NCBI RefSeq assembly: GCF_014334135.1
Contig: NZ_CP060497.1
Coordinates: forward strand, 4,712,001-4,776,000
DNA from: Olivibacter sp. SDN3
GTDB taxonomy: Bacteria > Bacteroidota > Bacteroidia > Sphingobacteriales > Sphingobacteriaceae
Direction: 5' to 3'
Length of the DNA stretch: 64,000 nucleotides
In this document: positions 1 through 64,000 of the stretch, one piece after another
Position numbering within the stretch: the first letter of the stretch is position 1
Layout of the letters: each line of letters starts with the position of its first letter
Program-made: the position numbers and the translations under genes
Notes under the pieces: generated by a model
Seen by the model: only the letters and a program-made list of their open reading frames with translations
Told to the model about the DNA's origin: nothing
Database searches by the model: none

Positions 1-120
1 TAGGCTAATAACATTTTGCAGATTTATTTTTAAATAAATTTATAGACTCTTTTAAAATCTTCGTAATTTTATCAGCACAAACCAAACAATATAAAACAAG
101 CGTAACTATTAAAATTGGAA

Positions 121-315
121 ATGAAAACGCCAAAGAAAACTGACAAAAAAATTGGTTCAAAAGCTCCCTCGCACGAAGCAGACAAGTCTGATATTAAGTC
201 TACCCAACCAAAATCCAAAAGAGGCTTTGACGACGACGATGATGACTTTGATTTCAACGAGCTGGATACGTTTGACAATTTTGATGATTTCGACGACGAT
301 GATGATGACTATTAG
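121..315 (+). CDS. Small Lys-rich/Asp-rich protein of unknown function
   Basis: This 64-residue protein has a lysine-rich, basic N-terminal half (about residues 1-36) and a C-terminal half made almost only of Asp with regularly placed Phe, ending in an acidic run and Tyr. No enzyme motif or membrane segment is visible, and the tail is probably disordered. The ATG at 121 is chosen over an in-frame TTG two codons upstream. A terminator follows directly, so it looks like a stand-alone transcription unit. Small acidic-tailed proteins of this kind occur in Sphingobacteriaceae, but I do not know a function. Confidence 0.65.
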   Translation: MKTPKKTDKKIGSKAPSHEADKSDIKSTQPKSKRGFDDDDDDFDFNELDTFDNFDDFDDDDDDY

Positions 316-343
316 TCTTTCGATCAACGCACTATAGGAATAT

Positions 344-376
344 AAAGCACTTAGTATTTATACTGGGTGCTTTTTT
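344..376 (+). terminator. Rho-independent terminator after the acidic small protein
   Basis: A stem from 344-357 pairs with 360-373, including two G-U wobbles, around a very short loop, and is followed by an uninterrupted run of six T (371-376). It sits 28 bases after the stop of the small acidic gene and just before the start of the GNAT-like gene, so it separates their transcription. Confidence 0.7.
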
Positions 377-398
377 GTTAAAAATATTCAAGGTTAAG

Positions 399-1520
399 AT
401 GACAGTTGAGGTAAGAACAAAGAAGCAAGAGAAACAATTTTTAGAAGTTCCGAAAAGATTATACAAGGATGATGAACACTGGATATGTCCGCTTGACAAT
501 GATATAAAACAAATTTTTGATCCTATAAAAAACAATTTTCACCAACATGGTGTCTGTGCCAGATGGATTTTGATTGAAAACGAGCTAGTAGTAGGAAGAA
601 TCGCCGCTTTTATTAATTATGAGAAGGCTTTTTCTCTGCAATTCAAGGTTGGAGGGATAGGTTTTTTTGAATGCATAAATTCTTATAGCGCTTCAAAAGA
701 GCTATTTGATACTGCAAAATTGTGGCTACAAGCAAAAGGTATAGAGGTGATGGATGGCCCTATTAATTTTGGTGAGAACGACAATTTTTGGGGACTGCTG
801 ATCGAGGGTTTTACTCCTCCGTCCTATGGCATGAATTATAATAAACCTTATTATCGCGATTTATTTATAAATTATGGTTTCAAAATAATTTATGAACAAA
901 TCACTAATCACCTCGATGTTAATCGCCCATTTCCGGAACGTTTTAACAGGATAGCAGAATGGGTAAGCCAAAAACAAGGTTATACCTTCAAACACTTCAG
1001 TAAAAAGAAACTACCTGAGTTCGCTAAGCATTTTATGGAAATTTATAACGATGCTTGGGGAGATTTCGAAAATTTTAAACCTATAAAGATGGAGACCATA
1101 ATGGAATCTTTTAAAAAAATGAGGTTTATTATGGACGAAAAATTAATTTGGTTCGCTTATATAGACAATGTACCCGTCTCTTTTATTATGGTAATACCAG
1201 ACGCCAATCAACTTATCAGGAAGTTCAATGGAAAAATGACTATATGGAATAGTTTTCGTTTTATATTGAATAAAAGAAAGGTTAACCGATTACGTGCGAT
1301 TGTTATGGGAACAAAGAAAAATTATCAAAAGCACGGACTTGAATCTGCACTGTTTATCAAGTTAAAGCAATATGTTATACCTCTAAATAGGTATAAGGAA
1401 CTTGAGCTGTCATGGGTAGGTGATTTTAATAAGGAGATGTTATCCATACATAAAGCTACTGGAGCCAAACCAGGAAAAAAACATGCCACATTTAGGTACA
1501 TATTCGAGACTGTAAAATAG
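399..1520 (+). CDS. GNAT-like (acyl-CoA N-acyltransferase fold) protein, C-terminus reaching into an IS end
   Basis: About 373 residues from the ATG at 399; an in-frame TTG at 375 lies in the terminator T-run and is not preferred. It belongs to the large Bacteroidota group of roughly 370-390 residue cytosolic proteins with an acetyltransferase-like fold. The C-terminal half (from about residue 185) carries a GNAT-like core, and the N-terminal part has the 'GPINFGENDNFWG' type segment seen in the group. Substrate is unknown. The last two codons and the TAG stop lie inside the left inverted repeat of the adjacent IS256-family element, so the native C-terminus may have been replaced by insertion. 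The loss is probably only a few residues, because the protein is near full length. Confidence 0.7.
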   Translation: MTVEVRTKKQEKQFLEVPKRLYKDDEHWICPLDNDIKQIFDPIKNNFHQHGVCARWILIENELVVGRIAAFINYEKAFSLQFKVGGIGFFECINSYSASKELFDTAKLWLQAKGIEVMDGPINFGENDNFWGLLIEGFTPPSYGMNYNKPYYRDLFINYGFKIIYEQITNHLDVNRPFPERFNRIAEWVSQKQGYTFKHFSKKKLPEFAKHFMEIYNDAWGDFENFKPIKMETIMESFKKMRFIMDEKLIWFAYIDNVPVSFIMVIPDANQLIRKFNGKMTIWNSFRFILNKRKVNRLRAIVMGTKKNYQKHGLESALFIKLKQYVIPLNRYKELELSWVGDFNKEMLSIHKATGAKPGKKHATFRYIFETVK

Positions 1521-1530
1521 ACTGTGTCAA
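1511..1530 (+). repeat. Left terminal inverted repeat of the IS256-family element
   Basis: The 20 bases match the complement of 2844-2863 at 18 positions, with the inner ACTGTGTCAA perfectly conserved. The outer part contains the GTAAAATAG that supplies the final two codons and stop of the upstream GNAT-like gene. Confidence 0.85.
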
Positions 1531-1568
1531 GGATAATAAATAGAAGTATTATTTTTGACATAGTAATT

Positions 1569-2799
1569 ATGAGTATTAAAGAAAGCGATTTTGATTTTGA
1601 GTCCATGAAGGATAAAGCTCTGGAACAGTTACGCAGCGGAGAATCACTTTATGGCAAGAACGGAGCTTTTGCTCCTTTAATGAAGAAATTTTTAGAAGCC
1701 GCGTTGGAAGCTGAAATGGAGAGCCATATGGACGAAGCCCAACGCTCCGGTGGTAATCGGCGTAACGGCAAGTCCAGTAAGCAGATTCGGACTTCTGAGG
1801 GTACGATCGATATCGATACTCCCCGTGATCGTCGATCCAATTTCGAGCGAGCCCCAACTCGTTAAGAAACGGGAGACGATTTTAGCTGAGAGCCTAGAGA
1901 AGAAGATTTTAGGCATGTATGGCTTGGGTATGAGTTTTCGGGATATTTCCAACCACATCAAGGAGATGTACGATACGGATATCAGCCACAGTACACTTTC
2001 TTCGATTACCGATAAGATTATTCCCCAGGTCAGGGAATGGCAATCACGAAGCCTGGATTCTCTTTATACGATTGTTTGGATGGATGCCATGCACTACAAG
2101 GTGAAAGAAGACCATCGTTTTGTTTCTCGGGCTGTATACAATATCCTTGGCGTTGACCGAAACGGACATAAGCATTTATTAGGGATGTATGTTTCGGAGA
2201 GTGAGGGGGCTAACTTTTGGCTGAGCGTACTGACGGACTTACAGAACCGAGGTGTAGAGGATATCTTAATTGCCTGTATCGATAACCTAAAAGGGTTTTC
2301 AGAAGCAATACAGGGTGTTTTTCCCGATACCGAAGTACAGACCTGTATCGTGCACCAGATCCGGAATAGCTTAAAGTATGTGGCCAGTAAGGACCAAAAG
2401 GAGTTTATGAGCGATCTAAAGCCTGTCTACCGGGCTGACACATTGGATCTTGCCGGATTGCGGATGGATGAACTTCAGGATAAATGGGGTGAAAAGTATC
2501 CGGTGGTCATCGACTCCTGGCGGCGTAACTGGGATCGTCTGACCACCTATTTCCGATACGATAAATCCATCCGAAAATTGATCTACACCACCAATACGAT
2601 CGAGGGATTCCATCGCCAGGTCCGTAAGGTCACTAAAACTAAAGGTGCCTTCACTTCAGATATGGCGTTATTGAAACTGATCTATCTAGCCCATAAAAAC
2701 ATTAAGAAGAAATGGACGATGCCACTGGCCAATTGGGGAACAACAGCACAGAAATTAGCCATTTGGTTTCCGGGAAGAATGGTGTTAGATTTGCAATAA
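1569..2799 (+). pseudogene. IS256-family transposase, frameshifted by a 4-bp duplication
   Basis: The gene reads in one frame from the ATG at 1569 to a stop at 1865 (N-terminal part, ending near the PRDR motif) and in the +1 frame to the stop at 2799. CGAG is tandemly repeated at 1844-1851. Removing one copy restores NFEPQLVKKR and a continuous 408-residue protein, the usual IS256 transposase size. The downstream part holds the catalytic region: an Asp in 'VWMDAMHYK', an Asp in 'ACIDNLKGFSEAI', and the Glu of 'TNTIEGFHRQVRK', together with the C[IV]VHQIRN segment. The enzyme would cut and join DNA at the inverted repeats, but this copy should be inactive unless ribosomal frameshifting occurs, and no slippery site is evident. 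Confidence 0.88.
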
Positions 2800-2803
2800 G
2801 CAA

Positions 2804-2845
2804 AATGGCTGAATTACCGCCCCGCGGGGCGGTAATTCAGCCATT
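2804..2845. repeat. Perfect 42-bp palindrome at the IS right end
   Basis: Positions 2804-2824 are the exact complement of 2825-2845 with no loop, and the centre is GC-rich (CCCCG/CGGGG). It begins five bases after the transposase stop and overlaps the first bases of the right inverted repeat. No T-run follows on either strand, so it is not a classical terminator. It could block read-through into or out of the element as a strong RNA hairpin or extrude as a cruciform. Confidence 0.9.
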
Positions 2846-2863
2846 GACACAGTTTGTTTTACA
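2844..2863 (-). repeat. Right terminal inverted repeat of the IS256-family element
   Basis: It is the complement of 1511-1530 with two mismatches, and contains TTGACACAGT followed by TTGTTTTACA. It overlaps the end of the 42-bp palindrome by two bases. Confidence 0.85.
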
Positions 2864-2908
2864 CTCCCACATATTCTAACTATGGCATATAAAATAGTTA
2901 ATAATATT

Positions 2909-3253
2909 TTACTTCTGATTGATGTACGTTTTCCTCAACTCTTCATATAGCTCTATTACCTTTTTTTGCAACTCTATTACATCATTATTTCTTTCGAGCA
3001 ATTTTTTGTTAGCAAGCTCTAAATCAGATGTGTATTTCTTCTGCTCATCCGCGTCATTAAAATTTAGCAACTGTACAATTGTCATATCAAAAAGCTTCGC
3101 AATCTGTTGTAATCTTGAAAGATTGACATCTGTAATGCCGGTTTCTATTTTTGAAAAGGCAGGAATAGATATATCCAGCCGCTTGGCTACATCTTCTTGA
3201 CTCCATCCATTTTGATGACGCAATAATCTGATTTTTTTCCCTAGAGATTTCAT
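2909..3253 (-). CDS. XRE-family (Cro/CI-type) helix-turn-helix regulator
   Basis: This 114-residue protein has an N-terminal HTH_3 domain (about residues 4-60). The helix-turn-helix reads SQEDVAKRLDISIPAFSKIETG, followed by the usual 'DVNLSRLQQIAKLF' helix and the 'TIVQLLN' motif. Residues 68-110 form a leucine- and glutamate-rich coiled coil, probably for dimerisation. It is a cytosolic DNA-binding protein and its targets are unknown. It stands alone, and the upstream region (3254-3460) contains inverted repeats that could be its own operators. No toxin partner or phage gene lies next to it. Confidence 0.85.
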   Translation of the reverse strand: MKSLGKKIRLLRHQNGWSQEDVAKRLDISIPAFSKIETGITDVNLSRLQQIAKLFDMTIVQLLNFNDADEQKKYTSDLELANKKLLERNNDVIELQKKVIELYEELRKTYINQK

Positions 3254-3290
3254 CTATTTGTCTAATTTTTATTTGTTACCTATCAGATGG

Positions 3291-3387
3291 TATTTTATAA
3301 TGATAAAACAAATATTTTCCTCTAAATAGTTCTTTGTTTCAAATGTTTGTCTTATTAGCAGGCCACGTAAACTATCATTATAAAATA
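3291..3387. promoter_or_regulatory. 15-bp inverted repeat pair upstream of the XRE gene (possible operators)
   Basis: Positions 3291-3305 (TATTTTATAATGATA) are repeated exactly in inverted orientation at 3373-3387. The pair lies 37-134 bases upstream of the XRE regulator start. A further hairpin-like repeat with 8-bp arms (3438-3445 and 3453-3460, ending in AGTAAAAT) lies beyond it. Autoregulation is inference from position alone, and the AT-richness makes chance repeats more likely. Confidence 0.4.
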
Positions 3388-3529
3388 GTAACTTCAACTA
3401 TATCAAACTTAGATAAACTTTCTTTTATATGCAAGCAATTTTACTGTGAGATAGTAAAATAACGTCTATCCATTTTCTCCCCCGCTTAGCGAAAACAACG
3501 TTCTCAAAGAGGAAATATATTAATTAATT

Positions 3530-4891
3530 TCAGGAATTAAAGAATTTTTCCGACAAGTTAACAAGATTGATACCGCCAAAGTTTCCAGAACTCATAAACA
3601 ATAAATTTTTATGCTGAGATTCTATTGTTCCGATATACTGTTGTAATGTATCTACGTCCGTAAAGTAGGAAATATCCATTCGGTTGAACGCCTCTTTAAT
3701 AGTGAGATCGCTAATGGGTGATATATTTTTCTGTTTCATTGATTGCTGATCTATAAACACAGCAGCCTCATCCGCTCCATCCATCGCCCCTTTGTATTCC
3801 TTCAAAAATTCTTCATTCAAACTGCTAAAAGTATGCAACTCTACCACTGCAAATAATTTATTTTCGGGATACTGCTCTTTTACAGCCTCTATGGATGCTT
3901 TAACTTTTGATGGAGAGTGTGCGAAGTCTTTATAAACTACACTCCCGTTATAATCAGCTATATATTCAAGTCTTCTCGCAGCACCCTTAAAAGTACTTAT
4001 AGCATCGTAAAACTCATTCCTGCTTATCCCCAACCATTCGCCAACAGTAAAAGCACCTGCAAGATTTGAAAGATTATGCTTTCCAAAAATCTGCAGCGGG
4101 ACCTCCCTTTTTGCTGTATTTAAATAGCTAATTCCTTTGTTAATAGTAAAATCGGGTAATTTATAACCATGTTTATTGATATTAGAATCGTCGTTAGAAA
4201 CAAGCGCCTGAACCTCCTTGTCATCTTTATTGTACACTAAAGTGCCTTTCTCCTCAATACTTTCAATGAATAATTTGAATTGCTTAACATATTCATCGTA
4301 GGTAGGAAAAACGTTTATATGATCCCAGGCTATCCCGCTGATCAAAGCAATATGAGCATGATATAATAAAAACTTTGGTCGCCTGTCTATTGCCGAAGCA
4401 AGATACTCATCTCCTTCAATAATAATCAAAGGAGCATCCTTTGTAATCTTCACCATGTATTCAAAACCATCCAATTTCGCTCCCACAACATAATCAAAAT
4501 CTCTCCCTGTATGCTTCAACACATGCATAACCATAGAAGTAATCGTTGTTTTTCCATGACTTCCACCAATGACAACACGGGTTTTCTCTTTCGACTGCTC
4601 ATAGATATAAGCCGGATAAGAATAAATCTGCAATCCAAGTTCTTGTGCTTTTAGTAACTCCGGATTATCTTCTTTCGCATGCATCCCTAGAACCACTGCA
4701 TTTATTTCATCGGTAATTTTTTCTGGGAACCATCCGAGACGCTCAGGCAGTAGTCCGTATTTAGCTAAGTTAGTTCGAGAAGGCTCATAGATAAAATCAT
4801 CAGAGCCACTCACCAAATACCCTTTTTTCGACAAAGCTATAGCCAAATTATGCATAACACTTCCACCGATAGCTATAAAATGCACACGCAT
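3530..4891 (-). CDS. mpl: Mur ligase Mpl-like: UDP-N-acetylmuramate--tripeptide ligase
   Basis: The 453-residue cytosolic enzyme has the Mur ligase three-domain layout: an N-terminal Rossmann-like nucleotide-sugar domain (IAIGGSVMHNLA), the ATP-binding P-loop GGSHGKTT near residue 110, and the C-terminal ligase domain with FAHSPSKV. Mpl joins recycled L-Ala-gamma-D-Glu-meso-Dap to UDP-MurNAc in peptidoglycan recycling. The sequence resembles Mpl more than MurC in its N-terminus and the 'DFAHSP' segment. It is the last gene of a run with prmA (14-bp gap), tpiA and a glmU-like gene. A true MurC cannot be fully excluded without a tree. Confidence 0.85.
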   Translation of the reverse strand: MRVHFIAIGGSVMHNLAIALSKKGYLVSGSDDFIYEPSRTNLAKYGLLPERLGWFPEKITDEINAVVLGMHAKEDNPELLKAQELGLQIYSYPAYIYEQSKEKTRVVIGGSHGKTTITSMVMHVLKHTGRDFDYVVGAKLDGFEYMVKITKDAPLIIIEGDEYLASAIDRRPKFLLYHAHIALISGIAWDHINVFPTYDEYVKQFKLFIESIEEKGTLVYNKDDKEVQALVSNDDSNINKHGYKLPDFTINKGISYLNTAKREVPLQIFGKHNLSNLAGAFTVGEWLGISRNEFYDAISTFKGAARRLEYIADYNGSVVYKDFAHSPSKVKASIEAVKEQYPENKLFAVVELHTFSSLNEEFLKEYKGAMDGADEAAVFIDQQSMKQKNISPISDLTIKEAFNRMDISYFTDVDTLQQYIGTIESQHKNLLFMSSGNFGGINLVNLSEKFFNS

Positions 4892-4905
4892 ATCTCTATA
4901 TCTTT

Positions 4906-5745
4906 TTAATATTTTTCAAGTTTGGCTGCAACCCAATTATCTTGCAGTTTTTTACTAATATACTTAAATCCAAAGGAATGTGAAGCATCAACGATCTGCG
5001 CTAAATCATCACCATCGTAGAATCCGCTTAGAAATAATGATCCATGCGGTTTTATAACTTCTGCGTATTTACCTAGCTGATCTAACAGTATATTTCTATT
5101 AATGTTTGCCAAAATAATATCATAAAGCTCATTCGGAATAACTTCCTTAGACCCACAATAGATTTTTATACTATTAACCTGGTTGAGTTCTGTATTTTCT
5201 TTCACACTCGTACAACAGATGGGATCATAATCAATTGCAGTTATCTCCTGTGCCCCTATCTTCGCAGCGAGAATCGCAAGGATCCCCGTTCCACACCCCA
5301 TATCTAAAACCCTTTTTCGCTGCAGATTACTATCGAGCAAATATTCCATCATAAGTGATGTCGTTTGATGGTGTCCCGTACCGAACGCCATTTTAGGATC
5401 GATTATAATCTCGTACTCGTAATTAGGTTTAGATTCATGAAAGGTTGCCCGTACATAACAACGACCTAACACCGCTATTGGTTCAAAGTTACTTTCCCAT
5501 ACAGCGTTCCAATTTTTCGGTTCAATAGGCCTAACCGTATAAGTAATACTAAAATTATCAGGTAAATTCAATAAGAGACGTTCAACAGCAGCGATATCCA
5601 AGGCGGCACTAGCGATGTAAGCTTTAAACCCAACGTCGATTTCCTCAAACGTATCAAAACCAATATTGGCAAGGTCATTTATTAATAAATCCCGTTGCCA
5701 TGCTTCACTATCACTGCATGTAAATATCAGTTCACTGTAGTCCAT
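4906..5745 (-). CDS. prmA: Ribosomal protein L11 methyltransferase
   Basis: The 279-residue enzyme transfers methyl groups from S-adenosylmethionine to lysines and the N-terminus of ribosomal protein L11. The N-terminal substrate-recognition part (to about residue 110) is followed by a class I methyltransferase fold with motif I 'VLDMGCGTGILAILAAKIGA', the 'DPKMAFGTGHHQTT' segment typical of PrmA, and motif IV 'DIILANINRNIL'. Length is slightly below the enterobacterial enzyme, as usual in Bacteroidota. It lies between tpiA and mpl and is probably co-transcribed. Confidence 0.93.
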   Translation of the reverse strand: MDYSELIFTCSDSEAWQRDLLINDLANIGFDTFEEIDVGFKAYIASAALDIAAVERLLLNLPDNFSITYTVRPIEPKNWNAVWESNFEPIAVLGRCYVRATFHESKPNYEYEIIIDPKMAFGTGHHQTTSLMMEYLLDSNLQRKRVLDMGCGTGILAILAAKIGAQEITAIDYDPICCTSVKENTELNQVNSIKIYCGSKEVIPNELYDIILANINRNILLDQLGKYAEVIKPHGSLFLSGFYDGDDLAQIVDASHSFGFKYISKKLQDNWVAAKLEKY

Positions 5746-5803
5746 TCTAAAAAATATTAAAGGTACATGTTAAGACATGCACCTTTAACTAAATTATCAA
5801 TAG

Positions 5804-6568
5804 TTAATTAAATACTTTAACAATATCAGTAAAATCTCTCGACTTTAAGGATGCACCGCCTATCAAACCACCGTCGATATCTGCTTGGGAAAACAGGTCA
5901 GGAGCATTCTTTGGGTTGCAGCTTCCTCCATATAAAATACTAATTTCGTCTGCCAACGTAGTATTATATTGTTCACCAATTACTTTCCGAATGTATGCGT
6001 GAACCTCTTGCGCCTGTTCCGGACTAGCGGTTAAGCCCGTTCCTATTGCCCATACAGGCTCATAGGCAATGACAATATTTTCAAAATCATCAGCTTCTAG
6101 ATGAAACACACCCTGCGTCAATTGCTCTTTTATAACAGAAAAAAATTCACCCGATTCACGCTCTTCTTTTGTTTCTCCAATGCAAAAAATAGGCGTTAAT
6201 TGATATTTTATAGCGATGTCGACTTTCTTAGCCAATAATTCGTTGGTCTCTCCAAAATACGCTCTTCGTTCCGAATGCCCCAAAATAACGTAATTAGCTC
6301 CAACTGACCTAATCTGTTTAGCAGAAATCTCTCCGGTAAAAGCACCGCTTTCCTCTTGGTGTATGTTCTGTGCACCTGTAGATACATTATTTGCATCTTT
6401 TGCCAAAGCCGAAATACCGTATAAATGAATAAAAGGGCTGCATACAACAATATCCTGCTCACCTCTAACCTCATCTTTTACCATATTTACTACCTCAGAA
6501 AAAAGGCTTATTCCTTCTTGATAATCTAGGTTCATCTTCCAATTACCGGCTACAATTTTTTTTCGCAT
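5804..6568 (-). CDS. tpiA: Triosephosphate isomerase
   Basis: This 254-residue TIM-barrel enzyme interconverts glyceraldehyde 3-phosphate and dihydroxyacetone phosphate in glycolysis. The start 'MRKKIVAGNWKMN' carries the N-terminal catalytic Asn and Lys. The electrophilic His sits in 'ILGHSERR', the catalytic Glu in 'AYEPVWAIGTG', and the phosphate loop in 'YGGSCNPKN'. The length is standard. It begins 21 bp after the glmU-like gene, so the two are likely in one transcript. Confidence 0.97.
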   Translation of the reverse strand: MRKKIVAGNWKMNLDYQEGISLFSEVVNMVKDEVRGEQDIVVCSPFIHLYGISALAKDANNVSTGAQNIHQEESGAFTGEISAKQIRSVGANYVILGHSERRAYFGETNELLAKKVDIAIKYQLTPIFCIGETKEERESGEFFSVIKEQLTQGVFHLEADDFENIVIAYEPVWAIGTGLTASPEQAQEVHAYIRKVIGEQYNTTLADEISILYGGSCNPKNAPDLFSQADIDGGLIGGASLKSRDFTDIVKVFN

Positions 6569-6589
6569 AATTAATTAAATAGAATTTTA

Positions 6590-7768
6590 TTAGTCTCGCT
6601 GTTTTCTAGTAATTTCAAACACTTCGTTTAAAATGGACTGTTCAATGTTGTCAAATTTACGATTACGCCGGGCAAAAACCAACTTAGCCGTGCTAAACAT
6701 TTTTTCAAGCTCATATATGCCATGATTTCCCCATGAGAAATCTGGGACAAAAGTGGGTGGCACCCCGCCTCCAAATATACTTGCTGACACTCCTACTACA
6801 GTTCCTGTATTAAATGAGGTATTTATCGCACACTTTGAATGATCCCCCATAATCAAACCATAGAATTGCAAACCAGTATCTCTATAAGAATCTGATTTAT
6901 AATCATATACACGCACATTCTTATAGTTGTTTTTTAAATTAGAATTATTAGTATCCGCCCCCCAGTTACACCACTCTCCCATAACACCGCTGCCAAAATA
7001 ACCTTCATGCCCTTTAGAGGAGTTCCCCCATATCACACAAGTATTCAGTTCACCACCTACCCTACAACCAGGCCCTACGGTAACATTACTGTATATCTTT
7101 GCACCCATTTTCACTTGCGAATCATCACCCAAAGCAAAAGATCCTCGCACCGCTGTTCCTTCCCATATTTCGCTATTTCTTCCTAGGTAAACAGGACCTT
7201 TCAATGTATTGATTATACAGCATTCTGCCACTGCGCCTTCTTCAACAAAAATATTTTCGCCAAGAATCGTATTGGTGCTACTTAAGGTAGCTGATATTCG
7301 CCCCGCTGTTAACAATTGAAAATCCTTCCTTATCTCTATTCCATTATTTATAAAAATATCTTCGGGATATACTATATCTACAAAATCATGAACATAAACC
7401 AATGGCCTATAAAAATCAGTCGACGGTCTTGCCGATAATTTTACTTCATCAACTGTTGTGCGGATGGCTATGATATCCTGCCTATTGACAAGCTTTTCTC
7501 CAGCTTTTAATGACATCACTTCGGTGCATAAACGTTCGTCGGGACAAACCCCAGCCCTGATCAATAATACATCATTATCTTGATTAAACGTTGGATATTT
7601 AGGTTTTAGATATTCTTCTGTTAAAAAGGACACCGGCTGTTTCAGCCATTTAGACCACTTTTCGCCAATTGTGAGAATGCCGACACGCAGATCGGCTACA
7701 GGTCTTGTTAAACTTAAGGGATAAAGTTTAGCACGCCATTCGTCGTTATCATATAATACTATCTGCAT
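6590..7768 (-). CDS. GlmU-family putative sugar-phosphate nucleotidyltransferase with left-handed beta-helix
   Basis: The 392-residue protein has an N-terminal part that resembles a degenerate nucleotidyltransferase ('PLSLTRPVADLRVGILTIGEKW') and a C-terminal half (about 160-350) made of hexapeptide repeats of the left-handed beta-helix type ('VYLGRNSEIWEGTAVRG', 'KMGAKIYSNVTVGPGCRVGG'). This is the Bacteroidota GlmU-like group, often annotated as UDP-GlcNAc diphosphorylase/GlcN-1-P acetyltransferase. The normal GxGTRM signature of GlmU is absent, so the exact reaction is uncertain. It is first in the tpiA-prmA-mpl run. Confidence 0.8.
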   Translation of the reverse strand: MQIVLYDNDEWRAKLYPLSLTRPVADLRVGILTIGEKWSKWLKQPVSFLTEEYLKPKYPTFNQDNDVLLIRAGVCPDERLCTEVMSLKAGEKLVNRQDIIAIRTTVDEVKLSARPSTDFYRPLVYVHDFVDIVYPEDIFINNGIEIRKDFQLLTAGRISATLSSTNTILGENIFVEEGAVAECCIINTLKGPVYLGRNSEIWEGTAVRGSFALGDDSQVKMGAKIYSNVTVGPGCRVGGELNTCVIWGNSSKGHEGYFGSGVMGEWCNWGADTNNSNLKNNYKNVRVYDYKSDSYRDTGLQFYGLIMGDHSKCAINTSFNTGTVVGVSASIFGGGVPPTFVPDFSWGNHGIYELEKMFSTAKLVFARRNRKFDNIEQSILNEVFEITRKQRD

Positions 7769-7800
7769 GTAAAGTTTATTTTATTTTGGTTAAAAATAAA

Positions 7801-7830
7801 AAAGTCTCGATAAATATATCGAGACTTTTT
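7801..7830. terminator. Bidirectional terminator between rpmE2 and the glmU-like operon
   Basis: An 11-bp perfect stem (7802-7812 with 7817-7827) encloses a 4-base loop, with A-rich sequence on one side and T-rich on the other. On the minus strand it lies just downstream of rpmE2 and would end its transcript. It sits 30 bases upstream of the glmU-like start, so that operon probably needs its own promoter or read-through. Confidence 0.85.
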
Positions 7831-7858
7831 ATAGTTTTCTAAATACAGATAAATATGC

Positions 7859-8107
7859 CTATTTTTTGTTATAACGGCTGCGAAATTTATCGATACGTCC
7901 TGCGGTATCAACTAACTTCATTTTACCGGTATAGAAAGGATGCGAAGTGTGTGAAATTTCTAATTTAACCAAAGGGTATTCCTGTCCGTCTTCCCATTGA
8001 ATAGTTTCTTTGGTATCGATACAGGATTTAGTTACAAAAGAATAGTCATTAGACATATCTTTAAATACCACTAATCTGTAATTTGATGGGTGCAAATCTT
8101 TTTTCAT
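7859..8107 (-). CDS. rpmE2: 50S ribosomal protein L31, type B
   Basis: The 82-residue protein matches the L31 type B family: start '[17 protein letters not shown]', central '[26 protein letters not shown]' and a basic C-terminus. Only one cysteine is present, so the zinc site of type A L31 is missing, as expected for type B. It is a component of the large ribosomal subunit. A strong Bacteroidota promoter (8214-8243) and a terminator (7801-7830) make it a single-gene transcript. Confidence 0.95.
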
Positions 8108-8213
8108 TTGAACTATTTGTTTATTAACCTCTCAACTAAACTTTCTTGCGTAATAGCAAATACAGGAGAGCCGATAACGTCGTATATTTTTATTGTTAAC
8201 TCTTTTAAGGCTG

Positions 8214-8243
8214 CAAAGATAGTTATTTAATCCCCCTATCCAA
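8214..8243 (-). promoter_or_regulatory. Bacteroidota-type promoter for rpmE2
   Basis: On the minus strand the -7 element reads TATCTTTG (8214-8221), a perfect TAnnTTTG match followed by CAGCC. The -33 TTG (8241-8243, within TTTTGG) lies 19 bases upstream. The spacing and the TTTGCAGCC context are typical of highly expressed genes in this phylum. The leader would be about 100 bases. Confidence 0.75.
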
Positions 8244-8272
8244 AATATATATTCTATTTTTTCATTAAAAAA

Positions 8273-9358
8273 TCAATACTTCTTTCGCCAAGCGATCAGT
8301 AGCTTTGTCATTCGATCGTACCTCCTCAAGCCTTCTGGCTGGTTATTCAACAATAAATACTGATTATAAAAAACGGATCCGGCATCGTTTACCAATCCAC
8401 TAAATTTTTCCCAATAATTTTGTTCATCCTCCACGTCTAACAGCACTTCCTTATCAATCAGTTGTATTAAGTTTAGATAGCTATGTTTATCCTCCAGATA
8501 TACCTGTCTTAACAGCATAGCCATAGCATGATAGTACGCTGAATATTGAAAAAGCGCGTCATCACTCTGCGTACAAAGAATAAACCCTACTAAATTCGCT
8601 TCATCTTCAAAACCTATGCCTGACTGATGTCCTAGTTCGTGACATGCTGTAAAAGGCTTTGAAAAAACAGGCATACTACTATTTACTTGTGTCTCCTGTG
8701 TAAATGGATTAAAATATCCGGAGACCATAGCATAATTAATCAAAAGATCTGAGATTGGTTCCTTAACAGTTGGTAAATAGACAAATAAAAAAGGTTTTAA
8801 TTTCGCATTTTCCTGCAATAGCTGTGTAGCACGTTTAAATATCGCTCGGTTATCGATCAAGAAATCTTCTTCCCTTATCAGCTTCCTATATTTGTTTGCT
8901 TGATCGATGCAAAAAGCTGCTGTTTCAAGCAACTCACAAGACTCCTTCACCTCCATATCCAATGCCATTCTTACTTCCAATGGCACTCTAAAATAATTTC
9001 CACCCCATAATAGATAGAATAGCATAACAATAAATAATGTGATATTCAATATGCTTATCACTTGAATGAGTGCCATCAGGTAGATCCGTCTAAAGATATA
9101 TATAATTGCTTTAACAAAAAGGACAAGTCCGATAAGCGAACATATTACATACAATAAATCCCCTATACTAACCGGCGTCCATTTATAAAGCGTCTGGCCG
9201 ATAATTGCAAAAACCGGAAAAATCTTACCGCTATAGAAACGTTCGACGTAAACTGCATTACGAAAAAAAAAGAAAAAGCAAGTGAGTATCAATATAAAAC
9301 AACCTGTTACTATTAATTGCTTAGAAAGTCCTTTCTTCAAAATTGTTTTGTCGAGCAT
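8273..9358 (-). CDS. DUF3810-family membrane protein with HExxH zinc motif
   Basis: The 361-residue protein has three membrane segments in the first 135 residues (about 16-33, 60-87, 95-117) and a long soluble C-terminal domain. That domain contains HELGHQ (a HExxH zinc-protease motif) and a downstream 'EDEANLVGFI', which can supply the third ligand. This matches DUF3810, a Bacteroidota family of predicted membrane metallopeptidases with no known substrate. Its start overlaps the stop of the nucleoid-associated gene by one base (TAATG), so the two are translationally coupled. Confidence 0.82.
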   Translation of the reverse strand: MLDKTILKKGLSKQLIVTGCFILILTCFFFFFRNAVYVERFYSGKIFPVFAIIGQTLYKWTPVSIGDLLYVICSLIGLVLFVKAIIYIFRRIYLMALIQVISILNITLFIVMLFYLLWGGNYFRVPLEVRMALDMEVKESCELLETAAFCIDQANKYRKLIREEDFLIDNRAIFKRATQLLQENAKLKPFLFVYLPTVKEPISDLLINYAMVSGYFNPFTQETQVNSSMPVFSKPFTACHELGHQSGIGFEDEANLVGFILCTQSDDALFQYSAYYHAMAMLLRQVYLEDKHSYLNLIQLIDKEVLLDVEDEQNYWEKFSGLVNDAGSVFYNQYLLLNNQPEGLRRYDRMTKLLIAWRKKY

Positions 9359-10413
9359 TAGCTTTCCGTTTCAAAATATAACTTGTAAAATGCCATTCCC
9401 TTCTCGTCATCAAAACCTTTTTCAATACGTTCGCGCTTTCCATGTATATAGACGTGAAAATTTTTGTCCAATTTCAATATAGATTTAAAAATTTTTGATT
9501 GTTTTTTCACCGCCGAATTAGATATTTCAAAGCTATCAGCAATTTCCATATCATACTCCCGCTCAAAATTAGATTTATAATCCTTAAACATAGATACTGC
9601 TTCTGGATTGCCCAGTACCTCTTCTGTAAATTCATCTACTTCAAACTTATCTTTCTCCTTAAAGTAAGTCATAGATCGGTTAAGCAGATCAATTTTATCT
9701 GTTCTTTCCATTTCAAAAGCTTCATCTAATTTTTCACTTACAAATTTCTTACACACCTGTAATAAATTACCGGTCTGATTAAAGTTATCATTTCTGATCT
9801 TCAGTTGTAAAAAATCATCTTTCCAGTAAATAGCCTCATTTTGTCTATTGGTTTGATCAACTGCCAAAACTTTAAACCCGTGCTCCTTTTCGGCATTTAC
9901 GATCAAGCACCCCTTATCCAATTTTTGAATGTTAATACCCTCTTCCTCATATCCTACTTTAAATGCGCCATGTTCAGGAAAAACTTTTAAATAAGTTTCT
10001 TTTGTTTCCGACTTAAAAATCCCCAGAGCATTGTACGACTCACCTTCTAATTGAACATTCTCAAAGCTAACCACATACACTTCTCCTGCTTTAATTTTCG
10101 GATGGTTAGAAACATTATATAGATGTTTTGCTATATACTGCGACACTTCGTGAAAGTCTGTAGTGCCATCAAAATATGAAGATGAAAAGTGGAAAAGCTC
10201 GTTTAATGCCAAATTTCCACTATGATGTGTTAAGCGAAAAACTTCTTGCACCTTTTCAAAAGGACTCAAAAAATACTGCATCAAGAGCTTAGGCAACAGC
10301 TCATCAGTTAGGTTTAATGGCGACTCAGATAATATGTAATGATCGTCCATCAGCTTGTTGCCAATCCTATGAATAGACAGTTGAGCTAAGGAAGCTTCGA
10401 AATGCGATAACAT
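9358..10413 (-). CDS. Nucleoid-associated protein, NdpA/YejK (NA37) family
   Basis: The 351-residue cytosolic protein fits the 37-kDa nucleoid-associated family (NdpA/YejK): 'LSIHRIGNKL' at the N-terminus, a central 'VYVVSFENVQLEGESYNALGIFKSE' core, and a C-terminal segment ending in 'FKSILKLDKNFHVYIHG'. YejK-type proteins bind the chromosome, and the Bacteroidota members are uncharacterised. It is first in a two-gene operon with the DUF3810 gene, driven by the promoter at 10468-10498. Confidence 0.8.
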   Translation of the reverse strand: MLSHFEASLAQLSIHRIGNKLMDDHYILSESPLNLTDELLPKLLMQYFLSPFEKVQEVFRLTHHSGNLALNELFHFSSSYFDGTTDFHEVSQYIAKHLYNVSNHPKIKAGEVYVVSFENVQLEGESYNALGIFKSETKETYLKVFPEHGAFKVGYEEEGINIQKLDKGCLIVNAEKEHGFKVLAVDQTNRQNEAIYWKDDFLQLKIRNDNFNQTGNLLQVCKKFVSEKLDEAFEMERTDKIDLLNRSMTYFKEKDKFEVDEFTEEVLGNPEAVSMFKDYKSNFEREYDMEIADSFEISNSAVKKQSKIFKSILKLDKNFHVYIHGKRERIEKGFDDEKGMAFYKLYFETES

Positions 10414-10430
10414 AAATAAGATTCAATTAA

Positions 10431-10462
10431 TAGTATATAAAATAAGTAGTATATAAAATAAG
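10431..10462. repeat. Tandem 16-bp duplication in the ndpA-like leader
   Basis: TAGTATATAAAATAAG occurs twice in a row (10431-10446 and 10447-10462) without mismatch. It lies between the promoter and the start of the nucleoid-associated gene, so it would fall in the 5' untranslated leader. Confidence 0.9.
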
Positions 10463-10467
10463 GGGTG

Positions 10468-10498
10468 CAAAAATAGACAAATCACTTTTGATACGCAA
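10468..10498 (-). promoter_or_regulatory. Bacteroidota-type promoter for the ndpA-like/DUF3810 operon
   Basis: On the minus strand the -7 element is TATTTTTG (10468-10475) with a TTG 20 bases upstream (10496-10498). Both fit the TTG-N19/21-TAnnTTTG consensus. Transcription would begin near 10461, about 50 bases before the ATG at 10413. Confidence 0.6.
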
Positions 10499-10521
10499 TA
10501 ACGAAAAGATCAACAAGGCAT

Positions 10522-11334
10522 TTATTTATTCGTAAAAAAACGATGCATGAACAGCAATTGGTAGGACACGCTGTTTTTCCAATAATTCCAATCGTGTTTA
10601 CCGGGTCGCACAATATAATCGTGCCCGACCCCCTTTTCCAACAACTTTTGATGTAGATCTTCATTAACCGTAAAGAAAAAATCATTTACACCGCAATCAA
10701 TCATAAGCGCTAGTCCACCCGGTTTAAGCAAATGCAACATATTAATTACCGTATGTGCCTCCCAACGCTCTGGATGATCTGCATAAGTACCGATACGTTT
10801 TGAAATATCCCAATTATCAGGAAATGGGCGAATATCAACTCCCCCTGACATGCTACCAGCTGCACCAAAAATATTTTGATGTCTAAATGCCAGATAAAGT
10901 GCACCATGCCCTCCCATACTTAAACCTGTAATAGCTCTTGAATTTTTATCCCTAATTGTACGATAATTGCTGTCTACCCATTCTGTAAGTTCTCTAGCCA
11001 CATAGGTTTCATATTGAAAATTCTTATCTGATGTGTTATCCCAATACCAGCTTGAATACCCTCCATCAGGGCATACTACTATAAATTGGTACCGATCGGC
11101 CAGGTTAGTAATTTCCGGCGCATTATTAATCCAGTCACTATAGTTCCCACTATATCCATGTAGGAGATAAACAACAGGAAACTTCGTACTATCCTTATAG
11201 CTATCTGGTGTTACAATTACAGCCTTAATATTTTTACCCATTGCGACACTAGGTGTTGACACCGTATCGACATTGGCCCCATAGGCTAAAAACCTCCAAA
11301 ATATGAAGATCGAAAAAAAGACAATAACTCGCAT
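10522..11334 (-). CDS. Secreted esterase of the alpha/beta-hydrolase 'esterase D/antigen 85-like' family
   Basis: The 270-residue protein has an N-terminal hydrophobic signal (residues 1-20) and an alpha/beta hydrolase core: oxyanion region 'VYLLHGYSGNYSDW', nucleophile serine in GLSMGG, acid in 'CGVNDFFF' and His in 'GKHDWNYW'. The family covers carboxylesterases such as feruloyl and S-formylglutathione hydrolase types. A secreted form here more likely acts on esterified polysaccharide or other periplasmic substrates (inference). No operon partner is obvious, and the nearest genes are 83-109 bp away. Confidence 0.85.
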   Translation of the reverse strand: MRVIVFFSIFIFWRFLAYGANVDTVSTPSVAMGKNIKAVIVTPDSYKDSTKFPVVYLLHGYSGNYSDWINNAPEITNLADRYQFIVVCPDGGYSSWYWDNTSDKNFQYETYVARELTEWVDSNYRTIRDKNSRAITGLSMGGHGALYLAFRHQNIFGAAGSMSGGVDIRPFPDNWDISKRIGTYADHPERWEAHTVINMLHLLKPGGLALMIDCGVNDFFFTVNEDLHQKLLEKGVGHDYIVRPGKHDWNYWKNSVSYQLLFMHRFFTNK

Positions 11335-11416
11335 ATTACAACTGGTTGTTTTATTTAATGTATCTAATTATAATCCTGTATCAAAAAGTCTTGTGTGATA
11401 TTTTAAGACAAAAAAT

Positions 11417-12319
11417 TTATAGTAAAATATCAACTGCCATTTTAAATGTCTTACAATGCGCATCCACTATATCCCCAATAACGGGAGAATAACCTCCACC
11501 CATGCTTACCTGAACAGGTATTCTGAAACGCTTACAATAGCCAAAAATTATCTCATCTCTTTTAGCACAACCTTCTTTGGAGAGGCTCAACCAGCCCAAC
11601 TTATCAGAAGCGAGTACATCGACACCCGATAGATAAAAAATAAAATCGGGCCTTACCTTTTCAATTAACATTGGCATTTCCCTTTTTAACGTAGCCAAAT
11701 AAGTTTCATCCCCTACACCATCGGCAAGTCCTATGTCTAAATCCGAAACTTCTTTTCTAAATGGAAAATTCCTTTGCGAATGAACAGAAAATGTAAACAC
11801 AGCCGTATTATCTTTAAAAATATCGGCAGTGCCGTTACCTTGATGTACGTCTAAATCAACCATCAGAATTTTCTTTGCCTTCTTTTCGTGTAACAGGTAG
11901 TGAGCGGCAATAGCCTGATCATTTAATAAGCAGAACCCCTCTCCCCAATTGCTTCCTGCATGGTGTGTTCCTCCCGCAACATTAAAAGCCACTCCATGTT
12001 CTAATGCATAATCACTAGCTTCGATTGTTCCCTGAGCAATGCGAACTTCTCGTTCAACCAAACTCGCCGAAAGCATAAAACCTATACGTCTAACCTCCTT
12101 TTCGCTTAATAACAGATGTTTTAACCGTTGCCAATAAGACCGGTCATGTGCAAGTGAAATATAATATTCATCAATTTCACCAGGTATAAAAAAATTTCCT
12201 TGGTTTACTATCCCTTCATATAAAAGTTGGTCATGTATCAGCTCATATTTTAGCATCGGGAAGCGGTGCCCGGGAGGCAAATCATGAACGTAAGTGGGGT
12301 GATAAGCTATCTTGAGCAA
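11417..12319 (-). CDS. Histone deacetylase-family (acetylpolyamine/acetoin-utilisation-type) deacetylase
   Basis: The 300-residue cytosolic protein has the arginase-deacetylase fold signatures of the class II-like bacterial deacetylases: 'GGTHHAGSNWGEGFCLLND', the zinc-binding 'MVDLDVHQGNGTADIF' and 'FYLSGVDVL', and 'SMGGGYSP' near the end. It is expected to remove acetyl groups from an unknown amine or lysine substrate. The start is a TTG: the conserved family N-terminus (YHPTYVHDLPPGHRFPM) lies upstream of the first ATG, so the TTG at 12319 is preferred. It follows the TspO-like gene by 42 bp. Confidence 0.88.
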   Translation of the reverse strand: MLKIAYHPTYVHDLPPGHRFPMLKYELIHDQLLYEGIVNQGNFFIPGEIDEYYISLAHDRSYWQRLKHLLLSEKEVRRIGFMLSASLVEREVRIAQGTIEASDYALEHGVAFNVAGGTHHAGSNWGEGFCLLNDQAIAAHYLLHEKKAKKILMVDLDVHQGNGTADIFKDNTAVFTFSVHSQRNFPFRKEVSDLDIGLADGVGDETYLATLKREMPMLIEKVRPDFIFYLSGVDVLASDKLGWLSLSKEGCAKRDEIIFGYCKRFRIPVQVSMGGGYSPVIGDIVDAHCKTFKMAVDILL

Positions 12320-12361
12320 TCTATAAAAGTATTTAGTAAAACAATGATGTCTGCTAAAATA

Positions 12362-13219
12362 CTAACTCTTCTCGTGATTTTTAAATTTGTTATACCCGAA
12401 TCTAGTTGTTCGAGGGGCATGTGGTTTTTCTTCAATAGCGCTATAAGAAACTGCCGTCTTTATAATAGCAAGTAAGATGATGATAATACCGAAAACCCCT
12501 ACATATATTATCGAATGGAACGTTTTATTATCCAACTCAAGCTGTTGCATAATAATGCCATAAATTGCCCAAATCACCACCAAACCAAAAAATATGTTAT
12601 GTTTGAAATAGGTTACTATTGTTCCTACAACTACTGCTAGAACTATTAACAAGTAGCTGGTATACAGATCCACTATTGGGTTGGCAAGCCAACCTAAACT
12701 AACTAACCATGCGGCAAAATTAGCTAAAGTAGCAATAGTAATCCAGCCAAAATAAATACTTAAAGGAAGCTGTGTGACAAAAAGTGATATTTTTCCCATT
12801 CGTGGATTTAACATTGACAAGCGTCTGTCGATAATATACAAAGTAAAAAGCTGCACAAATAAAAGTGATAATGACACGCCTGGCATATCGTTTAACCATG
12901 TATACACCCACATACCGATAGACAATTGGTTAACTGCAAATACGAAACCTATTAAACTCAATTCTTTATTCGTAATAAAGTTTTCTGGTTTTCTAAAAGC
13001 ATGTATAAGATGGTATATAACCATTATAAACAAAGCGGTGTATATCAACGACCAAATAGAAAAAGTAAAATTTGCCGGCGTGATTCCGGATGCATATTTA
13101 GCTGCTATTTCATCCATATAATATTGACCCAAAATATCGGTCTGTCCCAACATCGATATGGTAAAGGCTATAACGTACGTCACTACATTTAAAATGGCAA
13201 CTTGCTTAATATATTTCAT
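12362..13219 (-). CDS. TspO/MBR-like tryptophan-rich sensory membrane protein
   Basis: The 285-residue protein is almost entirely membrane-embedded with about eight hydrophobic segments. The 'GITPANFTFSIWSLIYTALFIMVIYHL' region resembles the TspO 'PPGWVFGIVWTILY' loop and helix, though the protein is nearly twice the length of classical TspO. This matches long Bacteroidota proteins annotated as tryptophan-rich sensory proteins. Ligand and role are unknown. A good Shine-Dalgarno-like AGGAGGAAG lies directly before the ATG. Confidence 0.7.
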   Translation of the reverse strand: MKYIKQVAILNVVTYVIAFTISMLGQTDILGQYYMDEIAAKYASGITPANFTFSIWSLIYTALFIMVIYHLIHAFRKPENFITNKELSLIGFVFAVNQLSIGMWVYTWLNDMPGVSLSLLFVQLFTLYIIDRRLSMLNPRMGKISLFVTQLPLSIYFGWITIATLANFAAWLVSLGWLANPIVDLYTSYLLIVLAVVVGTIVTYFKHNIFFGLVVIWAIYGIIMQQLELDNKTFHSIIYVGVFGIIIILLAIIKTAVSYSAIEEKPHAPRTTRFGYNKFKNHEKS

Positions 13220-13316
13220 ACATGCTTCCTCCTCGATTCATTAACAAAAGGAAACGTGTAAAGTTCAACAGGCATTGCAAAAACTGATACCGCCGTAAAG
13301 AAAATAGATTTCACAT

Positions 13317-13787
13317 TTACGCAATCAGACCGATTATCTTTTCGAGATATTCGCTATCAATCGCATCGAAATCGTTGATCACATCGCTATCTACATCTAA
13401 CACTGCAATGGTATGTCCATGCCTGATCACGGGAAGTACAATTTCCGACCGTGAAAAAGCACTACAAGCTATATGCCCCGGGAATTTTTCCACATCAGGC
13501 ACGATCAACGCCTCATTTCTTTCCCAGGCAGTTCCACATACCCCTTTTCCTTTCGATATCCTACTGCATGCAACTGGGCCTTGAAAAGGACCCAACACAA
13601 GTTCCTCTCCCTTAACTAAGTAAAAACCAACCCAATAAAAATCGAACTGTGTTTTTAACGCTGCCGATATATTCGCCAAGCAAGCAATACGATCGTCTTC
13701 TCCCTCCAATAGAGCGGCTATCTGAGGTATTAGTGATTGATATTGTTCTTCTTTTGATCCTTTATTAATCGTTAAATCTTCTGCCAT
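13317..13787 (-). CDS. Free methionine-(R)-sulfoxide reductase (GAF domain)
   Basis: This 156-residue cytosolic protein is one GAF domain of the fRMsr type. The three cysteines used for catalysis and resolution are present: 'VACSRI', 'GVCGTAW' and 'HIACSA', together with 'FYWVGFYLV' and 'VLDVDSD'. It reduces free methionine-R-sulfoxide, with thioredoxin regenerating the enzyme in studied members. It has its own promoter (13846-13877) and lies between a DUF4230 gene and the TspO-like gene on the same strand. Confidence 0.9.
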   Translation of the reverse strand: MAEDLTINKGSKEEQYQSLIPQIAALLEGEDDRIACLANISAALKTQFDFYWVGFYLVKGEELVLGPFQGPVACSRISKGKGVCGTAWERNEALIVPDVEKFPGHIACSAFSRSEIVLPVIRHGHTIAVLDVDSDVINDFDAIDSEYLEKIIGLIA

Positions 13788-13845
13788 AGTAACAAAATAT
13801 TGTCAGGGAAGCATTTGGAATCCTCCCGTACTATTTTAAATGGTT

Positions 13846-13877
13846 CAAAGTTATATTATTATTGCTATCAGTTACAA
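13846..13877 (-). promoter_or_regulatory. Bacteroidota-type promoter for the fRMsr gene
   Basis: On the minus strand TAACTTTG (13846-13853) is preceded by TTG (13875-13877) with a 21-base spacer. The predicted transcript start is about 50 bases upstream of the ATG at 13787. Confidence 0.6.
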
Positions 13878-13886
13878 TCTCCGGTG

Positions 13887-14471
13887 TTATCTAAAAGCAA
13901 TCTTTACCTTCACATCCGTAAAATTCTGTACTATAGGCTTAAAGATAATCGATGCATTCTCTTTAGTTTTTTCCATAATAGCTAGTTCTCTTGCGTTTTG
14001 AAGAAGTTTCTCCTCGGCTAATCTGTAAATTCCTTCCACCAAATGCTGGGTGTCTCCCGGTAACCAAGCTCCAGAAATATCATAGACTTTTGATCTTTTA
14101 TGGTCCACTTTAACATAACAGATTTCCGGTTCCGGCAAAAATATGGTCAACGAATCTGTACCGTATTTTACGATATCTTCTTTCTTTATTTGTCTCAAAT
14201 CAATGCATCCTGTTACTTCACCTACGGCTACAAATAACACCCGTTGATCAGGCAGAAAATACCTGAGTTCTTTTCGTTCAATTACATCTTTCATAGAATA
14301 TTTTACGAGTTCGAGCTTACCCATGTCGGCAATTTTTTCAACCATTACGTCTTCACTTAACTGAACTGTTGGCTTGTTAAAATCAAATTTATAGTAGATT
14401 AACCATCCAGCTATAAAAAGAACTAATATAAATATCGTAGCACCAATGAAATAAATAATCTTCCTGATCAT
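13887..14471 (-). CDS. DUF4230 membrane-anchored protein
   Basis: From the ATG at 14471 the protein has 194 residues. A single hydrophobic anchor (about residues 5-25) is followed by a soluble domain with 'LELVKYSMKDVIERKELRYFLPDQRVLFVAVGEVTGCIDLRQIKKEDI', the pattern of DUF4230. The domain faces the periplasm or exterior if the anchor is a signal anchor. An upstream TTG would add eight residues and is less likely. Function is unknown. Confidence 0.75.
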   Translation of the reverse strand: MIRKIIYFIGATIFILVLFIAGWLIYYKFDFNKPTVQLSEDVMVEKIADMGKLELVKYSMKDVIERKELRYFLPDQRVLFVAVGEVTGCIDLRQIKKEDIVKYGTDSLTIFLPEPEICYVKVDHKRSKVYDISGAWLPGDTQHLVEGIYRLAEEKLLQNARELAIMEKTKENASIIFKPIVQNFTDVKVKIAFR

Positions 14472-14791
14472 AATGACAATTTTAGTATGGAACAAAAACG
14501 CATACCAAAGGTTTAAAAGGTTTTCTCAGAAATATCAAAATGATAGCGCTGAGACCATGGAATATTTCATTCTTAAAAATTTTATCCTTAATATTGATTT
14601 GCGAAAAAGGTTGCTGTAGACGGGCCTTTGTATTTGGTTATCGCTAAACCTTATTCTTGTTGTTTTAAATGTAGAATTAAAGAATACCAAGGTATTTCAG
14701 CACATTGATCAAATACAGATGTAAGAAACGGCTAAAACAGTTTATTGACTATTTAAATAGAAGCTGTAGAGCGAACATTAATATTATTCTG

Positions 14792-15316
14792 ATGAAAAGA
14801 AGATCGGCAATTAAGAATTTATTGATCATAGCTGGTGGTATAGCTATACTACCGGCCTGTTCCACTGAGAACGGTAAAGCATCTATCCAATTAAGCAATC
14901 TATCAATCAATGGTGACCAAGAAGCGCTGCTAGCAGAAATAGCGGAGGCGATTATTCCCGCGGGCGACACACAGGGAGCTAAAGACCTCAATCTTCATTT
15001 ATTTGTATTAAAAATGGTAGACGACTGCCATCCGGAGGAAGAGCAGAAACAATTTTTGAAGGGGCTTGATCAGTTCAACGATCTGTCTAATCAAAAGTTC
15101 AGCAAAACCTTTATGAAAGCAGATATAAAAGAACGCCAGGAATTATTAGCAACGTTAGATGCTACTCAACCTCATTCACAAGACGTTGAAGCTTTCTATA
15201 AAATCACCAAAAGAAGAGTTATCCAAGGCTTTCTAAACTCAAAGTATGTCATGACAGACTTAAAACAATATGAATTAATTCCGGGACGGTACAATGGTTA
15301 TTTTCCCGTCAATTAA
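14792..15316 (+). CDS. Gluconate 2-dehydrogenase subunit 3-family protein
   Basis: From the ATG at 14792 the protein has 174 residues. It begins 'MKRRSAIKNLLIIAGGIAILPACS', a short twin-basic signal ending in a lipobox-like Cys, so it is probably an exported lipoprotein. The remainder ('ALLAEIAEAIIPAGDTQGAKD', 'FYKITKRRVIQGFLNSKYVMTDLKQYELIPGRYNGYFPV') matches the small gamma subunit of membrane gluconate 2-dehydrogenase. Thirty bases separate it from the GMC oxidoreductase, its likely catalytic partner. No cytochrome c subunit gene is adjacent. Confidence 0.85.
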   Translation: MKRRSAIKNLLIIAGGIAILPACSTENGKASIQLSNLSINGDQEALLAEIAEAIIPAGDTQGAKDLNLHLFVLKMVDDCHPEEEQKQFLKGLDQFNDLSNQKFSKTFMKADIKERQELLATLDATQPHSQDVEAFYKITKRRVIQGFLNSKYVMTDLKQYELIPGRYNGYFPVN

Positions 15317-15346
15317 TCAACTAAAAGACTAACAACTAACAATCAC

Positions 15347-17065
15347 ATGTCTAATTTAAATATTGACAGCGTTAAAGCCCGTACTTTTGACGCAATCGTA
15401 ATAGGCTCTGGTATAAGCGGTGGATGGGCAGCAAAGGAGCTTACAGAAAAGGGGTTGAAAACACTCGTGCTAGAGAGGGGGAAAGATGTAAAACATGTAG
15501 TCGATTACCCGACCACCAATATGTATCCCTATGAATTTGATCATCGGGGCGAAGTACCACTGGCTATCCAACAAGCGGCCCCCATTGCCAACAGGTGTTA
15601 TGCATTTAGAGAAGATGCTATGCACTTTTTTGTAAAAGACAAAGAGCATCCCTATATACAAGAAAAACCCTTTGATTGGATTAGAGGATACCAGGTGGGC
15701 GGTAAATCTCTTTTATGGGCAAGACAAACTCAACGGTGGTCGGATTTTGATTTTGAAGGGCCGGGGCGTGACGGTTTTGCGGTAGATTGGCCGATTCGAT
15801 ATAAAGATATCGCACCATGGTATACCTATGTAGAAAAGTTTGCCGGCATTGCAGGTAACAAGGATGGTTTAAAAGAACTTCCGGATGGAGATTTTCTTCC
15901 CGGTTACCCACTAAATGCTGTTGAGGACTATTTTAAGCAAGTTTTATCGACAAGATACGGTGGCAGTAGACACGTAGTCAGCGCGCGCTGTGCGCATCTT
16001 TCAAAACCCAATCAAATTCATATAGACCAAGGTAGGGTGCAATGTCAAAACAGAATATTATGTCAAAGGGGTTGCCCATTTGGAGGTTATTTCAGCAGCA
16101 ACTCCTCTACTTTACCCTGGGCGGAGAAAACGGGCAACCTAACCCTAAGGCCTTTTTCTGTTGTGCACTCCGTGCTATATGATGAAGAAAAAGGTAAAGC
16201 TACAGGAGTAAAAGTTATTGATGCCAATACAAAAGAGGAGATTGATTTTTATGCAAAAGTAATCTTCGTAAATGCAGCAGCTCTCAACACCAACTTAATT
16301 TTATTAAACTCAGTATCCAACCGTTTTCCTAATGGTCTTGGTAATGATAATGGTCTATTAGGCAAATTTGTTGCATTTCATAATTACAGCGCCCGCATAA
16401 GCGCGGAATATGACGGATTAAAGGAATATAAAACCGATGGAAGGAATCCCGCAGGTGGGGGATATATACCACGATTCCGGAATATATTAAAACAGGAAAC
16501 CAACTTTCTCAGAGGTTACGCCGCGGGTTTTTCGGCTCATAGAAGTATGGATCGCGATCTGTCAAAAATTGGTAACGATCTGAAAAATGAACTTTTGAAT
16601 CCAGTTCTTGGGCCATGGCGGGTAGGCTCGCACATGATGGGTGAAACCATCCCCAAAGAAGAGAGTTATGTTGCTTTAGAAACAAATAAGCAAGATGAAT
16701 GGGGAATGCCCTTGTTGAAGATATCGATGGATTACGATGATAATGATGTAAAAATGAAGGCTGATTATATCGAACAACTCACAGAAATGTTCACGGAGGC
16801 AGGTTTTACCAATATAACACCGAATACTGCCAGTCAGGCGCCAGGATTAGATATACATGAAATGGGAGGAGTACGTATGGGTAATGACCCAAAAACCTCT
16901 TTGTTAAATAAATGGAATCAATTACATCAGTGTAGTAACGTATTTGTTACTGACGGTGCTTGCATGACGTCAACATCTACGCAAAACCCATCTTTAACCT
17001 ATATGGCATTCGCTGCCAGATCCGTAGATTATGCAGTAAATGAAATGAAAAAGAATAATTTATAA
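15347..17065 (+). CDS. GMC-family FAD oxidoreductase (gluconate 2-dehydrogenase-like large subunit)
   Basis: The 572-residue protein begins its FAD-binding Rossmann fold at 'DAIVIGSGISGGWAAKELTEKGLKTLVLERG' and has the GMC substrate domain and C-terminal 'NVFVTDGACMTSTSTQNPSLTYMAFAARSVDYAV', where the catalytic His/Asn pair region lies. It oxidises an alcohol or sugar acid. The electron acceptor is not visible in the neighbourhood. It lacks a signal peptide and may be exported by hitch-hiking on the Tat-like subunit 3 upstream (inference). A terminator follows at 17094-17130. Confidence 0.88.
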   Translation: MSNLNIDSVKARTFDAIVIGSGISGGWAAKELTEKGLKTLVLERGKDVKHVVDYPTTNMYPYEFDHRGEVPLAIQQAAPIANRCYAFREDAMHFFVKDKEHPYIQEKPFDWIRGYQVGGKSLLWARQTQRWSDFDFEGPGRDGFAVDWPIRYKDIAPWYTYVEKFAGIAGNKDGLKELPDGDFLPGYPLNAVEDYFKQVLSTRYGGSRHVVSARCAHLSKPNQIHIDQGRVQCQNRILCQRGCPFGGYFSSNSSTLPWAEKTGNLTLRPFSVVHSVLYDEEKGKATGVKVIDANTKEEIDFYAKVIFVNAAALNTNLILLNSVSNRFPNGLGNDNGLLGKFVAFHNYSARISAEYDGLKEYKTDGRNPAGGGYIPRFRNILKQETNFLRGYAAGFSAHRSMDRDLSKIGNDLKNELLNPVLGPWRVGSHMMGETIPKEESYVALETNKQDEWGMPLLKISMDYDDNDVKMKADYIEQLTEMFTEAGFTNITPNTASQAPGLDIHEMGGVRMGNDPKTSLLNKWNQLHQCSNVFVTDGACMTSTSTQNPSLTYMAFAARSVDYAVNEMKKNNL

Positions 17066-17093
17066 TTTTTTCTATCATCTTTCCTCTGCCGAA

Positions 17094-17130
17094 AACACAC
17101 AAAGAACCAGCGCTTTTGTGTGTTTTTTTA
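17094..17130 (+). terminator. Rho-independent terminator after the GMC operon
   Basis: A 10-bp stem (17094-17103, AACACACAAA, with 17115-17124) has an 11-base loop and continues into a T-run (17123-17129). It ends the subunit 3/GMC transcript before the YXWGXW gene. Confidence 0.8.
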
Positions 17131-17227
17131 GGTTATTGTTTCTCCTTTAAGCTCCACTTTAAACTTTTTAACCTTCATCCTGTCATACACTACAAGAAAA
17201 CAAATTGTGGGATTAAAACGATCAGCC

Positions 17228-18466
17228 ATGAAAGTGTTAAAGAAAATAAATATTTTACTTTTATCAATATCACTGATGTTATTGATATTTAGCAATCCAA
17301 AAGCGAATGCACAGCCGGGAGTGACTGTATCTTTTCAACAGTTTTACGATGAATTATCACCGTATGGAGAGTGGGTAAATGATCCTGAATACGGTTATAT
17401 ATGGGTTCCTAATGTAGGACCAGATTTTCAACCCTATGCGACTAACGGTCGTTGGGTGATGACTGATTATGGCAATACTTGGGTATCTAATTATAACTGG
17501 GGGTGGGCTCCATTCCATTATGGAAGATGGAACTACCATCAGCGATTCGGATGGTCTTGGGTTCCAGGTTATGAATGGGGGCCTGCGTGGGTACATTGGA
17601 GAAGTGGAGGTGGCTACTACGGATGGGCACCCCTAGCGCCCGGAATAAGTATTGGAGTAAGTGTAAATATTCCTTCTAATTATTGGGTTTTCGTACCACA
17701 GCGTTACATCCTCAATCCGCGTGTACATAGGTATTATACACCTAGAAGAACGGTAGTAAACATCTATAATCGTACTACCATTATCAACAATACATATGTT
17801 CGAAATAATCGTACTTATGTTGCTGGACCACGGGTAAACGACTTACAACGATCTACTAGAAGTCGCGTGCAAGTGCATCAGATAGCCAATGCGAATAGGC
17901 CGGGAGCAGGAAGGATTACCGGACGATCTCTAGAAATTTATCGTCCAGATGTAACTAGAAGCAGTCAAGCGAAACCAAGTAGGGTTACCAGTGCCAGCAA
18001 CTTCAGGCCAGCTACTGCCAGCGGCAGAAATAGCACTAACGTGCGTTCAGGTAACACTAATCGTACGAATAATAGTCGTGCAATAACAAATGCTGGATCG
18101 GCCAACACCAGAGATAGGTCTGCAGTAACTCGCACACAAGGCCAGCGCAGTAATAATACAAACGCTGCTCCAACGAACAGAACGACAAGTCCTAGAACAA
18201 CAACAGCTCCTAGAAATACTAAAGGAGATAATAACAGTACAAACACAAGGCCTTCAACCACTACAAAGAGGGAGACACCTACAGTTCGTGCTAATACAAA
18301 TAGGCAAAGTACTCAGCCTAATAGAACTGAAAGAAGCACTAGTAGTAGGCCAACCGTAAGGTCAAGTTCTCCACGAAATGAAAGGGTTGCTCCTTCGAGA
18401 ACAAGTAGCAGCCAAAGAAGTGAAAACAGGCCATCAAGACCTACTAGAAGTTCAAGAAACCAGTAA
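17228..18466 (+). CDS. Secreted YXWGXW-repeat (DUF6600-like) protein with basic low-complexity tail
   Basis: From the ATG at 17228 the 412-residue protein has a clear signal peptide (to about residue 29, ending NANAQ). Residues 35-170 carry the aromatic repeats 'GEWVNDPEYGYIWVP', 'GRWVMTDYGNTWVSNYNWGWAPFHYGRW', 'GWSWVPGYEWGPAWVHWR' and 'YGWAPLAPG', typical of DUF6600/YXWGXW proteins. The tail (about 215-412) is a disordered Arg/Ser/Thr/Asn-rich stretch with no hydrophobic core. Outer-envelope location is likely and function is unknown. A GTG seven codons upstream is a weaker start. Confidence 0.82.
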   Translation: MKVLKKINILLLSISLMLLIFSNPKANAQPGVTVSFQQFYDELSPYGEWVNDPEYGYIWVPNVGPDFQPYATNGRWVMTDYGNTWVSNYNWGWAPFHYGRWNYHQRFGWSWVPGYEWGPAWVHWRSGGGYYGWAPLAPGISIGVSVNIPSNYWVFVPQRYILNPRVHRYYTPRRTVVNIYNRTTIINNTYVRNNRTYVAGPRVNDLQRSTRSRVQVHQIANANRPGAGRITGRSLEIYRPDVTRSSQAKPSRVTSASNFRPATASGRNSTNVRSGNTNRTNNSRAITNAGSANTRDRSAVTRTQGQRSNNTNAAPTNRTTSPRTTTAPRNTKGDNNSTNTRPSTTTKRETPTVRANTNRQSTQPNRTERSTSSRPTVRSSSPRNERVAPSRTSSSQRSENRPSRPTRSSRNQ

Positions 18467-18501
18467 TCTTTTTGCTGACAGATATTTCAACCTAAAATTA
18501 G

Positions 18502-18533
18502 CCCTTCGATAAAATTATCGGGGGGTTTCTTTT
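18502..18533 (+). terminator. Terminator between convergent genes
   Basis: An 11-bp stem including two G-U pairs (18502-18512 with 18515-18525) ends in a run of G followed by TTTCTTTT. It lies between the YXWGXW gene and the oppositely oriented DUF4202 gene. Confidence 0.7.
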
Positions 18534-18545
18534 GTTTGAAGAAAA

Positions 18546-19133
18546 TTATTTATCCAATAATGCCAACGCTTGGCTTACATAGCCTTTCCCTTGTTCTGAA
18601 TAGGCTAACGACAACGCGAATCGATGCCCCTCTCCGTCCATTTTCAATAAAGATTTTTTCAATATCTGAACAATTTTATCCGTATGTTTTGGATAAAAAT
18701 CCTCGTACTGATATTCTAAAAAAACTAAACATAGCGCATTTTCAATAATTTGCACCTCACTGTTTACTTTAATTTTCTTCTTTAAAATAATTTCTTTTAC
18801 TCTTTCAATTTCAGGCTTTTCATAACCAACCTCTGCCAAGATTTCAGCAGATTTATTTGCATGATAAGCCGCCAATTCTTTCCGCCACCTCAGATACCCT
18901 TCCCTACCTTCTGGATAAGTTTCTCTCGGAATTTCCCATCGACCAATATGTTGGCTTCTAGAAGCTAACAATAACGTTTCACTAGCATGTGGAGATAGCC
19001 TTAGCACCCAATCGTATAGTTTAAGTGCTAAAAAATATTCTTGAGGATAAGATTGTCCATTCCATATAAAAATAGTTGGATCCTTCCTATTGTAGTCGTC
19101 AAAAAGTTGAAAAGCTTTTACTAATTTTTCCAT
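18546..19133 (-). CDS. DUF4202 protein
   Basis: The 195-residue cytosolic protein matches DUF4202: 'ALKLYDWVLRLSPHASETLLLASRSQHIGRWEIPRETYPEGREGYLRWRKELAAYHA'. The conserved His/Arg and paired His residues suggest a helical metal-binding fold related to HD-like proteins, but no reaction is established. It is a monocistronic gene. Confidence 0.85.
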   Translation of the reverse strand: MEKLVKAFQLFDDYNRKDPTIFIWNGQSYPQEYFLALKLYDWVLRLSPHASETLLLASRSQHIGRWEIPRETYPEGREGYLRWRKELAAYHANKSAEILAEVGYEKPEIERVKEIILKKKIKVNSEVQIIENALCLVFLEYQYEDFYPKHTDKIVQILKKSLLKMDGEGHRFALSLAYSEQGKGYVSQALALLDK

Positions 19134-19306
19134 TACTGCTTTTAGGCTTCGTTATAATAGTTTACCAAACATAAAAAAAACATATTTATTAGGGTATTTT
19201 TATTGCAAGATATTCATAAAATATACCAGCTAGTCCCTGTCAGTTTTGAAAATGCTATTAACTTTGCTATTATAACCGTATGATATCTAATTTTAATGTA
19301 AAAGAT

Positions 19307-19768
19307 ATGAATAAAGTAAGCATAAGAAAAGCAAGGAAAGAAGACCTTCCTATTCTCTATCGTTTTGAGCAAGAGTTAGTAAATGCAGAGCGTCCTTTTA
19401 ACGAAACATTGAAAACTGGCACTATTCATTACTATGACATCGAATGCATGATTGAAAGCAAAGAAGCAGAAGTGGTAATAGCGGAAGTTAATAAGGAACT
19501 TGTAGGTAGTGGTTTCGCTGTCATACGAGAAGGTAAGCCATACGTCGCGTTCGAAAAATATGTAATGTTGCACTTCATGTATGTGCTTCCTACACATCGA
19601 GGTAAGGGTATTAGCCAAATAATTATAAATGCGCTCAAAGACTGGGCTAGCAGACAAGGGATTTATGAAATTAGGTTAGATGTGTACAGCGAGAATATCG
19701 CTGCCGTAAAAGCATATAAGAAGGTAGGTTTTAAAAGTTTCTTAACGACAATGCGACTGGATGCCTAA
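19307..19768 (+). CDS. GNAT-family N-acetyltransferase
   Basis: From the ATG at 19307 the protein has 153 residues. The GNAT fold is evident: 'VSIRKARKEDLPILYRFEQELV' at the start, 'MLHFMYVLPTHRGKGISQIIINALKDWAS' (the acetyl-CoA-binding motif A with the R-G-K-G turn), and 'YSENIAAVKAYKKVGFKS' (motif B). Substrate is unknown. An in-frame ATG at 19280 is less likely because a TAnnTTTG element (19259-19266) would place the transcript start only a few bases before it. Confidence 0.88.
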   Translation: MNKVSIRKARKEDLPILYRFEQELVNAERPFNETLKTGTIHYYDIECMIESKEAEVVIAEVNKELVGSGFAVIREGKPYVAFEKYVMLHFMYVLPTHRGKGISQIIINALKDWASRQGIYEIRLDVYSENIAAVKAYKKVGFKSFLTTMRLDA

Positions 19769-19795
19769 ACATCTAATAGTTTCTTTTACTTATTA

Positions 19796-20092
19796 TTATC
19801 TTTTAAATTTAAATGGTAGTTTACCCTGATGAGCTAAGAAGGCATTAACCTCGTCTTTGTTATAAACAATTGTTCCTTCCTTCGTTCCATAGTTGATTGC
19901 AGCAGAAAGAATATGCTTTGGATTTATATGCGTACTTCCCTTTTTGGGATAATGCTCCTCGACGCCAATCCAAGGTTTATCCCTATGGATATAAAACCGA
20001 ACAACGATGTAGTCTAAATTCGTTGCTAATACTGGTCCTTCTGAATCCTCAAAACCCAGCTTTAGAAGATCATCACGCTTGATTGTAGCCAT
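19796..20092 (-). CDS. Conserved small protein of unknown function
   Basis: The 98-residue protein has no signal peptide or membrane segment. It begins 'MATIKRDDLLKLGFED' and has several aromatic residues and a basic end (KLPFKFKR). I do not recognise a domain. The length and composition look like a genuine small folded cytosolic protein, and the gene is flanked by two GNAT acetyltransferases with intergenic gaps on both sides. Confidence 0.6.
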   Translation of the reverse strand: MATIKRDDLLKLGFEDSEGPVLATNLDYIVVRFYIHRDKPWIGVEEHYPKKGSTHINPKHILSAAINYGTKEGTIVYNKDEVNAFLAHQGKLPFKFKR

Positions 20093-20209
20093 TGTATAGT
20101 CATTTAAAAGCAGTGGTTTACCGGTTTCACTATTTAACTTAAACGGGCTCTACCTTCACTGCAATCTTGAATAAAGTATCATGAAATCATTTGGTTTTCA
20201 CCTTAAAAA

Positions 20210-20740
20210 TCACATCAAACTAACGGAGCCACTTTCAGCTCTTCTCGGGATATACTGACGAAGTTTTTTCGCATATACCGTATTTTTGGAAGTATCACTC
20301 TCTTTCGTAAATCCAAGTGTTTTTACCATCTGCAAAACGTTCTCGTTAATCGTATGCATCAGTATTTTAACCTCATTTACACCGTAGGCAAATTTTGCCA
20401 TATCCAATACTTGCTTAAAGGCCTCGGACATAAGTCCTTTGTTTCCATATTCTGGCAATAAGGTTCCTCTGATAAAGACCTCTCCTCTTCTATGCCCCGC
20501 TTTATATATCATACAATAACCGATTACTTTTTTCGGTTCGGATGAAGGCCTAATAGTATAAATACACTTCGACAGCCAAAGCAGACGCTTGGTAAATTCT
20601 TCATAAGTTTCATCATCTGCATGGCGTTCATAATACAAAGAGCCATATTGATGAGGGGATGCATACAAATCACAGAATTCTTTGGCCTGGCTTAGGTTTA
20701 ATTTCTTTAATACGATATTAAATGACTTTCTGTTTTCCAT
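20210..20740 (-). CDS. GNAT-family N-acetyltransferase (RimJ/RimL-like)
   Basis: The 176-residue protein has the layout of RimJ/RimL-like acetyltransferases: 'RKSFNIVLKKLNLSQAKEFCDLY' at the N-terminus, a central 'VIGYCMIYKAGHRRGEVFIRGTLLPEYGNKGLMSEAFKQVLDMAKFAYGVNEVKILMHTINENVLQMVKTLGFTKES' covering motifs A and B, with 'GNKGLM' as the acetyl-CoA turn. The acceptor is unknown. The perfect palindrome at 20797-20836 lies just upstream. Confidence 0.82.
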   Translation of the reverse strand: MENRKSFNIVLKKLNLSQAKEFCDLYASPHQYGSLYYERHADDETYEEFTKRLLWLSKCIYTIRPSSEPKKVIGYCMIYKAGHRRGEVFIRGTLLPEYGNKGLMSEAFKQVLDMAKFAYGVNEVKILMHTINENVLQMVKTLGFTKESDTSKNTVYAKKLRQYIPRRAESGSVSLM

Positions 20741-20796
20741 AATAGCAGACTTTAAATGTTATAAAAATCAAATTTAATAACGGATAAGTGATACGC

Positions 20797-20836
20797 TCCC
20801 TTTCGGTGAGCAGCCTAGGCTGCTCACCGAAAGGGA
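20797..20836. repeat. Perfect 40-bp palindrome
   Basis: Positions 20797-20816 are the exact complement of 20817-20836 with no unpaired centre (CCTAGG). It lies 57 bases upstream of the GNAT start and 57 bases downstream of the small 71-residue gene on the same strand. No T-run follows on either strand, so it is not a normal terminator. It could be a cruciform, protein-binding site or read-through block. Confidence 0.9.
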
Positions 20837-20892
20837 ACTAGTTAGAGAAAATCAAAAAAAAAGTTCTTTTCAAAAATAGGTGGCAAACGAAT

Positions 20893-21108
20893 TCAGTTTC
20901 TCTTGTTTCCTCCGTCTATTATCAAATAATTATCTCTAACGGCACCAAAACTTGGATAATTCTGATCAATCTTAGTTATTGGATGTTTCCCAACTTTCTT
21001 TAAGAATTTTTTGAGATGTGGTGAACAATTATTATTTAAATTGGCTAAATCTACATCATCATCCATCACAATAGCGGTTTCTTTCTCATAACACACCAAA
21101 TAATACAT
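20893..21108 (-). CDS. Small protein of unknown function
   Basis: The 71-residue protein has no signal peptide or membrane segment. It is mixed-charge with an Asp cluster (residues 16-20) and ends 'DGGNKRN'. An AAGAGGA Shine-Dalgarno-like motif lies about 10 bases before the ATG at 21108, which supports real translation. I do not recognise a domain. It lies alone between the palindrome at 20797 and a 399-bp gap. Confidence 0.55.
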   Translation of the reverse strand: MYYLVCYEKETAIVMDDDVDLANLNNNCSPHLKKFLKKVGKHPITKIDQNYPSFGAVRDNYLIIDGGNKRN

Positions 21109-21507
21109 TGTTATATCCTCTTTTCTGTTAAATTTTATAACAGCTCGCTATTCTTTTTGTTTGTGAAAAAAATTAAATATTCGTGCACACTGCTATTTGT
21201 TAAGCACCTCGCTTTATTATAGATATTAATCAATTTCGTTCCAGTAATGTAAGTAGCTATACCAGTGGATGGCAAACGAATTAATGCTTTATCGTGATAG
21301 CACTGGACAGCAACACAACTTAGCGAGCTGCTGGCATATTTGGTTACTTAGCTGATAAAAGACCAGCAATAAGCATGGAGTGAAAGGAAAAACGTCATAG
21401 AAAATAGTAAAAAAGAAAGAGTTATCAACTTTGTTTTAGATTTATTATGAACTATCGACATCTTTATCTGTTGAAACTAATATACATAACAAAGCTAATG
21501 ATTCGCA
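21109..21507. other. Gene-poor interval of 399 bp
   Basis: No ORF of convincing length is present on either strand. Near the left end is a short imperfect inverted repeat just upstream of the 71-residue gene. A 13-base sequence (TGGCAAACGAATT, 21270-21282) also occurs at 20881-20893. I see no tRNA, terminator or regulatory site that I can support. Confidence 0.5.
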
Positions 21508-22140
21508 ATGATGCATATTCTATTATCAATACTCATGTCACACTCCATACTACAGGATAGCATTCCACCAACCTTGGCCAGGTTCGCAAAAAACAAGCAA
21601 ATCCCTAAGGTAATTGAAAAAAATGTATTGGAGGCACTATCCTATTTTCCTGAGTTACAAGAGACACACATCAAATTTACTTTTAAAAAACGGATTAAGA
21701 AGTCTATTATGCAAGCGCAACCCCTCTTAGGCTCTTTAATCGGCAAAAAAGAAAAACGCATCTATAAGATTAACATCAGTGCACTCTTCCAATTAACAAA
21801 CACAGCTATCCCTATTCATCAACTACCTGATAGTATCATGATAGGATGGATTGGCCATGAGTTGGGACATATTATGGATTATGAACAACGTAGCACCATC
21901 AATTTGATTGGCTTCGGAATTTCTTATGTTCTGTCAAACAAATTTGTTCGAAAGGCCGAAAATACTGCCGACACGTATGCCGTGAATAATGGCGTTGGTC
22001 ATTACATCATAGAAACCAAAAGATTTATTCTGGACCATGCAGATATTCCGCAAACATATAAAGATAGAATTGCGCGTCTTTATCTTTCGCCAGACGATAT
22101 TGTGGAGCAAGTGCGCGAGCTTGAAAGTGAAAATCTATGA
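21508..22140 (+). CDS. Predicted zinc metallopeptidase (HExxH)
   Basis: The 210-residue protein has a 'GWIGHELGHIMDYE' segment containing HExxH and a downstream 'ENTADTYAVNNG', a plausible third-ligand Glu of the gluzincin type. The first 20 residues are weakly hydrophobic and might be a signal peptide. This suggests a small zincin metalloprotease, and no substrate is known. The last six bases overlap the end of the convergent GH3-like gene. It follows a long non-coding stretch and appears to have its own transcript. Confidence 0.65.
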   Translation: MMHILLSILMSHSILQDSIPPTLARFAKNKQIPKVIEKNVLEALSYFPELQETHIKFTFKKRIKKSIMQAQPLLGSLIGKKEKRIYKINISALFQLTNTAIPIHQLPDSIMIGWIGHELGHIMDYEQRSTINLIGFGISYVLSNKFVRKAENTADTYAVNNGVGHYIIETKRFILDHADIPQTYKDRIARLYLSPDDIVEQVRELESENL

Positions 22141-23658
22141 AATTTTCCTTATAAATTGTTCAAAGTCGATGAAGTCGTCTTCTTTCAATACTCGAGGGAT
22201 TTTAACTTGTCCTCCTAATTTTTTTGTTGCCGCACTCCACTTATAAAAGTGTTCTATTGGAATCAATTCTACTTCAATATTTTTCAGCGCTTTCGTTCTT
22301 GCGACATCATAATTTTTGTTATGAGACCTCAGATACTGATCGAGATACTGCGTTAATTCATCAATCTCATCAATAATCTTGTCGGATCCGATAAACCACT
22401 TATTAAGATATTCTTCTCCCTTAACGAAGGCTGATACTGTAAATTCTTTAATCTCCAAATGGTATTTCTTCGCTATTGCTGCTATTGCTGCATTCATTTG
22501 ATGTATCGAAAGTTGTTCTCCTACAACATTCAGATAATGTTTAGTACGACCAGTGATCTTAATAGCTGCTTTTTCTTTATCGGTAACCATTACCGTATCT
22601 CCTATCATGTAACGCCAAGCGCCAGCAACCGTAGAGATCAAGAGTATATAATTTGTATTCTCTTTTACATCTGCAAGTGTAAGCGCCTGCACCCCTTGTT
22701 TAACCGCGCCATTTTCATCAATATTTTCATCAGTAAAAGGGACGAATTCAAAAAACATTCCATTATCCACGATGAGTTCCATAAACGAAGTATCCGGTCT
22801 TTTTTGGGTTGCCAGATACCCCTCTGATGCCAAATAGGTATCGATATAAATTATTGGCCTTGCCAATAATTTATCAAAACTTTTACGGTACGGGTCAAAT
22901 GCAACTCCACCTGACGTATAAACTTCCAGGTTTGGCCATATATCATGAATCGTATCCAGCTTGTTATAGCGTACAACTTCTTTTAGCATTAACTCTGTCC
23001 ACGATGGTATTCCAGTTATACTGCCAATATCCCATTTCGGTGCTTCTTTAGCAATTTTTCGCACTTTATCATCCCAGTTGTGTAAAGCGGCAATTTTACT
23101 ACCTGGTTTATAGTAACGCTTAAACCACGATGGAATATTTGCAGCGCTTATGCCACTAATTTCTCCTTCTAAATGATTATTTTTTTCTTGTAACTTTGTA
23201 CTGCTTCCAAGCATTAGTATCTGTTTCTCAAAAAATTCTCCAGGAAGCTCAAAGTTCTTTAGGCTCATAATTTGCTGCATGCCCGATTTCCGAATCGCAT
23301 CTAGCATATCATCTGTTACCGGTATATATTTACTATGGCTGGTCGTTCCACTACTTAACGCAAAATAGCGCTGTCCCCCTGGCCACGTAACATTTTGATG
23401 GCCTTCGAGCAAATAATGCCACCATTCCTTAAACATCTTATCATAGTCATGAAAGGGAACCTCTTTCTGAAAACGATCGATGATGTTATCACTTAATAAT
23501 ATATCTTCAAAATTATATTTTTTACCGAACGCTGTATTCTTAGCGCTGTCAATCAATTGTAGAAGCACTTTTCGCTGTGAAGTTGTCGGATCCGATCCAA
23601 AATCTATCAATCCGGATACATCAATTACACGCTTAATTATCTCCCCAATGATTGCCAT
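22135..23658 (-). CDS. GH3 auxin-responsive-family protein (acyl-AMP/amide synthetase-like)
   Basis: The 507-residue cytosolic protein matches the bacterial GH3 family. The adenylate-forming signature 'YFALSSGTTSHSKYIPVT' is near residue 105, with 'YTSGGVAFDPYRKSFD', 'TYLASEGYLATQKR' and 'VNTNYILLISTVAGAWRYMIGDTV'-type segments in the core. Plant GH3 enzymes conjugate amino acids to acidic hormones through adenylates. Bacterial members are uncharacterised and probably activate another carboxylic acid. Length is typical for the bacterial form. Confidence 0.85.
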   Translation of the reverse strand: MAIIGEIIKRVIDVSGLIDFGSDPTTSQRKVLLQLIDSAKNTAFGKKYNFEDILLSDNIIDRFQKEVPFHDYDKMFKEWWHYLLEGHQNVTWPGGQRYFALSSGTTSHSKYIPVTDDMLDAIRKSGMQQIMSLKNFELPGEFFEKQILMLGSSTKLQEKNNHLEGEISGISAANIPSWFKRYYKPGSKIAALHNWDDKVRKIAKEAPKWDIGSITGIPSWTELMLKEVVRYNKLDTIHDIWPNLEVYTSGGVAFDPYRKSFDKLLARPIIYIDTYLASEGYLATQKRPDTSFMELIVDNGMFFEFVPFTDENIDENGAVKQGVQALTLADVKENTNYILLISTVAGAWRYMIGDTVMVTDKEKAAIKITGRTKHYLNVVGEQLSIHQMNAAIAAIAKKYHLEIKEFTVSAFVKGEEYLNKWFIGSDKIIDEIDELTQYLDQYLRSHNKNYDVARTKALKNIEVELIPIEHFYKWSAATKKLGGQVKIPRVLKEDDFIDFEQFIRKIS

Positions 23659-23957
23659 ACATTAAAATTTTATCAATTAAATACTTCACTTAAACAGAAA
23701 ACAACTATTGCTCGTTTTACTAATAAAATGATTTTTTTCTCATAAAGTTTGCACTCTCATTGAATATTTATTTACTCCTATATTATATCCATGGTTAATG
23801 ATCGGTTTCTTCTAAAGAGAGACAATTAGGTTTCAAACTTCATGCGTAAACACAAACCTACTGTATAAAAAAGTAATTTTAGGTTGATAAAACCGTTCAG
23901 TTATACTGCTAAAACTATGGGGAGCTCGTATCGGCGCCACTCCCCTTTTTTAAACAC

Positions 23958-24173
23958 CTATTCATTCGATTGTCGATCAATCCTGAACGAAACTTTACAA
24001 ATTGCTCCATAACTCGTAACTTGACCATTATTCACATGTACTTTAAAATCTTTCACGAAAACGGAATCAATATTACTTACGGTTTTAGAGACTTCTGCTA
24101 CTGCGTTTTTTACAGCATCATCAAAACTTTCTTCTGAAGAAGCAATCACTTCTATAACTTTGACAATAGACAT
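23958..24173 (-). CDS. Dodecin-family flavin-binding protein
   Basis: The 71-residue protein has the dodecin pattern 'VIEVIASSEESFDDAVKNAVAEVSKTVSNI', with a three-stranded sheet and helix and a conserved C-terminal 'YGAICKVSF'. Dodecins form dodecameric shells that bind flavins or CoA. It lies 40 bases after a small membrane-protein gene on the same strand and may share its transcript. Confidence 0.9.
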   Translation of the reverse strand: MSIVKVIEVIASSEESFDDAVKNAVAEVSKTVSNIDSVFVKDFKVHVNNGQVTSYGAICKVSFRIDRQSNE

Positions 24174-24213
24174 AACTTTTCAATTTAAAATATATACAAC
24201 CATTAGTTAATTT

Positions 24214-24387
24214 TCATTCCTTGAAGTAGATTACAAAAAAAACCATCGCAACCACCAATAGTATAACACTTACAACGATCATTACTACACTAAAGTCATC
24301 ATGAACAATTGCAAGTGCAAAACGAAACAACATTGCCGCTGCGACAACAAAGGCAAATACGATGAGCATTTTTTTTCTATTTCTCAT
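24214..24387 (-). CDS. 57-residue two-helix membrane protein
   Basis: A short ORF encodes 57 residues: a basic start (MRNRKK), a hydrophobic helix (residues 7-28), a short polar loop (HDD) and a second hydrophobic helix (33-54) ending FKE. This is a typical small double-spanning membrane protein. It lies 40 bases upstream of dodecin on the same strand. A 12-base sequence (TTAAGTTCAATA) occurs twice just upstream (24412-24423 and 24429-24440). No family is recognised, and its translation is inferred from length and hydrophobic pattern. Confidence 0.6.
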   Translation of the reverse strand: MRNRKKMLIVFAFVVAAAMLFRFALAIVHDDFSVVMIVVSVILLVVAMVFFVIYFKE

Positions 24388-24639
24388 GCCACATTTAACT
24401 AACCCAACAAATTAAGTTCAATAACCTTTTAAGTTCAATAGCCTTGCCAAATGATCATTTGTAAGAAAAAAGGGGAATTAGGTGCCATTGGAAGCACTGA
24501 ATAGTTATTTAAAGAAATTAACCTTTAGGATCTATAGCAGTAAACGACTAAAATCAACACAAAATCGTTAATTTTTAGTACATGGTAAAAACTGTTCCAA
24601 AAATGGCCGATGAGTATATTATCTGCTATTTTACAATAG

Positions 24640-26184
24640 CTATTGGTTAGGAAATTTGATATTAATTGTTGTACCCCGGCTTCTCTCGGAAATTACATCG
24701 AATGAGCCGTTTAACAATTTCACCTTGTCTTGGATGGTGTTTAATCCAATACCGCGCTTTTCTTTGACGTTTGGATCAAATCCCATACCATTGTCTTTCA
24801 CCATAATATTAATAGCATTTTGCTCTAACATAATTTTCACTGACGCCTCGGTAGCCTTAGCGTGTTTGATGATGTTGATCACAAGCTCTTGAACGATCCT
24901 GTAAATAGCAATTTCAATGTATTTATCCATTTTATAAGGCAAGCCTATAAAATCACACTTAAAAGCTAACGATTTATTGAATTGATCACATACGTCCTGA
25001 ATAGCTACTTGTAAACCGAAATCTTCGAGTATAGAGGGCATTAATTCATGGGAAATGCGCCGACTTTCTCTAATGGCAGCAGCCAATAAATGTTGCGCTT
25101 GCTGTAGTATTTTTTGCTGTCCATTCTCTTGTATGTCAATCTGTTCTAAACTCAATTTCACACTATACAATAATTGTCCTAAACCATTGTGAAGATTTTC
25201 TGCTATTCTTTTTCTCTCTTCTTCCTGTGTTCTCAGCGTGGTCATAAAAATCTCCTGTTGCTGGCGTTTTTTCAACTCCTTTTGCTTAAGTTTAAGTTGT
25301 ATATTTTTATCGTACAATTCCTTTGCTTTTTTAATTTCTAACTCTACGCTTCTTCGTTCAGTTATATCTGATACCGTTACTACCACTCCATCGTTAAGCT
25401 TAACCAAGGTAATATCGTACCAGAATTTAATCTGCTCCCTCACCGTTTCATACTCAAAGTGCAACATTTCTCCGGTTTCAGCGACCTGTTTGCATTTCGA
25501 GAAAAGTACTTTATCCCTAGGTATTGGTAGACGCTCTGTTAGTTGCGATAAACGCTTACCAACTATATCGCCATATATATCTTCAACTAATTTATTAATG
25601 AGTATCCAATAAAAATCAATTATAATGCCATCATCACTCCTTATAGCACGCAATACTTGTATGGCATCCTTTGAACTGTTTAACGTCGCCTTTAATAATT
25701 CGCGACTTTCTTTTAATGCCTGCGTCCGCTCGGAAACCTCTTGTTCCAAGCGAGCTAAAAATTCTTTTGATAATAATTCCGCCCGTTTACGTTCAGATAT
25801 GTCGTTGAATAATACCGCAACTCTACCACTTGCTTCAGTCATGGGAAAAGCGTACACTTCATACCAAGTACCTTTCCGCAAAAAGTCAGCCTTCTGTTCA
25901 AATTGTACAGCTTTCTCCAAAGCTGCAACCTTACCATAAATCTGGAACCAGTGCTCTTCATGCAGGGGCTCAATCGTACGCATCGTTCGTCCTTCGGCGT
26001 GCTTAATACCCGTTTGATTTTCAAAAGCTTTATTTGTTTCAATAAATAGGTAATCTACTGGATAACCACGTTCGTCCCAAATCATTTCGATAATGCAAAA
26101 TCCCTGGTTAATTGAATTTAACAGTGCTTGATAACGGTCTGTTACATGTTTAATGCGATCTATATTCGTAGTGTTAAGAGCCAT
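24640..26184 (-). CDS. PAS-domain sensor histidine kinase (NarX/UhpB type)
   Basis: From the ATG at 26184 the protein has 514 residues (an upstream TTG start is less likely). It has two PAS domains (about residues 15-130 and 160-280), a coiled-coil linker, a HisKA_3 dimerisation domain with the phospho-accepting His in 'RIAENLHNGLGQ' and a C-terminal HATPase ('VKDNGMGFDP', 'GIGLNTIQDKVKLLNG'). There is no membrane segment, so it senses an internal signal. The ordinary partner, a NarL-type response regulator, is not adjacent, so it is an orphan here. Confidence 0.9.
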   Translation of the reverse strand: MALNTTNIDRIKHVTDRYQALLNSINQGFCIIEMIWDERGYPVDYLFIETNKAFENQTGIKHAEGRTMRTIEPLHEEHWFQIYGKVAALEKAVQFEQKADFLRKGTWYEVYAFPMTEASGRVAVLFNDISERKRAELLSKEFLARLEQEVSERTQALKESRELLKATLNSSKDAIQVLRAIRSDDGIIIDFYWILINKLVEDIYGDIVGKRLSQLTERLPIPRDKVLFSKCKQVAETGEMLHFEYETVREQIKFWYDITLVKLNDGVVVTVSDITERRSVELEIKKAKELYDKNIQLKLKQKELKKRQQQEIFMTTLRTQEEERKRIAENLHNGLGQLLYSVKLSLEQIDIQENGQQKILQQAQHLLAAAIRESRRISHELMPSILEDFGLQVAIQDVCDQFNKSLAFKCDFIGLPYKMDKYIEIAIYRIVQELVINIIKHAKATEASVKIMLEQNAINIMVKDNGMGFDPNVKEKRGIGLNTIQDKVKLLNGSFDVISERSRGTTINIKFPNQ

Positions 26185-26360
26185 CAGCAATTTTGATAAA
26201 ATAAAAGATACACAAAACGCTTTGAAAAAACAGGCGTCACAGGTTTTTTGTTTACTAGTGTAAGTATGGCTATTAAAGAATTAGCAATTCCCTAAAGCCC
26301 TTGAATTATTTCAAACACCATAAGGAAGTATATGCTGATTAGTCCCGTGCTATGCTATTC

Positions 26361-27215
26361 TTAGTGATCTTTCAAAAAAAGGCCTGGGTTGATCTTCTTG
26401 CCATGACGTGTAATTTCATAATGTAAATGCGGTCCTGTTGACCTTCCCGTAGATCCCACTTTTCCAATGATGTGCCCAGCGTCAATCATCTGGTGAGGTT
26501 TAACTTGGATAGCAGAAAGATGACCGTAAAGTGTTTCAAACCCTTTATCATGTTCAATTACTACGCATCTCCCATATCCACCTTTCCAACCAGCAAACAA
26601 AACTTTTCCCTGTGCCGGAGCCTTCACGACGGCGCCTCTTTTTGCTTTTATATCAACACCACCATGTGCTTCTATACCTCGTTTCGAAAAAGGGTTGCTT
26701 CTTATACCGAAAACGCTAGTTAGAGGCCCTTGGATAGGGTAACCTAACGGGACGTTCGACAAATCGCGATGTAAACTGTCTGCATAAAAGTTATACTGAT
26801 CTAATACTTCTTCGATATTATCGCCGGTTAATTCCTCTGAAAGACCGCCCTGTCCACCTTCGGCGGTCACCCGCTCAATTCCTCTTTTGCTCAGGTACGT
26901 ATTCACTTTTTCCATCTTCCCTTCCAACTCCTGCATTTTAGATTGTACAGTTTCCATTTGTTTAGGATACTCCCGCGCTTCTTTCAGTTCACTCTGAAGG
27001 CGCTCACTACTTTTCAAGAGAAAATAATTATGGGAAGCAAAGAACAAAACCGCAACGATCAAAAAAACACTTAAACAGATAAATGCTAATATTAACCTTC
27101 GCCAGTAAAGTAATAGACCGTAAGGAACACTTTTAATTTTTTCTGAACTGGCATGTTGATCGAGCACTAGCACATTAATTGGCTCAGAAAGAGACTGCCG
27201 TCCTTTTTTCTTCAT
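26361..27215 (-). CDS. M23-family murein endopeptidase with membrane anchor and coiled coil
   Basis: The 284-residue protein has a cytoplasmic N-terminus, one membrane helix (about residues 35-60), a coiled coil (65-110) and a C-terminal M23 domain (160-280). Metal ligands are visible: His and Asp in 'AHGGVDIKAKRG', and the HxH of 'GPHLHYEI'. It would cut peptidoglycan cross-links in the periplasm or, as in related proteins, serve as an activator. A membrane-anchored LytM-type layout is common in Bacteroidota. Confidence 0.9.
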   Translation of the reverse strand: MKKKGRQSLSEPINVLVLDQHASSEKIKSVPYGLLLYWRRLILAFICLSVFLIVAVLFFASHNYFLLKSSERLQSELKEAREYPKQMETVQSKMQELEGKMEKVNTYLSKRGIERVTAEGGQGGLSEELTGDNIEEVLDQYNFYADSLHRDLSNVPLGYPIQGPLTSVFGIRSNPFSKRGIEAHGGVDIKAKRGAVVKAPAQGKVLFAGWKGGYGRCVVIEHDKGFETLYGHLSAIQVKPHQMIDAGHIIGKVGSTGRSTGPHLHYEITRHGKKINPGLFLKDH

Positions 27216-27414
27216 AAATTCTTTAAAATTTTGGTTCCGGTTGATTCTTCAATAAACAGCACCATATATTAATTCGACTTCTTCCAAGAATTAAACGTCA
27301 ATAAACAAATAATATTATACCGGCCATCATATAACCAATTCGAGGGTGGTTTCCTCGCCGTAAATATGCTGTTTCAAAATCGCTAGTTTATATGTTGGGG
27401 AAAATCGGTGCGCT

Positions 27415-28071
27415 TTAGTTGGATTTGCTCATGGGTAGCAATGGATACAGCTCTTCCATATGGCCAAACACCTTAACTCCAGCGCTGCTTAATTCACCAA
27501 CGTTATATCCATTTGTTAACGCCAGCACCTGAAAACCTCCATTCACCGCAGCTTCAACTCCAGCCAAACTGTCTTCGATTACAACACATTGAGCTGGCTC
27601 AAATCCCATCATCCTAGCTGCATGTAAAAAAATACCGGGATCAGGTTTCCAGGTATTAACTTCATAAGCGCTAAAAATTCTATCATCGTTAAAATAGGGC
27701 CATAAACCTGTAAGCTTTAAGTTAAACGCTACTTTTTCACGTGGGCCATTAGATGCAACACAAAAAGGTATTTTGAGCAATTGAATTAAACGTTCAACAC
27801 CGTCAATGGGTTTAACCTCTATTTTAAACCGCTCGTATGCTTTAAGCCTAAATTGCTGCTCAAAGTTTGCCGGGAAGGGTGATTGAGCAGAACACTTCAA
27901 TACATCTATCGTTTCTTCAATCTTTTTACCACTAAATAAGCTAACGCCTTCATCAACATTTATCTTTACACCAAACTCGGCAACCATTTCCAGTAATACG
28001 GTAATCATTGTCGTTTCTGTATCTACCAATACGCCGTCACAGTCAAAAATAACACATTGCACATCTAACAT
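27415..28071 (-). CDS. HAD-superfamily hydrolase (beta-phosphoglucomutase-like)
   Basis: The 218-residue cytosolic protein shows HAD motif I 'IFDCDGVLVDTETT', motif II 'CVASNGPR', motif III region 'KPDPGIFLHAARMMG' and motif IV 'CVVIEDSLAGVEAAVNGG', together with a helical cap after motif I. This is a phosphatase or phosphomutase of subfamily I. The substrate is unknown. It is divergent from the TetR-like gene. Confidence 0.9.
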   Translation of the reverse strand: MLDVQCVIFDCDGVLVDTETTMITVLLEMVAEFGVKINVDEGVSLFSGKKIEETIDVLKCSAQSPFPANFEQQFRLKAYERFKIEVKPIDGVERLIQLLKIPFCVASNGPREKVAFNLKLTGLWPYFNDDRIFSAYEVNTWKPDPGIFLHAARMMGFEPAQCVVIEDSLAGVEAAVNGGFQVLALTNGYNVGELSSAGVKVFGHMEELYPLLPMSKSN

Positions 28072-28152
28072 ACTATCATAGTAAGCACACTGCTATAAAA
28101 ATTCCAGTCCATTCAGCTAATATAACAATTAGTAACAAAAAGGTATTGACCA

Positions 28153-28183
28153 TTTGATAATATTAGTCAAAACATTAGTTTTG
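28153..28183 (+). promoter_or_regulatory. Bacteroidota-type promoter for the TetR-like gene
   Basis: TTTG (28153-28156) is followed after 19 bases by TAGTTTTG (28176-28183), an exact TAnnTTTG match. The predicted transcript start is near 28190, about 40 bases before the ATG at 28230. Confidence 0.7.
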
Positions 28184-28229
28184 TAAGTGAAATTTTAAAA
28201 AGCAAAGATAGCGTTTAAAAATACTTAGC

Positions 28230-28865
28230 ATGCAAACACTTTTCATGAATAACCTATATTGTTTACGCAAAGAAATTATGTCTGTTGCGCTCACACTTTT
28301 TGTCAGACAGGGATCAGACAAAACTACAATGTATGAGATCGCACAAAATCTAGGCATTACAAGTATCCAGTTAAAATCACATTTCAATAATAAGTTTGAG
28401 CTGATAGTTGCAATAGCTGAACAAATCGTTATGCACGAGCAAAACAAAATAAACAGCCTGATTAAACGCGGTACACCCGTCTTGTCATCTATTTATCAAT
28501 TGTTGGAGATAAAACATCAAACCCGGATGCAGTATGCCGGCGCCAGCCTCTTTCATTATGCCAACAAAAATGAATTATCTAAACAATTGATGAAGCTTAT
28601 CAAAGTAGCGGAGGTTAAACAAATTTCTTTGTTATTTAAAAGAGCTATTGACAGACAGGAGTTGACAGTTTTTCATATTAAATCTACTTCAGAACTATAC
28701 ATAGAAATATTGCACGGAATGGCCATCAAACATAAAAAGCCTACAATCAAACATCCTATTAATCACGATTACCTTGAGCATTTACTTGTTTTACAGAAAG
28801 AAACCACCAAAATATTTGTAAATGGACTGCGACATCCTTTACAACAACCTCATGCTATATCATAG
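28230..28865 (+). CDS. TetR-like transcriptional regulator
   Basis: The 211-residue protein has an N-terminal helix-turn-helix of TetR type: 'MSVALTLFVRQGSDKTTMYEIAQNLGITSIQLKSHFNNKFELI', with the usual 'helix-G-x-x-x-T-T-x-x-x-I' pattern. The C-terminal helical domain (from about 80) would bind a ligand. In-frame ATG codons at 28242 and 28278 are alternative starts. It has its own promoter, and the next plus-strand gene starts 211 bp downstream, so no clear operon is seen. Confidence 0.8.
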   Translation: MQTLFMNNLYCLRKEIMSVALTLFVRQGSDKTTMYEIAQNLGITSIQLKSHFNNKFELIVAIAEQIVMHEQNKINSLIKRGTPVLSSIYQLLEIKHQTRMQYAGASLFHYANKNELSKQLMKLIKVAEVKQISLLFKRAIDRQELTVFHIKSTSELYIEILHGMAIKHKKPTIKHPINHDYLEHLLVLQKETTKIFVNGLRHPLQQPHAIS

Positions 28866-29075
28866 TTTCCGGGCTACCAAAAAAGCAAAGTTTAGGTTTT
28901 AAAAAGATTCTTTTCAAGTTATTACAACCCATGGGAATGTTATAGGGTTTGAGAAAATCGAAAACCAATAGTATAAATCGACATGCCTAAAGTCCAAGTT
29001 GCAAAGCATATATAAATTCGCTAATTTCAATATAAATCTAATAATGAATACTAGCTACGGTAGTAATAGTACAAT

Positions 29076-31919
29076 ATGTATACTTATTACAGAAAATATC
29101 TTTGCCTATTTATATTGCTAATAACAGCATATCAAGTACATGCGCAAAAAAACACTTTGTATAAGATTCAAAATCAATTAGATACGTTACTGAACATCGT
29201 ACCCCTAGAAAAACTGTACCTCCAATTGGATAAATCGGATTACCTCCTAGGTGATACCATTTGGTATAAAGCCTATGTTATGGATGGTACATTTAGTACG
29301 CCATCACAATTGAGTGGCATTTTATACATAGAGCTATCAGATAATCAAGGAAATATAGTAAAAAGAGCTAGACAGATGCTCTTTGCCGGATCAATTTACG
29401 GCGATTTTTATCTCGATCCAACGACATTAGCACCCGGGCAATTTACTTTGAGAGCTTATACGCGATGGCTCCAGAATTTTGGAAAAGAGTATATTTTTGA
29501 ACAACACATTACAATATCAGGAGATTTTCGACAAGAGTGGACAGTTGATCTCGCACCGCATACGATAGACGATTCGTCAGGTAGACATGCGATACACATG
29601 CAGATGAAATTACGTAACATTAATACAAAACCCTTCCAAACAAAGCCTGTTGTGGTCAAAATACAAGAAAAAGGCAAAAATCTATTCCGTGAAAAAATTG
29701 TTGTTGATACCTCTGGAATATTATCGCTCCATTTTAATCTGCCAAAAAAGCAGAACCTATATCGCGCTGAGGTCATGTTATTTGAAGAGGACATACTTAA
29801 AGCCCAATTTGCATTAAGTGAAGGCATGCCAGAAAAACAATACGATGTACAGTTTCTTCCCGAAAGTGGACATTGGCTGGCCAACGCATCAAATACGCTT
29901 GGAATAAAAGCTATTGATAGTCAAGGAAAAGGTGTTGCCGCACGGGGTATAATTTTGAATTCGGCGAATGAACGGATCGCCACATTTTCAACTAAACACA
30001 AAGGTATGGGCAGGGTATATCTTCCGCCATTGCCTGTTGACCATTACCGCGCCAGGGTTGATTTTGCTGACGGACACCAGCATGTTTACGAGTTACCTCC
30101 TCCCATAGTTAACGGCGTTATCTTACAACACGGCGCAACATCATCCAACCGGGATTCCATTCATTTGAAAATGGTATCTTCAGAAGAATTTTTGTCGCAA
30201 AATGGCAGTCAACTGCTTATAGGTCAAGTAAGGGGCATTATGTGTTATGCAGCAGTTGTAAAAACGATCAACACCACCTTTCAAAGCTCCATTCCCAGAG
30301 CGTATTTTCCGGAAGGCATCATTCACTTTTCGTTGACAGCAAGTGACGGTAGTATCCTAGCTGAACGCATGGTTTACAATAGCAAGCCCAAGCGACCTAT
30401 AACCGCTATTATCCAGACACACCGGCCAACTTATAATTTAAGGGATAGTGTAGCTTTATCGGTATCAGTAAAGGATAGTTCAGGCAAAGGTGTCGTAGGC
30501 AACTTTTCTATGGCTATAACAGACAATAGTCAGTATAAAATAAATAAATGGAATCAAAACATATGGAGCAGCTACTATTTGGGCACAGAACTGCGTGGAG
30601 CGATAGAAGACCCAGGTTATTATTTTTCTAAAAAGGAGGAGGTTGCGGAGGCATTAGACAACCTCCTCCTTACGCAGGGATGGGTGCGCTATGACCAGAC
30701 TCTTCTAGAAAAAAAAGCCTCCTTTGCATATGCCCCGGAACCCTCGTTTAAAATCAGTGGAACAGTACGAAATGCTTTTGGAAAAGCAATAGAAAAAAGC
30801 CACCTCGTATTGCTTTCCACTGGAAAGGTCAATTTAGTTGTGGATACCTTGACGGATGAAAATGGTAGATTTGTTTTTGAAGATTTTCCACCCTTTGACA
30901 CTGTGGGTTTTGTTATCCAAGCTCGTAATAAACGAGGTAAGAGTTTCAATATAGGAATTGATTTAGATACCGACGCCGCCCCCCCGAAATGGTCACCATC
31001 GGAAGTAGCAGAGCCATCACACAGCTGGTTTGTGAACCTTGACACCAACTTGCAGCAACGTATTATTGACCAACGTGCCTACCAAAGGAATCTACGAACA
31101 CTTTTGCATCAGGCCGACCCGAATACTATTATGCTTGAAGAGGTAACCATTACAGAGAAAAAAATAATTAAAGGTTCTAAAAACCTAAACGGTCCGGGCG
31201 AGGCCGATCAGTTATTGGGGGAAGAGGACATGGTTACTGCAGGGTCTAAATCGTTGTTAAGTGTCCTTGAAGAAAAAATTAAGGGATTTCGTGTGGGGTT
31301 CTATCCACGCAGGAACGGGCGCCCAGAGTTTATGGTAAATGACAAAAAGGCACGCTTGATTTTTGATGGTATCGATCTAGAGTTCTTTTACGATCCGGAA
31401 ACGGCTGTTTCCCAAAACGACCATCTACTTTTTATGAAATCCTACCTCGAACATTATGCAGGTGAAGATGTGCTTGGGGTAGAGATTATGTATAATCCAA
31501 AATATAACAGTGCTTATAATACACGTTTTCTATCGGCACAAGAGTTAATGAATATCAGTCCTGTTATAGGTACTGATCCAGTATATATCGAAATCACCAC
31601 CCGTGGCGGAAGCGGTCCGTTCATGCGGAAAACACCGGGTGTTGTTCATTTTAGGCCTATGCCTTTCAGCTGGCCTAAAGAATTTTACCGACCGCGATAT
31701 ACCACTGACAATAAACAGTTGGCCATAGAAGATCTGCGCTCTACTATCCATTGGCAACCAATGATGATAACAGATGAAGATGGCAAAGCCACCATAAGCT
31801 TTTATACTTCAGATCGTCCGGGAACTTATACTATTCGTATGGAAGGGGTAGACAATGACGGCAACCTTATCACCACCCAGCAGGAATTAACAATTGATGA
31901 TAAAACAGCAAAAAAGTAA
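29076..31919 (+). CDS. Secreted hybrid of alpha-2-macroglobulin-like and TonB-plug-like domains
   Basis: The 947-residue protein has a signal peptide (to about residue 23, ending VHAQ). An MG2-like beta-sandwich follows (about 35-145: 'EKLYLQLDKSDYLLGDTIWYKAYVMDG'), then a further MG-like region with 'RPTYNLRDSVALSVSVKD'. A carboxypeptidase regulatory-like beta domain lies at about 560-640, and 'LEEVTITEKK ... VLEEKIKGFRV ... RLIFDGIDLEFFYDP' (about 690-850) resembles a TonB receptor plug. A final MG-like segment ends the protein. No barrel follows, so it is not a TonB receptor. It is probably on the cell surface or in the periplasm, with unknown function. Confidence 0.75.
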   Translation: MYTYYRKYLCLFILLITAYQVHAQKNTLYKIQNQLDTLLNIVPLEKLYLQLDKSDYLLGDTIWYKAYVMDGTFSTPSQLSGILYIELSDNQGNIVKRARQMLFAGSIYGDFYLDPTTLAPGQFTLRAYTRWLQNFGKEYIFEQHITISGDFRQEWTVDLAPHTIDDSSGRHAIHMQMKLRNINTKPFQTKPVVVKIQEKGKNLFREKIVVDTSGILSLHFNLPKKQNLYRAEVMLFEEDILKAQFALSEGMPEKQYDVQFLPESGHWLANASNTLGIKAIDSQGKGVAARGIILNSANERIATFSTKHKGMGRVYLPPLPVDHYRARVDFADGHQHVYELPPPIVNGVILQHGATSSNRDSIHLKMVSSEEFLSQNGSQLLIGQVRGIMCYAAVVKTINTTFQSSIPRAYFPEGIIHFSLTASDGSILAERMVYNSKPKRPITAIIQTHRPTYNLRDSVALSVSVKDSSGKGVVGNFSMAITDNSQYKINKWNQNIWSSYYLGTELRGAIEDPGYYFSKKEEVAEALDNLLLTQGWVRYDQTLLEKKASFAYAPEPSFKISGTVRNAFGKAIEKSHLVLLSTGKVNLVVDTLTDENGRFVFEDFPPFDTVGFVIQARNKRGKSFNIGIDLDTDAAPPKWSPSEVAEPSHSWFVNLDTNLQQRIIDQRAYQRNLRTLLHQADPNTIMLEEVTITEKKIIKGSKNLNGPGEADQLLGEEDMVTAGSKSLLSVLEEKIKGFRVGFYPRRNGRPEFMVNDKKARLIFDGIDLEFFYDPETAVSQNDHLLFMKSYLEHYAGEDVLGVEIMYNPKYNSAYNTRFLSAQELMNISPVIGTDPVYIEITTRGGSGPFMRKTPGVVHFRPMPFSWPKEFYRPRYTTDNKQLAIEDLRSTIHWQPMMITDEDGKATISFYTSDRPGTYTIRMEGVDNDGNLITTQQELTIDDKTAKK

Positions 31920-31970
31920 AATTATTTCACAATCACTTCATATAACGTATAACTTTCAATATGTTATAAT

Positions 31971-33137
31971 TTAAGTTATTTCTATCCGTTCACCAGTTTG
32001 CATGGCACGATAAATTGCCTGTAAAATCTTAACATCTTGCTTACCCATCTCACCGGGAACCGGTGTATCTCTTTCCTCTTTTACAGCGATTGCAAAATCA
32101 TCCATTTGTAATGCCTGTTGGTTAACGTCCTCAAAGTCCATTTTACCTTCTGATGTTTCTCCCTGAATGCCACCATACCCATATGCAGGTGATAATTCAA
32201 ACCAACCATTAACAGCCTCCGCTCTCAACAGGTTCATACCCTCACTATAACTGGTTTTACACTCTGCTATCAGATTACCCGGGAACTCCATCTGCCAGAT
32301 GAGTGATTCTTCTACCTCCTTATATTTATCAGGTTGTGTTTTTTTGCCCTCTTTTGCGCTAACGGCTATCGGTTCCATACCGGTAACATAACGCATAGCC
32401 TGTATACAATAAATGCCGACATCCATTAAGGGGCCTCCACCGGCCAACTCTTTATCCAATCTCCAACCTCCGGCACTTCCCATACCGTTCTCCCCCACCA
32501 TTTTTTTTATCTCACCATAAACTTTCTCTTGTCCCAAACGCATCATCTCTCGATTATAAGGTTCAAAATGTAAACGGTAACCAATGGAAAGCATTTTCCC
32601 TGCGTCTTTACAGGCTGAAATCATCCTATCACAGTCTTCCACCGTCACTGCCATAGGCTTCTCGCAAATAACATGTTTCCCAGCCTTGGCTGCCCGGATA
32701 GTATATTCGGCGTGCATAGAATTGGGCAAAACCACGTATACAATATCAATAGCCGGATTGTCTTTTATGGTATCAAAGTTTTCATAATCGTAAATATTAC
32801 CCTCGGGGATTTTATATTTATTTTTCCATTCATCGATTTTATCTGGACTACCAGTTACGATGCCTGCTAAATAACAATGTTCTGTTTCCTGTAATGCAGG
32901 AGCTAATTGTCCGCCACTATAACCTCCAAGCCCCACCAAAGCCACACCGAGTTTTTTTCCCTCTTTCTGTTTCATCTTATTTTCATCTGCCTTTTCCGTA
33001 CTCGTCGTCCCACCGCATGACACTAGGCTAGTCATCGTTGACAACACTATACTCCCGACCCCCCAGCGGGATACCTGAAAAATAAATTTTCTCCTGGAAA
33101 AAGGGTTTTTGATAGTGTGTTTTTCATTGATTCTCAT
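31971..33137 (-). CDS. Gfo/Idh/MocA-family oxidoreductase, exported (Tat/lipoprotein)
   Basis: The 388-residue protein starts with a twin-arginine motif (SRRKFIFQ) and a hydrophobic segment ending in 'LVSCGG', a lipobox, so it should be exported folded and lipidated. The NAD(P)-binding fold begins 'VALVGLGGYSGGQLAPAL', with the family motif 'CEKPMAVTVEDC'. A second domain follows, with 'MRYVTGMEPIAVSAKEG' near residue 265. Such glucose-fructose oxidoreductase-like enzymes act on sugars or inositols. It is a single gene next to the thiamine operon. Confidence 0.88.
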   Translation of the reverse strand: MRINEKHTIKNPFSRRKFIFQVSRWGVGSIVLSTMTSLVSCGGTTSTEKADENKMKQKEGKKLGVALVGLGGYSGGQLAPALQETEHCYLAGIVTGSPDKIDEWKNKYKIPEGNIYDYENFDTIKDNPAIDIVYVVLPNSMHAEYTIRAAKAGKHVICEKPMAVTVEDCDRMISACKDAGKMLSIGYRLHFEPYNREMMRLGQEKVYGEIKKMVGENGMGSAGGWRLDKELAGGGPLMDVGIYCIQAMRYVTGMEPIAVSAKEGKKTQPDKYKEVEESLIWQMEFPGNLIAECKTSYSEGMNLLRAEAVNGWFELSPAYGYGGIQGETSEGKMDFEDVNQQALQMDDFAIAVKEERDTPVPGEMGKQDVKILQAIYRAMQTGERIEIT

Positions 33138-33325
33138 AATTTAATCTATTAGTAGACGGTTTTTAATTCCATTTAATACTGTTCTCCTAATCAACTTCAC
33201 CAAATACCAACAAATGACCCCGGAGAAGGTTTATTTATTCTTTGATTAGTGTCTTTCAGTGGCCACTTCATAAAGGTTACCGGATAAAATCTTCAGAATT
33301 CCATATTCATCAGATACTAACGGCA

Positions 33326-33973
33326 TTACCACTGCCTTTGGTTATAAGCTGCATTCCAAAAGTCAAATTCCAAATGGGTTGCTGTTATAAATGCGGTATC
33401 CATCCTATTTATTATCGGATCAACAGTAGCTTCTGCTGCGCGGTCGCATATTTGGATGGCATTTTTAACGACTATGCCAAATTCCTCACCTGCATATGTA
33501 TCGATCCATCGCTGATAAGGATTAGTAATAGACGACCGGTTGTTATAGATATAATCTCCCACTTCCTTATATATCCAAAAACAGGGTAATACGGCGGCCA
33601 TTCCCACTTCTACTATGTCCAAGGCAGCCGTGCACTTCAAAAAGTGTATATAATGGTGGCAAGCGGGTTCTATTTTACCTCTGCCTTCCAACCCAAATTC
33701 CCGGAAATAGGACTCGTGTAAAGCAGCTTCCACTACAATGGCATTTTCAGCAAAGCGCATAAATGCTAGCGCATCTGCGGTATCCAAAGCCCGCGCACCG
33801 ATAACGGCTAATGCCCTACCAAAATGCTCCAAATAATGTGCATCCTGCGCCATATAAAACTGGAATTTATCAGCGGCCAAAGTGCCATCCATTAACTCTA
33901 AAATAAACGGCATTTCAATAATTGATTGATAGATGGGCTCTATCTTTTTCCATGCACCTTCAGACCAACTCAT
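33326..33973 (-). CDS. tenA: Thiaminase II/TenA family
   Basis: The 215-residue helical protein carries the TenA signature ('MPFILELMDGTLAADKFQFYMAQDAHYLEHFGRAL', and 'YAGEEFGIVVKN' with the catalytic Glu). TenA hydrolyses 4-amino-5-aminomethyl-2-methylpyrimidine to the hydroxymethyl form, salvaging thiamine breakdown products. The catalytic Cys expected near residue 135 should be checked, and 'VLPCFW' holds a plausible candidate. Its ATG overlaps the stop of thiD by 14 bp, so it is the last gene of the thi operon. Confidence 0.9.
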   Translation of the reverse strand: MSWSEGAWKKIEPIYQSIIEMPFILELMDGTLAADKFQFYMAQDAHYLEHFGRALAVIGARALDTADALAFMRFAENAIVVEAALHESYFREFGLEGRGKIEPACHHYIHFLKCTAALDIVEVGMAAVLPCFWIYKEVGDYIYNNRSSITNPYQRWIDTYAGEEFGIVVKNAIQICDRAAEATVDPIINRMDTAFITATHLEFDFWNAAYNQRQW

Positions 33974-34796
33974 TCTTAATCAATTTTTGGGGATCAAAAA
34001 AATGGTTCAATGGACCGTTACCTTTACCTATTTGCACGCCTATAGCATGATATATAGCTTTATGAACGTAAGATTGCCCTAACGACACTGCTTCCAACTG
34101 TTTTTGTCCCTGAGCGATGTAAGCTGCAACAGCAGACGATAAGGTACAACCAGACCCATGGGTATTGTTCGTTTGAAATTTTTCAAACTCAAAGACGTGA
34201 ATATCGCCATTGGCTTCAAAATATAAAGAAGTTATTTTTGGTAAATCCAAATGCCCCCCTTTTATTAATACAGCCTGACAACCAAACTTTAAGATCTTCT
34301 CTCCAGCCAAGTACATATCGTCAACTGTTTTGATCTCCATTTCGGCCAATATACTTGCCTCATCTAAATTCGGTGTAATGAGTGTGGCTACGGGAAACAA
34401 CCTGTCTACAATATCTGCTACAGTTTTCTCTTCGATAAGTCTATGGCCACTGGTAGCCACCATCACCGGATCAAATACGATAGGCGTGCTGGGATAATGC
34501 CTGAGTGTATCTACGATGGTTTTCACCAATTCACTGGTATGCACCATTCCAATCTTTATAGCAGCTGGAAAAATATCATCCAGTATGGCTTCTATCTGTT
34601 CCTGCACGACTTCTGTTGGAATAGGATAGATACTACGAACGCCTTGCGTATTTTGCACTGGTAAAGCCGTCAGCACAGACGTCGCATAGCAACCTAAGGC
34701 CGAAAAGGTTTTGATATCGGCTTGGATACCAGCTCCACCGCTACCATCAAAACCTGCAATAGTTAAAGCCGAGGGATATTTATACTGTTTAATCAT
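33960..34796 (-). CDS. thiD: Hydroxymethylpyrimidine/phosphomethylpyrimidine kinase
   Basis: The 278-residue ribokinase-fold enzyme phosphorylates HMP and HMP-P. The N-terminal 'IAGFDGSGGAGIQADIKTFSALGCYATSVLTALPVQNTQGV' and the C-terminal nucleotide-binding 'NNTHGSGCTLSSAVAAYIAQG' motif, which holds the general base 'GSGC', are clear. It starts four bases before the end of thiE (ATGA-type overlap) and overlaps tenA at its end. Confidence 0.95.
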   Translation of the reverse strand: MIKQYKYPSALTIAGFDGSGGAGIQADIKTFSALGCYATSVLTALPVQNTQGVRSIYPIPTEVVQEQIEAILDDIFPAAIKIGMVHTSELVKTIVDTLRHYPSTPIVFDPVMVATSGHRLIEEKTVADIVDRLFPVATLITPNLDEASILAEMEIKTVDDMYLAGEKILKFGCQAVLIKGGHLDLPKITSLYFEANGDIHVFEFEKFQTNNTHGSGCTLSSAVAAYIAQGQKQLEAVSLGQSYVHKAIYHAIGVQIGKGNGPLNHFFDPQKLIKNELV

Positions 34797-35431
34797 GATG
34801 TTAATATCTTTGTTTTTAATTCAATGGCAGCCTGTCGCGGATCGTCAGATGTACAAATAGCCGAAACCACCGCTATACAGTCTGCTCCTGCTTTCATGAC
34901 ACTCGACACATTTTCCAGGTGCATATTCCCAATAGCGATCAAAGGCTTTTCGGTTAATTTCCTGATCTTTCTCAAACCCTCTATCCCCCATTCGGTAACG
35001 GTATTTTTTTTTGTTTTTGTATTGAAAACCGGACTGACCCCAAAATAGTCGGCTGCTGAAGCTTCTTCGTTTAAGAGCTGAGTCAAATATTCTATCGAAT
35101 AACCTAAACTTCGACAACTGTGCCACTTCTCGCGGACCACTATCGGCGAAACATCATTCCTTCCCACATGAATTCCAAATGCACCCACACGCATGGCAAC
35201 GGTTAAATTATCATTAATAATTAGTGGAATATTGTATTTATCGGTAATCGCCTTCAAAGACATAGCCTTCTTAAAATAGGTCGCAGTATCGATATTCTTT
35301 TCTCTAAACTGTATAATATCTACACCGCCTCGAATCGCCTCTTCTGCAACAGCTAAGTAATTGAGCTTCGTACAACTTTCTTCCGAAATCACTAAATACA
35401 ATTGATAAGGAAATAAGGGGTGCCTAGTCAT
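34793..35431 (-). CDS. thiE: Thiamine-phosphate synthase
   Basis: The 212-residue TIM-barrel enzyme joins HMP-PP to thiazole phosphate. The family motifs 'IIQFREKN', 'IIND', 'GVHVGRNDVSP' and 'YFGVSPVFNT' are present, with 'AIGNMHLENVSSVMKAGADCIAVVSAI' near the end. It overlaps thiM by eight bases and thiD by four, so translation is likely coupled through the operon. Confidence 0.93.
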   Translation of the reverse strand: MTRHPLFPYQLYLVISEESCTKLNYLAVAEEAIRGGVDIIQFREKNIDTATYFKKAMSLKAITDKYNIPLIINDNLTVAMRVGAFGIHVGRNDVSPIVVREKWHSCRSLGYSIEYLTQLLNEEASAADYFGVSPVFNTKTKKNTVTEWGIEGLRKIRKLTEKPLIAIGNMHLENVSSVMKAGADCIAVVSAICTSDDPRQAAIELKTKILTS

Positions 35432-36224
35432 TAAAATGAATCCTTAAATGGTTGTTAAATTCCCTTTCCGTGAGATTGTACAATTTATCTAACAACAAAA
35501 CCTGTAAACTCCCCGGCCCATTACATTGTTTAGCAGCGAGCTCTCCGCAGATACTGAATAAAGCAGTAGCGGCCGCCACTGCTTCAACCTTATCATCGAC
35601 AACTGCAACAAATGCTCCGATGACTGCAGTTGCAGAGCAACCCAACCCCGTAACTTTGGTCATGAGAGGACTTCCGTTAGCAATAGTAATAAGACGATTT
35701 TCACTTACAATAATATCCTTTTTTCCTGAGACACATACGATTGTTCCATAACGCTGACATAGGTAGCGCGCAGCATCTATGGCTTCATCACTTTGCACAG
35801 TACTATCTGCTCCTTTCGTTTTCGTAGCGCTTACCTTTGCTAGTGCTAAAATCTCGGAGGCATTGCCCCTAATCACTACCGGTGCCTGCACTAACAGCTC
35901 TGACAGTATTTTGTCGCGAAAAGATGTTGCCCCAGCCCCAACCGGATCTAAAACCCAGGGCTTACCAAGTACATTAGCGGCTTCAACGGCGAGCGTCAAA
36001 GCCTGGAAAATATACTCGTCAATAGTGCCTATATTGGCAACTAATGACTGACAGATACCCACCATTTCTTTTACTTCCTCATGGGCGTGAGCCATGATAG
36101 GAGACGCACCTACTGCAAGCAAAGCATTCGCCGTATTGTTCATTACTACGAGGTTGGTGATACTATGTATTAAAGGGGATACCGATTTGACGGTTTGAAT
36201 ATGTTTCCAAAGGCTATCTTCCAT
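35424..36224 (-). CDS. thiM: Hydroxyethylthiazole kinase
   Basis: The 266-residue enzyme phosphorylates 4-methyl-5-hydroxyethylthiazole for thiamine salvage. The ThiM signatures 'LIHSITNLVVMNNTANALLAVGASPIMAHA', 'VLDPVGAGATSFRDK' and 'GLGCSATAVIGAFVAV' are visible. It is the first gene of the operon, about 55 bases below the TPP riboswitch, which therefore controls all four genes. No thiC, thiG or thiH lies in the window. Confidence 0.95.
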   Translation of the reverse strand: MEDSLWKHIQTVKSVSPLIHSITNLVVMNNTANALLAVGASPIMAHAHEEVKEMVGICQSLVANIGTIDEYIFQALTLAVEAANVLGKPWVLDPVGAGATSFRDKILSELLVQAPVVIRGNASEILALAKVSATKTKGADSTVQSDEAIDAARYLCQRYGTIVCVSGKKDIIVSENRLITIANGSPLMTKVTGLGCSATAVIGAFVAVVDDKVEAVAAATALFSICGELAAKQCNGPGSLQVLLLDKLYNLTEREFNNHLRIHFND

Positions 36225-36278
36225 AATTCAATAATAAAAAGTTAAAAATGGCTATAGTTTTTCCTTTGGAATCTTATC

Positions 36279-36355
36279 GCTTTTCCCTACGACGGTATCA
36301 ACCATATCAGGTTCAAAGGGACTGTCTCAATTCATTAAAGAATACCCCTAAAGCC
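36279..36355 (-). ncRNA. TPP (THI-box) riboswitch
   Basis: On the minus strand the aptamer begins GGCTTTAGGGGT and contains TGAGAC, followed by CCCTTTGAACCTGAT, the conserved THI-box pyrimidine-sensing core, and then GATACCGTCGTAGGGA. A P1 stem can form between GCTTT (36350-36354) and AAAGC (36279-36283). It binds thiamine pyrophosphate. The expression platform up to thiM shows no clear terminator hairpin, so control may act on translation (inference). Confidence 0.93.
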
Positions 36356-36359
36356 AATA

Positions 36360-36391
36360 CAAACTTATAAAAACTTGTACTCATATACAAA
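36360..36391 (-). promoter_or_regulatory. Bacteroidota-type promoter for the thi operon
   Basis: On the minus strand TAAGTTTG (36360-36367) is preceded by TTTG (36388-36391) with a 20-base spacer. The transcript would start about five bases later (36353-36355), right at the first bases of the riboswitch P1 stem. Confidence 0.75.
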
Positions 36392-36539
36392 TAGGCATCG
36401 TTTCGCTTCCTTTTAATTCACCCTCTGCTTTTCCCCTTATACGACCGTCATGTAGTATCAGCTTAACCGCAACATGATTTCCCTTATTATCCTTTAAAAT
36501 TCGACTCGCGCACGTCCGTCGGCTAGCCCCTTGTATCAT
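36381..36539 (-). CDS. Possible 52-residue ORF of unknown status
   Basis: An ATG at 36539 opens a 52-residue frame with a protein-like composition ('KDNKGNHVAVKLILHDGRIRGKAEGELKGSETM'). It has no recognisable domain and no clear ribosome-binding site. Its stop lies inside the -33 region of the thi promoter. It may be a decayed gene remnant or chance, and I would not defend it as a real gene. Confidence 0.2.
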   Translation of the reverse strand: MIQGASRRTCASRILKDNKGNHVAVKLILHDGRIRGKAEGELKGSETMPICI

Positions 36540-36955
36540 CTACAAATCATTAAGTAATAGGCAGCTAATATTTCCGAATAACACATTTAATAGAACGGTC
36601 AAAGGCAGAATTCGAGAAAGCCTAAGCAACCGATTTTAACTGTAAAGCCTTGCTAGACGACCGCAAACCTGCATTAAACTACCGAGATTAAACAACATAC
36701 ATAATTCAGGATTGATACCAACTAAGACCTAACTAACTTCTACCATCAATCGTCTTGTTCATTGCTTTTTACTTGGTTTTATCTTACTTTTTCCTGATAA
36801 ATTCTCGGATAATTTCCGATAAAATGCTGATCAACCCTGATAAAAGGCAGCTGTTACTTAGAAAATGGTTGCTTGTTGGTTGAGGGAAAACTTTAAGGCC
36901 TACACGATCGTTATTATTCTAAAATTATTAAAAACTGTCAATATCATTTTAATTT
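36540..36955. other. Gene-poor interval of 416 bp upstream of ppk2
   Basis: No credible ORF is present on either strand. The stretch is AT-rich with repeated GATAAA-type short motifs between 36770 and 36850. It should hold the promoter of ppk2, but no good TAnnTTTG element with a correctly spaced TTG was found. Confidence 0.5.
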
Positions 36956-37777
36956 ATGACACCATTTGATCTCTTTAGTCTTGAAAAAATCAATAGCAGC
37001 GAAGAAATACTGGATTTGTTAATCGCAAATAATATTATCAAGGAAAAGAAATTCAGAAAACAACTCGCCTACGAAAAGGAATTATCGAAACTGCAATTTG
37101 AACTGCTTAAATTGCAGCAATACGTTATTGAACATAATAAAAGGGTACTGCTAATTTTTGAAGGTCGTGATGCCGCCGGCAAAGGAGGTAGCATCAGTAG
37201 AATGATTGCGAAACTTAATCCAAAAAAATACCGGGTTGTAGCTCTCCGTAAGCCTACCGAAGACGAGCAATTGCAGTGGTACTTTCAACGCTACATCAAG
37301 CAGTTGCCTAAACAAGGTGAGATCGTTTTCTTTGATCGCAGCTGGTATAACCGAGCAATGGTTGAACCGGTCTTCGGCTTTTGTACCAAGGAACAGTATA
37401 AGCAGTTCATGGCACAGGTCAATGAGGTTGAAAGCCTACTAATAGAAGATGGCATAATCCTGATTAAATTCTTTCTTACTATCTCCAAAAAAGAACAAGA
37501 GGGTCGACTAAACGAACGTAAAGAAGATCTACTAAAGCAATGGAAGGTAGGTCCACTGGATGAAAAAGCACAGGATAAATGGGAGGATTATGCACATTAT
37601 ATTGATAAACTATTACAACAAACTTCTACCAAAAAGGCGCCCTGGATAGAAGTTAGAACAGATGATAAGAGGGCGGCACGCCTGGAAATAATAAAATATA
37701 CCTTAGGCCATATCGAAGGTTACAAAGCAGATAGTGCTATAAAGAACGATAAAAAAATAGTAATGGCACATACCTAA
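36956..37777 (+). CDS. ppk2: Polyphosphate kinase 2 family
   Basis: The 273-residue protein has the PPK2 core: Walker A 'FEGRDAAGKGGSISRMIAKLNP', the lid arginines, Walker B 'IVFFDRSWYNRAMVEPVFGF' and 'FLTISKKEQEGRLNERKEDLLKQWK'. It transfers phosphate between polyphosphate and nucleotides. The sequence fits the one-domain class I type, and preference for ADP, GDP or AMP cannot be read off. A FAD-monooxygenase gene follows after 36 bp. Confidence 0.93.
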   Translation: MTPFDLFSLEKINSSEEILDLLIANNIIKEKKFRKQLAYEKELSKLQFELLKLQQYVIEHNKRVLLIFEGRDAAGKGGSISRMIAKLNPKKYRVVALRKPTEDEQLQWYFQRYIKQLPKQGEIVFFDRSWYNRAMVEPVFGFCTKEQYKQFMAQVNEVESLLIEDGIILIKFFLTISKKEQEGRLNERKEDLLKQWKVGPLDEKAQDKWEDYAHYIDKLLQQTSTKKAPWIEVRTDDKRAARLEIIKYTLGHIEGYKADSAIKNDKKIVMAHT

Positions 37778-37813
37778 ATAGGATACTGTGGCCAAGGCTG
37801 TATATTTGACAAC

Positions 37814-38971
37814 ATGAGTATACAAAAGAACAACGTGGCCATCGTTGGAGCAGGTATTGGCGGATTGAGCACGGCGCTTGCCCTACAACGACAGGGTACG
37901 AATGTTACGGTATATGAGGCAGCGCCGAATATTAAACCTATAGGGGCCGGTGTAGGTTTGGCGGCTAATGCAATCTTGGGCTTGGAAAAGCTGGGAGTTG
38001 CAAAAGAAGTTATCGGAAGGGGTAAACAATTAACTGCTTTGCAGATGTTGGATGATCGAGGCAAAATAATTAGCGATCAGAATACTGCGCTTTTGGGTAG
38101 TCAATTTGAAGAGAATAACCTGGTAATTCATCGTGCCGACCTGCATGAAGTACTTTTGCAAAAAATTAAGCCAGTATCAATAGTGCTGGGTAAACGCTGT
38201 ACAAATGTGATGCAACAAGAAAATCAAGTTTTGGTAAGCTTTGCTGATGAAACACAGATAACTGTCGACTTACTAATAGCGGCCGACGGCATTCACTCCG
38301 TCGTTAGGCAACAGTTAGTTCCTTCCAGTACTCCCCGTTTTGCAGGTTATACCTGCTGGCGGGCAGTCATAGAAAACCCAGGAATTAACTTAAACAACAT
38401 GGTTTCTGCTGAAACTTGGGCCATAGCAGGCAGGGTTGGTATATCTCCTTTGCCAGGTAATAAAATATACTGGTATGCCTGTATTAAAACGCATAAAAAC
38501 AACCCTAAAATGCGACAAATGACACCGAAGGAATTGGCAAATCATTTTTCTGGTGTACATAAACCCATAGCAGAAATGCTGAATGCCACTAGCTCTGATC
38601 AACTCATTTGGAATGATATAGCAGACATTAAACCGCTTAAACAGTTTGTTTACGGGAATATTGTACTATTGGGTGATGCTGCCCATGCCACCACGCCCAA
38701 TATGGGACAAGGAGCATGCCAAGCTATTGAAGATGCCGTGGTACTGGGGCAATGTTTGCAACAAAAAATCAGCCTCAAAGAGGCATTAGCCTATTATGAA
38801 AAGCGTAGAATAGCAAGAACTACAAGAATCATACGACTATCTAGGTTTCTGGGCTGGATATCGCATTGGCAGCAACCATTCTTATGTAAATTGCGCAACG
38901 GTGTTTTTCGAATCATGCCCCAAGCTTTTACAAAAAAACAATTAAAATGGCTGTTTGAAGTCGATTTTTGA
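37814..38971 (+). CDS. FAD-dependent monooxygenase (UbiH/TetX-like)
   Basis: The 385-residue flavoprotein begins 'NVAIVGAGIGGLSTALALQRQGTNVTVYEA', the FAD-binding GxGxxG fold, and has 'LIAADGIHSVVRQQL' (the DG motif) and 'VLLGDAAHATTPNMGQGACQAIEDAVVLGQ', the GD motif of class A flavin hydroxylases. It would hydroxylate an aromatic or similar substrate using NAD(P)H and oxygen. The TetX-like fold does not by itself show resistance activity. It follows ppk2 at a 36-bp gap, and an inverted repeat lies downstream. Confidence 0.88.
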   Translation: MSIQKNNVAIVGAGIGGLSTALALQRQGTNVTVYEAAPNIKPIGAGVGLAANAILGLEKLGVAKEVIGRGKQLTALQMLDDRGKIISDQNTALLGSQFEENNLVIHRADLHEVLLQKIKPVSIVLGKRCTNVMQQENQVLVSFADETQITVDLLIAADGIHSVVRQQLVPSSTPRFAGYTCWRAVIENPGINLNNMVSAETWAIAGRVGISPLPGNKIYWYACIKTHKNNPKMRQMTPKELANHFSGVHKPIAEMLNATSSDQLIWNDIADIKPLKQFVYGNIVLLGDAAHATTPNMGQGACQAIEDAVVLGQCLQQKISLKEALAYYEKRRIARTTRIIRLSRFLGWISHWQQPFLCKLRNGVFRIMPQAFTKKQLKWLFEVDF

Positions 38972-39007
38972 AACTAACCCATAAAATTTTTTATAATATA
39001 AACTTAG

Positions 39008-39059
39008 ATAAACTGCTTTTTTATGCTGTTTTTGTATATTGCACACAAAAGCAGTTTAT
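39008..39059. repeat. 13-bp inverted repeat with a 26-base loop
   Basis: ATAAACTGCTTTT (39008-39020) is repeated exactly in inverted orientation at 39047-39059. It lies between the monooxygenase gene and the FG-GAP gene. It could form a stem-loop at the transcript end, but no T-run follows. Confidence 0.6.
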
Positions 39060-39151
39060 TCGCGGCAATTTACTTTCTTCAGTGCTCATAATTTGCAATT
39101 ATCGATGTCTCATCCTCTAAACTGCAAACCTTAATTGTAAATCAATCCGTT

Positions 39152-40411
39152 ATGAACATTTTATCGAACTTATTTTCCGCATTAGTTAAACCACGTTGTC
39201 AACTAATAAGTATACTCTTTAGCCTAATTTTTTTCTTTCAATCATGTCTTTATGCGCAGCATGAAGAAACTGCTTATTTCCGAGATGTAACAGCCACCCA
39301 TGTACCGTTAGATCCCGATGCCCATGCCTTGGATATTGCACTGTTAGATGTAGATGGTGATGGGGATTTAGACGTTATCCTTGCCTTAGAATCTCAACCA
39401 AATAGGCTATATCTGAATGACGGTAATGGAAAGCTTAGTTGGAGGAAAGACGTATTTCTCAACAAAAATCATGATACTGAACATGTACGGGTTGCCGACT
39501 TCAATCAAGATGGCATCATGGATATTGTTTTTGTGGCAGAAGACGATCAACATCATGAATATTATTTGGGAAAAGGTGATGGGAGCTTTAAGAATGTAAG
39601 TGATCGATTGTTAGCTAAAAGTGAGGGAAATGGTCTGGATGTGGGCGATGTGAATGGTGATGGTCTACCCGACATCGTAGTGGGCAACTCCGGAACTGAA
39701 GGACAGAACTTTCTTTGGATGAACGACCAAGATCGTCCAGGCTTCTTTATAGATGCCACCAGCAGCGGGTTACCACAGGTTAATGATGCCAGTCAAAGTA
39801 TAAAATTAGCCGATTTAGATGGTGATGGCAACTTGGATATGGTAGTAGGTAATGAAATTCCCCCCAATCGTTTGCTAATAAACGATGGTAATGGGATTTT
39901 TACCGAGAACCCAGATCAGTTAGACCTCCCGGTTCCTTTGCATACCCGGGAAGTTCTGACGTTTGATGTAGATAACGACGGGGATTTAGACATCATATTT
40001 ACCAATTTAACAAGTAATGGCGGCCCCTGGGAAAAGGACCCTCGCGTTCGTATACTTATTAATGATGGAAAAGCAAATTTTAAAGACGAAACGATCAACC
40101 GGATGCCTGCCAATAAATTCTCTACTTACGCAGGAATACCCATCGATTTTGATCATGATGGTGATACTGATTTACTGTTAAGTGCGCTCAAAATCCCTCC
40201 TTTTGAACCTATGCAGGTACAAGCTTACGAGAATGATGGAAAGGGAAATTTCAAAGATGTAACCAGTAAAGTTATTCCAGCATTAACGGTGGGCCGAAGT
40301 TGGGGTCTGGCCATTGGCGACCTTAATGGTGATGGTATCAACGATGTTCTTATTGGTGCATGGGGCTCTCAAGCGCGTTTATTATTGGGGAAGAAGGTAG
40401 GCAACCAGTAA
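39152..40411 (+). CDS. Secreted FG-GAP/VCBS-repeat protein
   Basis: The 419-residue protein has a signal peptide (to about residue 36, ending LYAQ) and about seven repeats each carrying a Ca-binding 'D-x-D-x-D-G' motif (for example DVDGDGDLD, DFNQDGIMD, DVNGDGLPD, DLDGDGNLD, DVDNDGDLD, DFDHDGDTD, DLNGDGIND). Such repeats fold as a beta-propeller for ligand binding at the cell surface. No catalytic domain is attached. It is a single gene with the MBL gene converging on it. Confidence 0.9.
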   Translation: MNILSNLFSALVKPRCQLISILFSLIFFFQSCLYAQHEETAYFRDVTATHVPLDPDAHALDIALLDVDGDGDLDVILALESQPNRLYLNDGNGKLSWRKDVFLNKNHDTEHVRVADFNQDGIMDIVFVAEDDQHHEYYLGKGDGSFKNVSDRLLAKSEGNGLDVGDVNGDGLPDIVVGNSGTEGQNFLWMNDQDRPGFFIDATSSGLPQVNDASQSIKLADLDGDGNLDMVVGNEIPPNRLLINDGNGIFTENPDQLDLPVPLHTREVLTFDVDNDGDLDIIFTNLTSNGGPWEKDPRVRILINDGKANFKDETINRMPANKFSTYAGIPIDFDHDGDTDLLLSALKIPPFEPMQVQAYENDGKGNFKDVTSKVIPALTVGRSWGLAIGDLNGDGINDVLIGAWGSQARLLLGKKVGNQ

Positions 40412-40435
40412 ACGAAAATTATGTCGTTAGATCAT

Positions 40436-41176
40436 TTAGCCTAGAGAAATAGACATGCCATCTTTAGCATGCGGCCATTCAACTTCATTTAGTCTCATTA
40501 GCATTTCCGCATCAAAATGCGTCAAAAGGATTTTTTTATATGCAAGTTTATGAATGTTTTCTTTTAAGGACAAGTAATTCATATGACCGGCTGTTATGCG
40601 ATCGTAAAAATTACATTCGCAAATAAATAAATCTGCATCTTTTGCGAGCATGATCAATTCATCTGTCCATTCGGTATCTCCAGAATAACTGATTATCTTA
40701 TCCGCTACACCTATCCTGAGACCGTGAGGTAAACTTTCCGGTTTATGCAGAACGGGTACTGCAGTAACTGTGAGATAATTCACTACAATTTCTTCGTACT
40801 TTTTATAGCTACGAAAAATCACATTCATTTTACCCAATACATCACTCCCAGGATACAAAAGATCGAGCATTTCGCTGATCCTTTGCTCACACCCTGGGGG
40901 ACTTATAACCGTAAGTACTTTTCCCCTACCATGTGTAGCCATATCCAATAGAAGAAAGGGTAAACCACCATAATGATCACCATGAAAATGAGAGATAATA
41001 ATAATATCTATTTGATCTAAAGCCACGGCAAGTTGCTTCAGTCCCTGATATGCACTTGCACCACAATCAATTAAAAAATCTCCATGTTGCGTATGTGTAT
41101 GGAAACATGTTTGCCTGTAACCGCCATTTGAAAAAGCATCACCAGACCCAATAACCGTAACTGTTAAGTCACTCAT
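40436..41176 (-). CDS. MBL-fold metallo-hydrolase
   Basis: From the ATG at 41176 the protein has 246 residues (an upstream start would add 10). The metallo-beta-lactamase fold is shown by 'IIIISHFHGDHYGGLPFLLLD' (HxHxDH), the downstream 'YSGDTEWTDELIML' and 'LLTHFDAEML'. It resembles ribonuclease Z-type or cyclic-nucleotide phosphodiesterase-like hydrolases. The exact substrate is unknown. It converges with the FG-GAP gene, with only 24 bp between their ends. Confidence 0.88.
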   Translation of the reverse strand: MSDLTVTVIGSGDAFSNGGYRQTCFHTHTQHGDFLIDCGASAYQGLKQLAVALDQIDIIIISHFHGDHYGGLPFLLLDMATHGRGKVLTVISPPGCEQRISEMLDLLYPGSDVLGKMNVIFRSYKKYEEIVVNYLTVTAVPVLHKPESLPHGLRIGVADKIISYSGDTEWTDELIMLAKDADLFICECNFYDRITAGHMNYLSLKENIHKLAYKKILLTHFDAEMLMRLNEVEWPHAKDGMSISLG

Positions 41177-41353
41177 TTCTATATTCTTTATATGTTTGCT
41201 GAACAATGTTTTGACGATAATTGTTTCCTAAATTTCACTAAGAAAGAAAAGACCTGATCAAATTTTTTCTCCGTACAAAAGCCGTTCATGTTGCCTATTC
41301 CCAATTATTTAAAATTCTATAGAGATATAAAATAAATGTTTGCTGTCAACATA

Positions 41354-41384
41354 TTGCAACTAATATGATTAATAAATATATTTG
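41354..41384 (+). promoter_or_regulatory. Bacteroidota-type promoter
   Basis: TTG (41354-41356) and TATATTTG (41377-41384) are separated by 20 bases, an exact match to the phylum consensus. The downstream gene starts at 41494, which leaves a leader of about 100 bases. Confidence 0.7.
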
Positions 41385-41493
41385 ACGCAATCGATCAACT
41401 TAAACTTTTAGGAACAATCTAAACAACAAGCTCTCATAACAACCTTTGGTTTTAGGTAAAACAACCTAATAGTACCAAATTGAATTTAACACT

Positions 41494-42783
41494 ATGAATC
41501 AATCTTTATCTATTTTTACGCGAAATGGAAGAATATCCGTTAGCCTATTAATTTTATCACTAGCTCTCATTCCAACTGTTGCGCTCAGTCAGGATAATTT
41601 TATATCCGGATACGTTGTTACAAATAATAAAGACACCATAACAGGTTATGTTGACTATCGAAACTGGTCGGTAAACCCCGAAAAAATAGCTTTTAAAGCC
41701 CACCTAACAGACGATAGAATTCTTTTTTCACCCCTCGATATCATATGTTTTAGTGTAGCAGGAGAGCTTTATGAAAGTGGTATCATCATTGGTAAGAAAA
41801 ACGCAGGAGAAAATAATAAGGAATCTGAAAGCGGAATCCTTCGACTTCAACGTGACACCATCTTTTTACAAACGCTTATAACTGGCGAAAAATCCTTGTA
41901 TAAATACAGAAATAGAGGCGGCACAAATGTGTTTTATATAAAAAGAAATGGAGATTTTGAATTGCTTGGTTATAACCAATATAATGTCCAGCAGAATGGA
42001 AAGACTTACCTTGCAAAGGATAAACAATATGTAGCGCAACTGATATCATATTTTCAGGATTGCCCTTCAATTGTAGCTGCCATACAGAGCACAAATTACA
42101 GCGCTAAATATTTAGAAAAGCTTTTCTTAACGTATTACGCATGCAAAAACGAACCTATAGCTTTTAAAAATCAAACGGAGGAGAACAAACCAAAATGGGG
42201 CGCTTTAAGTGGTATTTCTGTAACTTCGTTGAATTTTGAAGGTTATGGAAATAGCCCTTTGATAAATACCAAATTCGACCAATCAACTAACATCGCAGCT
42301 GGTGTATTTCTAGAAATATTTATCCCGAGAAATTTTCAGAAGTGGTCAATCTACAATGAACTTGCTATGAGCACCTATAAAGTAAAAGGGAACTATAATG
42401 ACTTTACGAGTGGTGAGAACTACTCCACCTATCACACAACTATCGGTCACACGCACCTTAAAACAGTTAATATGATACGCTTTTCACAAGCAGTCAGACG
42501 GACATCGCTATTTATTAATGCAGGTATGACTAATGGCTTTGTCATCAACGAAACTAATAGCATGACAATAGTATCTAAATTCTACAACTCAGAAAATACC
42601 AGAGAGCAAAAAGCTTTGGAAGACACCAGAAAGTATGAACAAGGTTTGGCTATTGGCTTCGGCAGTATTTATAAAGCAATGTCATTACAGTGGCGATTAG
42701 AAAGGGGAAGTGGCATATCCGCTTACACCAATTTAAAATCCACAACCAATAGACATTACTTACTATTGGGTTACTCTTTTTGA
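41494..42783 (+). CDS. Secreted protein with likely C-terminal outer-membrane barrel
   Basis: The 429-residue protein has a hydrophobic signal (to about residue 33, ending LSQ). The N-terminal part (35-230) is a beta-rich domain with 'ISGYVVTNNKDTITGYVDYRN'. The C-terminal half shows alternating aromatic and polar strands and ends in a terminal Phe (YLLLGYSF), typical of outer-membrane barrels of Bacteroidota. I do not recognise a specific family, and similar proteins are annotated as hypothetical. It has a clear promoter of its own. Confidence 0.7.
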   Translation: MNQSLSIFTRNGRISVSLLILSLALIPTVALSQDNFISGYVVTNNKDTITGYVDYRNWSVNPEKIAFKAHLTDDRILFSPLDIICFSVAGELYESGIIIGKKNAGENNKESESGILRLQRDTIFLQTLITGEKSLYKYRNRGGTNVFYIKRNGDFELLGYNQYNVQQNGKTYLAKDKQYVAQLISYFQDCPSIVAAIQSTNYSAKYLEKLFLTYYACKNEPIAFKNQTEENKPKWGALSGISVTSLNFEGYGNSPLINTKFDQSTNIAAGVFLEIFIPRNFQKWSIYNELAMSTYKVKGNYNDFTSGENYSTYHTTIGHTHLKTVNMIRFSQAVRRTSLFINAGMTNGFVINETNSMTIVSKFYNSENTREQKALEDTRKYEQGLAIGFGSIYKAMSLQWRLERGSGISAYTNLKSTTNRHYLLLGYSF

Positions 42784-42929
42784 TCATATTAATAGCCATT
42801 CGATTTATGCAGACCCAGCAGTGGTAAAGCATCACCATACGTCAACACTTTTTTGCCACTGGTCAAAGAAATTTCTGAGACTTGTTCACGAAGCCTAGTT
42901 TTATCATGAATTAAAAAAAAGATAAAATT

Positions 42930-44141
42930 ATGGAAAATACTGCTCGTGTAAATTATCTCGATTGGCTTCGGATTTTTGCCATTATAGGTGTGCTGTTGTT
43001 CCATTCGGCTATGCCCTTTTCTAAGGATTATCAATGGCATATTAGCAACCCAGAAGGCAGCGATATATTGACCGAATTCATTTTTTGGCTCAGTCGCTTT
43101 CGCATGCCACTGCTGTTTTTTATCTCTGGAGCTGTAACCTGGTTTATGGTTAAAAGAAGAACAACAAGCGGATTCATACTACTTCGGTTACGCCGTCTAT
43201 TTATTCCACTTATCGTGGGAATATTGGTTGTCGTCCCTCCTCAGGTGTACCTCGAACGGCTTAGCCAAGGTTACAAAGGTAGTTATTGGACATTTCTCCT
43301 TTCAGTATTTAGCTTTAAGCCTTATCCTGAAGGAAATTTTAGCTGGCACCACCTATGGTTTATTGTTTATCTCTTCATTTACGACATGCTCCTTGCTCCC
43401 TTTTTTAAATGGTGTGCAGGCGAACAAGCAGTGGATTTCAGACAAAAGCTACATTTTTTTGCTACTAAAAAAAATGTATATCTGCTGATAATTCCTACAA
43501 GCCTGCTTTACGGTATAATGGTTTCTAGTTATCCGCAAACAAACGCCCTGATAAATGATCCATTATTTTTTATTTATTGGATGGGATTTGTGCTAGTTGG
43601 ATTTATCTGCATGGTTCAACCGACTATTATACAAAGTTTAGAACGTAATCGCCATTTGTCGTTGGGAATAGCTTTTCTGTTATTGGTAATTGTAAATTGC
43701 ATTCGGTGGGGAAGTTTTGAATGGTCTGGTCATTCTTCCCCAGCACGCGAAAGCTGGCACACAAAACTTTTTAGCACCTCTTTTCCGTTAATGGCTTGGA
43801 CTTGGGTATTTGCTATCGTGGGTTATGGCAAAAGATATCTGAATATAACCAATAGGGCGATGGATTACCTAAATACATCTATTTATCCCTTTTTTATCCT
43901 ACATCAAACCGTGATCATATTGATTACCTATCGTGTAGTACAATCAACAGACGGTATTGGTTTAAAATACGTTTTCATTGTGATCAGCACCCTCTTTGCG
44001 ACCATTATGACTTACCACCTCTTCATCAGACCCTTTCCTATTATGCGATTTTTGTTTGGCATGAAACCTTTGAAAAAGAAATCACCGATACCACACAAAA
44101 AAAAAGCCGTTATGAAGGGAGCAGAAGTTTCGGCTTTCTGA
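42930..44141 (+). CDS. Acyltransferase 3-family membrane protein (OpgC-like)
   Basis: The 403-residue protein has about 10 membrane segments and starts 'VNYLDWLRIFAIIGVLLFHSAMPF', the acyltransferase 3 signature, with the catalytic His in 'LFHSAM' and a later 'FSWHHLWFIVYLFIYD'. Such enzymes add succinyl or acetyl groups to surface glycans or other envelope molecules, and the OpgC group modifies glucans. The C-terminus is rich in Lys. It precedes a LytS-type kinase gene by 95 bp, perhaps in the same transcript. Confidence 0.88.
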   Translation: MENTARVNYLDWLRIFAIIGVLLFHSAMPFSKDYQWHISNPEGSDILTEFIFWLSRFRMPLLFFISGAVTWFMVKRRTTSGFILLRLRRLFIPLIVGILVVVPPQVYLERLSQGYKGSYWTFLLSVFSFKPYPEGNFSWHHLWFIVYLFIYDMLLAPFFKWCAGEQAVDFRQKLHFFATKKNVYLLIIPTSLLYGIMVSSYPQTNALINDPLFFIYWMGFVLVGFICMVQPTIIQSLERNRHLSLGIAFLLLVIVNCIRWGSFEWSGHSSPARESWHTKLFSTSFPLMAWTWVFAIVGYGKRYLNITNRAMDYLNTSIYPFFILHQTVIILITYRVVQSTDGIGLKYVFIVISTLFATIMTYHLFIRPFPIMRFLFGMKPLKKKSPIPHKKKAVMKGAEVSAF

Positions 44142-44236
44142 TCATCAGTAAATAAGGTCTTTAAAGCCGAACAAAATAATGGTTAAAATAATGACAGTGA
44201 ATAATTTTTTTTCGATCTTGTATAAAAAATCAAAGC

Positions 44237-45268
44237 ATGATACAGTTCAATTGGGTAGAGCGATTTATTTTCCCCCCAACATATGGTATATTGATTTATT
44301 TCATCATACGACTGATCACTGATGTATTCGATGGTTCCAAATTCTGGTTAAGGCCGTGGCAACTGAATGCCATCGAAATTTCAACCGCTGTGGTCACCAG
44401 CTATATTATGATCTTTACCATTCGGCATATGCTAAGAAAAAACCTATATAGTATCAGCCACAACAAGCAAAAAGTATCGTCCATAAAAGAATATGCCGAA
44501 GTTATCGGATATATGGAGATTATTGTACTGGTAACCCTCTTACCGATGGCTGCCTTAACAGATGATGGAGCGCAGTTACTTGATATTGTGCTCATATGTT
44601 TGATACCACCTCTATTTATATTACTTTACTATACCATTTCAAAAGGAAATGCCTTGGTGTACATTAATTACGAACGTCAACTGCAAATCGAAAAAATAAA
44701 TGCCGATCAATTACAGACAGAGCTTCAATTACTTAAAGCCCAATACCACCCACATTTTCTATTCAACGCTTTAAATACGGTATATTTTCAGATCGATGAT
44801 ACCAATCAACAAGCCAAACATACGCTGGAAAAGCTTTCAGAATTGCTGCGCTATCAATTATATGATCAATACGAAATAGTGCCGATCAAACAGGAATTAG
44901 ACTATCTGCAATCATATATTGCCTTACAAAAAATAAGGATGAACGAAAGTTTAAAGCTGCATCTACAACTGCCCAAGGAATTAAATCGGCAATCTATTTA
45001 TCCTTTACTACTTTTGCCTTTGGTAGAAAACGCTTTCAAGTATGTTGGAGGAAGTTATCGTATCCAGGTCATCGCGGCTATAGAAGGAAACCGCTTGGTT
45101 TTTGACGTGATCAACTCCATACCGGCTAATATACCGAAGAAAAAAAGTAGCGGCATTGGCCTGGAAAATCTTCGCAGGCGGTTAGCTTTACTGTATCCGG
45201 GCAGACATGAGTTGATTATAGAAAAGCAAGTACAAACTTTCAAGGCTACATTGAGCGTAATTTTGTAA
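44237..45268 (+). CDS. LytS-type membrane sensor histidine kinase
   Basis: The 343-residue protein has four membrane helices in the first 145 residues and a His_kinase domain with the phospho-acceptor His in 'KAQYHPHFLFNALNTVYF' (about residue 172), then a short HATPase region ('SGIGLENLRRRLALLYPGRHE'). It signals to a LytTR response regulator, the next gene, across a 274-bp gap. A short inverted element (around AACCCTTCGGGGTT) lies in that gap. Confidence 0.92.
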   Translation: MIQFNWVERFIFPPTYGILIYFIIRLITDVFDGSKFWLRPWQLNAIEISTAVVTSYIMIFTIRHMLRKNLYSISHNKQKVSSIKEYAEVIGYMEIIVLVTLLPMAALTDDGAQLLDIVLICLIPPLFILLYYTISKGNALVYINYERQLQIEKINADQLQTELQLLKAQYHPHFLFNALNTVYFQIDDTNQQAKHTLEKLSELLRYQLYDQYEIVPIKQELDYLQSYIALQKIRMNESLKLHLQLPKELNRQSIYPLLLLPLVENAFKYVGGSYRIQVIAAIEGNRLVFDVINSIPANIPKKKSSGIGLENLRRRLALLYPGRHELIIEKQVQTFKATLSVIL

Positions 45269-45542
45269 CAAATTCTACAATGGGTAAAGACAACGCTTTC
45301 TATTGCACAAAAAAGAAAAGAGAAACAGATACCAATCAATAATACTCAAAATGAACGGTCGATGTTTAAAATTTCATTTTTTATCACACAGGAAAATGTA
45401 AATTTATTCACGTATTTTAAATGTCGAATTGGTATTCATGAACCCTTCGGGGTTTGAATAAGATAAGCCCCATCTGATCGATGGATAAATCCCGAGCAAC
45501 GGCTCATGAGTAACATTGAAAATTAAATACTGACTAATAATT

Positions 45543-46247
45543 ATGATGAAATTAAAATGTGTTATTACAGACGACGAACCCATCGCTAGAAAGGGTTTAC
45601 AGGGATATGTTGAAAAGCTTGACTTCCTAACCTTGGCAGGCACTTGCGAAGATGCCTTATCTTTAAATACCCTTCTTAAAAACCATGAAGTTGATTTGCT
45701 CTTTCTTGACATTGAGATGCCATATTTATCGGGCATAGAGCTATTACAATCACTAGCTACGCCGCCCAAAGTCATCTTAACTACCGCATACGAACAATAT
45801 GCACTGAAAGGCTATGAACTGGAAGTGATTGACTATCTGTTGAAGCCTATTTCTTTTGATCGTTTCTTGAAAGCGGCCAATAAGGCGGTTGGCTTATTTA
45901 ATAATGACCAGCGGTCTACCATCTCTGATGATGTTTTTGTTAAAGTAGACGGCAAAATAATCAAACTAGCTTGGCAGAACGTTCTCTTTATTGAGGCGTT
46001 GGAGAATTACGTATGCATCCATACCTCTACAGATAAGCACATTGTGCACATCACCATGAAATCCATTTTGGACCAAATACCTGCGAATTTTATACAGGTA
46101 CATAAGTCTTCTATAGTAAATATAACAGCTATCGATGGTATTAACGGTAATATACTGGAAATAGGAAGTGATAGAATAACAGTTTCCCGAAGTTTAAAAG
46201 AGTCGGTCATGGAAAAAATAATTAATAACAAACTATTAAAACGTTAA
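45543..46247 (+). CDS. LytTR-family response regulator
   Basis: The 234-residue protein has a receiver domain (phospho-acceptor Asp in 'DLLFLDIEMPYLSGIELLQ', Lys in 'YLLKPISFDRFLKA') and a C-terminal LytTR DNA-binding domain ('VFVKVDGKIIKLAWQNVLFIEALENYVCIHTSTDKHIVH'). It is the partner of the upstream LytS-type kinase and controls transcription of unknown targets. Confidence 0.93.
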   Translation: MMKLKCVITDDEPIARKGLQGYVEKLDFLTLAGTCEDALSLNTLLKNHEVDLLFLDIEMPYLSGIELLQSLATPPKVILTTAYEQYALKGYELEVIDYLLKPISFDRFLKAANKAVGLFNNDQRSTISDDVFVKVDGKIIKLAWQNVLFIEALENYVCIHTSTDKHIVHITMKSILDQIPANFIQVHKSSIVNITAIDGINGNILEIGSDRITVSRSLKESVMEKIINNKLLKR

Positions 46248-46578
46248 TAAACAGGATCTATACAATATGCCTACAACGGATATTCTATCATTTACCATAG
46301 CTGACGCAAAAAAGGAAATTGAAGCTTATAATTATTATATCGCGGGTGAAATATAAAAAATGCAATAAAACGGCCATTAATAAAAAAAGTAAAAGCCCCG
46401 CTTTTGGGTTAGCAGAGCCTCTACCATTTTAAATCCAACCTGTTTACTAAACGGGTTAACATACCTATTCGCTACAAATCATCTACTATTTTTTGATATT
46501 ATCTGTTTAAGGTCAAAAAACGACGCTCTATCGTATAATTTGGTTTGTTTAAAAGGTAACTTGCAATAGGATGTCTAA
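46248..46578. other. Intergenic interval of 331 bp between convergent units
   Basis: No credible ORF is present. It contains the terminator hairpin for the minus-strand operon (46381-46424). The rest shows nothing I can support. Confidence 0.5.
46381..46424 (-). terminator. Terminator of the ribokinase/ADP-ribosyl operon
   Basis: On the minus strand AGGCTCTGC pairs with GCGGGGCTT, including G-U wobbles, around a 10-base loop and is followed by TTACTTTTTTT. It lies about 155 bases after the nucleoside hydrolase stop. Confidence 0.6.
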
Positions 46579-47598
46579 TCATTTATCTGTTACTGTTTCC
46601 ACCAACCGATTAAGTATACGTTCTCTATGGTCTGGATTCAGTAATAAAATTTGATGCTTACCCTTTGTTGGAGAAAAACGAGTCATACCGTCGTCGTCAA
46701 TCATTATTGTCCCCGAAATCGAACTTCCAAAATAATTCTGGTGGGGTTCTATCGCTTGCAATACAACGGTGAGATCCCATGTTTCTCGATTATAAGGCAT
46801 CTTCATATAGTGGAAATAAGAGTTTACAATAGGATGATGCCAATATTGCGGAAATGCGCTCAATAATTTATCGGCTGGAAATTTCAAAGCGTTCCCAATT
46901 TCCCAACCACTCACGACAATGCGTGTGGGCCAATTTTTAAACACCTGTTGAGCTGCTTGCACATCTTTCACTACATTATATTCAGGAAAAGGTTTTTTGC
47001 CAAACATACCTGCCATCATATACATGCTGATAACTTTTTTTTGAATGAGCTCCTTTCCTTCCAGACTTGAAAACTCGTCAGGTCTCGATGACAACAACTT
47101 CGCCATATTCGTAGAGAACCCCACCACAATTAAGGTTACTGAATGGTCAGGCGCCGCGGCCAAAACTTTTCTTTGCAACTTATAGGCTTCCGGCACCTGC
47201 TTATATCTTTCCGGCGTCGATAAGAATAGGCGCTTTCCATTTTCTTCATAAGCTAATGTTTGCTGCATATATAGTCCTGAATCTGGAGTGGGCCCCGTTT
47301 CACCTATATATCCAATGGCTATATCTCGCAGGCCATAATACGTATTCAGCATATGAATATAGTCTACGGTAACTGGATTTGCTTTTGATATGGTAATAGC
47401 CTTTAGATCAACCTGTTCCTGCTTCTGATAATTATAAAGCATTGCCATCGCTAATACATCATCAATATCGTTCCCTATATCGGTATCAAAAATGATTGTT
47501 TGTTTTGACTGTTGACTATGAGCATTTATTGTTCCCATCATTATGATAACAAGTGCCAATAGTTCCAAAATGTTTACTTTCCTTTTTTTTATACACAT
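46579..47598 (-). CDS. Secreted nucleoside hydrolase (IUNH family)
   Basis: From the ATG at 47598 the protein has 339 residues with a signal peptide ending 'NAHSQ'. The IUNH motif 'IIFDTDIGNDIDDVLAMAML' carries the calcium-binding Asp cluster. Such enzymes cleave the N-glycosidic bond of ribonucleosides to free base and ribose. The signal sequence places the activity in the periplasm. A TTG further upstream is not used. It is the last gene of a minus-strand operon with ribokinase at the top. Confidence 0.9.
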   Translation of the reverse strand: MCIKKRKVNILELLALVIIMMGTINAHSQQSKQTIIFDTDIGNDIDDVLAMAMLYNYQKQEQVDLKAITISKANPVTVDYIHMLNTYYGLRDIAIGYIGETGPTPDSGLYMQQTLAYEENGKRLFLSTPERYKQVPEAYKLQRKVLAAAPDHSVTLIVVGFSTNMAKLLSSRPDEFSSLEGKELIQKKVISMYMMAGMFGKKPFPEYNVVKDVQAAQQVFKNWPTRIVVSGWEIGNALKFPADKLLSAFPQYWHHPIVNSYFHYMKMPYNRETWDLTVVLQAIEPHQNYFGSSISGTIMIDDDGMTRFSPTKGKHQILLLNPDHRERILNRLVETVTDK

Positions 47599-47605
47599 CA
47601 CATTA

Positions 47606-47932
47606 TTAAACAAGTATGAACAATGTTTTCAAAGAAAATGCCGGCCATAGTCCCTGTAAATCAAATGGTTCAATCATCTTTTCTCTAGCATTACTCAAGT
47701 GGATTTGGGATACCCGCCTATTATGATGGTTGCATTTTAATTGAAGTTTTTGGCCACTTGAAGATACATTATATAGGCGAACAATAATTCCATTGCCAGA
47801 CAATGCTGGCTTTACTGCTGTTAATAAGATATTTTCATCATTCAAAGAAACCTTAAGAGCGCCGCAATAGGGCAACGAAAGCTGCACCGAGTTGGCGATT
47901 TTGGTTAAGAGATTTAAAATATTTTTTTTCAT
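47606..47932 (-). CDS. Orphan fragment resembling the GH38 alpha-mannosidase C-terminal domain
   Basis: The 108-residue protein matches the C-terminal beta-sandwich of GH38 mannosidases ('ENILLTAVKPALSGNGIIVRLYNVSSSGQKLQLKC ... EPFDLQGLWPAFSLKTLFI'), where the usual pattern is 'LxAlKpaExGxGiIlRlyN'. The catalytic part is absent and no GH38 catalytic gene lies nearby. It may be a broken gene remnant or a retained small domain. The first ATG (47932) has no signal peptide. It sits 7 bp before the nucleoside hydrolase and 32 bp after the ADP-ribosylglycohydrolase. Confidence 0.5.
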   Translation of the reverse strand: MKKNILNLLTKIANSVQLSLPYCGALKVSLNDENILLTAVKPALSGNGIIVRLYNVSSSGQKLQLKCNHHNRRVSQIHLSNAREKMIEPFDLQGLWPAFSLKTLFILV

Positions 47933-47964
47933 TTTTGGCTAGTTTTATGGTTTGGTCGCCCAGA

Positions 47965-49521
47965 TCAAAGGTGCGCACTTAAGCCATCCGATGGTTTATC
48001 GCTATATACCACATAGTCCCATGCCTGTAATTTATAATCGTGATGCTGGTCTTTAATCACTATTTTAACCTGATGTTTGCCTTTTGGAAGCGCGTATTTC
48101 CAGAAAAGATCATGCCGTCGCGTACGGAAAGCGGTAGGCAACTGCACTGTTTCAACTTTTTCACCGTCGATATAGCAGTCGGCTTCTACAATGCCTTCGG
48201 GCAGGTCTTCATGATCTTTATTCGCTGTTCCTCTTAAAACAAAACCGGTTCCTTCAAAGGCAAAAGTGAATTCGGCATCTATAGGTCGATGAACCTCTTC
48301 GCGAATAATAGGGAAAAAACCCTCAAGGCACTTTTCATAAGCAACCGTTTTTGGTATCTGCGTTTTGATCACAACCATTTTCTCATTTACTTCGCCACCG
48401 TTACGACCAATCATATCTAATGCATGTTTATAGCTGGCCTCATAAACTTTATTGAGCGACATATCGGTATATTTAAAATTCATATCCTCTATATCAGTCA
48501 ATCCTTGCTTCCAATAAGCAGGAATTTTATCGTAGCCAAAGAGTGTACCTAAAATTCCACCGGCCGTAGCAGGATTACAGTCAGAGTCTTGGCCAGCACG
48601 TGTGGCTATTTCAAGTGTTTGTGTAAAATCGCCATCACCATATAATAACCCTAACACAACGTATGCAGCGTTTACTTTAGCGTCGATATTAAATGGTAGA
48701 AAAACACCTTCTGGGCAGCCTACTTCTTCTGTCCATTTTTTCTGAATTTCAAACCATGTCTGTTTCCAATCACCGGGGTATTGTTGGTGCCAATGAATAA
48801 CGTCACTGATACATTGGTGAAAATCACTTTCAGCAGGGATCGTTTTAAGGGCTTCCCCAACAATCTTTTCTATATCATCATACAAAAATGCTAATGAATA
48901 CATAGCGCCAACATATACACCGCCGTACCAACCATCGCCATAATTCATAATATGGCCTACTTTATCACTTATTTGAGATGCAGAGTTTGGCATACCTGGG
49001 TTCATCAATCCAGCAAAATCGGCCTCTATCTGATAATCGATATCATCCGCATGAGGATTATTCCGCCAATGACCGGATGCAGGTGCTTCGATCCCATTTA
49101 AGATATTAAAACGAGCAGCCTGATTGGCATGCCATAGGTTATAGCCTGCATAGGCAAAAGCATTTGCAAAAGAATCAACAGGTGCATCAATACCTAATCG
49201 TTCTATAATGTCAACAAAAGTTAAATCCATGTAAATATCATCATAAAGATCTGGCCATTCAGTCATGAGCTTTTTCATATGACCAGCATTCCATTCAATA
49301 CTTTTGTAATCCTGAATAAAGGTACCATTATACTTGAACTCGGTGGGCCCTCCGAAAGAAACGCCGATAGTTTGACCGGCCCATCCTCCTCTAATTTTAT
49401 CTTTTAGCACCTCATGGCTTAGTTGTAGCTGCTCCTTTTTTTCATTTTGACAAGATACAAACATCACAAAACACCCCAATCCCATAGACATAAACTGGTA
49501 AATTTTCCTTTTAGTTATCAT
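47965..49521 (-). CDS. Lipoprotein of the ADP-ribosylglycohydrolase family
   Basis: The 518-residue protein has a lipoprotein signal (residues 1-24, lipobox 'FVSCQ'). The ADP-ribosylglycohydrolase fold shows 'KIRGGWAGQTIGVSFGGPTEF', a metal-binding 'DDIYMDLTFVDIIERLG' and the signature 'ATRAGQDSDCNPATAGGILGTLFGYDKIP'. The C-terminal part (from about 390) adds a beta-sandwich. Family members hydrolyse ADP-ribosyl-type N- or O-glycosidic bonds. A lipidated form would act in the periplasm or outside. It shares an operon with a permease, ribokinase and nucleoside hydrolase. Confidence 0.88.
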   Translation of the reverse strand: MITKRKIYQFMSMGLGCFVMFVSCQNEKKEQLQLSHEVLKDKIRGGWAGQTIGVSFGGPTEFKYNGTFIQDYKSIEWNAGHMKKLMTEWPDLYDDIYMDLTFVDIIERLGIDAPVDSFANAFAYAGYNLWHANQAARFNILNGIEAPASGHWRNNPHADDIDYQIEADFAGLMNPGMPNSASQISDKVGHIMNYGDGWYGGVYVGAMYSLAFLYDDIEKIVGEALKTIPAESDFHQCISDVIHWHQQYPGDWKQTWFEIQKKWTEEVGCPEGVFLPFNIDAKVNAAYVVLGLLYGDGDFTQTLEIATRAGQDSDCNPATAGGILGTLFGYDKIPAYWKQGLTDIEDMNFKYTDMSLNKVYEASYKHALDMIGRNGGEVNEKMVVIKTQIPKTVAYEKCLEGFFPIIREEVHRPIDAEFTFAFEGTGFVLRGTANKDHEDLPEGIVEADCYIDGEKVETVQLPTAFRTRRHDLFWKYALPKGKHQVKIVIKDQHHDYKLQAWDYVVYSDKPSDGLSAHL

Positions 49522-49551
49522 AACAAAGCTTTTTACTTTTCTACAATTATT

Positions 49552-50565
49552 TTAGTTATTTTCATTTCCAGCAATGATTACAAGCACCAGCCCAGACACA
49601 AACAGGATGAACATGATTATAATGAGCGCATTAACTATTTTAGAAGCTCTCCTAAATTCCTTCCAGATAACTACTCCCCATAGGGCTGCCACCAATGTTG
49701 CACCCTGACCAAGGCCATAAGAAATCGCTGGCCCTGCCTTACCTGCCGCTATGAGGTTGAAAAGATTGCCTATACCCCAAATACATCCTCCCAATATGCC
49801 CACTAAATGAATGTTCTTTCTACCACTGAAGTATTCGCTATATGTTATAGGTGGACCTTCAAGTGGTCTGCGCATCAATAGGGTGTTAAATAATAGATTG
49901 CTAACTAGAATACCTACAGCAAACATCGCAAAAGCGGTATAAGGGGTCATTTTTCCAACCGTTGGCGACACGAAGTCAGTAAGATCCATGCTTGCGGCAA
50001 TGAAGGGATAGAATGTAGACATGAGTATTCCGGCCACAACAGACACTACAATCCATTTACTCGCGGCCTTATTGCTTGAATTACCTGATTGCTGGCGAAA
50101 AGCTATCGCATTAAAAACAATAGCAAGGGTAATAAGACCTACTCCCAAAAACAACAAAACAGGGTTACCCTTACTGAGCAAAAAATAATTAATCAACACA
50201 CCAATTACCAGTGCTAAACCAATGCCTACCGGGAATGCCACTGCCATACCAGCACCTGCTATGGCCGCTGTAAGTAAAATATTAGCAAGGTTAAACACCA
50301 CCCCACCTGTGAATGCACTTTGGATGTAGCGGCCTTCTGCTTGTCCTAAATCATCTAAAAACGATCTTCCCGACGCCCCGATGCTCCCCATCGTAAATGC
50401 GCCGAGAACAGCTAATAAAAAGATACCTAACACATAATCCCAATAGAATAGCTCAAAACGCCATTCCTTTTGTACCAGCTTCTGTGTATTCGCCCAAGAA
50501 CCCCAACAAAGCATCGTAATGATACAGAACGTAACTGCTAATGTATAATCTTGTACGACGAACAT
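49552..50565 (-). CDS. GRP/ureide permease-like sugar or nucleoside transporter
   Basis: The 337-residue protein has about 10 membrane segments with 'MLCWGSWANTQKLVQKEWRFELFYWDYVLG' at the start and 'GAGMAVAFPVGIGLALVIGVLINYFL' in the middle. The family (DMT superfamily; related to GRP sugar and plant ureide permeases) carries ribose, glucose or purine derivatives. The neighbours point to ribose or nucleoside import (inference). It lies 75 bp after the ribokinase and 31 bp before the ADP-ribosylglycohydrolase. Confidence 0.8.
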   Translation of the reverse strand: MFVVQDYTLAVTFCIITMLCWGSWANTQKLVQKEWRFELFYWDYVLGIFLLAVLGAFTMGSIGASGRSFLDDLGQAEGRYIQSAFTGGVVFNLANILLTAAIAGAGMAVAFPVGIGLALVIGVLINYFLLSKGNPVLLFLGVGLITLAIVFNAIAFRQQSGNSSNKAASKWIVVSVVAGILMSTFYPFIAASMDLTDFVSPTVGKMTPYTAFAMFAVGILVSNLLFNTLLMRRPLEGPPITYSEYFSGRKNIHLVGILGGCIWGIGNLFNLIAAGKAGPAISYGLGQGATLVAALWGVVIWKEFRRASKIVNALIIIMFILFVSGLVLVIIAGNENN

Positions 50566-50639
50566 AATTGATTTTATTGGTTAGCGTTTAATAGTTTCCT
50601 TCAATACACCTAAAAATGAATAGCTTTCAGTATATATAT

Positions 50640-51557
50640 TTATTTTATACCATTTAACAACACCTCATTACGGAACGGTATAGACGATTGTGCTCCCATC
50701 TTGGTTACAGCGATAGAGGCTGCTCGACAGGCAAATAAAGTAGCTTCTGTCAGTGCCTTACCTTCGCCCACCGCTACGGCAAGTGCTCCATTGAAGACAT
50801 CGCCGGCAGCTGTAGAATCAATTGTTTCTACTTCTGGGGCCGGGATATGGCAAAATTCACCATCTTCGAATAATACTGCTCCCCGCCTACCCAACGTAAT
50901 GACAACATTTTTAACTCCTTGCTCATGGATTTTTTCAGCTGCTTGCCTTGCACTTGCAATGTCGACAATCTGCACTCCGGAGAGCATCTCCGCTTCGTTT
51001 ACATTTGGTGTAATAATGTCAATGAGATGGAACATACCTGAAACTAGCTCGTTTGCCGGTGCTGGATTGAGTATAACCCGCATTCCCCTCTTGTGGGCAT
51101 AATCTGCCGCAAACTCTACGGTGCGCATCGGTATTTCCAGTTGAATAAGTAATATTTTGCCTTGTGGATATCTGTTTATCGCCTCTTCGACATCTGCCGG
51201 TTCAAGATGGGCATTGGCTCCGGGAGCTACCACAATACTGTTTTCTCCCAGATCATCTACCGTAATAAGAGCAATCCCGGATGGACTGTCGCGATCGGAC
51301 AGTACCCCATTAGTGTCTACACCCTCCTCGTCAAACAATTGAGCAGATTGTTTTCCAAAGATGTCATCCCCAATCTTTCCAATAAATGCTACATCTCCTC
51401 CAAGACGAGCTACAGAAACAGCTTGATTCGCTCCCTTACCTCCTGGATTCATAAAGAAAGAACCGCCTAAAACAGTCTCACCAGGTTTGGGTATATGACT
51501 GGTTTTCACTACCATATCCATGTTCATACTCCCTACTACAATGATTTTTCTGTTCAT
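50640..51557 (-). CDS. rbsK: Ribokinase
   Basis: The 305-residue enzyme phosphorylates D-ribose to ribose 5-phosphate. PfkB signatures are clear: 'GGSFFMNPGGKGANQAVSVARLGGDVAFIGKIGDD' and 'TIDSTAAGDVFNGALAVAVGEG' near the end. It is the first gene of the minus-strand operon. A TAnnTTTG element (TATTTTTG, 51594-51601) lies upstream, but no well-spaced TTG was found. Ribose released from nucleosides by the last gene of the operon would be its substrate (inference). Confidence 0.92.
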   Translation of the reverse strand: MNRKIIVVGSMNMDMVVKTSHIPKPGETVLGGSFFMNPGGKGANQAVSVARLGGDVAFIGKIGDDIFGKQSAQLFDEEGVDTNGVLSDRDSPSGIALITVDDLGENSIVVAPGANAHLEPADVEEAINRYPQGKILLIQLEIPMRTVEFAADYAHKRGMRVILNPAPANELVSGMFHLIDIITPNVNEAEMLSGVQIVDIASARQAAEKIHEQGVKNVVITLGRRGAVLFEDGEFCHIPAPEVETIDSTAAGDVFNGALAVAVGEGKALTEATLFACRAASIAVTKMGAQSSIPFRNEVLLNGIK

Positions 51558-51746
51558 ACTATGGTTAAAATGGTATTCGGTTTATAATGTGGTCAAAAAT
51601 AAGTGATACAAGAAACATAAATTAGCCATTTTTTTATATTTTTATGAATTATAAAACCTAATAAACTAAATAAATAAAATATAACTAATTGTTATACAAT
51701 AATTTAAAATATCATAAATAAAATTTTTAATAGTTTAGTCTTCAAT

Positions 51747-53264
51747 ATGTTAGCTTTTGAATTGGAAAAACTGATAAAATCACTGTCCGCTACGGAAAAA
51801 AAGCTTTTCCGACTTCATTGTGCCAAACTCAAAAGCCATAAGGATTACCTCCTACTCTTTGAATTATCCATTGATAAAAATAATTCAGATAATAAAACTC
51901 TTAGACAGCGCTTTAAGGAAAAGTACCCATCGAAATCGTTCGAGAATACGTCGAACTATCTATATAAGATCCTTACAGATATACTAGTTCAAATACGCGT
52001 TGAACAAGACCTTCGGTACATGCAACATCATAGCCTGATGAAAGCCCGCCTATGCTTTGAACGATCTATTCCTAATAGAGGAAATAAGGAATTACAGAAA
52101 GCATATAGGTTGGCTCAGGAGAATCAAAATTATCCAATGATATATCAAGCAGCACGGATGGAGCTCACTTTATTGGCCGATATTGGTTTTCCAAATATAA
52201 CAGAGCAGCAATTGATAGATTTACAAATGAAAGCCAAGCATACTTTGCAATCTTTACGTCAACTCCATGAACATTATTCACTTTATGAGTTGTTGAGCCA
52301 CCGTCTCACCAAAGGAAGTTTGACTTTCAGTGGTAAGCAAAATGAAAAAATAAATGACCTGATATTAAGCGAATTAAGCATCACTACTCGAGGAAGTCAA
52401 CAGCAATTTGAAACGCAAAAGCTGCATATGTTATTCCAGTCTTTTTTCTTCATTCACACAGGAGAATATCAATCTGCATTAACGGTATTTAAAGAGCTTA
52501 ATACACTTTTTGATACGAATAGAAAGATATGGGACTTTCCTCCTTATGATTATCTCTCCGCACTAGATGGTATATTGGATAGCTTAAGGAGTATAGGTTA
52601 CTATAAAGAAATGGCCCAGTTCATTGATCAAACGCGAGCGTTGTCAAATAAAATGTATCCTGATCATTTTAAAGGTCTTGCCCAGCTCATTGCGCAGGTA
52701 TATTCACTGAATATGTCTATTGGTATGGTAAATCTGAACAAAGCACAGCAGTTGCTGCGTATTTTTAGAAGCGAGAAACCACGGATTGAAGTAGCTGAAG
52801 GCCATGAAAAACAACTTGAATACCTATATTTTGAAGCGTTAACCTATTTTTTAATGAACCAATTGCATAAAGCGAGTAAACACATTAATCAGCTTCTTAC
52901 GATAGGTAAACAGGCACCTCAACTTGGAATGTATCGTGCTGGTAGATTACTGAGTACACTCATTTATTATGAACAAGATGATATGGAATACCTTGAATAT
53001 GAAGTCAGATCTTATAAAAGATTATTCAGCAAATTTGGGAAAGCCTTCAAAATAGAAAAAATGGTCTTTAACACTATTTCATCGGATCCTAAACGACGAG
53101 GCAATGCTTGGAAAAAAGCCATCTGGAAAAATATAAAACCTAAATTAAATGAAATAAAAAAGGATAAAGGAGAGCTGCAATTATTAAAATATTTCGATTG
53201 TTGTGAATGGATCAAAAGTAAATATATCACCATCAACAGTAGTGATATCGATGTAGCTAAGTAA
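51747..53264 (+). CDS. Helical repeat protein of unknown function
   Basis: The 505-residue protein has no signal or membrane segment. It is dominated by amphipathic helices with TPR-like spacing ('EYQSALTVFKELNTLFDTNRKIW', 'ALTYFLMNQLHKASKHINQLL'). The basic N-terminus resembles uncharacterised Bacteroidota proteins of about 500 residues, and no catalytic motif is seen. It divides divergently from the ribokinase operon across a 189-bp AT-rich gap. It could regulate that operon, but this is only a guess from location. Confidence 0.65.
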   Translation: MLAFELEKLIKSLSATEKKLFRLHCAKLKSHKDYLLLFELSIDKNNSDNKTLRQRFKEKYPSKSFENTSNYLYKILTDILVQIRVEQDLRYMQHHSLMKARLCFERSIPNRGNKELQKAYRLAQENQNYPMIYQAARMELTLLADIGFPNITEQQLIDLQMKAKHTLQSLRQLHEHYSLYELLSHRLTKGSLTFSGKQNEKINDLILSELSITTRGSQQQFETQKLHMLFQSFFFIHTGEYQSALTVFKELNTLFDTNRKIWDFPPYDYLSALDGILDSLRSIGYYKEMAQFIDQTRALSNKMYPDHFKGLAQLIAQVYSLNMSIGMVNLNKAQQLLRIFRSEKPRIEVAEGHEKQLEYLYFEALTYFLMNQLHKASKHINQLLTIGKQAPQLGMYRAGRLLSTLIYYEQDDMEYLEYEVRSYKRLFSKFGKAFKIEKMVFNTISSDPKRRGNAWKKAIWKNIKPKLNEIKKDKGELQLLKYFDCCEWIKSKYITINSSDIDVAK

Positions 53265-53285
53265 ATGTTTCCGTATATTTTTTAT

Positions 53286-54023
53286 TTATTCGCTGAACGT
53301 ATCACCATTTAACCTATCTATAAGATTTCGCTTATAAAAACGTCCAATTGGTATAACATCAGAAGCGATTCGTATCCTGTCGCTTTTAAAAGAGTTAATT
53401 TTATGAATATTTACAATAAAAGATTTATGTGTTCTCATAAAATCTTCTTCGGGCAGTTTTTCTTCCATATAACTAATTCTTTGATAGGTAACGATCGTTT
53501 TTTGAAGCGTGACTATTTTGATATAATCTTTAATACTCTCAATATACAGAATATCTTTTAAGAATACTTTTATCAATTCCTTATTTACATTGAAATACAT
53601 ATAAACCGATTCCGACGTACGATTATTTTGCAACATCTCAAAGTTTGCTGGAACTGTCACCGTATGTGTGTACTTCGATACTGCTTTTAAGAATCGCTCG
53701 AACCGAAAGGGTTTAACCAGATAATCAAGCACATCCAAATCAAAGCCTTCGGCAGCGTGTTCGCGGTAAGCTGTTGTTATGATGATAGCCGGTTTATGGA
53801 AAAGAGCCTTAACAAATTCTAAACCATTTAATCCGGGCATCTGGATATCGATAAAAAGAAGGTCAATTTCATTTTGCTGAATAAAATTAAAAGCATCCAG
53901 GGCGTTGCTACTATGAAAGATCAATTGCAATGAATGTATTTTATCGATATATGACTTAAGCAACTGTAAAGCAGGCGGTTCATCATCCACCGCCATACAC
54001 CGGATTCTGTTCAAGTTTTCCAT
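53286..54023 (-). CDS. LytTR-family response regulator
   Basis: The 245-residue protein has a receiver domain ('RCMAVDDEPPALQLLKSYI', Asp in 'LLFIDIQMPGLNGLEFVKA', Lys in 'YLVKPFRFERFLKAV') and a LytTR DNA-binding domain ('SVYMYFNVNKELIKVFLKDILYIESIKDYIKIVTLQKTI'). Its first codons overlap the end of the LytS-type kinase gene by 41 bp. A later in-frame ATG (53996) would reduce the overlap to 14 bp. Confidence 0.92.
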   Translation of the reverse strand: MENLNRIRCMAVDDEPPALQLLKSYIDKIHSLQLIFHSSNALDAFNFIQQNEIDLLFIDIQMPGLNGLEFVKALFHKPAIIITTAYREHAAEGFDLDVLDYLVKPFRFERFLKAVSKYTHTVTVPANFEMLQNNRTSESVYMYFNVNKELIKVFLKDILYIESIKDYIKIVTLQKTIVTYQRISYMEEKLPEEDFMRTHKSFIVNIHKINSFKSDRIRIASDVIPIGRFYKRNLIDRLNGDTFSE

Positions 54024-55062
54024 TTTTTATTTTAAGAATAGCTAAAAAAGTGCCTGACTCCGATAAAACATTTAGATCGTGCATCCCTTCGTATAAAATT
54101 TCTAAACGCCTTCGTACGTTCTCCAAACCAATTCCCGTGTTACTAACACCATTCTTGCCAACGCTGTCGGGATAGTTATTTTCTATTTTAACGGTTAGTA
54201 TATCTTCTTTAATAGAAAGATCCACTCGAATCCACGCATCTTGATTTAATTTACTTGCCCCATGTTTAAAAGCATTCTCCACTAACGGTAATAGAAGCAT
54301 TGGACTCATATAAAATTTATCGATGTCAGATAATATATTCAGTGACACATCTAACTTATTGCCAAATCGGATAGTTTCCAGTTCAATATAATTTTGAATG
54401 TATTCGACCTCTTTGGAGAGCGGTACCATATTATCTTTTGCCTTATACAGATTATAATCTAAAAAAGACGATAAACGGTGTATTAGATCGGGAGTTTTGG
54501 GTTTTTGCTGTAGTGAAAAAGAATAAATATTGTTAAGTGTATTAAAAATAAAATGAGGATGTACTTGCATTTTCAATAGTTCCAATTCCGAACGTATTTT
54601 TTCTTTCTGTAAAGTATCTGTGAGCTTTTGCTGTTCATAATAAGACCTGAAAAAATGGATAAAGGAGTATAACCCAACAATAAGATACATATTTACCATA
54701 TCAACAATAAGCTTCGGCAAGTAAAAAAAGGGCTGAAGGTTACCTTCGGGATAATATCTTGGATAGGTATAATAATAGTAAAACAACCTTCGGATAAATA
54801 ACAAGATAAGCATGGTGCCTATTGCCGCTACCCAGAACAGTTGCTTTTTGTCTTTCAAATAATAATTATTAAAATATACATGTACTGTGAGTGTGGCGGC
54901 AATAATTGTTGTAGGTACAAATAAACAGGTAGACATAAGGTGTCTTCTATACTCGCCGCTCATATAAGCCTGGGTCAACCAGTCGTAGCAAAAATACAGC
55001 AGCCAAAACACAGCATTAAATACGTATTGGTTATTCAACCACTTCTTTGTCAACGAAAACAT
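53983..55062 (-). CDS. LytS-type membrane sensor histidine kinase
   Basis: The 359-residue protein has four membrane helices (about 10-150), a coiled linker, the phospho-acceptor His in 'KMQVHPHFIFNTLNNIYSF', and a C-terminal ATP-binding part ('NTGIGLENVRRRLEILYEGMHD'). It pairs with the overlapping LytTR regulator downstream. The signal sensed by the membrane domain is unknown. Confidence 0.92.
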   Translation of the reverse strand: MFSLTKKWLNNQYVFNAVFWLLYFCYDWLTQAYMSGEYRRHLMSTCLFVPTTIIAATLTVHVYFNNYYLKDKKQLFWVAAIGTMLILLFIRRLFYYYYTYPRYYPEGNLQPFFYLPKLIVDMVNMYLIVGLYSFIHFFRSYYEQQKLTDTLQKEKIRSELELLKMQVHPHFIFNTLNNIYSFSLQQKPKTPDLIHRLSSFLDYNLYKAKDNMVPLSKEVEYIQNYIELETIRFGNKLDVSLNILSDIDKFYMSPMLLLPLVENAFKHGASKLNQDAWIRVDLSIKEDILTVKIENNYPDSVGKNGVSNTGIGLENVRRRLEILYEGMHDLNVLSESGTFLAILKIKNGKLEQNPVYGGG

Positions 55063-55462
55063 ATCCTAAATCTCCTACAAAACACTAATTTAGTTATTAT
55101 TCTTATAAACAACCTATTTTTTTGCCCTACGACGTTTTATGCCCGACAAACTGCATTTGTATTACCTTGTTGTCCTTTGATCTAAAACCAGGCTGTTGGG
55201 CTAAAAATAATAGGAAAGCTGTTCTTCCTATGTTTCTTTTGTACACAGATGTCGCGCTAGTTACCATTAACCGGTTGCTTGCGCTTCACTGATAATACTT
55301 GCTTTAATGTTTCGGTTTTTTCCCATTCGACACGTGTTGTCGAATATAGGTTACCAACATAAGATATAAAAATTGGAACATTTAGTAATAACTATCGGCC
55401 TGACAAACAAAAATAGAAAGCATTAAGAACATAACATTTGTTAAACAATTAATTTATAAATC
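55063..55462. other. Gene-poor interval of 400 bp
   Basis: No credible ORF is present on either strand. It contains a short inverted repeat (55325-55345; 8-bp arms ATTCGACA/TGTCGAAT around a 5-base loop). It should hold promoters of the LytS gene (minus) and the PepSY-like gene (plus), but none match the consensus well. Confidence 0.5.
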
Positions 55463-56023
55463 ATGAAAAAATTAGTAATTATAAAAATAGCGTTTGTATT
55501 TACCGCTATTTTTTATTGTGGCATAACAGGGGCGCAAACACTGGCCATGAAAAGATCTAAAGATGTCAAAGTGCAAAGCAGCAGTAAAATAGTAGACGAT
55601 ATGTTCAAGGTTATACATGACAGAAGCGATCATAATATGATAAGAAATCCCCGTATTCTTAGACATTTCACGGAGCGCTTTGCTGATATTTCTGATGTTC
55701 AATGGTATATGGTTAACTATGGCATGTTGGCCAAATTCATTCAGCAAGACATTCCATATACAGTTGGTTATGACGAAAATGGCGCATGGAAACACACCAT
55801 TAAATACTTAGCAAAACGGCACATACCAATAGACCTAAGCAAAAAAGTTGACAAAAAATATGCTAATTATACACTGTTAAGAGCACACGAAATTCATGTT
55901 CCAAACCATCAAGATACGATTTATATCGTTCAGCTGCAAAATGAAAAACAAATAAAACACGTACGTTTCAGCAAAGGTAATGCGCTGGTTGTTCGCAGCA
56001 TGAAAAGATGGATTTCTGAATAA
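55463..56023 (+). CDS. Secreted PepSY-like small protein
   Basis: The 186-residue protein has a signal peptide (to about residue 24, ending TGAQ). The mature part has the pattern of Bacteroidota PepSY-like/BLIP-like proteins: 'FTERFADISDVQWYMVNYGMLAKFIQQDIPYTVGYDENGAWKHTIKYLAKRHIPIDLSKKVDKKYANY'. Function is unknown. Many such proteins bind ligands or inhibit proteins in the periplasm. It lies across a 400-bp gap from the LytS/LytTR pair. Confidence 0.65.
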   Translation: MKKLVIIKIAFVFTAIFYCGITGAQTLAMKRSKDVKVQSSSKIVDDMFKVIHDRSDHNMIRNPRILRHFTERFADISDVQWYMVNYGMLAKFIQQDIPYTVGYDENGAWKHTIKYLAKRHIPIDLSKKVDKKYANYTLLRAHEIHVPNHQDTIYIVQLQNEKQIKHVRFSKGNALVVRSMKRWISE

Positions 56024-56113
56024 AAACGCATGAAGAATGGTACAGTAATAGAAGGCTTTACTAATCAGTCAAAATATCCATTCGTATATTAGAGACGCCT
56101 TAGTAAAGCCAAA

Positions 56114-56488
56114 CTATAGTTTTTTGTTTCGCTTATGAAAAAACTTTAAATAAATAGATAATAAAGTCACTATAGCAAAGCTTATAGCTGTTATCGTATC
56201 AATCCAATCTGCATCACTGTTCAAGCCAGTCAGTTTATCTACTATATATTTAATAAATGAGTTTGGCAGATCCTTCTCGCCTAACTCTTTCTTTACCTGC
56301 CATTGCCAATCAGTTATAGGGCAATAACCTATACCGAACCAAATACCAAGCACCAGCCAAGAAAAAGCTGTAGCTAAAATGACATAAAAATGTAGTTTTC
56401 GCGTAGCCCTCCAAATCCACCCCAATAAATTGAATCCTATAATAACTAAATGGAGCAGCGTTAACAGCAAATCTAATAAGACGTACAT
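56114..56488 (-). CDS. DUF2784 membrane protein
   Basis: The 124-residue protein has three to four membrane segments with the DUF2784 pattern 'LLLTLLHLVIIGFNLLGWIWRATRKLHFYVILATAFSWLVLGIWFGIGYCPITDWQWQV'. The conserved 'GYCPITDW' is diagnostic. Function is unknown. It is transcribed away from the SDR gene. Confidence 0.88.
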   Translation of the reverse strand: MYVLLDLLLTLLHLVIIGFNLLGWIWRATRKLHFYVILATAFSWLVLGIWFGIGYCPITDWQWQVKKELGEKDLPNSFIKYIVDKLTGLNSDADWIDTITAISFAIVTLLSIYLKFFHKRNKKL

Positions 56489-56549
56489 GCACCTTAAATA
56501 AAGTTATTCTTCTTTTCTAACAATGGTACTGCATATTGGTTTACAATAG

Positions 56550-56619
56550 GAATAAGGAGGCGCCACACCTGTGGTTGTTCTGGAACCTTACTCAACGTGA
56601 CAAAATGACCTCCTTATTC
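56550..56619. repeat. 70-bp imperfect hairpin element (REP-like?)
   Basis: GAATAAGGAGG (56550-56560) is repeated exactly as its complement at 56609-56619 with a 48-base intervening segment that can form an inner stem-loop (CCAC/GTGG). On the plus strand CTTTTT follows. On the minus strand the inner part reads TTGTCACGTTGAGTAAGGTT, like dispersed Sphingobacteriaceae intergenic repeats (recalled, not searched). It lies between the divergent DUF2784 and SDR genes. It could also be a terminator or a small structured RNA. Confidence 0.5.
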
Positions 56620-56715
56620 TTTTTGTAAGACTCTCTTTTTAATATGATGAATCTCATATTTTATGAACCAATTCCTCTATTCTTTTGTTAACATAACATA
56701 CAAAAAATATTACAC

Positions 56716-57465
56716 ATGGAATTGTTAAAAAGCAAAGTTGCAATAGTTACTGGAGCTGGCTCAGGTATAGGGAGAGCTATTGCCGAGTTATACGCTAATG
56801 AAGGAGCAAAAGTAGTGGTTTCTGATATAAACGAGCACGCCGGTAATGAAACGGTTAACGTGATAACTGAACGTGGCGGAGAGGCCTTTTTTGTGAAGGC
56901 AGACACGTCTAACTCTAGCGAAAATGATTATTTAGTTGATCAAGCTATTACAAAATATAATGGGCTGCATATTGCTTGTAATAATGCAGGCATTGGAGGT
57001 CCTAACTCTCCAACGGGTGAGTACGACGTCGATGCGTGGAACAAGGTAATTGCGATAAACTTATCTGGAGTGTTTTATGGTTGCAGATACCAGATTCCAG
57101 CAATATTGAGCTCAGGAGGTGGGGCTATAATTAATATGGCTTCAATTCTTGGGCAGGTTGGTTTTGCGGGAAGTGCTGCATATGTAGCTGCTAAGCATGG
57201 TGTAATAGGCTTAACAAAAAACATATCGCTGGAATATGCTGATCAGGGCATTCGGGCTAATGCTGTTGGGCCAGCATTTATTAACACTCCGCTTTTAAAA
57301 GATATGGATGATGAAACTATTAAGTGGTTGATAAGCAAGCATCCGAGTGGACGTTTAGGCGAAGCCAATGAAGTAGCAGAACTTGTGCTTTGGCTAAGCT
57401 CTGGTAAAGCTTCTTTCGTAAATGGTGCTTATTATCCGGTAGATGGTGGATACTTAGCTTCCTAA
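56716..57465 (+). CDS. Short-chain dehydrogenase/reductase (glucose 1-dehydrogenase-like)
   Basis: The 249-residue enzyme has the classical SDR motifs: cofactor-binding 'VTGAGSGIGRAIAELY', 'NNAGIGG', a catalytic Ser in 'INMASILGQ', and Tyr-x-x-x-Lys in 'AAYVAAKHGVIGL', with the C-terminal 'FVNGAYYPVDGGYLAS'. It uses NAD(P) to oxidise an alcohol or reduce a ketone, and the substrate is unknown. The strong terminator at 57499-57536 follows. Confidence 0.9.
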   Translation: MELLKSKVAIVTGAGSGIGRAIAELYANEGAKVVVSDINEHAGNETVNVITERGGEAFFVKADTSNSSENDYLVDQAITKYNGLHIACNNAGIGGPNSPTGEYDVDAWNKVIAINLSGVFYGCRYQIPAILSSGGGAIINMASILGQVGFAGSAAYVAAKHGVIGLTKNISLEYADQGIRANAVGPAFINTPLLKDMDDETIKWLISKHPSGRLGEANEVAELVLWLSSGKASFVNGAYYPVDGGYLAS

Positions 57466-57498
57466 ATTCTAAAAAAAACGCTTATAAAATTAAATCTT

Positions 57499-57536
57499 TA
57501 TAAAAACCGCGTACCTCGCAGTATGCGGTTTTTATA
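57499..57536. terminator. Bidirectional terminator between convergent genes
   Basis: TATAAAAACCGC (57499-57510) is complementary to 57525-57536 (12-bp perfect stem, 14-base loop), with A- and T-rich flanks on both sides. It ends both the SDR and the sugar dehydrogenase transcripts. Confidence 0.9.
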
Positions 57537-57551
57537 ATATTTACCTGGATC

Positions 57552-58853
57552 TTATTCTGGCAGCACTGCCCAAACCACATTTGCTGCGTCATCTGCAACC
57601 AACATATAATCTGGCGAAAAAGTAACACCTACCGGCCGGCCATATACTTCATTTTTTTTTGCATTTGCGATAAATCCCGTAAGAAAGTCCTCGTGTTCCC
57701 CTACAGGCTTCCCATTACTGAAAGGAACGAAAACGACCTTATAACCTACGAATTCCGAACGGTTCCAAGAACCGTGTTGGCCAACATAGGCACCTTCTTG
57801 ATATTTATCTGATTTGTTGAAACTCAAACCAAGTGAAGCGGTATGTGACCCCAAAGCAAAATCGGGAACAAGCGTTTTTTGAACCAATTCCTCTTCTCTC
57901 CCTTCCAAACGAGGATCGGGATTAGGCCCCCAATAAGCAAAAGGCCAACCATAAAAACCATCCTCCTGCACGCCTGTAATATAATCAGGTACGATCATAT
58001 CACCTAACTGATCCCGCTCATTGACTGCTGTCCACAGCACGCCTGTATGGGGTTCAAAATCTATCCCCACAGGATTTCTTAGTCCAGCAGCATATATCCG
58101 TTCCCCACTCCCATCCGGATTTATTTCCAAGATATTTGCACGTCGCTTTTCATTTTCCAATCCATTCTCTGCCACATTACTTCCAGATCCAACGGTAACG
58201 TAAATTTTCGAGCCATCCTTGCTAGCAGTTAGGTTACGTGTCCAATGGTTATTATACCCTCCCGCAGGAAGATCCAATATTTTCTCACCTTTTGAGTTTA
58301 TTTTCTTGTCACCTTCCTTATACGGATACCTCCTTATCTCATCGGTATTCGCTACGTAAAAATAATCTGCCAATATCAACATACCAAAGGGCTGTTTCAG
58401 ACCATTTAAAAATTCCCCTTCAAAGTCGGGTGTGCCATCTTTATCGGTATCCCGATAAATTAAAATACTATTCGCACTTTTTCCCGCTTTAACATTTCTG
58501 GCTGCGGCCTTATCCGGATCTTCGCCAGTGCGCTCTGTTCGAGACTGTGCCACAAAAACATCTCCATTAAGCCCTACATAGATATTGCGTGGACTATTGA
58601 GGTCAGCAGCAAACTTGATTACTTTGTAACCGGATGGAGCAATTGGCGTCCGGCCTTCTGGCCAACCGATCACTTTTGCATATTTATTTTGTGGCGCAGT
58701 AGCCAATGGTTCTGCAAGCTGTATAAACGTTCCGTATTCTGTTGCAGCATCCTGATCAGCCAATGGTTCTTTTTTTTTGCGGTTGCCCTCACCACAGGAA
58801 AAGAAAGAGAAAATACTGAATACCACTAAAAAAGAAAATGAAAAACACCTCAT
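57552..58853 (-). CDS. PQQ-dependent sugar (sorbosone-type) dehydrogenase, lipoprotein
   Basis: The 433-residue protein has a signal with lipobox 'FSFFSCGEG'. The six-bladed beta-propeller of soluble PQQ sugar dehydrogenases shows 'LNSPRNIYVGLNGDVFVAQSR', 'AAGLRNPVGIDFEPHTGVLWTAVNERDQLGD' and 'GFYGWPFAYWG'. It would oxidise an aldose in the periplasm with PQQ as cofactor. No PQQ biosynthesis gene is in the window, so cofactor must come from elsewhere. Confidence 0.85.
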   Translation of the reverse strand: MRCFSFSFLVVFSIFSFFSCGEGNRKKKEPLADQDAATEYGTFIQLAEPLATAPQNKYAKVIGWPEGRTPIAPSGYKVIKFAADLNSPRNIYVGLNGDVFVAQSRTERTGEDPDKAAARNVKAGKSANSILIYRDTDKDGTPDFEGEFLNGLKQPFGMLILADYFYVANTDEIRRYPYKEGDKKINSKGEKILDLPAGGYNNHWTRNLTASKDGSKIYVTVGSGSNVAENGLENEKRRANILEINPDGSGERIYAAGLRNPVGIDFEPHTGVLWTAVNERDQLGDMIVPDYITGVQEDGFYGWPFAYWGPNPDPRLEGREEELVQKTLVPDFALGSHTASLGLSFNKSDKYQEGAYVGQHGSWNRSEFVGYKVVFVPFSNGKPVGEHEDFLTGFIANAKKNEVYGRPVGVTFSPDYMLVADDAANVVWAVLPE

Positions 58854-58906
58854 TGATTTTATATTTAATGCGTATAACTCAACTGTGTAGGAAAAACACT
58901 ATATAA

Positions 58907-59464
58907 TTAGAAATGTTTGAATTGTTCCCACCATACGATCAACTGTGGGTTGTCTAATTGTTCTTTTTCCGACAGGTCAATACTTTTATTGACCATATAT
59001 AGGTTGTTATTAGTCAGTGTATCTGGTTCAGGGAAAGGCGAAGCATAGGCTTTGGAGATAATCATATCTCCTTCTATCATCTCTACAGATTGTCCTTGAT
59101 CCGCATCATAGGCTGCAACTCTGAAACTAGAAGGACTTAGTACCTTAATCTCCATAAGACTGGTGAAGATATATAAGGGAAAATCTTTTTTTTCATCGAT
59201 ATCAAAAAAGGCATCTCCACTAAAACGAATATGATGGTATTGTTGTATGATGGTGTCTTCCGCCATACTGAGACTATCAATAAAGAACACCTTCACGGTA
59301 CTATCCAACAATACTAACTTATTACTAGGAGGGGGAATACTATCCCCCATCATGGAGCGGTTCTCATCATTTAAAGGTTGATTTGCATGGTTCCCACACT
59401 GATAATAGCATAGGATAATTAAACCCAAACAAATAGTAAAAGCCATTTTTTTTAAATTCACCAT
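58907..59464 (-). CDS. FecR-like lipoprotein
   Basis: The 185-residue protein begins with a hydrophobic signal and a Cys at the lipobox ('ILCYYQCGNH'). The mature part has a FecR-like beta pattern: 'HIRFSGDAFFDIDEKKDFPLYIFTSLMEIKVLSPSSFRVAAYDADQGQSVEMIEGDMIIS'. In the classical system FecR domains relay TonB receptor signals to a sigma factor. No sigma factor or SusC-type receptor is adjacent and no membrane helix is evident, so it is an orphan, perhaps a secreted ligand-binding form. Confidence 0.65.
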   Translation of the reverse strand: MVNLKKMAFTICLGLIILCYYQCGNHANQPLNDENRSMMGDSIPPPSNKLVLLDSTVKVFFIDSLSMAEDTIIQQYHHIRFSGDAFFDIDEKKDFPLYIFTSLMEIKVLSPSSFRVAAYDADQGQSVEMIEGDMIISKAYASPFPEPDTLTNNNLYMVNKSIDLSEKEQLDNPQLIVWWEQFKHF

Positions 59465-59575
59465 AAAGTTTTCGATTGTTAAAAATTCTAAGTTAAATGT
59501 TTATTCTATTTCTTACTATATCCCCCATTCTTATTTTTGTGTCTTCTTCTTTAAAAAAATCCGGTATATTCGCTT

Positions 59576-59947
59576 ATGAATCTATTGGGGAATTTGATAT
59601 GGCTCCTATTCGGCGGCTTTTTTGCTGCTCTTGGTTATCTATTCGGCGGCATTATATTATGTATTACCATCATCGGTATACCTTTTGGCATCCAATGTTT
59701 TAAATTGGCAGGATTGGCGTTATTTCCCTTTGGTAAGAAAATCATTAACCAACCTCAGGCGTCGGGCTGTTTGAACCTCTTCGCAAATTTAGTATGGATT
59801 TTATGCGGTGGTTTATATACAGCTCTTAACCACTTGTTCTGGGCAACAGTTCTGGCTATTTCCATTATAGGAATACCTTTCGCTAAACAACATTTAAAAT
59901 TGCTGGAAGTCTCCCTCATGCCATTTGGAAAAAAAGTAATCGACTAG
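59576..59947 (+). CDS. YccF-domain membrane protein
   Basis: The 123-residue protein is two tandem copies of the YccF unit (about 1-56 and 67-123): 'GNLIWLLFGGFFAALGYLFGGIILCITIIGIPFGIQCFKLAGLALFPFGKKI' and 'ANLVWILCGGLYTALNHLFWATVLAISIIGIPFAKQHLKLLEVSLMPFGKKV'. Each has two hydrophobic helices and the IIGIPF and PFGKK motifs. Function is not known. It is a single gene with a clear own upstream TATTTTTG (59532-59539), although no spaced TTG was found. Confidence 0.93.
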   Translation: MNLLGNLIWLLFGGFFAALGYLFGGIILCITIIGIPFGIQCFKLAGLALFPFGKKIINQPQASGCLNLFANLVWILCGGLYTALNHLFWATVLAISIIGIPFAKQHLKLLEVSLMPFGKKVID

Positions 59948-59999
59948 CTTATATGGACGCCGTCATAGGCAAATAAATCACCAATAATGAGCTAGCTTA

Positions 60000-60485
60000 T
60001 CAATCACGTGCAAAACCAACCACAAAAGCAACTACTTCAAAGCTACTACGCGCAAGAGCTTTTTCACCGGGAACAATTAGCCGAAACGGCCCTCTTCCTT
60101 CGGGGATCGCTTTGCCATCCATTTGATCTGCTAAAATGACGACGCGATCGGAAAAAGAACTATCCAATTCTGCCAAGGAAAATAAGACCTCATAACCATC
60201 AGCACATTTTACCAGTAAATATTTAGTTAAATTCTCACCCCTAAGCTGTTTGCCTAAGGTTACACCAGCGGAGTCAAGTATACGCGTTACGGGCACCCCT
60301 TCGTATTGATGAGAAGTACCTTCCCGATCTTTCAGGATAGCACTTGCCCGTTCCATCCTGAGCAAATCCGGTGCATTCAATTCAAGTTCCTTCAGTACTT
60401 CTCCCCGAATAGTAATAGATGGTATCTTCTGCGCCAGGGAAGTCACAAAAGCTAAGCAAAAAAACAAAGTGAGTAATCGTTTCAT
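60000..60485 (-). CDS. Small secreted molybdopterin-binding (sulfite-oxidase-like) domain protein
   Basis: The 161-residue protein has a signal peptide ending 'SLAQ' and one domain of the molybdopterin oxidoreductase fold: 'LELNAPDLLRMERASAILKDREGTSHQYEGVPVTRILDSAGV ... LLVKCADGYEVLFSLAELD ... PEGRGPFRLIVPGEKALARS'. A single Cys (LVKC) could contact the cofactor. It is too short for a complete sulfite oxidase and lacks the dimerisation domain. It is the last gene of the ModE/receptor/di-heme operon, and 39 bases separate it from the di-heme gene. Confidence 0.65.
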   Translation of the reverse strand: MKRLLTLFFCLAFVTSLAQKIPSITIRGEVLKELELNAPDLLRMERASAILKDREGTSHQYEGVPVTRILDSAGVTLGKQLRGENLTKYLLVKCADGYEVLFSLAELDSSFSDRVVILADQMDGKAIPEGRGPFRLIVPGEKALARSSFEVVAFVVGFARD

Positions 60486-60523
60486 TTTTATCGTCTAAAG
60501 ATGTGCATTATAGATTATATCTA

Positions 60524-61648
60524 TTATTTGTTTATGAACGGATCAGAGAAAAGAGGATTTGAAATAAAAGTAGTGTCTGTTAACAAATTGAGAAAGCGGA
60601 TAATATCTTCTTTCTCTTCCTTTTTAAATTGCAAACCGTAAACGTCCTGTTCACCGGAAGTATTTCGCAAAAACGGACTTAAGGTAGGGCTTGCTTTGAT
60701 ATGTTCACTATAATGATCCAACACCTCTTCCAATGTTTCGAACCTTCCATCATGCATGTATGGAGCAGTCAAAGCTATGTTTCGCAGTGTAGCTACTCTG
60801 AAACGAGCCGTATCGGCTGCCAAACCTGTAAAAGCAGCTCTGCCAACATCCTGTGCCACCGCGTCTAAACCATTATTATGATAAAGCTCTGTAAAGGTCT
60901 TTGGTCCGCCATGGCAATGTCCGGATGCTACCCGTCGCATATCCCCTCTTTCCTCGTGTCCAAAAAAAAGCGCTATTCCCCGTAATTCCGCTGCAGAGGG
61001 TTGATAATTTCCCTGTAAATATTGATCGTATTTAGAGTTTTCCGATATCAATGTTCTGGTAAATTGGGCCAATGCATAAATGATCTGCTTATCTGTAATT
61101 TTCTCCGTTCCAAAGGCCGCTTTAAACATTGGTGGGTATATTGGCATTTCTTGAAGCTTTTGTGTCGATATATCCAAGGGTTGTCCCATCTCACGTGCGT
61201 CTGTCAACGGAATAACCACCTGATTTTCCAAACCTTGTGCCCGACCATCCCAGAAGAAATTATTTACCCATAATAGATTGACCAGCGCCATTGCATTCCG
61301 ATCGGTCAATGTACCATCCGTCCCTTCACTAAATCGTTCACCGTTGGTAAATGACAATTCTTGTCGGTGACAAGTGCCACAAGAAATATTGTTGTTTGCG
61401 GATAATGCCTTTTCATAAAACAGCATGCGACCTAAGGCTACTCCGTTTTTTGTCAACGGATTACCCGCATTTTCATAAATTTTATTTCCAAAATAAGATG
61501 GATAAGAAAGTACAAACCGTTCGTTTTCCTCTTGGATAAGATTGATCTGAAAAGCGCTTTCCAATAGAAAAGAACAGCTGACGAGCAGTGTCAACACACC
61601 TGTCTTACAACCGTATATTCTTTTTAGCACAGTAAAGAGGCTCTTCAT
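60524..61648 (-). CDS. CcpA/MauG-family di-heme cytochrome c protein with altered second haem motif
   Basis: From the ATG at 61648 the protein has 374 residues (an upstream TTG adds five). A basic segment and a hydrophobic helix (signal anchor) lead to the first haem motif CGTCH (Cys95 in the longer numbering), followed by 'TDRNAMALVNLLWVNNFFWDGRAQGLENQ'. The second motif reads SGHCH: Ser247 (codon TCC) replaces the first cysteine. Typical members have CxxCH there. It would be exported and may be a peroxidase or a MauG-like oxidising enzyme. Its start lies 20 bp after the receptor stop. Confidence 0.85.
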   Translation of the reverse strand: MKSLFTVLKRIYGCKTGVLTLLVSCSFLLESAFQINLIQEENERFVLSYPSYFGNKIYENAGNPLTKNGVALGRMLFYEKALSANNNISCGTCHRQELSFTNGERFSEGTDGTLTDRNAMALVNLLWVNNFFWDGRAQGLENQVVIPLTDAREMGQPLDISTQKLQEMPIYPPMFKAAFGTEKITDKQIIYALAQFTRTLISENSKYDQYLQGNYQPSAAELRGIALFFGHEERGDMRRVASGHCHGGPKTFTELYHNNGLDAVAQDVGRAAFTGLAADTARFRVATLRNIALTAPYMHDGRFETLEEVLDHYSEHIKASPTLSPFLRNTSGEQDVYGLQFKKEEKEDIIRFLNLLTDTTFISNPLFSDPFINK

Positions 61649-61667
61649 ATTGTCACAGTTCAATGGA

Positions 61668-63683
61668 TTAGTACTTAAACATCAAATTCACAAAATAATT
61701 CCTCCCAGCTTCCGGATAACCTTCTGCAAGGGCATAATTTTTATCAGTCAAGTTGTTAATACCACCTTCTATAGACAGTTTTTGCCATATTGGTACTGCT
61801 GCTCGTATATGAAGCAATGTAAAACCACCTACTTTAGTGCCGTAGCTTGTGCTATAACGACTACTATTATACTCGATATTTGCCTGCAAAGAATATTTAT
61901 TGGCGGTTTGATATTGTATATAACCAAAAGCATTATGTTCGGGAACATCGACAAAATATACCTCCGGATTAGTAATATTCTTCCTCCGTATATATGTGTA
62001 ATTGCCTCCAACTCGCCAGTCATTAACGGAATAACTACTTCCAATTTCAACACCACTATACTTAGAAATACCGGCATTTTGAAGCTGGCTAAGCCATATT
62101 TCTGTTATTGGGTCATACCACACATTATTCATACTTAAAATAGTGTTACGAATATTACTATAAAATAAGGCTGTATTTATATGTAGTGTTTCCCAGAAGC
62201 TGCCATTATAACCCAGTTCATAATTAATCGTATACTCAGCGTCAAGATCCGGATTAGGAATGGCCGTACCCATACGGAAGGAATAGCGGTCTTTAGTGGT
62301 AGCAAATCTGGTTTTTCTGGCGACCGACAGATTGGTTATATGTCTTTCATTAAACTGATAAACTAAACCTCCTTGAATATTATAGGCATTGTTACGATTA
62401 GCGGGAAAGTCGGTTATTTCATTGGTCTCACTATTATAATCCTGAGCTTCTATACTGCCTCTATGATTATAACTGAAACCTGTCAACAACTGTAAAGCGG
62501 AAGTCATATGAAATATGTTTTCTAAACCAATGGTCAACGTCTGATCGGACATAGTACGTTCGGGCTCTCCCTCGTTGTATTCACGGTGCACATCCCGTTT
62601 ATATTGTAAAGTAGCTTTTACGATATCTCTGTCAGCCCATAGGCTTTTACCATACTCTGCAACACCTCCAAGTGTATAATCGTTATAATGACTTTCAAAG
62701 GCATATGGTCTGGTAATGCTGGTATAACTTCCATCATCATAAGAATTTAACTGATTCTTGAACACGTCGTAGTAAAACCTTGTCTTTATATATTGTGTCT
62801 CATCGATGATATTATTTGAAATAAAATATAAACTTTGTTTATCCCAATAGGGCCATTGCCAATAACGTGGTTGCCGAAGCAGATTGTTTAAAGTATCACT
62901 TCCGACATAAACGGGAGATCCCTTTTCGCCATGTTGATAACTATAACTTAATGCATATTCTGATCGATTGTTGGGCGTGTACCCGAGTTTAAACGCGTAT
63001 TTATCATCTCTATGAGATGAATTTCCTCGCGCTCCCCCGTCTTCCGCGGGTATAGGATTGAAACTAGACGATAAAGGAAAAAAATTCCGCTGTAAACGTG
63101 AGATACTCCCCTGAAAGTAAAATTTACCCAAATTACTACCAATATTAATATTACTACGGTACCCACCTGTTAACCATCCGGAGGTAACCTCCATTTCAAA
63201 GGCGTTCATGGGCTTTCGTGTAACCAAGTTGATGGCGCCCCCCATGGCATTAGGTCCATATAATACAGACGTGTACCCTTTAGAGATGTTAATTTCGGCT
63301 AAATCAAATGTCGTAAAACGGCCAAGATCAGCATAGCCGTCATAGGGAACATATACAGGAATTCCATCAATCAGAAGTGGCACCTGTCTGAGGTCAAAAC
63401 CACGCAAGTATATCATCGCTTCGTTCCGTGGGCCAACGTTAGACATGGTAACCCCAGGCAACAAATTCAGGGCCCGAGAAACGTCCGTTTTTGCAAACGC
63501 CTCAATTTCGGCACTATTTATTTTCGAATGCATTTGCGTTTCCTTTTCAGCAGTTACCACTACTTCTCCTAAATGAAAGACATTGCTGAAACTGGTATCT
63601 CTTTCAATGGTTGGAAGCACCTGCTGGCTATGAGATAACTTGTAAAATAACAAACAGGCAAATAAAGGGATATATGATCTCAT
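61668..63683 (-). CDS. TonB-dependent outer-membrane receptor
   Basis: The 671-residue protein has a signal peptide (to about residue 19), a TonB-box-like segment, a plug domain ('AEIEAFAKTDVSRALNLLPGVTMSNVGPRNEAMIYLRGFDLRQVPLLIDGIPVYVPYDGYADLGRFTTFDLAEINISKGYTSVLYGPNAMGGAINLVT') and a 22-strand barrel that ends in the C-terminal 'FVNLMFKY'. It imports a ligand through the outer membrane. No carboxypeptidase extension (SusC-type) or SusD partner is present, so it is not a polysaccharide-utilisation receptor. The ModE-like gene directly upstream suggests a molybdenum- or tungsten-related ligand (inference). Confidence 0.93.
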   Translation of the reverse strand: MRSYIPLFACLLFYKLSHSQQVLPTIERDTSFSNVFHLGEVVVTAEKETQMHSKINSAEIEAFAKTDVSRALNLLPGVTMSNVGPRNEAMIYLRGFDLRQVPLLIDGIPVYVPYDGYADLGRFTTFDLAEINISKGYTSVLYGPNAMGGAINLVTRKPMNAFEMEVTSGWLTGGYRSNINIGSNLGKFYFQGSISRLQRNFFPLSSSFNPIPAEDGGARGNSSHRDDKYAFKLGYTPNNRSEYALSYSYQHGEKGSPVYVGSDTLNNLLRQPRYWQWPYWDKQSLYFISNNIIDETQYIKTRFYYDVFKNQLNSYDDGSYTSITRPYAFESHYNDYTLGGVAEYGKSLWADRDIVKATLQYKRDVHREYNEGEPERTMSDQTLTIGLENIFHMTSALQLLTGFSYNHRGSIEAQDYNSETNEITDFPANRNNAYNIQGGLVYQFNERHITNLSVARKTRFATTKDRYSFRMGTAIPNPDLDAEYTINYELGYNGSFWETLHINTALFYSNIRNTILSMNNVWYDPITEIWLSQLQNAGISKYSGVEIGSSYSVNDWRVGGNYTYIRRKNITNPEVYFVDVPEHNAFGYIQYQTANKYSLQANIEYNSSRYSTSYGTKVGGFTLLHIRAAVPIWQKLSIEGGINNLTDKNYALAEGYPEAGRNYFVNLMFKY

Positions 63684-63735
63684 AATTTAGGTTTCGTTAT
63701 TTATTTAAAAATATAACGGTTAACAAAAAAATAGT

Positions 63736-64000
63736 TTAAATATGAATATCGATTTGTTCTTTCTCAAGGAATTGTCTCAACTTTTCCTGCAATGCCAGAT
63801 AATTATTGATCGTTTCTTTTGCTTTATTTGAAATGAATGAACCTCCTCCATGTTCCCCACCGGCATTAGTCAAAACAAATGGATGCCCGGTCACTTCATT
63901 TAAGCGATTGACAATTTCCCAGGCCTTTTTATAAGACATTTTCATTTTTTTTGCTGCCTGACTAATAGACCCGGTTTCGTTTATGTATTCAAGTAAAGTA
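63736..64000 (-). CDS. ModE-type winged-helix DNA-binding protein (5' end beyond the window)
   Basis: The open frame runs to the end of the window, so the true start lies outside. The readable 87 residues are a winged helix-turn-helix of the ModE/LysR type: 'TLLEYINETGSISQAAKKMKMSYKKAWEIVNRLNEVTGHPFVLTNAGGEHGGGSFISNKAKETINNY'. In ModE this domain binds DNA in response to molybdate bound at C-terminal TOBE domains. Here the protein stops soon after (DIHI), so no molybdate-binding domain follows. It is first in the operon and 53 bases above the receptor. Confidence 0.85.
   Translation of the reverse strand, partial: TLLEYINETGSISQAAKKMKMSYKKAWEIVNRLNEVTGHPFVLTNAGGEHGGGSFISNKAKETINNYLALQEKLRQFLEKEQIDIHI

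Follow-up and report, generated by a model that had tools for sequence, protein, structure and literature searches.

The described systems closest to the locus reported here are the Rus cluster of Bacteroides thetaiotaomicron and the yegTUV genes of Escherichia coli. Rus (BT2803-2809) is required for ribose use, and its RusT protein has been proposed to move free ribose, according to PMC12596196 (citing Glowacki et al. 2020). From BT2804 onward the cluster is listed with a DUF4969 protein (PMC10434189), and one genome of the Bacteroides genus set used here has the arrangement kinase-kinase-SusC-SusD-DUF4969 protein-nucleoside hydrolase-transporter, the order of contents reported for B. theta (PMC10434189). 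In yegTUV, which has been linked to glycogen and ADP-glucose (PMC10819704), a transporter, a protein of the ADP-ribosylglycohydrolase (ARH) family (YegU) and a PfkB-type sugar kinase (YegV) lie side by side. The same kinds of gene are found together in Olivibacter sp. SDN3 (NZ_CP060497.1), but the yegTUV transporter is of another family (a predicted nucleoside symporter), and YegU lacks the N-terminal export signal of the Olivibacter protein.

Layout and conservation of the operon

The window, ie the whole stretch of DNA that was analysed, comprises 64,000 nucleotides, and all coordinates refer to it. The features of the locus are as follows.

51747-53264, plus: 505-residue all-helical TPR-type protein, RusR-like regulator candidate, fifth gene of the set and a neighbour of rbsK at other loci too
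51594..51601, minus: TATTTTTG, candidate Bacteroidota-type -7 element, a pattern match 36 bases upstream of the rbsK ATG
51557-50640, minus: ribokinase rbsK (RusK-like), first gene of the operon; TIGR02152, 362.6 bits (cut-off 299.65), NF008353 also above cut-off
50565-49552, minus: GRP/ureide-permease-family sugar transporter (RusT-like); PF07168, 103.5 bits, and PF06800, 43.9 bits, both above cut-off
49521-47965, minus: ARH-family lipoprotein, predicted to be exported; PF03747, 134.8 bits (cut-off 26.2), profile positions 1-286 of 287
47932-47606, minus: 108-residue ORF matching a GH38 C-terminal beta-sandwich; PF17677, 33.6 bits
47613 (TTG) or 47601 (ATG) to 46579, minus: nucleoside hydrolase (RusNH-like), predicted to be exported, last gene of the operon; PF01156, 77.4 bits
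46425-46388, minus: strong intrinsic terminator closing the operon; 15-pair stem and T run, fold z -4.1

The open reading frames and family profiles gave the minus-strand order ribokinase, GRP/ureide-permease-like transporter, ARH-family lipoprotein and exported nucleoside hydrolase. This confirmed the grouping of these four genes in a preliminary description of the locus, which had overlooked the divergent regulator candidate and the GH38-like fragment. All the genes of the operon lie on the minus strand with intergenic gaps of 30-75 bases, the exception being the 108-residue ORF between the ARH and nucleoside hydrolase genes. The transporter, ARH, nucleoside hydrolase and divergent regulator each have one match in the 6.1-Mb genome, all inside 6.7 kb; since the same neighbours also recur in dozens of other Bacteroidota, the grouping is more than chance. 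A match to TANNTTTG was found 21-61 bases upstream of the ATG in seven of ten regions preceding rbsK, which is weak evidence in DNA that is AT-rich. Comparison of the upstream regions gave no operator motif common to the regulator and rbsK beyond AT-rich words.

The operon shares with Rus a ribokinase, a GRP-type transporter and an exported nucleoside hydrolase, together with a RusR-like regulator family beside rbsK, as in other Bacteroides clusters. It differs in having one ribokinase where B. theta Rus has two, and an ARH lipoprotein in place of the DUF4969/DUF4978 protein of the B. theta-like cluster. The reading of B. theta RusGH as itself an ADP-ribosylglycohydrolase was dropped, as the B. 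theta-like cluster has this DUF4969/DUF4978 protein and PMC10434189 lists DUF4969. There is no SusC or SusD ORF in the Olivibacter operon, the end of which is marked by the terminator; because the strict meaning of a polysaccharide utilization locus requires that pair, we regard the operon as Rus-like in its working and do not file it as a Rus locus of that type. In Parabacteroides distasonis (NZ_OY725755.1) the same four genes adjoin in the order rbsK, ARH, nucleoside hydrolase, GRP transporter. The ARH protein there is 57% identical and the divergent regulator belongs to the same family, whereas the last genes are ordered otherwise and the GH38 fragment is absent.

A survey of the operon across Bacteroidota, as the preliminary description had suggested, showed that 46 of 86 loci have the ARH gene in one co-directional run with rbsK, the transporter or both, and rbsK and the GRP carrier were its most frequent conserved partners. 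The ARH gene shared its run with a nucleoside hydrolase in 17 of the 86 loci and with SusC in 20, and the relatives L015, L021 and L027 carry a SusC/SusD pair. Of 51 well-flanked loci, 21 had the ARH gene outside any run with rbsK or the transporter; the enzyme is therefore not tied exclusively to the ribose pathway. Metallophosphoesterases are carried by some related loci; ARH relatives can have sulfatases, GH97, GH2 and esterases nearby, and some relatives are distant from rbsK.

The ribose genes and their regulator candidate

Ribokinase phosphorylates ribose, and its substrate is the free sugar. The Olivibacter rbsK product is 51-81% identical to those encoded beside ARH genes in other genomes. 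Measured against the Bacteroides genus set, the transporter has 55-59% identity to most of its matches (found in 18 of 60 genomes, several inside Rus-type clusters), and the nucleoside hydrolase has 43-46% identity over the match to the Rus-type cluster enzyme. The latter is likely to start at the ATG at 47601. It has a Sec-type signal ending AHS|QQ, and its acidic and catalytic residues (D45, D51, D52, N169, E211, N213 and D280) are conserved.

The regulator family stands beside rbsK in 19 of the 86 loci, divergently and within 600 bp in 15, and the Olivibacter protein is 33% identical to the product of a gene divergent from rbsK in Bacteroides. Its model (pLDDT 85) matched a Rap/NprR-like TPR superhelix in fold comparison (Z 19.6). 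The position of these divergent TPR-type genes suggests that they may be RusR itself.

The 108-residue ORF is probably a gene relic. Searches of 301 family and 395 class genomes gave no genuine relative, and plasmids gave none; the single other match among those genomes, to a subtilase-like ORF, was judged spurious. Derivation from the 1287-residue gene downstream of ARH in Parapedobacter, encoding a DUF7133/DUF6807 protein, was also considered, but there was no match.

The ARH-family lipoprotein

Read directly from the translation, the ARH protein begins with a lipoprotein signal, MITKRKIYQFMSMGLGCFVMFVSC|QNE, with a lipobox-like FVSC near residue 25. The ARH catalytic domain (residues ~34-375) follows, and then a C-terminal jelly roll (~401-508). 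The preliminary description had considered an exported ARH unusual. However, 85 of 87 homologues have an export-type N-terminal signal (37 fit the lipobox expression, the remainder having a plain hydrophobic N-terminus), and by this prediction export is the rule in the Bacteroidota subfamily, not a peculiarity of the Olivibacter genome.

The acidic catalytic and metal-site residues are intact in the alignment, where E61, D94, D95, D312 and D314 are invariant in 61 homologue sequences and occupy the same columns as in YegU and others. An apparent loss of the metal-site Asp pair, suggested when YMD was taken as the motif, was ruled out, as D94-D95 fall in the DD columns of the relatives. At the positions in the two motifs where Thr or Ser is common among relatives, the protein has Tyr and Cys. 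A sequence search of the PDB gave a weak match to a Tri1-type hydrolase and nothing else, so that fold comparison was needed. The model (pLDDT 92.8), which has the all-helical ARH fold, matched ARH3 (Z 32.5, rmsd 2.5 over 296 residues), and the C-terminal domain resembled a CE2-esterase-type domain (Z 10). The protein thus shares its fold and acidic active-site positions with ARH3, ARH1 and DraG (PF03747), but differs from them in its export, its extra jelly roll and its setting in a ribose operon, and is only ~13% identical to ARH3.

Proposed function and substrate of the exported ARH

The operon is a known kind of Bacteroidota ribose-scavenging cluster. Very probably it works as a ribose-utilization system of the Rus kind, in which two exported hydrolases feed a carrier and a ribokinase. 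The ARH lipoprotein and the nucleoside hydrolase would hydrolyse ribosyl compounds, either in the periplasm or at the cell surface, with ribose as the shared product; the GRP-family carrier would bring in the freed D-ribose, and ribokinase would convert it to ribose-5-phosphate, which feeds the pentose phosphate pathway. Expression is probably governed by the divergent TPR-type protein. Two observations speak against this account: the SusC/SusD pair of the B. theta system is absent from the operon, and a good share of the ARH genes elsewhere stand outside rbsK/transporter runs. The preliminary description had proposed the salvage of extracellular ADP-ribosyl or nucleoside compounds. Its scavenging part is well supported by the conserved gene order and the match to Bacteroides Rus-type clusters, whereas nothing but the family name speaks for the ADP-ribosyl substrate, and the operon encodes no enzyme that would convert ADP-ribose to ribose, which counts against it.

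The exported ARH could still act on true ADP-ribosyl compounds (ADP-ribosylated protein or nucleic acid, poly-ADP-ribose, or NAD-like molecules), with ADP-ribose converted to ribose by enzymes encoded elsewhere. Its nearest solved folds, ARH3, ARH1 and DraG, act on ADP-ribosyl bonds, the acidic metal site is preserved, and some related loci have the metallophosphoesterases mentioned above. We consider this unlikely, as the operon has no pyrophosphatase, Nudix enzyme or phosphatase, its ribokinase and nucleoside hydrolase need ribose or nucleosides, and at such low identity to ARH3 ADP-ribose specificity is not transferable. Given that free ribose is what ribokinase requires, and that neither a pyrophosphatase nor a phosphatase is encoded in the operon, a plain ribosyl compound, which the preliminary description had allowed as an alternative, is the likelier substrate. 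We infer that the bond cleaved by the ARH protein is a simple ribosyl linkage, perhaps of the alpha type, as for its relatives, rather than an ADP-ribosyl linkage.

It is improbable that the operon serves nucleoside or base salvage, with nucleosides or bases imported by the carrier and the ARH in a side role. The Ureide_permease profile (PF07168) does outscore Sugar_transport (PF06800) and a nucleoside hydrolase is present, but ribokinase acts on ribose, many related loci keep rbsK and the carrier with no nucleoside hydrolase, base-salvage enzymes are not among the recurrent neighbours at the ARH loci, and RusT is given as a ribose transporter (PMC12596196). Equally doubtful is the view of the ARH lipoprotein as a glycosidase that acts on some other furanose or glycan and is merely housed with ribose genes. 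Its jelly roll is of carbohydrate-esterase type and some relatives lie away from rbsK or near sulfatases, GH97, GH2 and esterases, but the genes most often conserved beside it are those for ribokinase and the GRP transporter.

Bacteroidota do use ribose as a nutrient, obtained from nucleosides among other sources. Tentatively, the exported ARH subfamily, with its C-terminal jelly roll, its spread through Bacteroidota and its tie to ribokinase and a ribose carrier, might be a ribosidase family freeing ribose from ribose-containing glycans or metabolites; our literature search found no paper tying an ADP-ribosylglycohydrolase to ribofuranosidase or to polysaccharide utilization. The operon offers a simple genetic setting in which to test the idea. 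If it is true, ADP-ribosylglycohydrolase is the wrong name for the exported subfamily. That a widespread exported family retains the active site of ADP-ribosyl hydrolases intact and yet stands in a ribose-use context suggests that many annotated ADP-ribosylglycohydrolases may be extracytoplasmic ribosidases.

Gene order in the probable ribose operon

The preliminary description had grouped a ribokinase, a carrier, an ADP-ribosylglycohydrolase (ARH) lipoprotein and an exported nucleoside hydrolase; the group is real, with all four genes on the minus strand and a terminator after them.

Features of the operon and its divergent neighbour
51557-50640, minus: ribokinase (rbsK), first in transcription order
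50565-49552, minus: carrier of the GRP/ureide-permease family, second
49521-47965, minus: ADP_ribosyl_GH lipoprotein, third
47932-47606, minus: 108-aa ORF matching the GH38 C-terminal beta-sandwich (PF17677), between ARH and nucleoside hydrolase
47613 or 47601 to 46579, minus: exported nucleoside hydrolase, last gene
46425-46388, minus: 15-pair terminator, 3' of the nucleoside hydrolase
51747-53264, plus: 505-aa regulator candidate, divergent from rbsK

The genome is one contig of 6,118,654 bases, and a search of it gave one match each for the ARH, the nucleoside hydrolase, the carrier and the divergent regulator. The nucleoside hydrolase signal peptide ends at AHS, followed by QQ, which fits the Q-rule described for signal peptidase I cleavage in Bacteroidetes (PMC5837995). 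The 108-aa ORF gave a single match in its own genome and had no real relative among about 700 sampled genomes; it looks like the relic of a larger glycosidase gene. Two pairs of histidine kinase and LytTR response-regulator genes (44237-46247, plus; 53286-55062, minus) bracket the operon and regulator and are oriented towards them; no such pairs were seen near the ARH of relatives, L071 excepted.

The ARH lipoprotein

The predicted structure is confident (pLDDT 92.8). Residues ~34-375 have the ARH fold, closest to ARH3 (Z 32.5, rmsd 2.5 over 296 residues) and then to ARH1, DraG and Tri1-type proteins (Z 26-28), and residues ~401-508 form a jelly roll resembling CE2 carbohydrate esterases (Z 10). 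All 61 homologues compared keep E61, D94, D95, D312 and D314, and alignment with E. coli YegU and further members of the family puts these residues in matching columns. The Thr/Ser usual in two motifs is replaced by Tyr93 and Cys315, so that the active site is intact in its acids yet not identical. Export had been considered unusual for this enzyme; it is the rule in this widespread subfamily, since 85 of 87 homologues carry a hydrophobic N-terminal signal (37 match a simple lipobox).

Conservation of the neighbourhood

The comparison drew on 80 relatives of the lipoprotein, with neighbouring ORFs grouped over 86 loci. These were selected by tBLASTn rather than at random, and many contigs are short, so the run counts are lower bounds. 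In at least 46 loci (30 of 51 with long flanks) a co-directional run joins the ARH to rbsK, the carrier or both; the ARH shares a run with a nucleoside hydrolase in at least 17 of the 86, with SusC in at least 20 and with SusD in at least 18. Parapedobacter pyrenivorans, the nearest larger relative, keeps the arrangement regulator - rbsK - carrier - ARH unchanged, at 66, 81, 79 and 71% identity respectively. Parabacteroides distasonis has four adjoining annotated genes, for ribokinase, ARH, nucleoside hydrolase and GRP carrier; related sets occur in Spirosoma and Flammeovirga. Relatives differ in the accessory enzymes encoded nearby (sulfatase, GH97, GH2, metallophosphoesterase, esterases, DUF4434, DUF4832), as expected if ribose comes from different sources.

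A second exported ARH subfamily (~650 aa, 25-28% identical, DDDTD motif) adjoins the first in several ribose clusters (L089:3990-6038, L141:4455-6419, L092:9998-11944); the L141 protein is Ig-like in its C-terminal part. A Parapedobacter locus (L010:12008-15871) has a 1287-aa DUF6807/DUF7133/HEAT/cytochrome c protein between two ARH genes, unlike other ribose clusters. Outside Bacteroidota, a Deinococcus aetherius plasmid (L148) also links the two families, with a ribokinase gene between two ADP-ribosylglycohydrolase-family genes.

The regulator-family gene accompanies rbsK in 19 loci; in 15 of them the two diverge and lie no more than 600 bases apart. No Pfam family matches the 505-aa protein. 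Modelled at pLDDT 85, it is predicted as a TPR superhelix built wholly of helices, in which no DNA-binding domain was identified. Its closest folds are Rap/NprR proteins (Z 19.6, rmsd 5.4 over 298 residues), a likeness only moderately telling for helical repeats. Rap/NprR TPR proteins bind peptides or partner proteins. Judged by its position, we infer a regulator like RusR, that of the Bacteroides thetaiotaomicron ribose-utilization (Rus) cluster.

Relation to Rus and the likely substrate

Ribose-utilization systems are reportedly diversified across Bacteroidetes. A cluster from the Bacteroides set (L144) reads ribokinase - ribokinase - SusC - SusD - DUF4969/DUF4978 protein - nucleoside hydrolase - carrier, which matches the genes that PMC10434189 gives for the B. 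thetaiotaomicron BT2804 operon. According to PMC12596196, Rus (BT2803-2809) is required for ribose use and its transporter, RusT, is proposed to move free ribose. The window's nucleoside hydrolase is 43-46% identical to those of L144 and a second Bacteroides locus, L145, above its best match in its own family (42%, 301 genomes). Among ribose-utilization systems this operon is an ordinary one, of a form that lacks SusC/SusD.

The scavenging scheme first proposed holds best for ribose: the exported ARH and nucleoside hydrolase would release it, the carrier would take it up and ribokinase would channel it into the pentose phosphate pathway. That the lipoprotein acts on ADP-ribosyl substrates, the other part of that scheme, is now less probable on pathway logic: cleavage of an ADP-ribosyl bond would yield ADP-ribose, no substrate for ribokinase, and neither a pyrophosphatase nor a phosphatase is encoded in the operon. 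The idea is lowered, not removed, since enzymes encoded elsewhere could supply the missing steps.
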